Source of the DNA: a virus
Reading direction: 5' to 3' (one strand)
Length of the DNA stretch: 36,018 nucleotides
Virus record (IMG/VR): IMGVR_UViG_3300021138_002550
Span: 1 to 36,018 of that record
The translations under genes were made by a program, and so were the position numbers. Below are positions 1 through 36,018 of this stretch, one piece after another (positions within the stretch are counted from its first letter, which is position 1; each line of letters starts with the position of its first letter). Below the pieces are notes generated by a model, which ran no database searches, was not told the origin of the DNA, and saw nothing but the letters and a program-made list of their open reading frames with translations.

Positions 1-279
1 ATGGATGAGAATCCACAGATCATGCGACGTTTTGCGGTCATGCTGGCTGACTGGCAGCTGGGACAGATATTCCAACTGGGCAATGCCAATTTCACAGGAT
101 GGCGAGCAGGTGACTGCATAACCTGGGAATGGCAGGACATGCCGCATAGCACGGCCAACATGGGATGGTGGGATCGCCCCATGCTGCAGATCACAGGATA
201 TGTGACCGAGAAAACCCAGTGGCTCATGGGCAGGGCATTGGATAAGAATAATGCTGTGCCCGTAGAGTTCAGTCTATGA
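1..279 (+). CDS. hypothetical protein, 92 aa
   Basis: I do not recognise this 92-residue protein. It is rich in Trp (about nine residues), has no signal peptide or membrane segment, and looks like a small soluble phage protein. Its ATG is the first base of the window, so an upstream start or leader cannot be judged. The stop overlaps the start of the next gene in an ATGA arrangement at 276-279, which indicates translational coupling with the P-loop-like gene that follows. The open frame and coupling support it as a real gene; function unknown. Confidence 0.7.
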   Translation: MDENPQIMRRFAVMLADWQLGQIFQLGNANFTGWRAGDCITWEWQDMPHSTANMGWWDRPMLQITGYVTEKTQWLMGRALDKNNAVPVEFSL

Positions 280-1025
280 ACCAAGTGATATGCATCGCAT
301 ACCAACCTGGTGCATTTGGTAGTTTCCTTGCATGGACAGTGGAAAGGTTCTCTAAAGTGCGCAAGCAATATTTGCCAGCTGTGATGGATGATCCTCTGTT
401 ACCTGATGGTAGTAGCCATGCTTATGGTAGTTTCTGTAAGATCAAGACGGTTGGTGACTTCATGCAGGGATTTCACGCTGCGAGATGGGACATTAAAGCC
501 TGGCATACCAACGTGTTTGCTGGATGGCCTGGCGGTGATATCAACCTCGCAGTGCCTCAGATACAGTCCTGGATGATGGCATTTGACAAACTGATACTTG
601 TGGAGTGCGAGGATGCCGACGACCATTACATCTGCTATCTGCGGAACGAATCTACCATGGATCGTGATCGATGGTATGGTATGCTAAACATTACCTCAGA
701 CGATCAGCTCATAGATGCTCTGCGCAAGGATATTGATCAGCCAACGCTGTCGCAGTCTCTGAAGAATGATCCTCGCATACTATCGCTCTCTGTGAAAAAG
801 ATCCTCAACTGGTCACCTGATCAGCTGGGACATGCGCTACAGACAACGCTGGGATGGCCGACCTGCGATCACCAGTTGTTTAGATCGGTTACATCAGACA
901 TGCAGAGCCGTCAGATACAGTATCTGACTAGGCTGTCAAATATCAAGAATGGCACAGCTAGCACTCCTGCTGAGCTGGCCATACTGCAATCATATAATGA
1001 AAGGAAACAAAATGGATCTAAGTAA
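276..1025 (+). CDS. P-loop / sulfotransferase-like protein
   Basis: The 249-residue protein begins with a beta-strand followed by PGAFGSFLAW (residues 11-20), which resembles the 5'-phosphosulfate-binding loop of sulfotransferase-like P-loop proteins common in T4-like marine phages. The rest is alpha/beta without membrane segments. The start is coupled to the upstream stop by ATGA. Its last 14 bases overlap the start of the sodium symporter gene at 1012. Two further P-loop proteins of similar style (2495 and 3135) lie just after the symporter, so the four genes look like one cargo unit. The substrate is unknown and the sulfotransferase assignment rests only on the N-terminal motif. Confidence 0.6.
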   Translation: MNQVICIAYQPGAFGSFLAWTVERFSKVRKQYLPAVMDDPLLPDGSSHAYGSFCKIKTVGDFMQGFHAARWDIKAWHTNVFAGWPGGDINLAVPQIQSWMMAFDKLILVECEDADDHYICYLRNESTMDRDRWYGMLNITSDDQLIDALRKDIDQPTLSQSLKNDPRILSLSVKKILNWSPDQLGHALQTTLGWPTCDHQLFRSVTSDMQSRQIQYLTRLSNIKNGTASTPAELAILQSYNERKQNGSK

Positions 1026-2484
1026 AATATTCCCGCTGTTCCAACCGGGAGTTGGGCTAACAATCTTAGCAGTCTATGCTGCTGTGGTATTTGCTTTAAC
1101 CTACATGTTCGCTAGCGGTTACAGCCACACCAAAGACGGATTCTTGGTGGCTAAACGAGAGCTTAACATCGTACAAGGTGCTATGAGCACAGGTGCTGCT
1201 TGGATGTGGGCACCTGGCATGTTCATATCAGCACAACAGGCCTATCAGAATGGACTGGTTGGGCTGTTCTGGTTTACCATAGGTAACTTCCTCAGCTTGA
1301 TCGTGTTCAGCTGGTTTGCTAAACAGCTGCGAGACAGGAAGCCAGATGGATTCACCATCAGCGGCTATCTCAAGGAGCGCTTTGGTCAACGTGTGCAGAT
1401 ACTGTTTATGATTGAACTGGGCATGCTGGCCATATGCAGCTTTGCTATCAATGTGTTAGCAGGCAGCAGGACCGTGGAAGTGCTCACAGGCATGGACTAC
1501 CACACAGTGAGCCTCATACTGGCTGCTATAGCATTGACCTACACTCTGCGTGGTGGGCTCAAGGCCAGCGTGATCACTGAAATGTTCAAGCTCAGCATGT
1601 TGGTACTAGGTTTGATAGTACTAGTACCGTGGGCAGTACAAACAGCTGGTGGTATTGATATAGTTTCACAGGGACTGGGCGGCATTACTGGTAACGGTCG
1701 TGCGATATTTGGTACAGACTTTGCGTTGGGTGTGTTCATGGGTGTAGGCTTTTCTACTGCCATTGGTCATCTAGGCGCACCTTGGGGTGACAATGCTTTC
1801 TATCAGCGTGCATTTGCTATACGCAAGGACAGCGTTGTAAAAGCCTTTGTTGGTGGGGCATTAATCTTCGTGCTAGTACCTCTGCTAACTGGTGTACTAG
1901 GATTCCTAGCAGCGGGTCTGCACTATGATGTGCCCAAGCCATTGCTGGGCTATGTTAACGTGCTCACAGTTGGTAGCTTGCTGCCTAGCTGGGCTGCGAT
2001 GGTATTCATGTTCATGCTTTTTGCTGGTCTTGTAAGCGTGCTGGACAGCCAGCTCAGCAGCATCGGTAACCTGTTTGGACATGACGTTGATAACATGCTG
2101 CATCGCATCAAGGATGATCTGCTCAAGGCCAACAATCGTAGTGTGCGAACTAGCAGGATCGGCATGCTGGCATTGTTGATAGCTGGTTTAACTCTGGCCA
2201 ACTGGCCCGGCATGACGCTGGTAACCATCTTCCTATTCTTTGGCATCCTCAGGGCCACAGTGTGGTTTCCATTGATGTTCAGCTTGTGGAATGATCGTTG
2301 GGTCAACGAAGCTGGCATGTTCTGGGGCGTGTTGATAGCGTATCTGGTTGGATTTACTACCTATGTCTACGGTACGAACTTTGGTGGCGGTGCAAACATT
2401 GCAGTGCTGGGTACCATGTTAGCTGTGTTTGGATCTGGTGCGCTGGCACTGGCGATCACTGCAGCGTCACCTCGGCAAGCGTGA
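1012..2484 (+). CDS. sodium:solute symporter (SSS family) transporter
   Basis: This 490-residue polytopic membrane protein has about 12-13 hydrophobic helices and the hallmarks of the solute:sodium symporter family (TC 2.A.21, LeuT fold). These are a GGLKASVITEMFK segment (the family usually has GGLKAVxWTDxxQ), a GFTISGYLKERFG loop, and a late helix containing LVSVLDSQLSS, where the family Na+ site Ser residues lie. The length is close to full for the family, so it looks intact. The ATG at 1012 is chosen because AAGGAAAC lies just upstream; an in-frame ATG at 949 lies inside the previous gene. The substrate cannot be told from the sequence. SSS members carry proline, pantothenate, acetate, sugars or urea. 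A complete secondary transporter is very unusual phage cargo and would act in the host inner membrane during infection. Confidence 0.88.
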   Translation: MDLSKIFPLFQPGVGLTILAVYAAVVFALTYMFASGYSHTKDGFLVAKRELNIVQGAMSTGAAWMWAPGMFISAQQAYQNGLVGLFWFTIGNFLSLIVFSWFAKQLRDRKPDGFTISGYLKERFGQRVQILFMIELGMLAICSFAINVLAGSRTVEVLTGMDYHTVSLILAAIALTYTLRGGLKASVITEMFKLSMLVLGLIVLVPWAVQTAGGIDIVSQGLGGITGNGRAIFGTDFALGVFMGVGFSTAIGHLGAPWGDNAFYQRAFAIRKDSVVKAFVGGALIFVLVPLLTGVLGFLAAGLHYDVPKPLLGYVNVLTVGSLLPSWAAMVFMFMLFAGLVSVLDSQLSSIGNLFGHDVDNMLHRIKDDLLKANNRSVRTSRIGMLALLIAGLTLANWPGMTLVTIFLFFGILRATVWFPLMFSLWNDRWVNEAGMFWGVLIAYLVGFTTYVYGTNFGGGANIAVLGTMLAVFGSGALALAITAASPRQA

Positions 2485-2494
2485 GAACTTAACC

Positions 2495-3133
2495 ATGAAG
2501 ATGATAGTGCTCTTTGGACCACAGGGGTCTGGTAACCATTTGTTCGGCAAGATATTCAGCATGCATGAGAAAGTGCACGGCTGGAAGGATGCGCTCAAGG
2601 ACGATGGTTACTTCATCCCTCACTACAACGAACCATTCAATTGGTATTGGAACAACATCGACAAGATTGATGCGAAGATCATGGGAGGCAAGCAGTACGC
2701 TGTGACTAGCATATCTAATCCATATATCGAAAAATGGTTACCCAAGGTCCCGCCCATCTATGAGTTTATGGAGAAGCTGGAGAGCATAGGCATAACCGCG
2801 CAGCCAGTGGTGATAGGCAGGGACAAGAACATCCTCACCCATCAACAGACACGGCTGCGCGGAGGTCCCAGCTGGGGCAACATGCCGCAGCTGATCAAAT
2901 GGATGAAGACTCCGCCGTTCTTCATCAGCCAGGAACTGCTGTATCTCTATCGCAGAGAATACATCAAGAGTCTCAGCTCGTGGTTAGATTTCCCCTTGAG
3001 CTGGGACGATCCGCAGATTGATGATATACTAAAGGAAGATGCCAACGAGAAATACATACATGCTGCTGACCCCTATTGGTTGGATGAACATGTTAAGAAC
3101 ATACTCACTCCTCCGTGGATAGACAAGGAATAA
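2495..3133 (+). CDS. P-loop sulfotransferase-like protein
   Basis: The 212-residue protein opens with MKMIVLFGPQGSGNHLFGK, a P-loop of the GPxGSGNH type found in a family of sulfotransferase-like proteins of T4-like cyanophages and pelagiphages. A short EPFNWYW segment follows near residue 47, and TAQPVVIGRDKNIL near residue 108 looks like a strand-loop of the same fold. No membrane segment is visible. The ATG at 2495 lies 10 bases after the symporter stop. An in-frame start at 2429 would run inside the symporter and is less likely. A cofactor role (PAPS binding) is inferred only from the loop. Confidence 0.7.
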   Translation: MKMIVLFGPQGSGNHLFGKIFSMHEKVHGWKDALKDDGYFIPHYNEPFNWYWNNIDKIDAKIMGGKQYAVTSISNPYIEKWLPKVPPIYEFMEKLESIGITAQPVVIGRDKNILTHQQTRLRGGPSWGNMPQLIKWMKTPPFFISQELLYLYRREYIKSLSSWLDFPLSWDDPQIDDILKEDANEKYIHAADPYWLDEHVKNILTPPWIDKE

Positions 3134-3134
3134 C

Positions 3135-3764
3135 GTGAAATATATCTTCGTAGCAGGTGCTCCTGGCAGCAAGTGGAGCAGCGTTGTAAAGAATATCTAT
3201 TATAGTTCTAACATTGATCGCGGGGATTATACCGATGCCAGGACCTATTACCACAGTGCTACTGGCATACGCGATCTGATGCACCTTGGTGCATATTTTG
3301 ATCCTGGTATGGAATTTGGGTCATGGTTTGATCAGCTTGACCAAAACAGCAAAGGCATGTGCGAAGCAGAGTTTGATCGGCCCTGGGCAGGACATTCTCA
3401 AGGTGGTATCAAGATTATCAAGAGCCACGTGTTCGCAGCACAGATAGATTTCTTGCGAGAGACTTGGCCAGATTGTCCAGTGATCCTGGTGCATCGAGAA
3501 AATGACGCATGCCTTGGATGGTGGGTACGTTGCGGTGAGTTTAGGATAACCTATCCAAAATATACCTACTACAAGAATCTTGATCAGATGTCTTGGCACA
3601 TAGATTATCAAAATAATCATATTTTGAACGCTGCGGCAGCAGCTGATGTTGATTTTGACATAGTTGATAATCATCATCTCTGCCAGCGTTTGGGCATCAC
3701 ACCACCAGCACATCATTGGCAAAATTATCCGCGATCTGACATAAAAGTAGCGGTAATAAGATAG
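3135..3764 (+). CDS. P-loop sulfotransferase-like protein (GTG start)
   Basis: The 209-residue protein starts with MKYIFVAGAPGSKWSSV, a degenerate P-loop (GAPGSKWS), and contains IKIIKSHVFAAQIDFL and CPVILVHRENDACLGWW (residues ~92-128). These resemble the R/S-containing 3'-phosphate loop of sulfotransferases. It is a second or third member of the local P-loop cluster but is divergent from the 2495 product. It begins with GTG one base after the previous stop, so it is probably coupled. The 3' end is AT-richer than the body. It is followed by the topoisomerase promoter, which makes it the last gene of its unit. Confidence 0.65.
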   Translation: MKYIFVAGAPGSKWSSVVKNIYYSSNIDRGDYTDARTYYHSATGIRDLMHLGAYFDPGMEFGSWFDQLDQNSKGMCEAEFDRPWAGHSQGGIKIIKSHVFAAQIDFLRETWPDCPVILVHRENDACLGWWVRCGEFRITYPKYTYYKNLDQMSWHIDYQNNHILNAAAAADVDFDIVDNHHLCQRLGITPPAHHWQNYPRSDIKVAVIR

Positions 3765-3768
3765 GCTC

Positions 3769-3797
3769 TTGCATAATCAACAGGTTAATGCTATAAC
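3769..3797 (+). promoter_or_regulatory. sigma70-type promoter for topoisomerase large subunit
   Basis: TTGCAT (3769-3774), a 17-base spacer ending in TGC, and TATAAC (3792-3797). The ATG of the topoisomerase gene begins six bases after the -10 box, so the predicted transcript starts at or next to the A of the ATG. There is no room for a ribosome binding site. Confidence 0.55.
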
Positions 3798-3803
3798 TAG
3801 CTG

Positions 3804-5693
3804 ATGAAAAAGACGCAGAGCAACGAAATCCAAAAGCTGACTGACTATCAGCACCATAGATTGCGCACAGAAATGTATCTGGGCAGCCGCAGTCCTCACA
3901 GCCAAACCATCGTGAACTGGGATGGCAAAGCGCTCAAACCAGTGGAGATGACGTGGACTCCTGCGGTGTATTGCGCATTCCGCGAGATCCTTGACAATGC
4001 TTTAGACGAAGTGGTTGGACACGGACACGGCAGCAGCGTAGAAGTCACGTTCGATCAGAAAGAGATGCTGTTCACGGTCAGTGATGATGGTCGCGGTATT
4101 CCCATTGACTGGGATGCCAACGAGAACATGCACAAGGCTACGTTGGCTTTAACACAGGCTCGCGCAGGTCGCAACTTTGGTGCCCGCGAGGAAGTGCGTG
4201 GTACCAATGGCATTGGCGCCAGCACGGTTGTTAGTTGCAGTGAGCATTTCACCATAGACATCATCAGAGATGGTCAGCGCTTCCAACAGACCTTCCGTGA
4301 AGGCAATGCTGCGTTTGACGAACTAGACATACGCGAGCCTAAGATAACCAAAAACAGTGGCAAGACTGGCACTACCATTGAGTTCAAGCTCAGCAAGGAT
4401 GTGTTCAAGAAGGCTAATTTGCCTCTGGCCTTCGTCAAAGCACGCATGATGGAAATTGCTGCGAATCATCCAAAGATTCGCTTTAGTTTCAATGGCTCGC
4501 GCGTGGTAGTAAAGCCAACAGTGGCTCGTACTTTCTTTGATGGCAAGACAGTTATCAACATTGACATCAAGGACAAGAACTTCAAGAGCACTTTCTATCT
4601 AGTACCTAACTTCGCTGAGGAAGGCGAATATCTACATACCACAGTGAACGACATCCCGGCGTTCAACGGCGGTCAGCACATTGACACGTTCAAGAGACTG
4701 TTCTACGGCGGATTGATTCGTGCGCTAGAGCGCGAAAGCAAGCGCAGAGGATTAACGCCTAATCGCAGCGATATTGCAGACGGCTTGCTGATCTACAACG
4801 TCACAGTCATGCATGCTCCTAACTTCGATAGCCAAAGCAAGACACGGCTGATCAATGACGATGTTGACGGTTATATCAAAGCTGTGCTGGAAGATGAGAA
4901 CACGCTCAAAGGCATCATCAAGGGCAATAAGGAATGGATCGATGAGATCTACGCCCGTTGTGCTGCTCGTACGCAGAAGAAAGACGACGCTGAGCTGGCC
5001 AAGATGAGCCGCAAGATGATGCGCACCAAGGTGCCCAAGCTGTTGGATGCCAACGGCAAGGATCGCACCAAGTGCGTGCTGCTGATCACTGAGGGCGATT
5101 CGGCCAAGACCATGGTCAGTGCTGTTCGCGATCCTGAGGTGCACGGTGCATTACCTCTGCGAGGCAAGATCCTCAACGTGCGCGGCGAAGCACCCAAGGC
5201 ACTGTTGGACAATCAGATCCTCATGGATCTCATGACCAGCATTGGCTGTGCGCTGGGACAGCGTGCTGATCGCAGTGACTTACGCTACGGCCAGGTATGG
5301 TTAGCAGCTGACCAAGATCCGGATGGTGCCAACATCACGGCACTGTTGGTAAACTTCTTCTATCTTCACTGGCCAGAGTTGTTTGACCCAAAGCTGCCTA
5401 CCTTCTTCTATGCGCTTCAGACACCTTTCATCATCCAGGAAAAGGGCAAGTCTCGCCACTACTGGTATGCTGATGACTATCACACCTATGATGCCAAGGA
5501 CTGGAAAGGTGCTCCCAAGCCCACACGCGCCAAAGGTCTTGGTTCGTTGGAAGAAGCAGACTGGCGACACAGCTTGGTTAAGCCCAAGCTGATTCCCATC
5601 AACGACGACGGTAACCTAGGTGATGCGCTCAAGCTGATATTCGATCCCAAGGGCGCAGATGCTCGCAAGGATTGGATAGCTCTGGATGCATAA
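3804..5693 (+). CDS. 39: type II DNA topoisomerase large subunit (ATPase + TOPRIM)
   Basis: This 629-residue GyrB-like subunit corresponds to T4 gp39 plus gp60 in one chain. The GHKL ATPase signature is complete: EILDNALDE with the Mg-binding Asn at residue 65, DDGRGIP at 94-100 and GTNGIGAS at 133-140. A transducer domain follows. The TOPRIM domain has LITEGDSAK (catalytic Glu about residue 430) and DQDPDG (Asp 503/505/507). With the gp52-like subunit at 8012 it would form the phage topoisomerase that relieves supercoiling during replication. In T4 this gene is split by the mobE/60 insertion; here it is not, but an endonuclease gene lies between the two subunit genes. The start at 3804 agrees with the short N-terminus of T4 gp39, and the promoter layout suggests a leaderless mRNA. 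Confidence 0.95.
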   Translation: MKKTQSNEIQKLTDYQHHRLRTEMYLGSRSPHSQTIVNWDGKALKPVEMTWTPAVYCAFREILDNALDEVVGHGHGSSVEVTFDQKEMLFTVSDDGRGIPIDWDANENMHKATLALTQARAGRNFGAREEVRGTNGIGASTVVSCSEHFTIDIIRDGQRFQQTFREGNAAFDELDIREPKITKNSGKTGTTIEFKLSKDVFKKANLPLAFVKARMMEIAANHPKIRFSFNGSRVVVKPTVARTFFDGKTVINIDIKDKNFKSTFYLVPNFAEEGEYLHTTVNDIPAFNGGQHIDTFKRLFYGGLIRALERESKRRGLTPNRSDIADGLLIYNVTVMHAPNFDSQSKTRLINDDVDGYIKAVLEDENTLKGIIKGNKEWIDEIYARCAARTQKKDDAELAKMSRKMMRTKVPKLLDANGKDRTKCVLLITEGDSAKTMVSAVRDPEVHGALPLRGKILNVRGEAPKALLDNQILMDLMTSIGCALGQRADRSDLRYGQVWLAADQDPDGANITALLVNFFYLHWPELFDPKLPTFFYALQTPFIIQEKGKSRHYWYADDYHTYDAKDWKGAPKPTRAKGLGSLEEADWRHSLVKPKLIPINDDGNLGDALKLIFDPKGADARKDWIALDA

Positions 5694-5712
5694 TCATGTG
5701 TTCATAGGAACC

Positions 5713-5946
5713 ATGCTTACCAATGCTGACATGGATGATACAATGGACAGCAGCGAAATGATCCAGCATTTTTTCAATACCCATCCGGGCATCCTAGAAT
5801 GGTGCCAGATAAACCTCAACTGCATGAACGAAGATAAACTGAGTATTTGGCCCAACACCTGGGGCAGATATCACACCGAATGGACCTTTGCGCTACGCAA
5901 TCTTAGCCAAACTGAGTATGTGGCTGCTCGGCTTAGGTTTGCCTAG
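5713..5946 (+). CDS. hypothetical protein, 77 aa
   Basis: A small acidic protein of unknown function (N-terminal MLTNADMDDTMDSSEM), with no membrane segment. I prefer the ATG at 5713 because AGGAAC precedes it. An in-frame ATG at 5686 that overlaps the topoisomerase stop would give 86 residues. The 3' end overlaps the convergent reverse-strand gene by four bases. It probably reads through from the topoisomerase transcript. Confidence 0.6.
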   Translation: MLTNADMDDTMDSSEMIQHFFNTHPGILEWCQINLNCMNEDKLSIWPNTWGRYHTEWTFALRNLSQTEYVAARLRFA

Positions 5947-7040
5947 TCGCGAGTCCTGCGATCTCTGATGCAACTTGTGCAACATCCAGATCCGTGATCA
6001 TCATCAGCATCAGCTGGGCCGATCACGTTTTCAGCATTAATGCTGCTCCATCCGCTGCCGTGGGTTACTTGGAAAACTCCTATATAACCGCCGCTGTACA
6101 GCTGGAATGGTGCTGTGATGTGGTTCATCTGGTCGTACCTATGGCCTGATGTACTGGTGATGGTGGTATCAAACCAGCTAGGCCACACAAAATCGCTGAC
6201 AGTTACGCCATTTATCTGATAACCAAGGTTGTCTGCTTCTACAGCATCGCAGGCCTCGTAGGCATAGAGCAAGCCTGCTGTGTTGGAAGTCTGCCTAAAC
6301 ACAGTGAGGTTAACGTAGGGATCAAGCATCATCTCCAGCAGCTCGTGGCTGAGCGTGACTGTCCAGTTATAACCGTAGGTGATGTCGTCCTTGGCAAAGA
6401 TACGGCCATATGGCACCCCTGATGCGGTCTCATCATGATAACCCAGTGCGCCGCTAACATCGCTGTTATCCAAGATGTAGATTGGCCATGCTCCTGCGGG
6501 TATGCTTTGGTTGCTGCTGACAAACGCCAGGTTAGCAGTAGTACCCCAAGCTGCTTGCCAATCTCGGTCTAATTGGATCTGTAGTGCTGCTACGACTGTG
6601 GTTATCTGAGCATCTGTGAGAACCGTGCAACGGTTCTGTATGGCTATGGTTGGACCCATGCGTACCACTGTGTTGCCACCGCTGGACGGCGCTGTGGGCG
6701 CAGGCGGTGTGATGTAGGTATAGAGACTGTTGGCTGCATTTGTACCGCTGCTGGTGGTCACTGTCACGCTGACAGCGCCTGCTGCGTGGGCTGGCGTAGT
6801 AGCATGTATCTGAGTATTGCTGTTGACAACCACGCTAGTAGCTGCTGTTCCACCAAACTTCACGCTGGTTGCACCTGCAAAATAGTTACCCGTGATGACC
6901 ACGCTGGTTCCGCCCGCGACGTTGCCGCTGCTGGGACTAACACTGCTCACGGTTGGAGCCGGTTTGGTGGCAGCTGTGATGCCCAATGCTGCAAATTTGG
7001 CTTGGATCTGTTCTTCTGTGGGCAGGCGGTAAGTGGCCAT
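5943..7040 (-). CDS. IPT/TIG-domain protein with metallopeptidase-like domain
   Basis: This is a 365-residue reverse-strand protein. Residues ~30-110 form an IPT/TIG immunoglobulin-like domain (PTVSSVSPSSGNVAGGTSV..., then VVITGNYF and VKFGG). After a Pro-rich linker, residues ~125-345 carry SHELLEMMLDP (H232, E233, E236), resembling a zinc-peptidase HExxx helix, with YEACDAVEAD about 30 residues later as a possible further ligand. The C-terminus is Cys-rich (GCCTSC). There is no signal peptide. An Ig-like domain joined to an enzyme-like domain is typical of virion-surface or fibre-associated proteins. A TAAATA-type late box lies at 7063-7072 and an AGGAGAT ribosome site precedes the ATG, consistent with late expression. 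Peptidase activity is inferred from the motif only. Confidence 0.8.
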   Translation of the reverse strand: MATYRLPTEEQIQAKFAALGITAATKPAPTVSSVSPSSGNVAGGTSVVITGNYFAGATSVKFGGTAATSVVVNSNTQIHATTPAHAAGAVSVTVTTSSGTNAANSLYTYITPPAPTAPSSGGNTVVRMGPTIAIQNRCTVLTDAQITTVVAALQIQLDRDWQAAWGTTANLAFVSSNQSIPAGAWPIYILDNSDVSGALGYHDETASGVPYGRIFAKDDITYGYNWTVTLSHELLEMMLDPYVNLTVFRQTSNTAGLLYAYEACDAVEADNLGYQINGVTVSDFVWPSWFDTTITSTSGHRYDQMNHITAPFQLYSGGYIGVFQVTHGSGWSSINAENVIGPADADDDHGSGCCTSCIRDRRTRD

Positions 7041-7062
7041 TGCATGATCTCCTGTTGATATA

Positions 7063-7072
7063 GCTTATTTAC
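7063..7072 (-). promoter_or_regulatory. T4-late-like promoter box (GTAAATAAGC)
   Basis: On the reverse strand the sequence reads GTAAATAAGC, about 23 bases upstream of the ATG of the IPT/TIG gene, followed by AACAGGAGAT. It matches the TAAATA element found upstream of every reverse-strand gene in the window and resembles the T4 late promoter TATAAATA. Confidence 0.55.
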
Positions 7073-7114
7073 AAGATCGCAGAATTATAGATGATATCGC
7101 CATGCAGATATATG

Positions 7115-7122
7115 CTAAATAA
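7115..7122 (+). promoter_or_regulatory. T4-late-like promoter box (CTAAATAA)
   Basis: CTAAATAA lies 18 bases before the ATG of the GIY-YIG endonuclease gene, followed by the ribosome site ACGGAGAT. This is the only homing endonuclease here on the forward strand, and it also carries the TAAATA element. Confidence 0.4.
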
Positions 7123-7139
7123 TATCACGGAGATAAATT

Positions 7140-8015
7140 ATGGCACAACTCTATAAAATAACGAATTTAAAAAATAACAGAGCCTATATAGGTATAGTTG
7201 TAGCATCTAATAAAGATTACCTCATTCGTTTCGCTGAACATTTGTCCGGAGAAGGTAGTGTTTGGATTAAACGCGAGTTAGATGATAAGACAGCAACCGA
7301 ATCAGACTTTAAGGTAGAACTGTTAGAAGAACATGATGATGTGAGATACATAGCCGACAGAGAGATTGACCTTATTCAGGAACATCGCACGTTATATCCA
7401 AATGGTTACAATGGTAATATTGGCAATTACATTATAAGAAACCAAGAAACGAACACCAAAGCTGGTATCACTCGCAGTCAAAATAGGGCTTTAGGCAAAC
7501 ATAAATCTACTGGTCAACCAGGTAAAGCTATCTACAGATATCCAACTGGTGAAACTGCAAAATTACCTATAGATCATGCTGATGTAACATCTGGGTTGGT
7601 AAAACATGTCAATTATAAACCAACTGCATGTCAAAGAATAAGACAGGAACAAATAAATCTTGAGCGACAACGTAACGGGGGATGGACTGATAAAGAATTG
7701 GTCGAAAAAGAACGTCGTAGTAAATTATGGAAGCATGTGCATCACACAGATTGGTGGCAGAAAGGTCGTGAAACTTATCGAAACCGCATGTCCAGGGGTG
7801 AATACACAGATGCCGAATTGGCAACTTTTGGACGTAGATCAGAAATAGTTGCCAAAGAATGGTCTGATTGGTCAGCTGAAGACCGGTTGGCTAGAACTAA
7901 GAATGGTCTTAACATTATGAACAGTATGGTATCCTGCGAACACTGTGGGTTATCTATGAACAAAGGAAATTATCGAAGATGGCACGGATTGAACTGCAAG
8001 CAAGTCAAGATATGA
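7140..8015 (+). CDS. GIY-YIG homing endonuclease with C-terminal zinc finger
   Basis: A 291-residue free-standing homing endonuclease. The GIY-YIG nuclease domain is at the N-terminus: LYKITN at 4-9, YIG at 17-19, an Arg in RFAEHL near 30 and the metal-binding Glu in ADREIDL near 78. The middle has basic helices (WTDKELVEKERRSK and YTDAELATFGRRSE) that look like repeated DNA-binding modules. The C-terminus has CEHCGLSMNKGNYRRWHG..C, the treble-clef-like CxxC...RWHxxxC motif seen at the end of many phage homing endonucleases. It lies directly before the topoisomerase medium-subunit gene and overlaps its ATG (ATGA). It is AT-richer than the flanking genes, as expected for a recently mobile gene. 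Confidence 0.88.
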   Translation: MAQLYKITNLKNNRAYIGIVVASNKDYLIRFAEHLSGEGSVWIKRELDDKTATESDFKVELLEEHDDVRYIADREIDLIQEHRTLYPNGYNGNIGNYIIRNQETNTKAGITRSQNRALGKHKSTGQPGKAIYRYPTGETAKLPIDHADVTSGLVKHVNYKPTACQRIRQEQINLERQRNGGWTDKELVEKERRSKLWKHVHHTDWWQKGRETYRNRMSRGEYTDAELATFGRRSEIVAKEWSDWSAEDRLARTKNGLNIMNSMVSCEHCGLSMNKGNYRRWHGLNCKQVKI

Positions 8016-9379
8016 CAGATGACGAGGATCAATCAGATACCAGCCAATGGATTAAAAAAATATCACGAGATTACTCCATTTATGTGTGCCAAACTCGCGG
8101 AATACCAAGTGTGTGCGACGGACTCAAAGATGCACAGCGAAAAGGACTAGATGTAATCAAACCGCTTGGAGACAAGATCAAGACCATATCTCTAGCAGGT
8201 CTCATGATAAGTTCTAATAGATATCTGCATGGTGATGCATCTGCCGCTGAGACGCTGAGCTTGATGGCTGCACCTTATTGCAACAACGTACCGTTGTTAC
8301 ACGGAATCGGTGCATTTGGTACCAAAGTCGGTCCAACTGATTGGGGTGCAGCACGTTACACCTATCTCAAGCGCAATAATCACACAGATTCTCTGGTGTT
8401 CACAGACTATGATATCGTACCTCTGAAAGAGAACTACGATGGCAGCGTGCTTGAACCCAAGAACTATCTACCCTTGGTTCCCATGGTGCTGCTGAACGGC
8501 ATCAGTGGTATCGCAGTGGGTTGGAGCACAGACATCTTGCCACGCACGCTAGATGACATCATTGACGCTACCATCGCAGCCTTGGACGGCAAGAAGATCA
8601 AGACACTGGTACCGCGCTATGACTATCTCAACTGTGGTGTGCGCAACATAGCTGGCAACAGCTGGGAATTCACTGGACGCTGCAGGATAGACGGCAGCAC
8701 GGTATGGATCGAAGAACTGCCCCCAGATCTCAGCCTTGAAAAGTTCAAGGCACGCTTGAACACCATGGAAGAAGAAGACAAGATCCAGACCTACATCGAT
8801 CGCAGCACCAAGGAGATCCGCATTGAAATCCGTTTCAAGCGCGGTACCATCAACAACTGGACGGAAGACACTGCCATCGACTATTTCAAGCTGCGCAGCA
8901 AGGCCACTGAGCGCATCGTGGTCTTGGACTGGAATGGCAACAGCGTGCGCCAGTTTGAATCTGCTGAACAGGTAGTTCAAGAATATGTGGAATGGCGCTT
9001 AGGTTGGTACAAGACTCGCTATGCCAAGATGATAGCTGACCTGAACTATCAACTGAACTGGAACTTGGCTATCAAGGCCTGTATTGACGGCAAGCTACCG
9101 CAATTCCTACCCGCTGCTGATCACAAAGCTGCCATCGTGGCCAAGGTCAAGACGCTGTGTGCTGCTATTGCCTTGGATGATGATCAGATCGATCGCATTG
9201 CCAGCTTACCCAGCTATCGTTGGGCCAAGGATACCTATGCTGATGTGGTTGCCAAGATCGCAGATCTTTCCACAACTATCGCAGATCATACGGCAACTTT
9301 GGCTGACCCTGTGAAGCAAAGAGAAATATATAAGCGTGAGGTCCAGGCACTGAAGAAGCTGCCAAAAGTGGATCGATGA
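8012..9379 (+). CDS. 52: type II DNA topoisomerase medium subunit (GyrA-like)
   Basis: The 455-residue protein matches T4 gp52. SRDYSIYVCQTRGIPSVCDG near the N-terminus is the GyrA-type SxxxY...RxIP...DGLK segment. GAFGTKVGPTDWGAARYTYL contains the expected Arg-Tyr catalytic pair, and GISGIAVGWSTDILPRTLDD is the conserved IAVGxxTxIPPHN-like loop. A coiled-coil C-gate region follows. It works with the 3804 product to cut and pass DNA duplexes. The ATG at 8012 overlaps the endonuclease stop. An in-frame ATG at 7979 has an AAGGA upstream, but that motif lies inside the endonuclease zinc-finger codons. The first ~150 bases are AT-richer than the remainder, as if acquired with the adjacent endonuclease. 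Confidence 0.93.
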   Translation: MTDDEDQSDTSQWIKKISRDYSIYVCQTRGIPSVCDGLKDAQRKGLDVIKPLGDKIKTISLAGLMISSNRYLHGDASAAETLSLMAAPYCNNVPLLHGIGAFGTKVGPTDWGAARYTYLKRNNHTDSLVFTDYDIVPLKENYDGSVLEPKNYLPLVPMVLLNGISGIAVGWSTDILPRTLDDIIDATIAALDGKKIKTLVPRYDYLNCGVRNIAGNSWEFTGRCRIDGSTVWIEELPPDLSLEKFKARLNTMEEEDKIQTYIDRSTKEIRIEIRFKRGTINNWTEDTAIDYFKLRSKATERIVVLDWNGNSVRQFESAEQVVQEYVEWRLGWYKTRYAKMIADLNYQLNWNLAIKACIDGKLPQFLPAADHKAAIVAKVKTLCAAIALDDDQIDRIASLPSYRWAKDTYADVVAKIADLSTTIADHTATLADPVKQREIYKREVQALKKLPKVDR

Positions 9380-9395
9380 TCAGCGGGGCAATCAC

Positions 9396-9596
9396 ATGGA
9401 AGACAGGGTTCCCAATCCCAGCATAGGCTTCTACCTCACCACAGCATTCGACTACGAAATACGCAACAGATTGGACATAGACATAGCTAGTCTACAGATC
9501 ATTGACGAGCTCAATGAAGAACAGTGTGATCAGCTGAGGATATTGAACACTGTGAAAGAATACATGATAAAGCGCAAGGGTGAGATCAAACCATGA
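9396..9596 (+). CDS. hypothetical protein, 66 aa
   Basis: An unrecognised small soluble protein with an acidic middle and a basic C-terminus (MIKRKGEIKP). It starts 16 bases after the topoisomerase gene and ends in a 4-base ATGA overlap with the next gene. It is probably cotranscribed with the topoisomerase subunit. No motif points to a function. Confidence 0.65.
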   Translation: MEDRVPNPSIGFYLTTAFDYEIRNRLDIDIASLQIIDELNEEQCDQLRILNTVKEYMIKRKGEIKP

Positions 9597-9811
9597 CCGA
9601 TTGGTTAGTAACAGCCACAGAAACACAGGCCAAGCTGGAAGATGCTCTGACCAAGTTAGCGGCTGCTGAAGCCGAGTTGGCTCGGCACCGCTACAATCTG
9701 GGCATCATAGCGCACGATGGTTATGAGCTTAGCTGGGAGAAGATCGTGAACCAGCGTGACTATTTCATCAAGCTGGCGCGCCAATCGCTGTATCCAAAGG
9801 TGATCAAATGA
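9593..9811 (+). CDS. small coiled-coil protein with RDYFIKLARQSLY tail
   Basis: A 72-residue protein. Residues 8-32 are a heptad-like helix (KLEDALTKLAAAEAELARHR), predicted coiled coil. The C-terminus NQRDYFIKLARQSLY matches the end of the 81-residue protein at 28300 (AQRDRFVKLARETLY), so the two share a C-terminal module while their N-termini differ (soluble coil versus membrane anchor). The start overlaps the upstream stop by ATGA. Confidence 0.7.
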   Translation: MTDWLVTATETQAKLEDALTKLAAAEAELARHRYNLGIIAHDGYELSWEKIVNQRDYFIKLARQSLYPKVIK

Positions 9812-9861
9812 GATATCACGCACATGTATATTGGAATGATGCTGAACAGCCCGCTGGTTGA
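9808..9861 (+). CDS. 17-residue ORF ending on a promoter -35 box
   Basis: ATGA-coupled to the upstream gene, this ORF encodes only 17 residues (MRYHAHVYWNDAEQPAG). Its terminal GGT-TGA is part of the -35 region GGTTGACA of the promoter at 9858. It may be a remnant of a longer gene cut short when the promoter arrived, or a non-functional leader. Given its length, expression is uncertain. Confidence 0.25.
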   Translation: MRYHAHVYWNDAEQPAG

Positions 9862-9885
9862 CAACGCTGTAGCCTGTGCTATGCT
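9858..9885 (+). promoter_or_regulatory. GGTTGACA-N16-TATGCT promoter
   Basis: TTGACA (9858-9863), preceded by GG, a 16-base spacer ending TGC and TATGCT (9880-9885). The predicted start is near 9892, leaving a short leader with an AGAGAGG ribosome site before the gene at 9913. Confidence 0.65.
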
Positions 9886-9912
9886 GGCTGTGATTAAAGA
9901 GAGGCAAGCAGC

Positions 9913-10134
9913 ATGAGCGCAGAACGCAAACTGGTTATTCCCGAGGACACCTGCCCCTACATCGACATGACCATTGAACTCTTGGACAAGATTGCCAACC
10001 AAGATGACCTGCAGTGGCGAGTGAACCAAGCCGCGCTGGCCAAGGCTCTGTTGGAGCATGTGCGCGACAGCAACCAAGCACTGCGCACAGCCAGCAAGCA
10101 CTGGTATGATCGTGCCAAGAAGGTCAAGCGATGA
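9913..10134 (+). CDS. hypothetical helical protein, 73 aa
   Basis: A small protein that appears almost entirely helical after residue 17 (IDMTIELLDKIANQ..., then ALLEHVRDSNQALR), with a basic end (RAKKVKR). Function is unknown. It is first in a unit driven by the promoter at 9858, with the ribosome site GAGAGGC, and ends with an ATGATG overlap with the next gene. The helix pattern resembles the 57-residue product at 13481, but I cannot show homology. Confidence 0.7.
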   Translation: MSAERKLVIPEDTCPYIDMTIELLDKIANQDDLQWRVNQAALAKALLEHVRDSNQALRTASKHWYDRAKKVKR

Positions 10135-10337
10135 TGGATGCTGTTGAACAGCACAGGTTGGTGTGCGAGGGCAAACTGCACCTCTGCCTTGACCCAGACA
10201 GTCTGCAGCCCGGTTTGCTTGACCCTATCACAGAGATCTGGGAACCAACCTCCGACGAGTTCAATCACATACAGTCCCAGGCCTATGAAGCTTGGGTTGA
10301 TTGGAAAAGGGAAATGCTGAGGAGGCAACATGCCTGA
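10131..10337 (+). CDS. hypothetical protein, 68 aa
   Basis: An unrecognised acidic protein with a C-terminal helix (SQAYEAWVDWKREMLRRQ). It is coupled to the upstream gene (ATGATG overlap; a second ATG at 10134 is equally possible) and overlaps the following gene by eight bases. GAGGAGGC inside its 3' end serves as the ribosome site for the next gene. Confidence 0.65.
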   Translation: MMDAVEQHRLVCEGKLHLCLDPDSLQPGLLDPITEIWEPTSDEFNHIQSQAYEAWVDWKREMLRRQHA

Positions 10338-10641
10338 ACCTGAGCAGATTGTAGTGCTGGACTGGCGCCGTCTAGATGATTGGGAAGCCATGGAGCGAGT
10401 GGAATGGCTGCGAGAGAATCTAGTAGCAGGTGAAGACTGGGGCGTGTGCAACGATCCGCGCATGTGTGTGCTCAAGACCGAGGTAGCGGGCACACTCTAT
10501 CGCATGCGATGGTTTGACGGCACGCAAACCAGCTTTGAACCATACATGCCTGATTCGCCGCTGCTGCCCTATCTGGATGACCTCAAAGAGGTAGACCGGA
10601 ACCTTGACAAGATGAAAGAGATGCTGGAGGACAGGCTATGA
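10330..10641 (+). CDS. hypothetical protein, 103 aa
   Basis: An acidic protein with a beta-rich middle (MCVLKTEVAGTLYRMRWFDG, residues ~45-64) and a C-terminal helix (LDDLKEVDRNLDKMKEMLEDR). There is no signal peptide or membrane segment. It has a good ribosome site (GAGGAGGC) and a 4-base ATGA overlap with the S4-domain gene downstream. Function is unknown. Confidence 0.7.
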   Translation: MPEPEQIVVLDWRRLDDWEAMERVEWLRENLVAGEDWGVCNDPRMCVLKTEVAGTLYRMRWFDGTQTSFEPYMPDSPLLPYLDDLKEVDRNLDKMKEMLEDRL

Positions 10642-10877
10642 CCGTTGAAGAAGTCATTGAATGGTGCACCGCCCATGAGCTGGTTGACCTCATGGTACAG
10701 ATGGGTTGGACCAAGAGCAAGGGCGAAGGTCGCAGGCTGATCACCCAGGGTGGCATACGCATCAACGATGAGAAAGTCACTGATCCAAACACATACGTGT
10801 TCGTCACGCAAGACCGCAAGCAATTCTATCTGCTGGGCATAGACTGGAGCAAGGTACATGGCACAGCCACTGCGTGA
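10638..10877 (+). CDS. S4 RNA-binding-domain protein
   Basis: A 79-residue protein. Residues ~14-50 contain SKGEGRRLITQGGIRINDEK, close to the S4 RNA-binding fold as found at the C-terminus of tyrosyl-tRNA synthetase (SKSEARRLIxQGGVxINGEK) and in ribosomal S4. A short strand-rich tail follows (YVFVTQDRKQFYLLGID). No catalytic domain is attached, so it is likely a stand-alone RNA-binding protein, plausibly acting on rRNA or tRNA-like structures. It overlaps the glycosylase-like gene that follows by 20 bases. The S4 call is strong; the target RNA is unknown. Confidence 0.8.
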   Translation: MTVEEVIEWCTAHELVDLMVQMGWTKSKGEGRRLITQGGIRINDEKVTDPNTYVFVTQDRKQFYLLGIDWSKVHGTATA

Positions 10878-11259
10878 CGACCTGATGGTACAGCAGCAGA
10901 TCTCAGGACCTTGGCAGATGTTTGTTGGTTGTATAATGCTAAACCAAACAGGGCGTAAACCTGTGAAGACCGTGCTGCCAGAGTTCCTCGAGCGTTGGCC
11001 CACGCCTGAAGCCTATCTGGCAAGCGATCCGGATGAAGTAAAGGCAGTGATACGTCCTCTGGGATTCTACAATCGCAGGGAACGCACCTTCCGCCGCATG
11101 AGCCAAGACTTCCTGGCCTGGGACGGTGTAGATGCTACCAAGTTGTATGGCATTGGACTGTACGGGTCGCAAAGCTACAGGATATTCTTCCTTGGTGAGC
11201 GCTTTGAACCGCAGGACAAGGAACTGCGCCGCCATCTTGGCTATCCGCAGCTGGCATAA
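10858..11259 (+). CDS. MBD4-like HhH-GPD DNA glycosylase
   Basis: The 133-residue protein matches the C-terminal glycosylase domain of MBD4-type enzymes in the HhH-GPD superfamily. PWQMFVGCIMLNQTGRKPV is the first helix, FLERWPTPEAYLASDPDEVK the next, and IRPLGFYNRRERTF with LYGIGLYGSQSYRIF forms the helix-hairpin-helix. The C-terminal EPQDKELRRHLGY aligns with the PEDHKLxxY segment that carries the catalytic Asp in MBD4. The family removes T or U from G mismatches or damaged bases. There is no [4Fe-4S] Cys cluster, in contrast to endonuclease III. It lies in an operon with an S4 protein and a Nudix hydrolase, suggesting nucleotide-pool or DNA sanitation. Confidence 0.82.
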   Translation: MAQPLRDDLMVQQQISGPWQMFVGCIMLNQTGRKPVKTVLPEFLERWPTPEAYLASDPDEVKAVIRPLGFYNRRERTFRRMSQDFLAWDGVDATKLYGIGLYGSQSYRIFFLGERFEPQDKELRRHLGYPQLA

Positions 11260-11262
11260 ATT
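11257..11262 (+). promoter_or_regulatory. possible late-type box TAAATT before Nudix gene
   Basis: TAAATT overlaps the TAA stop of the glycosylase gene and lies five bases before the ATG at 11268, the same spacing as the TAAATA boxes before 22321 and 18578. It is one base from the TAAATA consensus, so the evidence is weak. Confidence 0.25.
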
Positions 11263-11267
11263 ATAGC

Positions 11268-11717
11268 ATGAAGATAGATGAACTCAGCCAAGGTGCCAGC
11301 AAGGCCCTGATATGGAGCAGGTTGGACGACACCTACCTGTTCATACTGCGCAGCGATCTCAGCAAGCATCCACTGCAGTGGGACCTGCCCGGTGGGCATG
11401 TTGATCCGGGCGAGAACCACAGGCAGGCCCTATATCGTGAGCTGATGGAGGAAATCGGCGCAGATCTCGAGGATCAACCCAGCATCCTGCTCAGCGAGAC
11501 CGAGACGCAGGAACCGCGCTTTGTGATGCGCAATTACGCCATCTGCGTGCCCAAGCAGTTCGAACCCATGCTCAACTGGGAACACGTAGAGTGGCAGTGG
11601 AAGAGCCTAGACGAGATGCCAGAACCTGTGACGTTCAGCGTAGACATGCTGATGAGCAACGATCATGCTGCAGAACGTCTCAAGACTTTCATAGACCAGC
11701 AGCGCAAAGCAGGTTGA
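11268..11717 (+). CDS. Nudix hydrolase
   Basis: A 149-residue Nudix enzyme. The full Nudix box Gx5Ex7REUxEExGU is present at residues ~43-65 (GHVDPGENHRQALYRELMEE followed by IG). It sits after the QWDLPGG strand, with a beta-alpha-beta arrangement around it. Such enzymes cleave nucleoside diphosphates linked to other moieties; candidates include oxidised dNTPs, NADH or capped RNA 5' ends. The exact substrate cannot be read from the sequence. It is one of two Nudix genes in the window (the other at 14287), and they are not close copies. Its final GGT-TGA codons form part of the -35 region of the tilS promoter. Confidence 0.92.
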   Translation: MKIDELSQGASKALIWSRLDDTYLFILRSDLSKHPLQWDLPGGHVDPGENHRQALYRELMEEIGADLEDQPSILLSETETQEPRFVMRNYAICVPKQFEPMLNWEHVEWQWKSLDEMPEPVTFSVDMLMSNDHAAERLKTFIDQQRKAG

Positions 11718-11741
11718 CAGCTTTACACACTGTGTTATTGT
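11714..11741 (+). promoter_or_regulatory. GGTTGACA-N16-TATTGT promoter for tilS
   Basis: TTGACA (11714-11719) overlaps the TGA stop of the Nudix gene, with a 16-base spacer ending TGT and TATTGT (11736-11741). The tilS ATG begins six bases after the -10 box, predicting a leaderless transcript. Confidence 0.75.
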
Positions 11742-11747
11742 AGTCAC

Positions 11748-12680
11748 ATGTTTGATGTGGATGAGCTAGCAGCACGACTGGGCACACGCAGGACCGTGAT
11801 CGGTGTGAGCGGTGGTGTAGACAGCATGGTACTGCTGTATATTATCAGCCAGAATCTCGATAAATTTCACTGTGATCTCAGTGTGGTTACAGTAAATCAT
11901 AAGATAAATGCTAACAGTGACGCTTGGGCAGAATTTGCTGGCAAGCAATGCACCAAGATGGGCATCCCTGGGTTTACCTTCACTGTCAAGGTCAACCCCA
12001 ATGGTAACCTGGAGAATGCTGCCAGAGAAGCACGCTACAGCGCATTTGCCAACATGGAACCTGAAGCTATCGTGCTGGCACACCATGCAGATGACCAAGC
12101 AGAGACGGTGCTGATGAAGCTGTTCCGTGGTGCAGGTGTGCGTGGTCTCAAGGGCATGGAGAAATATGGTCCCAGTTGGAACGATCCCGAGGTGCTGCTG
12201 TGCCGCCCCATGCTGGAGCTCAGCAAGCGTGAGATCGTGACCTATGCCAAGCTATGTGAGATCCCACATGTGGAAGATCCAAGCAACACTGATTGCAATT
12301 ATGATCGCAACTGGATCCGCAACGATCTCATGCCTGACATCAAGCGTAGGAATCCATTGGCGTTGGACAATATCTGTAGAACTGCTAGCATTGTAGGTGA
12401 GAGTCTAGAGCTACTACGTGATCTAGCAAGCATCGATCTGTGTAACGTTACGCAAGCAGATGGTAGTCTATACTGGCCTAAACTGTGTAAACTTAGCCAC
12501 ACCAGGTTGAAAAACTTGCTGATGCTGGTGCTTGAACAAAATAATGTCAACAGCTACAGCACTGATCACATTGAAGAATTTTCTCGAGGACTGAGAAATG
12601 CCAACAGTGATAGCAAGAACGAGATGCGGATTGGCGATTTTAGGCTACAAAAACGCGGACATCGCGTTATAATACTGTAG
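11748..12680 (+). CDS. tilS: tRNA(Ile)-lysidine synthetase TilS
   Basis: The 310-residue PP-loop ATPase has the diagnostic TilS motifs in order. SGGVDSM (21-27) is the PP-loop, HHADDQAETVLMKLFRGAGV with GLKGM is the N-type signature, RPML....REIVTYA is next, and PSNTDCNYDRNWIRNDLMP is the substrate-contacting segment. TilS puts lysine on C34 of tRNA-Ile2(CAU), so that it reads AUA and is charged with Ile. The length matches the short form (as in Aquifex), without the extra C-terminal domain of E. coli TilS. The 3' half is AT-richer and uses rarer-looking codons compared with the 5' half. No tRNA gene lies in this window. No ribosome site precedes the ATG; the promoter geometry suggests a leaderless mRNA. 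It fits with the RNA repair genes elsewhere in the window. Confidence 0.95.
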   Translation: MFDVDELAARLGTRRTVIGVSGGVDSMVLLYIISQNLDKFHCDLSVVTVNHKINANSDAWAEFAGKQCTKMGIPGFTFTVKVNPNGNLENAAREARYSAFANMEPEAIVLAHHADDQAETVLMKLFRGAGVRGLKGMEKYGPSWNDPEVLLCRPMLELSKREIVTYAKLCEIPHVEDPSNTDCNYDRNWIRNDLMPDIKRRNPLALDNICRTASIVGESLELLRDLASIDLCNVTQADGSLYWPKLCKLSHTRLKNLLMLVLEQNNVNSYSTDHIEEFSRGLRNANSDSKNEMRIGDFRLQKRGHRVIIL

Positions 12681-12714
12681 TTAATACAGCAGTACACCTA
12701 ACCGAACCAAAAGT

Positions 12715-12724
12715 GATAAATTAC
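12715..12724 (+). promoter_or_regulatory. possible late-type box GATAAATTAC before endolysin
   Basis: GATAAATTAC resembles the GATAAATGTAAC box of the SGNH gene. It lies 66 bases before the endolysin gene, which would be expected to be expressed late. No GGTTGACA promoter is present in this gap. Confidence 0.35.
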
Positions 12725-12753
12725 TATAGCAACTCGGAAGGAGTGCTCGAAAC

Positions 12754-12918
12754 ATGCGTGCAGGAACCTGCACCACACTGAGGAGAATAGATGGCTTTTC
12801 GGCCTATTTTGGTGCCGCTTGCGGTGCTGATGTGGGCAGCTACGGCGATCATCCACGGGGCCCATGCCACAGAGCACCCAGCACCCACCGCCCAGCTGCA
12901 TCACCACCACCACGATAG
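12754..12918 (+). CDS. 54-aa ORF overlapping endolysin in another frame
   Basis: An ORF with a strong ribosome site (GGAAGGAG, about ten bases upstream). It starts 37 bases before the endolysin ATG and runs through its signal-peptide and His-rich region in another frame. The product is Gly/Pro/Arg-rich at the end (HRPAASPPPR), with one internal Cys pair. Nested Pro-rich ORFs recall the Rz/Rz1 arrangement, but no lipobox is convincing here. It may be a translated leader that couples to the endolysin, or chance. It should be treated as a candidate only. Confidence 0.25.
   Translation: MRAGTCTTLRRIDGFSAYFGAACGADVGSYGDHPRGPCHRAPSTHRPAASPPPR
12758..12773 (+). promoter_or_regulatory. perfect palindrome GTGCAGGAACCTGCAC
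   Basis: A 7-base inverted repeat separated by AA lies in the endolysin leader, 18 bases before the ATG. The 2-base gap does not favour an RNA hairpin, so a protein-binding operator or a chance palindrome is more likely. Confidence 0.3.
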
Positions 12919-13450
12919 ATCTTGCCATGCCAAGGCTCACAGAGCCTGCAAGGGAAAAAAGCATGTGAAGCATGCCATAGGTCATCACGGCCATTGGGTA
13001 ATCACGGATGAAGATGATCTACCAGATGGTCCTATGAGCAATGTGCTTGATGTGGCTGCTCAGTACCAGGGATTAGATGAGCACAAGGATGGCAAGCAGC
13101 TTACCCAGTTGTTTGACACAGAGCTTGACATGAGCATCAATCCGCGCAAGACAGCGTGGTGTGCTGCGTTTGCCAATGCTGTGTTGGTCCAAGCTGGTTA
13201 TGACTATAGCGGTGGCCTTGAAAGTGCCAGCTTCGTGCGCTATGGTAAGCCTGTCAAGGAACCAGCCAGAGGTGACATAGTGGTCCTACACGGCGGACGT
13301 CGCAGTCCTACCCATGTGGGATTCTTGGTTGGTACTGCCAGAGTGAACGGCCAGCTGTTTTACACAGTGCTGGGCGGTAACCAAAGCAACCGGGTTCAGA
13401 TCAGCTATTTCCCAGCCAGCAAGGTCATTGCCATACGCAGAGTTGGTTGA
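12791..13450 (+). CDS. exported cell-wall hydrolase (TIGR02594/NlpC-P60-like endolysin)
   Basis: This 219-residue protein has an N-terminal signal peptide (residues 1-26, hydrophobic core LVPLAVLMWAATAI, AHA cleavage site). A His-rich spacer follows (five His at 37-41, more up to residue 68). The catalytic domain starts near residue 85. It has NPRKTAWCAAFANAVL (Cys124), ARGDIVVLHGG, THVGFLVG (His175) and GGNQSNRV (Asn197), the pattern of the TIGR02594 peptidoglycan amidase/peptidase family. The Sec signal implies holin-independent export to the periplasm. The His-rich stretch could bind metal. The start is set by GAGGAGA six bases upstream. Its last codons GGT-TGA overlap the next promoter. 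Confidence 0.88.
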   Translation: MAFRPILVPLAVLMWAATAIIHGAHATEHPAPTAQLHHHHHDRSCHAKAHRACKGKKHVKHAIGHHGHWVITDEDDLPDGPMSNVLDVAAQYQGLDEHKDGKQLTQLFDTELDMSINPRKTAWCAAFANAVLVQAGYDYSGGLESASFVRYGKPVKEPARGDIVVLHGGRRSPTHVGFLVGTARVNGQLFYTVLGGNQSNRVQISYFPASKVIAIRRVG

Positions 13451-13474
13451 CATATGTTCTAGCTCAGCTATCTT
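13447..13474 (+). promoter_or_regulatory. GGTTGACA-N16-TATCTT promoter
   Basis: TTGACA (13447-13452) overlaps the endolysin stop, with a 16-base spacer and TATCTT (13469-13474). An ATG follows six bases later (13481), again predicting a leaderless mRNA. This copy lacks the TGn extension (AGC instead). Confidence 0.6.
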
Positions 13475-13480
13475 TAGCAT

Positions 13481-13654
13481 ATGAGCACTGGGATAGACCA
13501 CGATCATGTGAAAGCGCTGGAACTGGAGATTGCTATATTGACCAGCAGGCTACAGCCCCATGACACAGGTCATCTGTACACAGCTATAAATGTACTACAA
13601 GCTCGCATCGACGAGATATTATGTCAGGGAGACAACCGTGAACGACAACAGTGA
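13481..13654 (+). CDS. hypothetical helical protein, 57 aa
   Basis: A short protein with two amphipathic helices (KALELEIAILTSRL and TAINVLQARIDEIL), likely a helical hairpin. It begins exactly where the promoter at 13447 would start transcription, without a ribosome site, and overlaps the next gene, whose GTG lies at 13638. Helical-hairpin miniproteins of this kind are common in T4-like phages. Function unknown. Confidence 0.55.
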   Translation: MSTGIDHDHVKALELEIAILTSRLQPHDTGHLYTAINVLQARIDEILCQGDNRERQQ

Positions 13655-13817
13655 TTTTGAATCAACATATCGCACTTGGCACACACGTCTATCCTACATC
13701 AAGAGTGCTGTGCGCATCTCAGCATGCGCTATCGCTTTGTATGATAGCAGCATCGCGGTGTTAGCAGCCGGGCTGTTGATTGCCGAATTGGTTGGTATTG
13801 CGGAGGAGTGGGTGTGA
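13638..13817 (+). CDS. small membrane protein, 59 aa (GTG start)
   Basis: The region from residue 21 to 55 is hydrophobic (ISACAIALYDSSIAVLAAGLLIAELVGIAEE), consistent with one or two membrane helices. The GTG at 13638 is chosen because AGGGAGA precedes it; an upstream ATG at 13590 would add 16 residues but has no ribosome site. It overlaps the 57-residue gene before it and the membrane-protein gene after it. Function unknown. Confidence 0.6.
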   Translation: MNDNSDFESTYRTWHTRLSYIKSAVRISACAIALYDSSIAVLAAGLLIAELVGIAEEWV

Positions 13818-14020
13818 GCACGCAGAGCAAGGTTGGCACAGATACAGTGATATTGGTCGCGGTGATATTGATATTGGCGGCTGTATTCTCACCGTTCATG
13901 ACCATCTGGAGCCTCAACACGCTGTTCCCGCAGCTGGCAATTCCCATGAACTTTTACACATGGCTAGCCATGGAATGGATCAACCTCATCATCATCGGAC
14001 GGATCAGCAAGCGTGGGTGA
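13808..14020 (+). CDS. two-helix membrane protein, 70 aa
   Basis: Two clear membrane segments are visible: VILVAVILILAAVFSPF and FYTWLAMEWINLIIIG, with a short basic tail (RISKRG). It uses GTG; the start may be 13808 or 13814, the latter overlapping the upstream stop as GTGA. A small bitopic protein adjacent to an endolysin could be a holin, and the size and two-helix topology would allow that. No holin family is recognisable, so this is only a possibility. Confidence 0.6.
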   Translation: MGVSTQSKVGTDTVILVAVILILAAVFSPFMTIWSLNTLFPQLAIPMNFYTWLAMEWINLIIIGRISKRG

Positions 14021-14279
14021 TTTTGCCAGCTGGATGGGCGGCAAGGCTGTGCGCCTTGGCCCCATGGACAGTGACAAGATACCCGAGATCGTAAGGTGGT
14101 TGCATGATCAGCATGGTGGTTATTACCATTGGCATGGCACGCACTATGTGGGATTCGCTGGCTATAAAGGCGGCGAGTTTACTATTAAACCCATGCATGT
14201 AGGACACGGTCACGTGGTGTTGGATGTTCTGCTGCCAGATGATACTTCTGCTATGACCACTTGGTTATATTGGGCTTAA
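14013..14279 (+). CDS. hypothetical protein, 88 aa, W/L-rich C-terminal motif
   Basis: A soluble protein with many aromatic and His residues (HGGYYHWHGTHYVGF). Its end, VVLDVLLPDDTSAMTTWLYW, resembles the ends of the products at 18590 and 19213 (a hydrophobic strand, then P, then a W-x-L-x-W-like helix), suggesting a small paralogous family. The GTG start overlaps the previous stop. The TAA stop is shared with a TAAATA box before the second Nudix gene. Confidence 0.6.
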   Translation: MGDFASWMGGKAVRLGPMDSDKIPEIVRWLHDQHGGYYHWHGTHYVGFAGYKGGEFTIKPMHVGHGHVVLDVLLPDDTSAMTTWLYWA

Positions 14280-14282
14280 ATA
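14277..14282 (+). promoter_or_regulatory. late-type box TAAATA before second Nudix gene
   Basis: TAAATA overlaps the TAA stop of the upstream gene and lies four bases before the GTG at 14287. The geometry is the same as at 22309 and 18583, so it may drive a leaderless mRNA. A single hexamer is weak evidence. Confidence 0.3.
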
Positions 14283-14286
14283 GGCA

Positions 14287-14712
14287 GTGACCAAGAAGAT
14301 GAGCATCACTTGCGGAGTTTTAATAACCAACGGCGAACAGTTGTTGATCTGTCACCCCACCAACAGCAAGCACTGGGACATACCCAAAGGCCGCAAAGAA
14401 GGTTGGGAGATGATAGGCGATGCTGCGGTCAGAGAACTGCAGGAAGAAACTGGATTGGTACTTGCTAGCAGCGATATACGCTACATTGGTATCTGGAGTT
14501 ACAAGACAGGCAAGGATTTGGCACTGTTTTCATACAGTACCCAGAGCATGCCCGAACCGTCTGTGTGTTTCTGTGCTAGCATGTTTGAGTATGAAGGACA
14601 ACAGATCCCAGAGATGGACGACTGGGCTGTGGTCAGCTGGGACGATGCTATTGCTAAGATGAACCCAGATCTCGCCAGAGTACTCACAACTGCCAGGACG
14701 CAGATCTGGTGA
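14287..14712 (+). CDS. Nudix hydrolase (GTG start)
   Basis: The 141-residue protein has a perfect Nudix box at residues ~36-58 (GRKEGWEMIGDAAVRELQEE then TGL), preceded by HWDIPKG, which fits MutT/Ap4A-hydrolase-like members. It differs from the Nudix enzyme at 11268. The start is GTG at 14287, or ATG at 14299 with four fewer residues. The stop overlaps the next gene (GTGA). In phages such enzymes clean nucleotide pools, degrade dinucleoside polyphosphates, or act on RNA ends; which applies here is open. Confidence 0.9.
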   Translation: MTKKMSITCGVLITNGEQLLICHPTNSKHWDIPKGRKEGWEMIGDAAVRELQEETGLVLASSDIRYIGIWSYKTGKDLALFSYSTQSMPEPSVCFCASMFEYEGQQIPEMDDWAVVSWDDAIAKMNPDLARVLTTARTQIW

Positions 14713-14963
14713 AGGTCATCCTCTATCGAGACAAGCACCTTCAGAAATTGCCATGGAAAGACATCAACACCAAGGCCTATCGCAATCACAGGATATGGTT
14801 ATACGATCTGCTTGGGGTAGAATCTTGGTTGAACGATCGTGGTCTGCATCTCAACATGGAAAACGTGCGTCACAAAGATGCAGAGGGACTGTGGATAGTG
14901 ACCACGTTCTGGGCGGATCTCACGCACGAACAGCAGATAGAATTAAAACTAACGCTAGGTTAA
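14709..14963 (+). CDS. hypothetical protein, 84 aa (GTG start)
   Basis: An unrecognised soluble protein with alternating strands and helices and several His/Trp residues. It is coupled to the Nudix gene by a 4-base GTGA overlap. It ends just before a hairpin that terminates the convergent outer-membrane gene, and that hairpin may also limit read-through on this strand. Confidence 0.6.
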   Translation: MKVILYRDKHLQKLPWKDINTKAYRNHRIWLYDLLGVESWLNDRGLHLNMENVRHKDAEGLWIVTTFWADLTHEQQIELKLTLG

Positions 14964-14976
14964 TCGGTCAAAAGAA

Positions 14977-14998
14977 AACCCAGGATCGCTCCTGGGTT
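14977..14998 (-). terminator. intrinsic terminator of the outer-membrane protein gene
   Basis: A perfect 9-base stem (AACCCAGGA/TCCTGGGTT) with a 4-base loop is followed, on the reverse strand, by TTTTCTTTTG. That is the expected U-rich tract for transcription coming from the reverse-strand gene ending at 15023. There is no T-run on the forward side. Confidence 0.85.
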
Positions 14999-15022
14999 CT
15001 CAGTCTCTGCCGGTAGAGCGGA

Positions 15023-15664
15023 TCAGAACTTAACGGTAGCACCGAGCATGAACTGGTCACCAGTTGCATTCCAGCTCGTGTCATAGTTGCGTGCAACCTT
15101 TGCGCTCAAGCTGTAGCTCTTGTTGATGTCATAGGTGACACCAGTGGTGAGCTGGTTGCTCTGGTAGCCATTGGTACCGCTGTCAACTGCTGAACGGAAA
15201 CGATAACCGAGAGCGTTGAAAGTGATGTTGTCAGTGACCTTGTAGTCAGCATTGCCATACAGCGCATAGTATGCGAAGTTGCTGGTGCTGAACTTCTCAC
15301 CGAGACCAGCCTTACCCGTGAGCGTAACGCCGTAGATAGCTGGCAGTGAATAACCAGCCTGTGCTTCGAGGTTCTGGTTGAGCTGGCTGTTAGGCACCTG
15401 CGTGGTCTGTGCCATGCCACCGACGAAGAAGCCGCCGCCGATGTTGTGCTTGTAGGTCAACTGGTAGATGTCGTCGACCTTGCTGCCGAAGTTGTTGGCA
15501 AGATCCTGACCGTACTCGATCTTCAAGCTGTCAGTGCTTTCTGCTGGAACAGCAGCAGCAACTGGAGCAGGAGCCGGAGCAGCCTTCTTCTTTGGTAGAT
15601 CAGTTGCGAAAGCAACCGAAGCAGTTGCCAACAAGGCAACCATTGCTGTAGAGATGATCTTCAT
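15023..15664 (-). CDS. outer-membrane beta-barrel protein with signal peptide
   Basis: The 213-residue protein has a Sec signal (MKIISTAMVALLATASVAFA), then a Lys/Ala/Pro-rich linker (TDLPKKKAAPAPAP). Alternating amphipathic strands with GY/GN turns follow, ending in GATVKF with a terminal Phe, the usual BAM-recognised signature of outer-membrane proteins. The ATDLPxKxAPAPAP start resembles porin-like proteins of alphaproteobacteria. It has a TAAATATAGC late box upstream, its own terminator and a good ribosome site (AAGGAAAT). Roles could include altering the host surface to block superinfection, as for lambda Lom-like proteins, or nutrient uptake. It was probably captured from a host genome. 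Confidence 0.88.
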   Translation of the reverse strand: MKIISTAMVALLATASVAFATDLPKKKAAPAPAPVAAAVPAESTDSLKIEYGQDLANNFGSKVDDIYQLTYKHNIGGGFFVGGMAQTTQVPNSQLNQNLEAQAGYSLPAIYGVTLTGKAGLGEKFSTSNFAYYALYGNADYKVTDNITFNALGYRFRSAVDSGTNGYQSNQLTTGVTYDINKSYSLSAKVARNYDTSWNATGDQFMLGATVKF

Positions 15665-15742
15665 AATATTTCCTTCATGTTATAGCGGGTCCTTTTTGGA
15701 TCCTCGGACCGGCTTGGTTAACCATTTTGCCATGACTGGCTA

Positions 15743-15755
15743 GCTATATTTAATA
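15743..15755 (-). promoter_or_regulatory. late-type promoter box (TATTAAATATAGC)
   Basis: On the reverse strand TATTAAATATAGC lies about 80 bases before the outer-membrane protein ATG. The core AAATATAGC is identical to the box before the endonuclease at 23323. The leader between contains GGTCC...GGACC, which could form a 5-base stem. Confidence 0.6.
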
Positions 15756-15831
15756 GTTAACGACCAAAAGAGCAAGATTGTGCGCCGCAAATTGTCACAA
15801 ATCATGTAGCAGATTGTAACAAAATAAACGG

Positions 15832-15859
15832 TTGACAGCAGATTTAGCTGTGTTATTGT
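15832..15859 (+). promoter_or_regulatory. GGTTGACA-N16-TATTGT promoter
   Basis: TTGACA (15832-15837) preceded by GG, 16 bases ending TGT, and TATTGT (15854-15859). It drives the gene at 15893, with a short leader containing CGGAG. It lies back-to-back with the late box at 15743. Confidence 0.8.
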
Positions 15860-15892
15860 GTGATCAATATGCAATTTACTCGGAGCTACAAC

Positions 15893-16084
15893 ATGCAGGA
15901 AGTCATTGCAGGTACGTTAGAAATCGGCGAATTTGTTAATTATTTTATGTACGGGCTGAGCAACAGAGGTTCTCGCTACGGTAAGGCAACCGTATCGCGT
16001 AAGTCTAAGAACTATGTTTGGGTAAGAACTCCTACCAAGATCATACGGTTTGGCAAGAATGATAAGCTTTACAAGGATTTATGA
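15893..16084 (+). CDS. hypothetical basic protein, 63 aa
   Basis: A small basic, strand-rich protein (YGKATVSRKSKNYVWVRTPTK) that could be a nucleic-acid-binding SH3-like barrel, but no family is recognised. I choose the ATG at 15893 because CGGAG lies seven bases upstream. In-frame starts at 15860 (GTG) and 15869 (ATG) are too close to the promoter -10 box. It couples by ATGA to the phosphatase gene and is the first gene of that unit. Confidence 0.65.
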   Translation: MQEVIAGTLEIGEFVNYFMYGLSNRGSRYGKATVSRKSKNYVWVRTPTKIIRFGKNDKLYKDL

Positions 16085-16524
16085 TGACCAAGGTTATCGT
16101 GTTTGACATCGACGGCACTGTGGCAAATATCACACACCGCAGGCACTGGGTGGCCACAAAACCCAAGAACTGGGGTGCATTTAATGCTGGCATGGCGCAG
16201 GACACGGTGTATGCAGACATCAAGTTCTTATACGATACCTTGGCTGCAGCCGGCAACACCATCGTCTTCTGCAGTGGACGCGGCGAGGAAAACCGTGATG
16301 TAACCGAGAGTTGGTTGCGTGCCAATGGATTTGCGTGGTCTGCTTTATATATGAGAGCTGCTCGAGACCACAGGCAGGACAGCATTGTCAAGGTTGAACT
16401 GTTGGCAGTGATCCGTGCGCACTTTGGTGAACCCTACTTGTGGCTTGACGATCGCAATCAGGTGGTTGATGCCATCCGAGCACAGGGTGTTAGAGTTCTC
16501 CAAGTTGCACAGGGCGATTTCTGA
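16081..16524 (+). CDS. PseT-like polynucleotide 3'-phosphatase (HAD family)
   Basis: The 147-residue protein matches the C-terminal phosphatase half of T4 polynucleotide kinase. FDIDGT (Asp9/Asp11) is the HAD nucleophile motif, CSGRGEENRDVTESWL follows the second motif, and DHRQDSIVKVELL carries the Lys motif. DDRNQVVDAI with QVAQGDF at the very end matches T4 Pnkp (DDRTQVVEMW...QVASGDF). In T4 this domain is fused to a 5'-kinase; here the kinase-like domain is a separate gene at 21330. It would remove 3' or 2',3'-cyclic phosphates from cleaved RNA ends before ligation. It is coupled with its neighbours on both sides (ATGATG at the start, TGATG at the end). Confidence 0.88.
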   Translation: MMTKVIVFDIDGTVANITHRRHWVATKPKNWGAFNAGMAQDTVYADIKFLYDTLAAAGNTIVFCSGRGEENRDVTESWLRANGFAWSALYMRAARDHRQDSIVKVELLAVIRAHFGEPYLWLDDRNQVVDAIRAQGVRVLQVAQGDF

Positions 16525-16664
16525 TGTCGCAGCGACCAACTGTGCACATTTTACACATGTACCAGCAGCGCCAGCGCCAGCGTTGGCTGCTGCCTCAGAG
16601 CTATGATGCTCAGGCGCGAGGCATCTGGATACCTACCAAACCGCGTGTCAATATCACATGCTAG
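16524..16664 (+). CDS. hypothetical 46-aa protein
   Basis: A TGATG-coupled small ORF directly after the phosphatase gene, with a Gln/Arg-rich segment (MYQQRQRQRWLLPQ). No family is recognised. The coupling and absence of any competing gene in this 150-base interval support it as real. Confidence 0.5.
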   Translation: MSQRPTVHILHMYQQRQRQRWLLPQSYDAQARGIWIPTKPRVNITC

Positions 16665-16673
16665 GAGACGCAC

Positions 16674-16865
16674 ATGAATGACGGTAACATAGCAGCACGC
16701 ATGTCAGAGCTGATGCGACCGGTGGATCAGCAGATCATGATGTGCGATGATCGCGAAGAAGTGCTGATGATGGCCTGCGCCATGATGCAGCGAGTGCGTG
16801 AGATATTTGACACTCAGATCGGCGAGGAAGCTCGCAAGGTTATGTTCGGAGACTATGCCAAATGA
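16674..16865 (+). CDS. hypothetical helical protein, 63 aa
   Basis: A short Met-rich helical protein (EEVLMMACAMMQRVREIF), of a type frequent among small T4-like phage proteins. It has a strong ribosome site (AGGAGACG) and an ATGA overlap with the next membrane-protein gene. Function unknown. Confidence 0.7.
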   Translation: MNDGNIAARMSELMRPVDQQIMMCDDREEVLMMACAMMQRVREIFDTQIGEEARKVMFGDYAK

Positions 16866-17017
16866 ACATCAAGTTCACCATACTCAGTGCCATAGTTGGC
16901 TCAGTGCTGTGCATGTTCTTCAACTTAAACATCATGCAGTATATCTTGGTGTTGGTGATGACCAACATGATATGGAGCGTGATCTGCCACTACAACGATT
17001 GGTTCATGGACATCTAA
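16862..17017 (+). CDS. small two-helix membrane protein, 51 aa
   Basis: The ORF starts with ATGA on the previous stop. Two hydrophobic segments (FTILSAIVGSVLCMFF and YILVLVMTNMIWSVI) with a short polar end (HYNDWFMDI) suggest a bitopic inner-membrane miniprotein. It lies 13 bases before the AAA+ ATPase gene. No function is recognised; it could be a membrane partner or an independent host-takeover peptide. Confidence 0.6.
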   Translation: MNIKFTILSAIVGSVLCMFFNLNIMQYILVLVMTNMIWSVICHYNDWFMDI

Positions 17018-17030
17018 CAAGGGTACAACA

Positions 17031-18095
17031 ATGACTCACTTTCTCAAGAACGGAAATACCTGGCGAGTGGCTGCCAATGCTGCCATGGACCTCCACAGCC
17101 TGCTGCCAGCAGGCAACTACATCATCAAGGCTGACCAGTTTGGCAACCTCTACCTAGAAGAGATTGACAGCTTCACAGCACCAAAGAAGATCTACGGCGA
17201 CACGATCAAGACCGCAGACCGCATACTTAACACCTTTGACGATCGACCAGCCAGCACCGGCGTGCTGCTCACGGGTGAGAAGGGCAGTGGCAAGACACTG
17301 CTGAGCAAGATGCTGAGCATCAAGGCAGCTGAGCAGGGCATCCCAACCATCGTGATCAACCAGCCGTGGAAAGGTGATGCCTTCAACAAGCTGATCCAGG
17401 ACATCCAGCAGCCCTGCATGGTGCTGTTTGACGAATTTGAAAAGGTCTATGATCGCGAGGACCAGGAGCACATGCTCACGCTGTTGGATGGTGTGTTCCC
17501 CAGCAAGACGCTGTTCGTGCTTACCTGCAATGACAAGTGGCGCGTGGATCAGCACATGCGCAATCGTCCAGGCCGCATCTACTACATGTTGGATTACACT
17601 GGGTTGACCATGGAGTTCATCGAGGAATACTGCGATGACAACCTTGCTAGTCCACAGCACAAGGACAGCGTGTGCAAGATCGCCAGCCTGTTCAGCGCAT
17701 TCAACTTTGACATGCTCAAAGCGCTGATCGAAGAGATGAACCGCTATGGCGAGACCGCACAGGAAGCCATGCGCATGCTCAACACCAAGCCCGAGTTTGC
17801 CAACAATGATGAGTACACGGTGCAGCTGATCGTGGACAACAAGCCCGTGGAAGCCAAGGACGTGGAAAACAACAGCAAGTGGAGCGGCAATCCTCTGAGC
17901 GGTGAGATCGAAGTGGAAGTGCGTGATTACGATGAAGCCGGTGAGCAGGACGGTTGGATCACCTACAGCTGGAACGGGCGCGATCTCAGCAAGGTCGATC
18001 CCAGAGAAGGCAAGTTCCAGTTCACCAACGAGGATGGCACGGTGGTGCTAACTCGCATCCAGAAGTCCAAGACCAACTATTTCATGGACTTTTGA
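17031..18095 (+). CDS. AAA+ ATPase
   Basis: The 354-residue protein has a classical AAA core. Walker A is GEKGSGKT (82-89), Walker B is VLFDEFE (131-137), the sensor-1 Asn is in LTCND (about 167), and Arg residues in MRNRPGRI (177-182) could be arginine fingers. An N-terminal ~70-residue cap precedes it. A C-terminal strand-rich, acidic extension (VEVRDYDEAGEQ...) follows the small helical lid. It resembles the BCS1/FtsH-like single-domain AAA proteins that T4-like phages often carry, with unknown substrate. It has its own start after a short gap (AAGGGTAC), and no promoter is obvious. Confidence 0.88.
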   Translation: MTHFLKNGNTWRVAANAAMDLHSLLPAGNYIIKADQFGNLYLEEIDSFTAPKKIYGDTIKTADRILNTFDDRPASTGVLLTGEKGSGKTLLSKMLSIKAAEQGIPTIVINQPWKGDAFNKLIQDIQQPCMVLFDEFEKVYDREDQEHMLTLLDGVFPSKTLFVLTCNDKWRVDQHMRNRPGRIYYMLDYTGLTMEFIEEYCDDNLASPQHKDSVCKIASLFSAFNFDMLKALIEEMNRYGETAQEAMRMLNTKPEFANNDEYTVQLIVDNKPVEAKDVENNSKWSGNPLSGEIEVEVRDYDEAGEQDGWITYSWNGRDLSKVDPREGKFQFTNEDGTVVLTRIQKSKTNYFMDF

Positions 18096-18107
18096 GGGAA
18101 TATTGAA

Positions 18108-18464
18108 ATGACCACAGCCTATGAATATCAGAGGGTACATCAGCTGGACAGCATGGCAGCAGACTGCGGATTCAAGGTGGTACACAGCAATATCTGGGGC
18201 AGCGATGCCACTCTGAGTTTGATCCCAGCTGACGACGATGCCCTGCCAATCTACAATCGCAGTGCCAAGATAGCCACCGGTGACGTTGATTATCTGACCA
18301 CTTGGATACAGGGTTGGCAGGCCAGCCGAGAGTATCTCAGCATGCTCAAGCTGGCTGAACCACAAAAAATTGCCAAGGCCGAGGACAGTCACAGGAAGCG
18401 CATGGTTGCTGCCAAAGAATATGTTGAGCGCAGGCGTGTGCTTAAGGTGCTCAAGGAAGCTTGA
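18108..18464 (+). CDS. hypothetical protein, 118 aa
   Basis: The N-terminal half is mixed alpha/beta (FKVVHSNIWGSDATLSLIP). The C-terminal half is a long basic helix (KIAKAEDSHRKRMVAAKEYVERRRVLKVL), likely a coiled coil or nucleic-acid-contacting helix. It is preceded by GAGGGAAT and follows the AAA+ gene by 12 bases, so they are probably cotranscribed. Its stop abuts the convergent 37-residue reverse ORF. Confidence 0.7.
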   Translation: MTTAYEYQRVHQLDSMAADCGFKVVHSNIWGSDATLSLIPADDDALPIYNRSAKIATGDVDYLTTWIQGWQASREYLSMLKLAEPQKIAKAEDSHRKRMVAAKEYVERRRVLKVLKEA

Positions 18465-18578
18465 TCAGTGCTCGTGGAAGAATATGCTGCGCACCACGTC
18501 CACGGTGACTGCCACAGAGATGGTTATAGCCATCACAGTGCCGCCTATGACCTTCTCCCAGTCTTCCCAGGTTTCCAT
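18465..18578 (-). CDS. 37-aa reverse-strand membrane miniprotein
   Basis: The reverse-strand ORF METWEDWEKVIGG.. has a single hydrophobic helix (TVMAITISVAVTVDVV). It fills the gap between two forward genes exactly: its stop is the base after the upstream forward stop. A TTAAATAA late box lies just before the ATG, leaving five bases, so a leaderless late transcript is predicted. The fit of ORF, promoter box and gap makes it more convincing than length alone would. Confidence 0.5.
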   Translation of the reverse strand: METWEDWEKVIGGTVMAITISVAVTVDVVRSIFFHEH

Positions 18579-18582
18579 GATG

Positions 18583-18594
18583 TTATTTAATGGT
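18583..18594 (-). promoter_or_regulatory. late-type box (CCATTAAATAAC)
   Basis: TAAATA on the reverse strand, five bases before the ATG of the 37-residue ORF. It overlaps the start region of the forward gene at 18590. Confidence 0.4.
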
Positions 18595-19213
18595 TAACAC
18601 AATGCGAGCATGGTTGAACAAATGGTACGGAGATGATGGTCCATTTTGGACCTGGCCCGTGACTGCGTTCGGCATAGCATTGCTGATCGTGATACCACTG
18701 TTTATCATAAACAGCGACTGGGGTGTGCTAGCCATCTACAGCATACAGCTTGGTGTGATTCTAGGTGTGGTTGCATGGCAGTGGTGGAACCGCAGCCTCA
18801 AGCGCAGGCTGCGCCGTTGGCTGGCCCGAGAGCTCATGGGATACACCATGCAGCGTGGGCATGTGCATGGTCCGGTTGGAGAACTAGATAATCCGGGCAA
18901 CCTCTGCGGTAGTGGCGGACAGTCATTCCGACCCATGACCAAGACTTGGCAGGAAATCTTTGACGAATGGCCTGACCGCAGTCTCAGGATCGGGGCCACG
19001 GGCAAGAACAACAAAGCCATCGTCGAAGCCATGTTCTTTGGATATTTTGCTCCATTGGAACACTGGTGTGAACGCAATCTCAGCCATGGGTTCTATCTGT
19101 GGTCAGATCACCTAGGTATCAGCCTGATCATACCTAGTGAGCAGGATCGCATCATGTGGATGCTGACGTGGAATGACATGCTGCCTACACCAGAAGATCT
19201 GGACGCAATCTAG
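18590..19213 (+). CDS. membrane-anchored protein with two N-terminal helices
   Basis: The 207-residue protein has two membrane helices (VTAFGIALLIVIPLFII and VLAIYSIQLGVILGVVAWQWW) and a basic loop (RSLKRRLRRWLARE). A cytoplasmic domain of about 120 residues follows, ending in LGISLIIPSEQDRIMWMLTW. That final motif recurs in the 19213 product and more weakly in the 14013 product. Starts at 18590 or 18602 (four codons later) are both possible; neither has a good ribosome site. Function unknown. Confidence 0.65.
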   Translation: MVNTMRAWLNKWYGDDGPFWTWPVTAFGIALLIVIPLFIINSDWGVLAIYSIQLGVILGVVAWQWWNRSLKRRLRRWLARELMGYTMQRGHVHGPVGELDNPGNLCGSGGQSFRPMTKTWQEIFDEWPDRSLRIGATGKNNKAIVEAMFFGYFAPLEHWCERNLSHGFYLWSDHLGISLIIPSEQDRIMWMLTWNDMLPTPEDLDAI

Positions 19214-19443
19214 TGATTGGCCCTCACCGTTGGGTACTGGGACCAATCATAGAGCTCGTAGGAGAAGATTTACCCAAGCATCTCACAGGCAGCACCATCA
19301 TAGTGGGTGATCCCTCGCACTGGATGCAGAATCAAGCAGAGCTGGAAGCTGATCTCCAAGATCTGGGAGGAGAGCGACGGGGCATGGTGTTGTGGTTTCC
19401 TAACGCTGAAACCCGCACGCTTTGGTTGTTGCGCTGGAGTTAA
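19213..19443 (+). CDS. hypothetical protein, 76 aa (GTG start)
   Basis: A soluble protein whose end, GMVLWFPNAETRTLWLLRW, matches the C-terminal motif of the preceding membrane protein (GISLIIPSEQDRIMWMLTW). The two are adjacent and probably related by duplication of this module, one copy with a membrane anchor and one without. Its GTG start overlaps the previous TAG stop by one base. Confidence 0.65.
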   Translation: MIGPHRWVLGPIIELVGEDLPKHLTGSTIIVGDPSHWMQNQAELEADLQDLGGERRGMVLWFPNAETRTLWLLRWS

Positions 19444-19446
19444 TTA

Positions 19447-19474
19447 TAGACAATATTGATATAAATGTTATTGT
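19447..19474 (+). promoter_or_regulatory. promoter for radical SAM gene
   Basis: TAGACA (19447-19452), 16 bases ending TGT, and TATTGT (19469-19474) fit the window's early promoter pattern with one -35 mismatch. TATAAATG (19460-19467) inside the spacer also resembles the late box, so both classes could be combined here. Confidence 0.55.
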
Positions 19475-19498
19475 TAGAAAGTAACCAGAGAGAACACA

Positions 19499-20548
19499 AT
19501 GCCAGCGGTATACGATAGAATTATAGGCGCTAGATCTGCACATACCATGCAGATCTATGTTGGATTGGGAACGACCTGCAATTTTGATTGCAAATACTGT
19601 CCTACATACGTGCACGACGGGGCTATACCGTGGCAGGACATCGATCTATTGATGACTGTGCTCACTGAGATTCGCAAGCAATATGCCTGGAAAACACATA
19701 GGACCTACAACCTACTAGGCGGTGAGCCAACTAGTTGGGCCAAGCTATCAGAGTTGTGCCAACGTATCAAAGCCATGGATGATAGCAGCAGCATCATGAT
19801 AGCTACTAATGGCAGCAGGACAGTTCGCTATTGGCGAGATATAGCACCATACATAGATCGTGCTATCGTTAGCGTGCATGTGGCACAGATAGACATACAA
19901 GAACTCAATGAAAACTTCAAGGAATGTATCCTGGGCGGCATGCATCTATCAACCAACATACTCATGGATATCAACTGCTGGGACAAGGCTGTTGCAGATG
20001 CACAGTGGATGACACAACATGGCTGGAGCCATTACATAACCATGAAACCAGTTGAGACCATGTTAGGCAGTAATGGATTGCAACCTTACACTGCTGAACA
20101 GACCAATACCATATCATCATGGGGGAATGACCTTCAAAAAAGCAGATATCAAGCATGTCTGGATCTAACTGCCCCGAGACCGCTGCCAGATACTGACCTT
20201 TACAAATTTGCTACTTCAGACGGCGATATCAGCCCATTAAATAATTTCCAAGCAGTAAGCAGCGGTCTTGATCACATGAAAGGTTGGCACTGCTTCTTAA
20301 ATGCCGACAAGATCAGCGTACACACAGACGGAATGGTCAGAGCAGGTGATACCTGCGATCAATGGCCTATGCTGGGAAACTTCAAGACATCAGATCCTTC
20401 AACCTGGGATTGGACCATAGCTGCGCAGCAGTGTAGGCGAGATCGCTGCGTCTGCGGTGGCGACTTGGATACGCACAAGTTCAAAGATGCTGCTAGTGCT
20501 GCTGAATACGACAAGATCATCAGGGATCGCATGAAAATCTCCGGTTGA
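19499..20548 (+). CDS. radical SAM enzyme with C-terminal Cys cluster region
   Basis: The 349-residue protein carries the radical SAM signature TTCNFDCKYCP (Cys27, Cys31, Cys34). The SAM-binding LLGGEPTSW and the later MIATNGSR strand are in the expected positions for a TIM-barrel fold. The C-terminal third has WHCFLNADKISVHTDGMVRAG, DTCDQW and CRRDRCVCGG, resembling a SPASM/Twitch auxiliary iron-sulfur domain. SPASM enzymes modify peptides or proteins; twitch ones act on small molecules or RNA. The substrate here is unknown. It is read from its own promoter, with GAGAGAAC before the ATG, and its last codons GGT-TGA form the next promoter -35. Confidence 0.9.
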   Translation: MPAVYDRIIGARSAHTMQIYVGLGTTCNFDCKYCPTYVHDGAIPWQDIDLLMTVLTEIRKQYAWKTHRTYNLLGGEPTSWAKLSELCQRIKAMDDSSSIMIATNGSRTVRYWRDIAPYIDRAIVSVHVAQIDIQELNENFKECILGGMHLSTNILMDINCWDKAVADAQWMTQHGWSHYITMKPVETMLGSNGLQPYTAEQTNTISSWGNDLQKSRYQACLDLTAPRPLPDTDLYKFATSDGDISPLNNFQAVSSGLDHMKGWHCFLNADKISVHTDGMVRAGDTCDQWPMLGNFKTSDPSTWDWTIAAQQCRRDRCVCGGDLDTHKFKDAASAAEYDKIIRDRMKISG

Positions 20549-20572
20549 CAAGCTTTCGATCCATGCTATCGT
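20545..20572 (+). promoter_or_regulatory. GGTTGACA-N16-TATCGT promoter
   Basis: TTGACA (20545-20550) overlaps the stop of the radical SAM gene, with 16 bases ending TGC and TATCGT (20567-20572). It is followed by a leader with AAGGAG before the ATG at 20600. Confidence 0.75.
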
Positions 20573-20599
20573 ACGATATAAGCAAACAAGGAGTTGGAC

Positions 20600-20728
20600 A
20601 TGTACACTCTAGCAGCTATGTTCGTGGGTGCAGTGATTGGTGCTATCGTGATGGATCTGCTCTGGGCATTGCGCTTGGGCATCCCACAGGCCATGTGGCG
20701 CAATCGCACTCAGCGCAACGAGGATTGA
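20600..20728 (+). CDS. 42-aa membrane miniprotein
   Basis: The ATG follows AAGGAG by six bases. One hydrophobic helix (LAAMFVGAVIGAIVMDLLWAL) and a basic tail (WRNRTQRNED) suggest an N-out/C-in inner-membrane peptide. It is the first gene after the promoter at 20545, which supports expression. Function unknown. Confidence 0.65.
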   Translation: MYTLAAMFVGAVIGAIVMDLLWALRLGIPQAMWRNRTQRNED

Positions 20729-20752
20729 TCTATCACAGACCAGGAGATTTCC

Positions 20753-21328
20753 ATGCCAAAGGCTCGTTATTTTGATTTCACAATCCGCAAGCACAAGCTA
20801 GTGTATCAGGGTGTTGCTGTGGGCGATTTCTCAAACTGCTGGTATACGCCACGCGAAGTGGTGGACTACATGTGGCAGTTTGAAGTTCCGGATTCAAAGC
20901 TCTTTGCCTATGTCAAGAAAGGCAAAGATATCTGTAACCTAGTGAGCGATTTGGGGTATTTTCCCGAGAAGCTTCGCGACCGTATGAAAGCTTACGGGAT
21001 CAAACCAACTTGGGCCAACTGGCACAAGCTAGAAGACGATTGTCATGGCAACTCGCTATCAACCTGTACAGTCGCAGGTGACGTAGAATCCATGACGGCT
21101 CGGCAGGTTCGTAACTTCGTGCGCAAACACGGACCAAAGAACCTCAAGGTCTACTTTGAACTGCATTGCACGCTAGATCGTGCCACAGATCCAGAGACTC
21201 GTGGCTATTTTGGCAACTCTCCAGAAGAGCGTCGCCAACAAGTCAACAATGTCTGGCGCGCAGCTGCGTACCAGATGACGGGCATGGATTTTGATGAAGC
21301 CTGTGAAATGGCAGAGGATATGCGCTGA
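20753..21328 (+). CDS. hypothetical protein, 191 aa
   Basis: A basic, aromatic-rich soluble protein with no recognised family. Positive patches (FDFTIRKHKLVYQG and ARQVRNFVRKHGPKNLKVYF) could bind nucleic acid. Three Cys/His pairs in the middle (DDCHGNSLSTC) are suggestive but not a clear zinc site. It has a ribosome site CAGGAGAT and precedes the kinase gene by one base, so a role linked to RNA repair is possible from context only. Confidence 0.65.
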   Translation: MPKARYFDFTIRKHKLVYQGVAVGDFSNCWYTPREVVDYMWQFEVPDSKLFAYVKKGKDICNLVSDLGYFPEKLRDRMKAYGIKPTWANWHKLEDDCHGNSLSTCTVAGDVESMTARQVRNFVRKHGPKNLKVYFELHCTLDRATDPETRGYFGNSPEERRQQVNNVWRAAAYQMTGMDFDEACEMAEDMR

Positions 21329-21329
21329 C

Positions 21330-21809
21330 ATGCCAAAGCTTTACATGTTGATAGGCGTGCCCGGATCAGGTAAGAGCACCTGGATCCGGTCGCGCAGCCA
21401 CGATGCTGTGGTAGCCAGCACTGACGACAAGATCGAAGCTGCTGCGGCTGCGCAAGGTCTCACATATAACGATGTATTTGAGGCTGAGATCAAGGCTGCC
21501 AATGCAACTCTGCGTGAAGATGTAAAGCAGGCCGTCAAGGACAAGCGAGACATCATCTGGGACCAGACCAACCTCACGGCCAAGAGCCGCCGGGGCAAGC
21601 TGGGACAGGTGCCCAAGCACTATGAGCGCATTGCCCTGTATTTTCCCACCCCAGACGGTGAGGAATTGGCACGCCGTTTGGCTAGCCGAGTGGGTAAAAC
21701 CATCCCTGCTCACGTGATGGCTAGCATGATCGCTAGCTTGGAACCCCCAGTTCCGGACGAGGGTTTTGACGAGATCTACCAGGTACCCGGGGCTAAGAAT
21801 CCGGAATAG
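21330..21809 (+). CDS. PseT-like polynucleotide 5'-kinase domain protein
   Basis: This 159-residue P-loop kinase starts MPKLYMLIGVPGSGKSTWIR (Walker A residues 9-16), matching T4 Pnk MKKIILTIGCPGSGKSTW. ASTDDKIE corresponds to the T4 NRDD motif, DIIWDQTNL to the SDTNL motif, and RVGKTIPAHVMASM to the lid Arg region (RGTKAVPIDVLRSM). The domain stops where the phosphatase half would begin, so kinase and phosphatase are two genes, 5 kb apart. It would phosphorylate 5'-OH RNA or DNA ends. The start at 21330 is chosen over 21291, which lies inside the upstream gene. Confidence 0.88.
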   Translation: MPKLYMLIGVPGSGKSTWIRSRSHDAVVASTDDKIEAAAAAQGLTYNDVFEAEIKAANATLREDVKQAVKDKRDIIWDQTNLTAKSRRGKLGQVPKHYERIALYFPTPDGEELARRLASRVGKTIPAHVMASMIASLEPPVPDEGFDEIYQVPGAKNPE

Positions 21810-21859
21810 CTCTAGCTAACCTATTGAGATCTTTATCAGAAAAAACTACAAAATAGTGG

Positions 21860-21887
21860 TTGACGGCACATATAACCATGCTATTGT
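21860..21887 (+). promoter_or_regulatory. GGTTGACG-N16-TATTGT promoter
   Basis: TTGACG (21860-21865) preceded by GG, 16 bases ending TGC, and TATTGT (21882-21887). It is followed by a 30-base leader with CGGAG before the ATG at 21924. Confidence 0.75.
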
Positions 21888-21923
21888 ACACATGTTGAAG
21901 CAAACACACACGGAGTTACACAC

Positions 21924-22247
21924 ATGGAAAAGCTTTTCACGGTCGCAGGTTACAGCACGCTCAACGGTGAGACGAAGGCTCGTTTCGCTACTTCTATGGA
22001 CCGCGTGAAGGTCCTCGCACGCAACGGACACACGGACATCAAGCTCCAAGAGTTGCCAAAAGCAATGACCAAGGAGCAGGCAGTGTCGTTCCTCGAAGGT
22101 GCCAAGGCACCTGTGGCCAAGGCAGCTCCGGTAGCTGAAGTTACCGACATTGCAACAATCCGCGCCAAGAACCTCGAGACCATCGCCAAGACGGCTGAGA
22201 AGCTGGAAAAGATGGAAGAGCGTGCTGGCATGCGTGAAGCTGTCTAA
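21924..22247 (+). CDS. conserved phage protein (MxKLFTVAG family), 107 aa
   Basis: The N-terminal ~55 residues (MEKLFTVAGYSTLNGETKAR..., then VKVLARNGHTDIKLQELP) match a small conserved protein of T4-like cyanophages and relatives whose function is unknown. Here it has an Ala/Pro/Val linker and a C-terminal charged helix (ETIAKTAEKLEKMEERAGM), likely a coiled coil added to the usual short form. It has its own strong promoter and ribosome site and is followed by a very stable hairpin, suggesting an abundant monocistronic mRNA. Confidence 0.82.
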   Translation: MEKLFTVAGYSTLNGETKARFATSMDRVKVLARNGHTDIKLQELPKAMTKEQAVSFLEGAKAPVAKAAPVAEVTDIATIRAKNLETIAKTAEKLEKMEERAGMREAV

Positions 22248-22271
22248 CAGCTGACGCACTGTGGACATTGG

Positions 22272-22295
22272 GACACGCGGGGCGACCCGCGTGTC
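22272..22295 (+). terminator. 10-bp GNRA-loop hairpin after the MxKLFTVAG gene
   Basis: GACACGCGGG-GCGA-CCCGCGTGTC forms a perfect 10-base stem capped by a GCGA (GNRA) tetraloop, 24 bases after the stop. There is no T-run after it on either strand, so it is either a weak or factor-aided terminator, or a 3' stabiliser of the upstream mRNA. Confidence 0.6.
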
Positions 22296-22308
22296 GTCGT
22301 ATCTAAGC

Positions 22309-22316
22309 TTAAATAA
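22309..22316 (+). promoter_or_regulatory. late-type box TTAAATAA before nucleotidyltransferase
   Basis: TTAAATAA ends five bases before the ATG at 22321. The geometry matches the 18583 box, predicting a leaderless late transcript. Confidence 0.4.
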
Positions 22317-22320
22317 TGCC

Positions 22321-23349
22321 ATGCGCATTCAAGAACTCCTCGAAGGTGGCTGGGACACCACGGTCACACAGGGCACGGTGATCAAGCCTGCCACGGTCAA
22401 GACCACGCTGGCCAAGGTACAGCAATTCGTCACAGACTTCAACCGCTGGCTCAGTGCCACCAACCAAGGTCCGGTTGAGCTGGGCAGGCCCACTGGTTCG
22501 GGCACCTATCACGAGATAGATGCACTAGAACAGCCTGACAAGATCTACGGCGACATCGATCTACAGATGATAGCACCAGACGTGGAAGGTGCTAGCTACT
22601 ATCAATATACCACTCATTGGAACAAGCTAGCTGATGAGTTTGTCAAGAGCCAGCATCCCGATTACATACATCCCGGCGAGAGCAAACCAGGACATCCCAT
22701 ATTCCAGATCGGACCTGATCAATACGTGCAAGTGGATTTCATGTGGCACCCACCTCATCTCAGAGCTTGGGGTGCTGCTCGCGTAACACCTGAGCGCGGT
22801 GTCAAGGGACTACTGGCCGGTAACCTCTACAGCGTGTTAGGTGACTTGTTGGACATGAGCATACAGCACGCAGGAGTGCAGCTCAAGACCGTGAACGACA
22901 TGCATGTGCCGTTCAGCAAGCAGAAGGACACAGTAGTCAAGACCATAAGCGTAGATCCAGAAAGCTTCGTCTATGACATCTTCATGAACGAGTATGAGCA
23001 GATCACTGGAAAGAGCCCGGCCACTGCCAAGTTAGACCCATTGTTAAATCGTTTCCGCGGCAACGATCCCAGTGACGTGAAGATCAGCAAGATGGTCAAT
23101 GCAATCAAAGGTTTAGCACGTAGCTTTGAGCTCAACGGTATGTACGGTAAGAAAGACCTTGCTGGGTTTACAGATGCCAATGATTTCCTAGCACAGTTCA
23201 TGCAGCGTTACGAAGGCAAGGCCATGGGCGATGTAAACAGTGCCAAGCGTGCCAAGGCGGAGACTCCCGAAGCCAAGGCCCGTGCAGAAGCCGATCGGCA
23301 GAAGGTACTGAGCGGCCTAGAGTCAGTCAAAGGACTGTTTAACATATGA
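22321..23349 (+). CDS. Pol-beta-type nucleotidyltransferase-like protein
   Basis: The 342-residue protein has [11 protein letters not shown] (Gly59-Ser60), YGDIDLQM (Asp78, Asp80) and [10 protein letters not shown] (Asp139). This fits the GS...DxD...D catalytic pattern of the nucleotidyltransferase (Pol beta) superfamily, although the first spacer is long because of an ALEQPDK insertion. The C-terminal half is helical and charged. Family members add nucleotides to RNA ends (CCA-adding enzymes), to proteins or to small molecules; the substrate here is open. The ATG at 22321 is used because the in-frame GTG at 22261 would read through a stable hairpin. Its last 27 bases overlap the convergent homing endonuclease. 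Confidence 0.75.
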
Positions 23350-23883
23350 TGCAGTACAGGAGCGTGTGGATAAATGAGATCTTAAGCCGGCTCCGAATCC
23401 GCATAGTTTACCGCATTTAGGACAAGGTATCTTAAGAACAGGTCCGGATTTAATACCTTTCATCTTAGATGGTTTTCCAGATTTGACTGCGGAGATCTTG
23501 GCGTTATGCTCTAAACTTTTGGGCACCCCTCGGATACGAGATATGCGAGATTCTACATGGGAGGCTGATTGTTTACGGCCAAGTAATTTCCCTTTAGCAG
23601 CTCCGCCATTTCCGCCGTCTCCACCGTCGGTTTGATTTCTAAGGATACCTGTGCCAATATCTTTACGACCGTACCATCTAATTAATCTACGCTCAAATGC
23701 AGCTGCTCCGATATCTGTTAGGCCTTCGGCGATGATTACTATAAGATTCTTGTCACTTGGAAGTGGGCAGTTGTGTTTTGGATGCCAGGCTCTATTCTTG
23801 ACACCTTTACCTATGTAATACGGAGTCAAATCTGATTGTCTAAGATAGGCATAGACGTACGAATAGGAGGGATAAGTAGGCAT
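23323..23883 (-). CDS. GIY-YIG homing endonuclease with C-terminal zinc finger
   Basis: A 186-residue reverse-strand endonuclease. YVYAYLRQ (9-16) and YYIGKG (22-27) form the GIY-YIG core, RAW...H carries the Arg, and [12 protein letters not shown] the Glu. A Gly-rich NUMOD3-like stretch ([10 protein letters not shown], then [14 protein letters not shown]) follows, and [17 protein letters not shown] with a later Cys makes a C-terminal zinc finger. It is more AT-rich than its neighbours. It overlaps the nucleotidyltransferase 3' end by 27 bases in convergent orientation, as the other two reverse-strand endonucleases do with their neighbours. Confidence 0.88.
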
Positions 23884-23939
23884 GCTGTGAGCTCCTCTAA
23901 GCCATAGAGTCGATGGATGTTACCAGCATCGCGATCGAC
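23884..23939 (-). promoter_or_regulatory. conserved endonuclease leader hairpin (variant stem)
   Basis: On the reverse strand: GTCGAT (23934-23939 on the forward scale), a 19-base loop with an inner GATG/CATC pair, then ATCGAC (23909-23914). TCTATGGCTTAGAGGAGC and the ATG follow. The layout is the same as the leaders at 31195 and 33004, but with two compensating stem changes. Confidence 0.65.
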
Positions 23940-23950
23940 GCTATATTTAT
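23940..23950 (-). promoter_or_regulatory. late-type box (ATAAATATAGC)
   Basis: ATAAATATAGC on the reverse strand directly precedes the leader hairpin of the endonuclease. It lies only three bases from the -35 box of the divergent promoter at 23954. Confidence 0.6.
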
Positions 23951-23953
23951 CGG

Positions 23954-23981
23954 TTGACAGATAGATCTCCTGTGCTAATGT
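23954..23981 (+). promoter_or_regulatory. GGTTGACA-N16-TAATGT promoter for RNA ligase
   Basis: TTGACA (23954-23959) preceded by GG, 16 bases ending TGC, and TAATGT (23976-23981). The leader holds ACGGAG before the ATG at 24009. It is back-to-back with the late box at 23940. Confidence 0.78.
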
Positions 23982-24008
23982 ATGTTTATAAGCATTACGG
24001 AGAGCCAT

Positions 24009-25268
24009 ATGCGGTACGAGTTCCCAGAGATCCGACACTTAGAGGACGTTCGCGCAGCTATCGAAGGCCGTGACGAGTTCATCATCGCAGAGCGCGATTG
24101 GGGTTATGTAGTAAATTACATGGTTAATGTAACAGACACGTTCCCGCCTGTGACCGAGGACCAGTACTGGTGCCCTGGCTGCAAGCAGATGGTGTCTGAG
24201 GTTGGACATTGCGGTAGCCAGCGTTGCCCAGAGCCTGTGAACCTCGCAGCTATTCGGCGCGAATGCCGCGGCCTGCTGTTCCACCCAGATGGCTCAATCA
24301 TGGCGCGTCGCTTGCACAAGTTCTTCAACGTGAACGAGCGTGATGAGACGCAGCACAACCTCATTGACCTTAGCAAGCCTCACGTGATCCTTGAAAAGCT
24401 GGACGGCAGCATGATCACTCCAGTGGTCACTGAGCATGGCCTGCGTTGGGGTACCAAGATGGGCCTCACGGAAGTGGGCATGCAGGCTGAAGAATGGATC
24501 GCCAGCCGTCCTGACATTGCTCGCTGGGCACAGCGACAGCTGGATCAGGGTTGGACGCCCATCTTTGAATGGTGCAGCCGCAAGCAGCGCATCGTGATAG
24601 ACTACGTGATCGATCGCTTGGTCTTAATTGCTATGCGCCGCACGGTCGAAGGTACCTACATGGGCTATGCGGACATGCGTGCTGAAGCTGAAGGCAATGC
24701 ACTGGATGTGGTCCGGGCCTATGCGGGTACCACGGCAAACATGGAGCACTTGATCACTGAGACTCGCGCTGCTGAAGGCATCGAGGGCTGGATCATCCGC
24801 TTTGACGACGGCCACATGGTCAAGGTCAAGGGCGATTGGTACGTGCGCATCCACAAGACCAAGGATGCTCTGATCCACGAGAAGAACGTGGTTGAGCTGT
24901 TGGTTAACGAGAAGCTGGATGACATCAAGGCATTCATGCTGGATGATGACCGCAAGCGCATCACTGAGTTCGAGACTGACTTCTGGATGGGTGTGCATCA
25001 GACGGTCAAGAGCTATGATCACTACTTCGACACCGTGGTGGCACATGGCTTGGATCGCAAGCGTTATGCTCTGGAGTGGATGCCCACCATCAAGGCACAG
25101 GATCCACATGCTCCGGGCATCGTGTTTGGCAAGTTTGATGGCAAGGACACTCGTGCCATGGTGCTGGACATCATCAAGCGCAGCGTGGGCAGCCAGACCA
25201 AGATCGATGAAGCACGTCACTTGTGGGGCAGCTTCCGTTGGAGCTATCAGTTTGATGGAGACGTGTGA
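24009..25268 (+). CDS. rnlA: T4 RnlA-type RNA ligase 1 with inserted zinc ribbon
   Basis: The 419-residue enzyme aligns with T4 RNA ligase 1. ECRGLLF (85-91) and KFFNVNE match T4 ECRGIMF and KFFNLNE, the adenylation motif is EKLDGS (Lys130) in place of KEDGS, IFEWCSRKQRIVIDY follows, EGWIIRF is motif IV and VKVKGDWYVRIHKTK is motif V. It seals RNA breaks, classically in tRNA anticodon loops cut by host defence nucleases. Unusual is CPGCKQMVSEVGHCGSQRC (Cys55/58/68/73) inserted before motif Ia; T4 RnlA lacks it. The start at 24009 follows ACGGAG. With the kinase and phosphatase proteins it completes a repair pathway. Confidence 0.92.
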   Translation: MRYEFPEIRHLEDVRAAIEGRDEFIIAERDWGYVVNYMVNVTDTFPPVTEDQYWCPGCKQMVSEVGHCGSQRCPEPVNLAAIRRECRGLLFHPDGSIMARRLHKFFNVNERDETQHNLIDLSKPHVILEKLDGSMITPVVTEHGLRWGTKMGLTEVGMQAEEWIASRPDIARWAQRQLDQGWTPIFEWCSRKQRIVIDYVIDRLVLIAMRRTVEGTYMGYADMRAEAEGNALDVVRAYAGTTANMEHLITETRAAEGIEGWIIRFDDGHMVKVKGDWYVRIHKTKDALIHEKNVVELLVNEKLDDIKAFMLDDDRKRITEFETDFWMGVHQTVKSYDHYFDTVVAHGLDRKRYALEWMPTIKAQDPHAPGIVFGKFDGKDTRAMVLDIIKRSVGSQTKIDEARHLWGSFRWSYQFDGDV

Positions 25269-25507
25269 TGCTCACAGACGAACGTGACTTGATCGTGAAA
25301 CAGATCGCTGGGATGCTGGATCATCCCAGCGTGTACATGGGAGGCCCTAGCCACCATAGCCTGCGTACAGCCCGGGGTATCGTCGACATGTTGGAGCGCA
25401 GCCAGCGACTGGTTCCCACAGCCTGCGATCACAGTGACTATGGAAGCTATCGGGAACACGGCGTGTTTTGTCCCAGATGCGGGCTGAAGATCAGGGAAGC
25501 AGAGTGA
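25268..25507 (+). CDS. small putative zinc-binding protein, 79 aa
   Basis: The C-terminal part has CDHSDY...HGVFCPRCGLKI (CxxH then CxxC), a probable zinc-binding site. The N-terminus is helical (RDLIVKQIAGMLDHP). The ATG at 25268 overlaps the ligase stop (TGATG), so it is translationally coupled with the RNA ligase. The function is unknown; the coupling hints at a nucleic-acid role. Confidence 0.68.
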   Translation: MLTDERDLIVKQIAGMLDHPSVYMGGPSHHSLRTARGIVDMLERSQRLVPTACDHSDYGSYREHGVFCPRCGLKIREAE

Positions 25508-25857
25508 TGGAAGATATCAGCGGCCGTGTGCTGATCGTGATGTGGGACCGAGAAGGCTTGGACAGTGTAATAGATGCCACCCAGCTGGACCAGGACAACA
25601 TCTGGAACATCCTCAGCGACAACGGCCAGACGGTGGACAAGGTTGACAGTGTTCTGATGCGCTTGAGGTTTCGAGCGCGGTTCAACAGCCACAGGTGCTG
25701 CGAGATCTATGCCATCAACGTGGATGAGGCCATCACCGGCGATGACATCGGTGATTGGTTCGAGGCCAACCCACAGGGCGCAGCTGATCTCATACGCTCA
25801 CGCGGAACACGCTTGCTGAGCCAGCGCAGCCGAGAAGCTCGAGTAGTGATCACCTAA
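25507..25857 (+). CDS. hypothetical protein, 116 aa
   Basis: An acidic alpha/beta protein (RVLIVMWDREGLDSVIDAT; CCEIYAINVDEAITGDD). No family is recognised. It is coupled to the upstream gene by TGATG. The pattern of an N-terminal strand followed by acidic segments may suggest a small host-takeover protein, but there is nothing specific. Confidence 0.65.
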   Translation: MEDISGRVLIVMWDREGLDSVIDATQLDQDNIWNILSDNGQTVDKVDSVLMRLRFRARFNSHRCCEIYAINVDEAITGDDIGDWFEANPQGAADLIRSRGTRLLSQRSREARVVIT

Positions 25858-25874
25858 TAGCAGAGGAGACGGGT

Positions 25875-26108
25875 ATGAACCAACGAATTAAGGAACTTGC
25901 CGAACAAGCAGCAGTAAATGATATGGTCAATAACTTTAATGGTGAAGACTACACAGTCAGGATGCCCAGTGAAACATGGGCAGGAGAGTTCGCTGAGTTG
26001 ATCATTCAAGAATGTGTTAAGGTCTGCACCGAAGGTAACCAGATCGAGAAGGCGATGGGTTTGTATTACTCTAAGCAAATCAAGAAGCATTTTGGAGTAG
26101 AGGTGTGA
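25875..26108 (+). CDS. small conserved phage protein, FAELIIxEC...KKHFGVE family
   Basis: A 77-residue protein with MNQRIKELAEQA at the start, FAELIIQECVKVC in the middle and IKKHFGVE near the end. This pattern is typical of a small family repeated in many T4-like phages. It has a good ribosome site (GAGGAGAC) and is followed, in GTGA overlap, by a second family member at 26105. It is AT-richer than neighbouring genes. Function unknown. Confidence 0.75.
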   Translation: MNQRIKELAEQAAVNDMVNNFNGEDYTVRMPSETWAGEFAELIIQECVKVCTEGNQIEKAMGLYYSKQIKKHFGVEV

Positions 26109-26341
26109 ACAACCTGCGATGGAAAGACTTGATAAAGCAAGCTGTCCAAGAGATTGGACCCGAAGATAATCTCAGCAAAGAAGAAACTTTGAAAAGATAT
26201 GCTGAGTTAATCGTGCGGGAGTGTGCCGATCTAGCCAAGACTAGCCAGTATACGAGCGCAAGTAGCGATTATTATGATGGCTTTAATGAAGCCTTGGTGT
26301 ATGCTAGCATCAAGATCAAACAACATTTTGGAGTCGAATGA
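26105..26341 (+). CDS. small conserved phage protein, paralog of previous gene (GTG start)
   Basis: The 78-residue product has YAELIVRECADLA and IKQHFGVE, matching FAELIIQECVKVC and IKKHFGVE of the gene before it. The N-terminal part differs and a DYYDGFNEALVYA stretch lies before the C-terminal motif. It is a tandem duplication that has diverged. It uses GTG within a 4-base overlap and ends in ATGATG with the next gene. Confidence 0.73.
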   Translation: MNNLRWKDLIKQAVQEIGPEDNLSKEETLKRYAELIVRECADLAKTSQYTSASSDYYDGFNEALVYASIKIKQHFGVE

Positions 26342-26790
26342 TGCAACTGGGATCACCATTTGACGCACTGCATGGAGCCATAGCTTCAGCCGTGCATCAT
26401 GACATACCTGAGATCACCTACCAAGATCGCGACTGGGAAGCCTACAAGGGCATGACAGGTCCAGAGCAGGTGCTTGCTGTGAAGAACCATACAGTTCCTA
26501 CGATCACCAAGACTCGCAGGGTCTACACGGATGAGGTTGAAGTTGTGATGTTCCCACAGACCTGGGGCAGCACTGCTCTGGGCTATGGTGGCATTGGTGG
26601 TGCTGCGATGACACCTGCTTATACAGTTGTAGTCAGCTATGAAAACCACATGTGCGTGTATTTTGGACACGGGCGCTTGGCCTACAGGTTGGACTACAAC
26701 CAGATGAGCACAGAGGGTCGCGAGCGCTGGCGCAGTGATCTGCAGGCACATAATCTAGAAGACATCCGTGGATCAGGGAAGTATCGGTGA
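26338..26790 (+). CDS. conserved phage protein, 150 aa
   Basis: The middle of this soluble protein (VVMFPQTWGSTALGYGGIGG followed by YTVVV and VYFGHGRLAY) is a pattern I have seen in uncharacterised proteins of large phages. It is strand-rich with many Gly/Tyr. It may start at 26338 or 26341 (ATGATG). The stop overlaps the next ATG. Function unknown. Confidence 0.7.
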   Translation: MMQLGSPFDALHGAIASAVHHDIPEITYQDRDWEAYKGMTGPEQVLAVKNHTVPTITKTRRVYTDEVEVVMFPQTWGSTALGYGGIGGAAMTPAYTVVVSYENHMCVYFGHGRLAYRLDYNQMSTEGRERWRSDLQAHNLEDIRGSGKYR

Positions 26791-26942
26791 TGGAACACAA
26801 GTGGTACATGATAATGGTGGCAGTGGTCATGACGGCTATCATGGCAGGTGCGGGTGTAGCTGAATATGCCAAGAGCAACTGCCAGCTTGAGCTGGGCAAG
26901 GCTGGTCGCAGTGCTGAAGACATTGCCAAGATCTGTAGATGA
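26790..26942 (+). CDS. 50-aa membrane-anchored miniprotein
   Basis: The ORF overlaps the previous stop (TGATG) and the next start (ATGA). It has one hydrophobic helix (WYMIMVAVVMTAIMAGAGVA) and a polar domain with Cys31/Cys49 and AGRSAEDIAKIC. The CxxxLxxAGRSxEDIxxIC ending recurs in small phage membrane proteins. Function unknown. Confidence 0.65.
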   Translation: MEHKWYMIMVAVVMTAIMAGAGVAEYAKSNCQLELGKAGRSAEDIAKICR

Positions 26943-27241
26943 CACACCTCAGCCGAGAACAGGCATTTGAAGAGCTGCTCAGGGGTGAGACCACTCTGGA
27001 GATACTGGAATCCGTGGCCAAGACTCGTGCATGGCTGCGCACACTGCACACTCGGCAGCTGATGAACATGCGATATACGGTATTCTACGCAGTGCCAGAA
27101 GGCTTGACAGAAGCAGATGTGCGTGCTATGATACTGGCAGAGCTAGACACTCGCGAGCATGTACCAAACAAGATGGAAGCCAAGTTAGCACGGCAGGCAC
27201 GTGCCAGACAGAGCAAGAGCAACCGCAGGAGCAAGGCATGA
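26939..27241 (+). CDS. hypothetical protein, 100 aa
   Basis: The first 35 residues are helical and acidic (LSREQAFEELLRGETTLEIL), the middle has strands (MRYTVFYAVPEGLTEADVR), and the end is strongly basic (ARQARARQSKSNRRSKA), which suggests RNA or DNA binding. It is coupled at both ends by ATGA overlaps. Unrecognised. Confidence 0.65.
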   Translation: MTHLSREQAFEELLRGETTLEILESVAKTRAWLRTLHTRQLMNMRYTVFYAVPEGLTEADVRAMILAELDTREHVPNKMEAKLARQARARQSKSNRRSKA

Positions 27242-27483
27242 TTGACAGACGCAGCAGCGAGATCATCGAAGATCTTATCGCCAGCCTTGAAAGCATGATC
27301 GACACGCTGGACGACGAGTGGAGCCGCAACCACGAGGGCAGCTGGCGCATGGCAGACAACATCCGGCAGAACGTGCTGCCCAAGGCCAAGCAGCAGTTCA
27401 AGCAACACTTGGATGAGTACATTGATCGCCGCATCGAGACCTACCTGTCCAGGCACGGGTCAGGACAAGGACCAAGAGCATGA
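27238..27483 (+). CDS. hypothetical helical protein, 81 aa
   Basis: An amphipathic, charged all-helical protein (EIIEDLIASLESMIDTLDDEW and LPKAKQQFKQHLDEYIDRRIETYL). The start at 27238 overlaps the previous stop (ATGA). It is probably a dimeric helical bundle; no family is recognised. Confidence 0.65.
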   Translation: MIDRRSSEIIEDLIASLESMIDTLDDEWSRNHEGSWRMADNIRQNVLPKAKQQFKQHLDEYIDRRIETYLSRHGSGQGPRA

Positions 27484-27722
27484 TTGAGTTTAGCACAGAC
27501 CACAACAACACAGACACGGTGAGGTTGCTGCCAGATGATCAGGGATTCAGCTTCTACCAAGGCAGTCTGCGCTATCCCAGAGCCAGCATGCAGATCAGTG
27601 CTGATTGTCCAGACCATGTCAGAGATCTAATAATACAAGCACAATATCACGGATGGCTCAAGCCCGTGGTTCACATGAAGCAGGAAGAATGGGCCTGGGC
27701 TAGGATGGCAGGAGATGACTGA
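27480..27722 (+). CDS. hypothetical protein, 80 aa
   Basis: A soluble protein with a strand-rich N-terminal half (TVRLLPDDQGFSFYQGSLRY) and a C-terminal helix containing EEWAWARMAG. It is linked by 4-base overlaps to the genes on both sides. Unrecognised. Confidence 0.6.
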   Translation: MIEFSTDHNNTDTVRLLPDDQGFSFYQGSLRYPRASMQISADCPDHVRDLIIQAQYHGWLKPVVHMKQEEWAWARMAGDD

Positions 27723-27961
27723 TGCTGCATTGGAATTGGGGTTGGTATCCAGATTGGATCAAGGCCAAGCAGGCCGAGCATGAGGCACGTGCCACAGTGA
27801 CCAGGCTGTGCAGCGAGGACAGCAGCCTGACCAGGGCTAGGAAGATCTGCCAGCATGCTGGCATAACTATGGATCGCAACATGATGGCGCTGCTGCCCGC
27901 CATGGTAGAGGTATTGGATGCCTACAAGCAGCTGGATGAGGAAGCGAGGCTACAGCAATGA
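27722..27961 (+). CDS. hypothetical protein, 79 aa
   Basis: A Trp-rich start (MLHWNWGWYPDWIK) followed by helices (EHEARATVTRLCSE..., MMALLPAMVEVLDAYKQLD). Its start shares the previous TGA, and its stop overlaps the exported protein gene. Function unknown. Confidence 0.6.
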   Translation: MLHWNWGWYPDWIKAKQAEHEARATVTRLCSEDSSLTRARKICQHAGITMDRNMMALLPAMVEVLDAYKQLDEEARLQQ

Positions 27962-28287
27962 AGAGACTCTTAGTGATCATGGCCTTGATGGCCACGCCTG
28001 CCACAGCAGAAAGCAATGCTCCAGCAACGCTTAGCTGCTATTTCCAGACAGGTGAAAGCTTCACGGTGGTTGGACAGGCAGGGACCACCATGATACAGTG
28101 GGGTAACAACGCTTTCAGATCTGCTACCAGCGCGTTCGAATCGCCGTGGTTGACAGTGGTGGAACGTGCTGACAATGGCAACATGTTCAAGATGGCCTTC
28201 AACGTCAATACCAAGGATGCGTTTGGAGAGACCACGTTCACGGACGGGCACAAGAAGGGCGGTCCCCTATGGTGCGTTTTTAGGTAA
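27958..28287 (+). CDS. small exported protein with signal peptide, 109 aa
   Basis: The Sec signal MKRLLVIMALMATPATA is followed by a mature beta-rich domain of about 92 residues. It has Cys36 and Cys106 (TLSCYFQTG and PLWCVF), which could form a disulfide in the periplasm. No family is recognised. It resembles the small periplasmic beta-proteins that some host operons and prophages carry. It is coupled to the upstream gene by ATGA. Confidence 0.7.
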   Translation: MKRLLVIMALMATPATAESNAPATLSCYFQTGESFTVVGQAGTTMIQWGNNAFRSATSAFESPWLTVVERADNGNMFKMAFNVNTKDAFGETTFTDGHKKGGPLWCVFR

Positions 28288-28299
28288 TAGGATGCTAGC

Positions 28300-28545
28300 A
28301 TGAGTTGGTTAACTTATGAATATTGGATATGGTTAGCCGACGTGCTTTTTTGGTACGTGAGCCTGCCAATCGTAGTTGCAGTCTTTTGCCTCGAGCTATG
28401 GCTTACCAAGCAGCGTGCAGCACGCTACAAGAACGCGCTGCATGACATTGCGGATGGCAATTACGAGACTGATTACAATCTGGTGAGAGCACAGAGAGAT
28501 AGATTCGTCAAGCTGGCCAGGGAGACCCTGTATGGACGTTGGTAA
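28300..28545 (+). CDS. membrane-anchored protein with RDRFVKLARETLY tail
   Basis: An 81-residue protein. The N-terminal half holds a long hydrophobic stretch (LADVLFWYVSLPIVVAVFCL) and then a cytoplasmic helix. The end, AQRDRFVKLARETLY, matches the end of the soluble protein at 9593 (NQRDYFIKLARQSLY). AATAGGAT precedes its ATG. The shared tail suggests a common partner or target. Function unknown. Confidence 0.68.
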   Translation: MSWLTYEYWIWLADVLFWYVSLPIVVAVFCLELWLTKQRAARYKNALHDIADGNYETDYNLVRAQRDRFVKLARETLYGRW

Positions 28546-28729
28546 GACATGGCAGCCCGTGCTGACCACTGTGGGTGGCATCATAGCTTTGGTGGGTTGG
28601 TATAACCTGCCCGACGGTGGGCCCAGAGCACTCACAGCACTGCTGGCAGGATTCATGCTGGCTCGAGGCATCAGTCAACTTGCATACACATGGAACACAC
28701 GCAATGACACAGATAACACTGACCGGTGA
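28532..28729 (+). CDS. small membrane protein, 65 aa
   Basis: Two hydrophobic segments (VLTTVGGIIALVGWYNL and ALTALLAGFMLARGI), with an Asp/Asn/Thr-rich tail (NTRNDTDNTDR), which is probably cytoplasmic or periplasmic. It overlaps the preceding gene by 14 bases and the following gene by 26. The topology allows a holin-like role, but nothing proves it. Confidence 0.6.
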   Translation: MDVGKTWQPVLTTVGGIIALVGWYNLPDGGPRALTALLAGFMLARGISQLAYTWNTRNDTDNTDR

Positions 28730-28988
28730 ACGCAGCGAGCGCAGAGCTCAGCTAAATGAGATGCTGCAGGAAGGCATCGTGGAAGTCACATTCACCAAAG
28801 TAAGCGGTGAGACTCGCACCATGCCCTGCACGCTCAAGCCCAGCATCGTGCCGCCAGCCAAGGCAGAAGATCCTGCCAGCCAAAAGCGAGTCAGAGATCT
28901 CAACGAAGCAGTGATGGTTGCTTGGTGCACAGACCGGCAGGAATGGCGCAGCTTCAGGCTAGACAATGTGATCAGCGTCAGCGTATAA
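28704..28988 (+). CDS. WYL_2/DUF2693-type SH3-like protein, 94 aa
   Basis: The segment VEVTFTKVSGETRTMPCTLK (residues ~25-44), followed by a proline (SIVPP), then MVAWCTDRQEWRSFRLDNVI near the end, matches the small Sm/SH3-like phage family known in Pfam as WYL_2 (formerly DUF2693). These are common in T4-like phages of cyanobacteria and marine bacteria; the function is not established, though a nucleic-acid-binding role is plausible. The ATG at 28704 is chosen because it begins the family match. Confidence 0.78.
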   Translation: MTQITLTGERSERRAQLNEMLQEGIVEVTFTKVSGETRTMPCTLKPSIVPPAKAEDPASQKRVRDLNEAVMVAWCTDRQEWRSFRLDNVISVSV

Positions 28989-28989
28989 T
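28960..28989 (+). promoter_or_regulatory. possible promoter TAGACA-N18-TATAAT
   Basis: TAGACA (28960-28965), an 18-base spacer and a perfect TATAAT (28984-28989) lie at the end of the WYL_2-like gene. A leader with AAGGAGG follows, then the ATG at 29022. The spacing is longer than the usual 16 of this window. Confidence 0.45.
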
Positions 28990-29021
28990 CAGAAATTCCC
29001 GCAACTATCAAGGAGGCGCAC

Positions 29022-29201
29022 ATGAGCGTCATCAAGACCTTCCTACCTTTCGCTTTCATGGCAGTTATCCTGGCCAGCATGGTCGCACACTGGGGGGATC
29101 AGAGCTATTTCATGATCTGCGTGCTGGGCCTCATTGGCTGGCTTGACTATGCAGAGCTGCAGTATAAAGTCAGCAAGAATGCTCACTTACCGATAGACTA
29201 G
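29022..29201 (+). CDS. small two-helix membrane protein, 59 aa
   Basis: The ATG at 29022 follows AAGGAGG. Two hydrophobic segments (TFLPFAFMAVILASMVAHW and YFMICVLGLIGWLDY), with a polar tail. It is the last gene before the convergent SGNH-like gene and overlaps its end by four bases. Function unknown. Confidence 0.65.
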   Translation: MSVIKTFLPFAFMAVILASMVAHWGDQSYFMICVLGLIGWLDYAELQYKVSKNAHLPID

Positions 29202-29947
29202 ATCATGTTTCGTTTCTTAAGTTCGGCAAAAATCGCAGCTGCTATGATCTGATGGCCAATCTCTGTTGGATGCCGGCACGGCAATGCTTGATTATGTTCG
29301 TTGATCAATCGTTGGCACCAACCGTCTGTGTTACCATTCGATGACATAAAATCAGACCACGATACGTTATCACATAGATGTCTGACACTGATAGGAGTGC
29401 TGTAACTTGCCATTATAGGATCTTCGAATGCGTTGAAAAATATGTAAGGTATGGCACGTTGTCGCAGGAAGCTGCTAAGCAGCATGACTTGATTAAAGAA
29501 TCTCAGGTATGATTCATAGTCGTTCCAACCCACGGCTATATAAAATTGATTCCAGTTGCTCCCTCCGGGTATGTTCTTCATCATGTCGGCGTTGGGCAAT
29601 AATTTGCGCCAGCGAGACCCAGCGTCGTTCACAGAGTTGCCTTGGTAGTCTATGCAGTGTATTTCTCTTCTATATGGGTGACTCCATCCTATTATGATCA
29701 AGAGATCAGAGCAATCGTTAGAACAGATATAATCCAGGGTTGTTCTCACTATTCGGTCATTGCTACCTCCAGATTCTCCGTGGTTAACATGATCAACATC
29801 TAGAAGAGCAGCTAACTTCGCAGGCCAACTGTGAGCTAACGCCCAATTGATATTGTCTTGGATCCTGAGGTTATAGGGCCCTGGATGATCTGGATGGTTG
29901 AGTCCTTCGCCTAATGTCCAGCTATCGCCGTTGGCATATAATTTCAT
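29198..29947 (-). CDS. SGNH/GDSL-hydrolase-like phage protein
   Basis: A 249-residue reverse-strand protein. MKLYANGDSWTLGEGL carries the GDS block, GESGGSNDRIVRTT a G...N-type block, DLLIIIGWSHPYRRE a strand with the expected Gly, and HPTEIGHQIIA at the end holds the His of block V. The same family is common in T4-like phages of marine bacteria and may be a virion or glycan-modifying esterase; the activity is not shown. It has a GATAAATGTAAC late box and a TTGGAGA ribosome site. It is convergent with the 29022 gene and divergent from the metallophosphoesterase at 30001. Confidence 0.8.
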   Translation of the reverse strand: MKLYANGDSWTLGEGLNHPDHPGPYNLRIQDNINWALAHSWPAKLAALLDVDHVNHGESGGSNDRIVRTTLDYICSNDCSDLLIIIGWSHPYRREIHCIDYQGNSVNDAGSRWRKLLPNADMMKNIPGGSNWNQFYIAVGWNDYESYLRFFNQVMLLSSFLRQRAIPYIFFNAFEDPIMASYSTPISVRHLCDNVSWSDFMSSNGNTDGWCQRLINEHNQALPCRHPTEIGHQIIAAAIFAELKKRNMI

Positions 29948-29974
29948 TGACAGTCTCCAAATATCAGTTACATT
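29947..29974 (+). promoter_or_regulatory. TTGACA-N16-TACATT promoter for first metallophosphoesterase
   Basis: TTGACA (29947-29952), 16 bases and TACATT (29969-29974). It lacks the GG prefix of the main family. Its -10 lies on top of the reverse-strand late box (29967-29978). Confidence 0.5.
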
Positions 29975-29978
29975 TATC
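29967..29978 (-). promoter_or_regulatory. late-type box (GATAAATGTAAC)
   Basis: GATAAATGTAAC on the reverse strand lies about 20 bases before the SGNH-like gene. It overlaps the -10 box of the divergent forward promoter, so the two could be mutually exclusive. Confidence 0.5.
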
Positions 29979-30000
29979 TAACAGGTTGGATTAAAAAATA

Positions 30001-30516
30001 ATGAACGAAATCTGGATAGTCAGTGACACGCATTTTGGACACAAGAACATACTGGGCTTTAAGCACACAGACGGCAGCTTGATCAGAGGTAGCCGTTTTG
30101 GTTCTGTGGAAGATATGGACGAACATATGATCGAGCGCTGGAACAGCGTGGTGCGCCCAGGTGACAAGGTGTATCATCTGGGTGACGTATACATCGGAGA
30201 TGGCCATAATGCGCTGAAAAGGCTCAATGGTCACAAGCGGTTAATCCTGGGCAATCACGACAATGTGAAAAGCCCGTACCTCTACAACAGTTTCAACAAG
30301 ATACTGATGTGGCGCATGTTCCCAGAGTTCAATCTATTGTTGACACATGTACCCGTGCACGAAAGTAGCTTAGGTTTCAAAGTACAGTATAACGTCCACG
30401 GACACACACATGTTTATTCAATAAATGATCCGAGATACTTCAACGTGTGTGTGGAGAAGATGGATTATACTCCTATCCACATGGAAGATTTAATAGCCAG
30501 GTTACCGCCTCTTTAA
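30001..30516 (+). CDS. calcineurin-like metallophosphoesterase (small type)
   Basis: The 171-residue protein has all five motifs of the family: SDTHFGH (8-14), HLGDVY, LGNHDN, LTHVPVH and VHGHTHVY (about 131-138), which bind two metals. It resembles the small MJ0936/phage-type phosphoesterases; the substrate could be cyclic nucleotides, RNA ends or nucleotides. The 3' third is AT-richer than the rest. It ends 15 bases inside the convergent endonuclease gene at 30502, so the two genes share their 3' ends. Confidence 0.9.
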   Translation: MNEIWIVSDTHFGHKNILGFKHTDGSLIRGSRFGSVEDMDEHMIERWNSVVRPGDKVYHLGDVYIGDGHNALKRLNGHKRLILGNHDNVKSPYLYNSFNKILMWRMFPEFNLLLTHVPVHESSLGFKVQYNVHGHTHVYSINDPRYFNVCVEKMDYTPIHMEDLIARLPPL

Positions 30517-31194
30517 TCGCAATCTACCCGGTACCCAATCTGGACCAGGACAGTCTGGTGACATCCGTGTGTTACTACCGTTATTCCACCATCTGGATCC
30601 TTTGGCCCAGATATTCAGGCCTTTGTTGCGAACACCTATGGTTCTACCTAATGTATATCCAGTTGGAATCTGTGAAGTAGGGTATATCATAAATTCATCT
30701 ATGCCATTGTTTATCCAAAGTTTGCCTCGCTGAGCATCTGCGCCTAATGATGATCCGACATTATTAAACGATAGCCTGCCTTGGTTATAACCAAAGTTTG
30801 GTGGCGTGGTACCAAAATATTGTTCAATACCATTGTTCCACCAATGACCTCCTTTGAGATAATCTTTTGATTTGCCTTTATGGCTAACTGATATCTTGGC
30901 TCTAGTTTCTTTGCTAAGCCTGCCACCGGTCCCTGTTTCTTCTTTGAGATTAGCCCAATCTTTGCTTTCTACTACGTTCCACAATTTACTATAATATGAA
31001 CCCTTAACTGCTAACTCTTCTTTAGTTTGACATTCGCATAGGATCACAGTATCGTAATGCTTGCCATGTTTCTTGAGATGGCTTTGCCAATAGACACCAG
31101 AACCTGTATATCTGTGCGGATCTTTGCGTTGGGTTTGCCCAAGATATTTAAGTCCAGTTATCTGATGGGTCTTAACGTACAAGTAAATAGTCAT
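30502..31194 (-). CDS. Seg-like GIY-YIG homing endonuclease with three WxNNG repeats
   Basis: A 230-residue reverse-strand endonuclease. IYLYVKTHQITGLKYLG is the GIY-YIG core (YLY...YLG), HRYTGSGVYWQSHLKKHG the conserved next segment, as in T4 Seg proteins. NUMOD3-like LSKETRAKISVSHKGKS follows. Then three ~25-residue repeats begin with WWNNG or WINNG and end with GR: about residues 118-143, 160-185 and 200-227. They are probably DNA-reading modules. It is a paralog of the 32293 product, with near-identical leader DNA. It overlaps the 3' end of the metallophosphoesterase by 15 bases. Confidence 0.9.
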   Translation of the reverse strand: MTIYLYVKTHQITGLKYLGQTQRKDPHRYTGSGVYWQSHLKKHGKHYDTVILCECQTKEELAVKGSYYSKLWNVVESKDWANLKEETGTGGRLSKETRAKISVSHKGKSKDYLKGGHWWNNGIEQYFGTTPPNFGYNQGRLSFNNVGSSLGADAQRGKLWINNGIDEFMIYPTSQIPTGYTLGRTIGVRNKGLNIWAKGSRWWNNGSNTRMSPDCPGPDWVPGRLRLKRR

Positions 31195-31249
31195 GCTGTT
31201 GCTCCTTCAAGCGATAGAGTAGGTGGGATTGCCCTCCGCGACCTACACT
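31195..31249 (-). promoter_or_regulatory. conserved endonuclease leader hairpin
   Basis: On the reverse strand: GTAGGT (31241-31246), a 16-base loop with GGGCAATCCC, then ACCTAC (31219-31224). TCTATCGCTT and AAGGAG with the ATG follow. The leader at 33004 is almost identical, and that at 23884 keeps the fold with changed bases. Confidence 0.7.
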
Positions 31250-31258
31250 GATATTTAG
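31250..31258 (-). promoter_or_regulatory. late-type box (CTAAATATC)
   Basis: CTAAATATC on the reverse strand directly precedes the leader hairpin of the 30502 endonuclease. Confidence 0.55.
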
Positions 31259-31286
31259 CAATAATAGATACACTTGCTGATTTTGG

Positions 31287-31314
31287 TTGACAGCTGCGCT
31301 AGCTGTGCTATGTT
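31287..31314 (+). promoter_or_regulatory. GGTTGACA-N16-TATGTT promoter
   Basis: TTGACA (31287-31292) preceded by GG, 16 bases ending TGC, and TATGTT (31309-31314). The leader AAAGAGATTAAA precedes the 33-residue ORF at 31339, which is coupled to the second metallophosphoesterase. Confidence 0.72.
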
Positions 31315-31338
31315 AAATTGACCAACAAAGAGATTAAA

Positions 31339-31440
31339 ATGAGCATCAAGGACTATACTCTAGGTAGCGACAAGATCGCTCCTCAGTACATTGAAGGCCG
31401 CATCATCACGCTGACCTTCCCCAAGGAAGCTCGCAAGTGA
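31339..31440 (+). CDS. 33-aa protein upstream of metallophosphoesterase
   Basis: The short ORF MSIKDYTLGSDK... ends TLTFPKEARK and overlaps the GTG start of the metallophosphoesterase (GTGA). It sits directly behind a good promoter, which supports expression. It may be a true small protein or a coupling leader peptide. Confidence 0.5.
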   Translation: MSIKDYTLGSDKIAPQYIEGRIITLTFPKEARK

Positions 31441-32321
31441 AGATACAGGTCATATCAGACCTACACTTGGAGCACAGCCGACCACCTCTGCTCGCCAACA
31501 CAGGCAGCGACGTGCTGATCCTCGGCGGGGACATCTGCGTGGCACATCACATCTATCGGCATCCCCGCAGTGATCTACCCAACAATGCCGAAAATGGTCA
31601 GCGGGCGCAGAGCTATCGTGATTTTTTTGCTCATGTGAATGACAACTGGGCTCACGTGATCTACGTGGCTGGTAACCATGAGCACTACAGCGGGCGCTGG
31701 GATCGCACCGTACCTACGCTGCGTGAAGAACTAGCGCATTACCCCAACATCCACTTCTGTGATCAGGACAGAGTGGTGATTGATGATACCGTGTTCTTAG
31801 GCGTGAGCCTGTGGACTGATTTCAATGGTGGTGATCCACTGGACATGCTGGCCATGACTGACCTTATGAATGACTATCATCAGATCACTGAAAAGCAGCT
31901 GCTGGGCAACAGCGATGTTTACCATAAGCTGCGTCCTGCTACCACGCTGGCCAAGCATCGCAGCGATCTGGAATGGTTGCGTGTTCAGCTGAGCTTGGAC
32001 AAGCGCAAGACCGTGGTGGTCACGCACCATTGCCCCAGCCAGCAGAGCGTGCATCCCAAGTACGCTGGGCAGACCATCATGAACGGTGCGTTCACCAGCA
32101 ACCTGGACCACATCATGATGGACCACGATCACATCAAGCTCTGGACCTTTGGACATACCCATTTTGGACATAGGTATCGCATCAATGATACATTATGCGT
32201 ATGCAACCCGCACGGATATCCCAATGAAAGCGGTACAGGATTTGATCCAAACCTTGTTATTGACTTAGATAACATGCCTATACAAGATATGTTCAACAAG
32301 ACGTTGTGGGTTGATCAATAA
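31437..32321 (+). CDS. calcineurin-like metallophosphoesterase with replaced 3' end
   Basis: The 294-residue protein has ISDLHLE (6-12), LGGDIC, AGNHEHY, VVTHHCPS and FGHTHFGH (about 239-246), the complete metallophosphoesterase set. It uses GTG, coupled to the 33-residue ORF. From about base 32165 onward its codons become AT-richer. An alternative version of this 3' end (NQTRVMCNPLGYPGEQ against INDTLCVCNPHGYPNE) survives at 33085, behind the endonuclease, as expected if insertion displaced the original end. A TTTGGACATA direct repeat (32148-32157 and 32163-32172) lies at the changeover. The substrate is unknown. Confidence 0.9.
   Translation: MKIQVISDLHLEHSRPPLLANTGSDVLILGGDICVAHHIYRHPRSDLPNNAENGQRAQSYRDFFAHVNDNWAHVIYVAGNHEHYSGRWDRTVPTLREELAHYPNIHFCDQDRVVIDDTVFLGVSLWTDFNGGDPLDMLAMTDLMNDYHQITEKQLLGNSDVYHKLRPATTLAKHRSDLEWLRVQLSLDKRKTVVVTHHCPSQQSVHPKYAGQTIMNGAFTSNLDHIMMDHDHIKLWTFGHTHFGHRYRINDTLCVCNPHGYPNESGTGFDPNLVIDLDNMPIQDMFNKTLWVDQ
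32148..32172 (+). repeat. direct repeat TTTGGACATA at insertion changeover
   Basis: Two exact 10-base copies, 32148-32157 and 32163-32172, separated by five bases. They encode FGHT and FGHR of the active-site GHTH region. They lie where the gene's composition changes and where the displaced 3' end at 33085 begins to align, so they may mark the homing or crossover site. Confidence 0.5.
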
Positions 32322-33003
32322 CGGGTACGTTTGATTTGATACGTCGTGTGTTCCACGCTTTCTGATGTGCTGTCAACACATTGCCATTTCGTCTGCGCGT
32401 ATCCCAACTTCTCTTAGCCGATTCAGACCACTCTGGTTTTTTCTGTCCTCTGATAGGACTAGGTAATCTACCATCCTGCCAGGATGTTGGTTGATCGCCT
32501 GGTATAAACATACCCTCTTCTACAGAATTGTTATACCATCTTTTCCCAGTTTGTATCTTAGCACCCAACTTGGCACCAATGTTATTAAACGATAGACGAC
32601 CTCTAACATATCCATCAGGGCACGTCTCCGAGAATATCTGATTGACACCATCGTTATACCATCTTCGACGTTTATTGTTCTCTGAATTAAGCAACATACC
32701 TTGCTTGAAACCGTCGGTCATGCTTGTGTCACCGCCGTCACCGGCTTCTGGTTTCAAATTAGCCCATTGTTCACTGTTCACGACATCCCACATAGAGCTA
32801 TAATGTTGTCCGAGAATTTTCACTTCCTCGTTGTTTTCGCACTCTGCTAATATATCAGTGGTGTAGTCATATCCGTGTCTGTCTAGATGCCGCCGCCAAT
32901 GTTTTCCTGATCCTGGATACTTGTGCGGATGGGCATTAGATGTCTTACCAAGATATTTCAACCCCGTTAGGTTATGGGTCTTAATGTACAAGTAAATAGG
33001 CAT
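32293..33003 (-). CDS. Seg-like GIY-YIG homing endonuclease with two WYNxx repeats
   Basis: A 236-residue reverse-strand paralog of the 30502 product: IYLYIKTHNLTGLKYLG and HKYPGSGKHWRRHLDRHG give the nuclease domain. Two repeats beginning RWYNDG and RWYNNS and ending GRL follow. The C-terminal part has SESAKRSWDTRRRNGN and HQKAWNTRRIKSN, which look like a duplicated basic helix replacing the third repeat. It overlaps the 3' end of the second metallophosphoesterase by 29 bases and separates it from the displaced 3' end at 33085. Its first ~60 bases are nearly identical to those of the paralog. Confidence 0.9.
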   Translation of the reverse strand: MPIYLYIKTHNLTGLKYLGKTSNAHPHKYPGSGKHWRRHLDRHGYDYTTDILAECENNEEVKILGQHYSSMWDVVNSEQWANLKPEAGDGGDTSMTDGFKQGMLLNSENNKRRRWYNDGVNQIFSETCPDGYVRGRLSFNNIGAKLGAKIQTGKRWYNNSVEEGMFIPGDQPTSWQDGRLPSPIRGQKKPEWSESAKRSWDTRRRNGNVLTAHQKAWNTRRIKSNVPVIDQPTTSC

Positions 33004-33056
33004 GCTGTTGCTCCTTATAGCGATAGAGTAGGTGGGACTGCCATCCGCGACCTACA
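33004..33056 (-). promoter_or_regulatory. conserved endonuclease leader hairpin
   Basis: On the reverse strand: GTAGGT (33050-33055), a 16-base loop, ACCTAC (33028-33033). TCTATCGCTATAAGGAGC follows. It differs from the leader at 31195 at only a few positions, mostly outside the stem. Confidence 0.7.
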
Positions 33057-33066
33057 CCATATTTAC
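33057..33066 (-). promoter_or_regulatory. late-type box (GTAAATATGG)
   Basis: GTAAATATGG on the reverse strand directly precedes the leader hairpin of the 32293 endonuclease. Confidence 0.55.
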
Positions 33067-33084
33067 CAAAACATCATATTGTAA

Positions 33085-33186
33085 ATGTTCGATTACACCA
33101 TCAACCAGACCCGTGTGATGTGCAACCCACTGGGCTATCCTGGCGAGCAGAGTAGATTTGATCCCAGCTGTATTGTTGATATATAA
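33085..33186 (+). pseudogene. displaced 3' end of a metallophosphoesterase gene
   Basis: This 33-codon frame reads MFDYTINQTRVMCNPLGY and continues with PGEQSRFDPSCIVDI. It aligns with residues ~247-275 of the product at 31437 (YRINDTLCVCNPHGYPNE, GTGFDPNLVIDLD). A TAA stop lies directly before it in frame, so it is unlikely to be translated from upstream. It has the GC-richer codons of the main gene body, unlike the present 3' end of the gene. It is best read as the original 3' end, cut off by the endonuclease insertion. Confidence 0.75.
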
Positions 33187-33189
33187 CTG

Positions 33190-34338
33190 ATGACAGATCA
33201 TTATTGTGCTGCTCCGTTTTCTCACCTCGCACTAGAATGCAGCAAATCTAGCTATCGACCTTGTTGCACATGGCATCACACTGTGCCCTGTCCTATACCA
33301 GACAGTGATCCAGATCCCATGAATCACCCCTGGATGGAATCTCTGCGCGAACACATGCTCAGTGGCGAGCCACACGATGGCTGCAAGAAATGTTATCAGA
33401 ATGAAGCAGCCTCAGGATGGAGCATGCGCAAGGAATTCAACCGTATCCACGGTCGGTTGGTTGATCACGATCTGACCTACCTAGAGATTAATTTTGGCAA
33501 TCTCTGTAATCTCAAATGTAGGATGTGCGGCAGCTGGGGCAGCAGCCGATGGATCGCTGATGAGATCAAGCTTGGTTGGACCCCCAGCCCGCTGGTAAGG
33601 CGGACATTAGATGATATCCATGTTGATTTTGCTCAGCTAACACGCATCAAGTTCATAGGCGGCGAAGTCAGCTTGGAACAAGATTCAATGAGAGAGATAT
33701 TCCTGAGGATCTTGCGAGCTAGAAATGACCTAAAGCATCTGGAAGTAGAGATCATAACCAACGGCACTGTACCGCTCGCTGGTGATATTCTCAGCATGCT
33801 ATCAGCTTGCAACAGAGTGATGATGACGGTTAGCATGGATGGCATAGGCGCATGGAATGATTATCAGCGTACAGGCAGCACCTGGTCTGACATTGCCGAA
33901 ACTGCCAAGCGATACTATGAATTCACATCACCTAATTGGCAGCTGATCATCACCAGCTGTGTTACCATATATACCATAGGTGGTATAACCCAGTTGATAG
34001 ATTGGGTAACCTCAGAGTTACCCATGGCCAAACACATCGTTCAATCAGCGTTTGACCCTGAAGAACTGATACTGCGCAATCTTCCTCAGAGTTATAAGAA
34101 CATTATGATCGACCAGCTAACGCAGTGGGCACCTGCTCCCAGAGAAACATTGCCGGATTGGTTACCCTATAAGATGCACGAATTTGAAACTGTGAGGCAA
34201 GCGCTGATCTGGCACATACAGCAGGATCCAACCTGTAGCTTAGATGAGGTTAAATCGCGCTTAGATCTACTGGATTCTGTGAGAGACGACAGGCTATCCG
34301 AACAAAATACTGAACTTTTTGCGCATTTATTCGGTTGA
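33190..34338 (+). CDS. twitch-domain radical SAM protein
   Basis: This 382-residue protein has an N-terminal Cys-rich domain (Cys6, Cys17, Cys25/26, Cys34, then CKKC at 65-68) of the SPASM/Twitch type. The radical SAM core then starts with NFGNLCNLKCRMCG (Cys106, Cys110, Cys113), with FIGGEVSLEQ as the GGE motif and VEIITNGTVP as the next strand. This order (auxiliary Cys domain before the barrel) is found in the twitch-type radical SAM proteins of T4-like phages. The substrate is unknown. It starts four bases after the displaced metallophosphoesterase end and lacks an obvious promoter. Its GGT-TGA ends on the next -35 box. Confidence 0.9.
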   Translation: MTDHYCAAPFSHLALECSKSSYRPCCTWHHTVPCPIPDSDPDPMNHPWMESLREHMLSGEPHDGCKKCYQNEAASGWSMRKEFNRIHGRLVDHDLTYLEINFGNLCNLKCRMCGSWGSSRWIADEIKLGWTPSPLVRRTLDDIHVDFAQLTRIKFIGGEVSLEQDSMREIFLRILRARNDLKHLEVEIITNGTVPLAGDILSMLSACNRVMMTVSMDGIGAWNDYQRTGSTWSDIAETAKRYYEFTSPNWQLIITSCVTIYTIGGITQLIDWVTSELPMAKHIVQSAFDPEELILRNLPQSYKNIMIDQLTQWAPAPRETLPDWLPYKMHEFETVRQALIWHIQQDPTCSLDEVKSRLDLLDSVRDDRLSEQNTELFAHLFG

Positions 34339-34362
34339 CACGCCTTGTATCTGTGCTATTGT
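34335..34362 (+). promoter_or_regulatory. GGTTGACA-N16-TATTGT promoter
   Basis: TTGACA (34335-34340) overlaps the stop of the radical SAM gene, with 16 bases ending TGC and TATTGT (34357-34362). A leader with ACGGAG leads to the TTG start at 34393. Confidence 0.78.
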
Positions 34363-34392
34363 ACTACATAAGCTGATAAACGGAGCAGCAAG

Positions 34393-34845
34393 TTGCGTAT
34401 TGATATCCAAGGGACACACAAGAAAGTACATGCAAAAGTACTACGCAGTGCTCTGCAATGGTATGCACGAGATCTTATGCCGCAGCTGACTACAAAGATA
34501 CATCTTGAACTTAATGTCACAGAGAATTTGATCCGCGACGAAGAGATGGACGCTGCTGTAACATGGTTGCAGGATCCAGTCAAACCTCGCAAGTTTGTGA
34601 TGGAAATTGACGCAGGGCTCAGCCTCGAGCGCACGCTGGAGATGTTGGCACATGAAATGGTACATGTCAAGCAGTTCGCCACAGGAGAGCTGGTAGACAG
34701 CTCCAGTGGTAAGACCGTAAAGTGGCAGGGCAAGCGAGTGAGCGTGCGCGACGACGAAGGTTACTGGACACTACCCTGGGAGATTGAAGCTTATGGAAGA
34801 CAACCCGGACTTTACGCACGTTTCTGCCGTCACAAGGGGATATGA
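34393..34845 (+). CDS. SprT-like zinc metallopeptidase (TTG start)
   Basis: The 150-residue protein has LAHEMVHVKQF (HExxH, about residues 95-99) and WEIEAYG about 35 residues later, whose Glu could be the third zinc ligand. This is the SprT/DUF45-like gluzincin arrangement common in phages. No signal peptide is present, so it acts in the cytoplasm or virion. It starts with TTG, supported by GGAG nine bases upstream and by the promoter at 34335. No in-frame ATG occurs early. The substrate is unknown. Confidence 0.82.
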   Translation: MRIDIQGTHKKVHAKVLRSALQWYARDLMPQLTTKIHLELNVTENLIRDEEMDAAVTWLQDPVKPRKFVMEIDAGLSLERTLEMLAHEMVHVKQFATGELVDSSSGKTVKWQGKRVSVRDDEGYWTLPWEIEAYGRQPGLYARFCRHKGI

Positions 34846-35044
34846 CGTGGAACGCATCAAGCTAACCGTGAACGACCTCAGAGAACTGCTGTATTGGATT
34901 GACAGCGTGGGTGTTGAAAACACCGCAGTGGTTGAAGTTACGGTAAGCCACAGCAGCGGTATCGGACCCAGCATTGAAGCCAAGATGGAAACTGAAAAAG
35001 GCCAAGGCGTTTGGAAAGACCTAACAGATTACGGGAGCTGGTAA
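34793..35044 (+). CDS. hypothetical protein, 83 aa
   Basis: An acidic alpha/beta protein (ERIKLTVNDLRELLYWI, AVVEVTVSHSSGIG). It overlaps the peptidase gene by 53 bases in another frame; the ATG at 34793 is used, although an in-frame TTG lies at 34784. It is followed by the 35046 gene after one base. No family is recognised. Confidence 0.65.
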   Translation: MEDNPDFTHVSAVTRGYDVERIKLTVNDLRELLYWIDSVGVENTAVVEVTVSHSSGIGPSIEAKMETEKGQGVWKDLTDYGSW

Positions 35045-35045
35045 A

Positions 35046-35606
35046 ATGAGCATTACTCTTAAGAAAGTCAAGAAAGCTATACCAAATGGCACAGCAGTAC
35101 CAACTGGTAGCAAGGGTGCATGGGTAGAAGATATGATGGAAGAGTCCTTGGATATACCTGTGAACCGAGGCAAAGGATCTGATCTTCCAAGCGGCATCGA
35201 CCTCAAGAGCCGCAAGGAAGGCGCGCAATCTGGGATGAGCCTCGGGAGCATGACTACCAAGGACATTGTTGGTACTCCCTGGGAATCATGCGCATTGCGA
35301 GAAAAGAACAAGCAGCTGATCATAACCAAATGGGATCCAGATACTGGAGAAGTCACCAAGACAGAACAGATTGATCTGTCCAGCGATGCCTGCCAGCAAA
35401 GTTTGCGAGATGCCTACGAAGCAGCACGCAGTGCCATCGCCAATGGTGAAGATACCTATACTAGTGATACAGGCGACGTGTATTTTGAGAAGAAGAAGGG
35501 CAATAGCTGGCAGTTGCGCATTTCCGAGAGCAGGCTCAAGAAACTCAAGAGCAAAGCTTGGTCGCAACCAGTGCTGAACGACAAGGAACTCTTCCCAGAT
35601 GACTAA
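35046..35606 (+). CDS. putative PD-(D/E)XK endonuclease (MvaI/MutH-like)
   Basis: The 186-residue protein has KGAWVEDMMEESL (24-36), GSDLPSGIDLKSRKEG (44-59), with the D-x6-D-x-K pattern of PD-(D/E)XK nucleases, and SGMSLGSMT (62-70). WELRI-like strand residues (SWQLRISESRLKKLKSKAW) follow in the C-terminal third. The whole resembles MvaI/BcnI- or MutH-type endonucleases, which have a Glu before a Lys-bearing strand. It could nick or cut DNA, with or without sequence specificity. The assignment is motif-based. Confidence 0.65.
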   Translation: MSITLKKVKKAIPNGTAVPTGSKGAWVEDMMEESLDIPVNRGKGSDLPSGIDLKSRKEGAQSGMSLGSMTTKDIVGTPWESCALREKNKQLIITKWDPDTGEVTKTEQIDLSSDACQQSLRDAYEAARSAIANGEDTYTSDTGDVYFEKKKGNSWQLRISESRLKKLKSKAWSQPVLNDKELFPDD

Positions 35607-36018
35607 GGTAGTTGTAAATTCCTGCTATGGTGGATTTGGCATCAGCTACGCTGGCATGCTGCGCTATGCAGAGCTCAAGGGCCTCACGCTCTATCCGGAA
35701 CCAAGTGAATTTGGGACCGTTACCTATCACACTGTTCCTGAGTCTCAGCGCGTGCAACCTCTGAGCAGTGACCAGTGGTTGGCAGCCACTACCGAACAGC
35801 GCATGGCCAGCAACGATGCTTACAGCAGCCAGACCCTGCACTGCGCTGACATAGCCCGCGATGATCCGGCATTGGTACAGGTGGTAGAAGAGCTAGGTGC
35901 TGCTGCGGCTGATCAGTTCGCAGAGCTGCGAATCGCCGAAGTGCCCGATGACGTCAAGTGGTACATAGACGAGTATGATGGCCAAGAGTGGGTCGCAGAG
36001 GTGCATCGCAGATGGTGA
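35599..36018 (+). CDS. conserved phage protein (GGFGIS...VVEELG...EYDG family)
   Basis: The 139-residue protein begins KVVVNSCYGGFGISYAGML and ends with RDDPALVQVVEELG, AELRIAEVPDDVKW and IDEYDGQEWVAEVHRRW. This matches a widely conserved small protein of large phages, whose function is not known. It overlaps the preceding gene by eight bases. Its stop is the last codon of the window, so the gene appears complete. Confidence 0.82.
   Translation: MTKVVVNSCYGGFGISYAGMLRYAELKGLTLYPEPSEFGTVTYHTVPESQRVQPLSSDQWLAATTEQRMASNDAYSSQTLHCADIARDDPALVQVVEELGAAAADQFAELRIAEVPDDVKWYIDEYDGQEWVAEVHRRW

Follow-up and report, generated by a model that had tools for sequence, protein, structure and literature searches.

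A very likely homing element, made of a convergent GIY-YIG endonuclease gene and a replacement gene 3' end, in a metallophosphoesterase gene of an uncultivated virus

We have analyzed an uncultivated virus record (IMG/VR) of 36,018 bases, the whole of which is called the window here. It contains a metallophosphoesterase gene (MPE2) with a foreign 3' end, a convergent endonuclease gene (HEG2) and, on the far side of the latter, the displaced native end of the same gene. Comparison with related loci shows that the foreign end is linked to the endonuclease, that the native end has been displaced and that the swap has recurred across many gene bodies. The locus is very likely a homing element that gives its host gene a new 3' end; cleavage, resistance and transfer are inferred.

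Results

Layout of the locus

The features are listed in Table 1. The radical SAM gene is presumed to be the original downstream neighbour of MPE2, and no ORF of notable length besides the endonuclease was found between the two MPE2 gene ends.

Table 1. Features of the two metallophosphoesterase loci in the window
Feature	Position	Strand	Remarks
MPE1 gene	30001..30516	+	3' part inside the tract identical to L003
HEG1	30502..31194	-	Paralogous convergent endonuclease at the MPE1 end; about 100% identical to L003
MPE2 gene, whole	31437-32321	+	Metallophosphoesterase, 294 aa, GTG start
MPE2 gene body, resident part	31437..32147	+	Until the codon preceding the catalytic GHTH motif
MPE2 element-type 3' end, foreign segment	32148..32321	+	Extended tail ...IDLDNMPIQDMFNKTLWVDQ
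HEG2, GIY-YIG homing endonuclease	32293..33003	-	236 aa; convergent with MPE2, overlap 29 nt
Inverted-repeat hairpin, HEG2 5' leader	33028..33055	-	GTAGGT...ACCTAC; read directly
TAAATA, T4-late-promoter-like	33060..33065	-	Outer border of the element; promoter function inferred
Displaced native MPE2 3' end	33085..33186	+	Original stop kept, 3 nt before the next gene
Radical SAM gene, right flank	33190..34338	+	Pfam Radical_SAM 2e-8

HEG2 matched the homing endonuclease family phrog_314 (1.5e-7). The GIY-YIG Pfam domain (PF01541) was matched by 5 of 10 members of the HEG2 family (best E 0.0073) and not by the HEG2 protein itself. The top PDB match of its predicted structure model was the catalytic domain of I-TevI, with a probability of 0.98 but an E-value of 0.14. 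On the strength of phrog_314, the PF01541 matches in the family and the fold match, we accept the presence of a GIY-YIG catalytic domain and count HEG2 as a member of this family. The hairpin of its leader lies within a 110-nt repeat common to HEG1, and each locus compared has TATTTA (+ strand) upstream of the start of its endonuclease, with 11-100 nt between the end of TATTTA and that start. The last 50 or so residues of HEG2 (window 32296-32460) are unlike those of related endonucleases, where W[WY]NNG...GRL repeats form the end; a swap of the DNA-binding module is possible.

Single-query searches with HEG2 or with the MPE2 3' end found no close relative, and alignment queries were needed to reach the relatives of both. 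A DNA search of named phages with the region gave no match, and the genome-contig search gave three weak matches only.

Some observations concern neighbouring DNA. A 33-codon ORF at 31341-31440 resembles a fusion scar to which one small gene contributed its start and another its end. The two genes are separate in the related locus L003 (3154-3498 and 3510-4004), which points to the loss of roughly 750 bp from the window by deletion. The gene at 22261-23349 overlaps at its end, by 27 nt, with a third convergent endonuclease (23323-23883, - strand); no displaced end was seen there (window 22261-23883). L003 has a small gene with a further convergent GIY-YIG endonuclease (239-811) at its end, and the matching empty site is found at 27958-28287 of the window.

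Present and displaced ends of MPE2

The initial annotation had claimed that MPE2 is complete and that a second version of its C-terminus lies at 33085-33186, beyond the convergent endonuclease, and this held. The ORF found there (33 aa) matched PHROG 1649 (metallo-phosphoesterase) at profile positions 255-276, a C-terminal stretch to which MPE2 also extends, and a C-terminal MPE profile matched it with 37.9 bits (domain E 2e-11). It aligned best to the native end of the syntenic relative L005 (19/32), compared with 15/32 for the present end of MPE2. No ribosome site was evident by eye, and we read this ORF as a displaced gene end, not as a gene. None of the GHTH codons is left in it.

Three further claims concerned composition. 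The present 3' end was said to be AT-richer, and it is: 32163-32321 has 39.0% GC for 54.3% in the gene body, lower than all 542 overlapping coding windows of equal size. The displaced copy was said to be GC-richer, which held only relative to the present end, its 46.1% GC being ordinary among the coding windows tested. The AT-rich end was placed from about 32165, a limit that can be refined. The residue preceding GHTH is mostly His in native genes and mostly not in genes with element-type ends, and because of this split the foreign segment is taken to begin at or before codon 238 (32148). The donor of this end was not found, the best match (31/56) being to L202.

The piece at 33085 could also be the tail of a deleted second MPE copy, produced by tandem duplication, with the endonuclease merely lying between the copies. 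It is true that phages carry several MPE genes and that the window has two. However, the remnant begins where MPE2 turns foreign and is of native type, which the end of MPE2 itself is not. Besides, the downstream DNA examined in native-end, endonuclease-free relatives contained no significant second C-terminal piece. We regard a duplication as very unlikely.

Empty-site relatives and conflicting trees

L005 is syntenic with the window and has both MPE1 and MPE2 but neither endonuclease. Its MPE2 ends in ...GHTHSCFDYHIGQTRIVCNPYGYPGEINSFDPGLIIEV, the type now displaced at 33085, and the empty-site genes of L001, L002, L199 and L201 end likewise. This was the ending that the initial annotation had predicted for empty-site relatives; genes of this kind ending in the 32165-32321 version would have refuted it, and none was found. 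Because the radical SAM flank is not syntenic in these relatives, they do not show directly what the right junction of the window's empty site looked like.

A conflict between the protein trees of body and 3' end had been predicted too, and was found. The body of MPE2 groups with the five empty-site genes (100/99, body tree) and its present 3' end falls inside a single clade that comprises the element-type 3' ends (100/98). Over the body tree the type of 3' end changes 10 times, and starred branches force at least 7 of these changes. The element-type bodies were a single clade in 0% of 200 bootstraps, and forcing them together cost 468 log units (AU p=1.4e-9). The 3'-end tree was built with the 40 columns common to both types, excluding the extra tail columns, and all six displaced ends detected (see below) were located outside the element-type clade, among native ends. 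This comparison shows that the host MPE genes are chimeras whose 5' and 3' parts have conflicting phylogenies. Since the element-type ends have the extra tail in common too, they are unlikely to have evolved convergently for resistance. The counts of changes do not tell gain from loss; the direction is given by the displaced native ends.

Association of the endonuclease with the 3'-end type

Once near-identical bodies were removed, 93 distinct MPE genes were left. Element-type ends were present in 17, of which 14 had the endonuclease, two had a relic (L202 and L206) and one had none (L215). Native ends were present in the other 76, and 74 of these lacked the endonuclease. The exceptions, L087 and L091, have an endonuclease yet native-type ends and speak against the element reading. 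Seen from the endonuclease, the element-type end was found in 14/16 loci that bear it versus 3/77 that do not (Fisher p=5e-12). The former came mostly from endonuclease searches and the latter from MPE searches; neither kind of search selects directly for the type of 3' end, although both types were present in the MPE query alignment. This p value overstates independence because the rows share descent, and the trees are the better test. Among endonuclease-bearing loci only, the endonuclease tracked the gene body (r=0.90) and the 3' end (r=0.78), and once the body was accounted for, its partial correlation with the 3' end was not significant (p=0.11), which also counts against the element reading. 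The tracking of the body probably reflects long residence within lineages or homing mainly among close relatives.

Recurrence of the layout in related loci

Scans with HEG and MPE queries were used to gather related loci. In many of them a HEG2-related endonuclease is convergent with the 3' end of the host gene, and overlaps of a few to about 80 nt are common. The full layout recurs in the MPE class in L086, L094, L159, L163 and L206, and together with the window a displaced native fragment lies beyond the endonuclease in six loci. The displaced-end scores of L086, L094 and L159 were 125, 158 and 118, versus null maxima of 36, 49 and 39, respectively. In L206 the endonuclease has decayed to a relic of ~200 bp, and the hybrid end and a complete native end with its stop remain. 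Only the GHxH codons and/or the last few codons plus the stop are left of the displaced end in L088, L090, L093 and L174. In the sister pairs L088/L265 and L174/L263, synteny is regained on the right-hand side of the endonuclease, from the final 17-28 nt of the native gene onwards.

An uncultivated virus record invites the suspicion of a metagenome assembly chimera. Against this, the architecture is found on independent contigs from different metagenomes (the five loci above) and HEG1 with its flanks recurs in L003, which rules out such an artefact as a general cause and makes it very unlikely in the window itself.

Most other convergent endonucleases of the family showed no displaced end, which, like the missing donor of the window's 3' end, counts against the element reading. 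A search for remnants at the other convergent host genes revealed nothing general; therefore, end swapping is not claimed for all family members. Among cultivated phages we recognised none whose MPE gene has an element-type end, the tail matches being confined to the shared core, and in the T4-like matches the endonuclease is co-directional and upstream of a gp47-type gene. Small ORFs separate the displaced native end from the endonuclease in L159 and L163, which gives this gap the look of a landing site for cargo. In L174 and L187 a different endonuclease C-terminus (repeats and a zinc-finger-like end) accompanies the same site and the same element-type gene end, a pattern that suggests nuclease turnover.

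Signs of recent homing at MPE1

HEG1 is a paralogue of HEG2 (49% identity). A 1.1-kb tract from about 30190 to 31290, of which about 320 bp belong to MPE1, matches L003 at 100% identity save for one 98% window, and its flanks have ~85% identity. The tract fits recent homing with co-conversion of the MPE1 3' part, an inference from sequence alone without any experiment. No displaced end was seen at the HEG1 locus.

Such a tract also speaks for another explanation of MPE2, ordinary free-standing homing in which a single one-sided, illegitimate repair dragged a divergent 3' end along as a passenger, the former end being mere debris. T4 offers documented cases of one-sided events with illegitimate junctions (PMC2988022), and the displaced piece of the window has no GHTH codons. 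However, at least 7 separate body lineages have endonucleases tied to one and the same 3'-end lineage, and a passenger would not be expected to stay one lineage across unrelated bodies. Displaced native ends also recur in six loci, plus more decayed ones. We find the passenger explanation unlikely and prefer the element reading.

A second host gene

Related endonucleases are found with the same layout at a HAD-like gene (phrog_420). On the far side in L183, YEDKPENA-IKNWREIYEIVTS-stop appears immediately after TATTTA and matches native ends such as those of L286 and L296; the HAD-like gene of L183 itself ends ...VKNWKEIYHLITNATH. Among about 80 loci, tails of the NANH/NATH/SASH type were found only in endonuclease-bearing ones (alignment evidence, no trees). 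In L128 and L173 a PhoH-like gene has the endonuclease at its 3' end, and a YEDK-like motif, as in the HAD target, is kept at the promoter; it may be a carried remnant or an autorepression operator.

The MPE loci have a comparable feature, since GHxH-like codons open the far-side DNA shortly after TATTTA in L086, L087, L088, L090, L091, L093 and L094. This stretch could be an autorepression operator rather than insertion debris, given that I-TevI has an operator similar to its homing site and overlapping with its late promoter (PMC2988022) and that L128 and L173 keep the target-like motif despite their PhoH-like host. But an operator covers 15-25 bp only, not displaced ends of 30-45 codons with stops. 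As a replacement for the element reading it is very unlikely, although an operator function may hold in addition.

Discussion

Proposed mechanism

The initial annotation had proposed an endonuclease plus a spare 3' end as the mobile unit, and our data support it, mobility and cleavage being inferred only. The putative unit would consist of the antisense endonuclease gene, with its T4-late-type promoter, and the MPE 3' end from the catalytic GHxH codons. In a co-infected cell, the endonuclease would cut the native GHTH-FDY coding region of the uninvaded phage. Cleavage there is inferred because the displaced pieces start at this region, right after the endonuclease promoter. The donor would then be copied during repair, with the gene body as left homology arm and, as right arm, the displaced native end of the donor. 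A lineage may instead have been entered one-sidedly at first, with an illegitimate join on the right; one-sided events are documented for T4 introns (PMC2988022). The recipient would keep its gene body, gain the element 3' end and the endonuclease, and have its old 3' end pushed to the far side. On insertion the gene would exchange its last part and not be lost. The element 3' end, altered at the cut region, is presumably resistant and carries its own stop. Selective cleavage of the native over the replacement allele is inferred only from sequence differences at the presumed site. Homing is likely to occur mostly between related phages, as the endonuclease tracks the body as well as the 3' end.

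Comparison with known systems

The closest precedents are found in fungi. WHO elements target FBA1 in Torulaspora and Lachancea yeasts (Coughlan et al. 2020, PMC7282813). There too, the host gene is an intact chimera, with 5' and 3' parts of conflicting histories, and has the endonuclease downstream of it, the displaced former 3' end is on the far side, relics persist after decay and some WHO genes are antisense. Our locus has the chimeric host and the displaced fragment that characterize this structural class. However, WHO endonucleases are intein-derived zinc-finger proteins acting in yeast meiosis, and HEG2 is a phage GIY-YIG enzyme without homology to them; it does not belong to the WHO protein family (zinc-finger endonucleases homologous to HO). 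Also, the phage endonuclease ORF overlaps the replacement gene end, and no large clusters were seen.

In the mORF hybrids of fungal mitochondria (Allomyces atp6; Glomus atp6/atp9/cox2/nad3; PMC3630166), a foreign C-terminal end and an endonuclease, of GIY-YIG type in Glomus atp9, were inserted and the native C-terminal end was displaced downstream. These are organelle genes, which ours is not, and the mORF is in phase or co-transcribed with its host gene, whereas the phage endonuclease is convergent with its own putative promoter. The free-standing Seg/Mob endonucleases of T4 share with HEG2 the GIY-YIG domain (Seg), a T4-like late promoter and co-conversion tracts, but they are intergenic and, except segD, co-directional with their neighbours (PMC2988022); gene-end replacement is not described in the relevant sections of that paper.

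Integrase-type islands carry a replacement gene 3' end that makes their insertion harmless, and they use a site-specific recombinase and att sites. The initial annotation had compared the locus to such gene-restoring elements. The likeness is functional only, recombinase (integrase) and att sites being absent, and WHO elements and mORFs are closer analogues.

Significance

The strategy was already described in fungi. We found no phage example of a 3'-end-replacing homing element in the literature searched (which included few subscription papers), and as far as this goes the phage case is new. The use of the same logic with an unrelated nuclease points to convergent invention, and accounts for the ability of a selfish nuclease to enter coding sequence with neither intron nor intein. 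A bolder reading, towards which we lean without much confidence, is that tailed phages carry widespread homing elements whose payload is a cleavage-resistant target 3' end. They would be aimed at catalytic-motif codons (GHxH in metallophosphoesterases, EDK in the HAD-like gene) and would repeatedly rebuild gene ends; the endonuclease C-terminus would be antisense to the replacement end, and therefore the two hard to separate. Whole-gene phylogenies are unsafe for such phage genes, and chimeric 3' ends are predicted in phage genes near convergent endonucleases.
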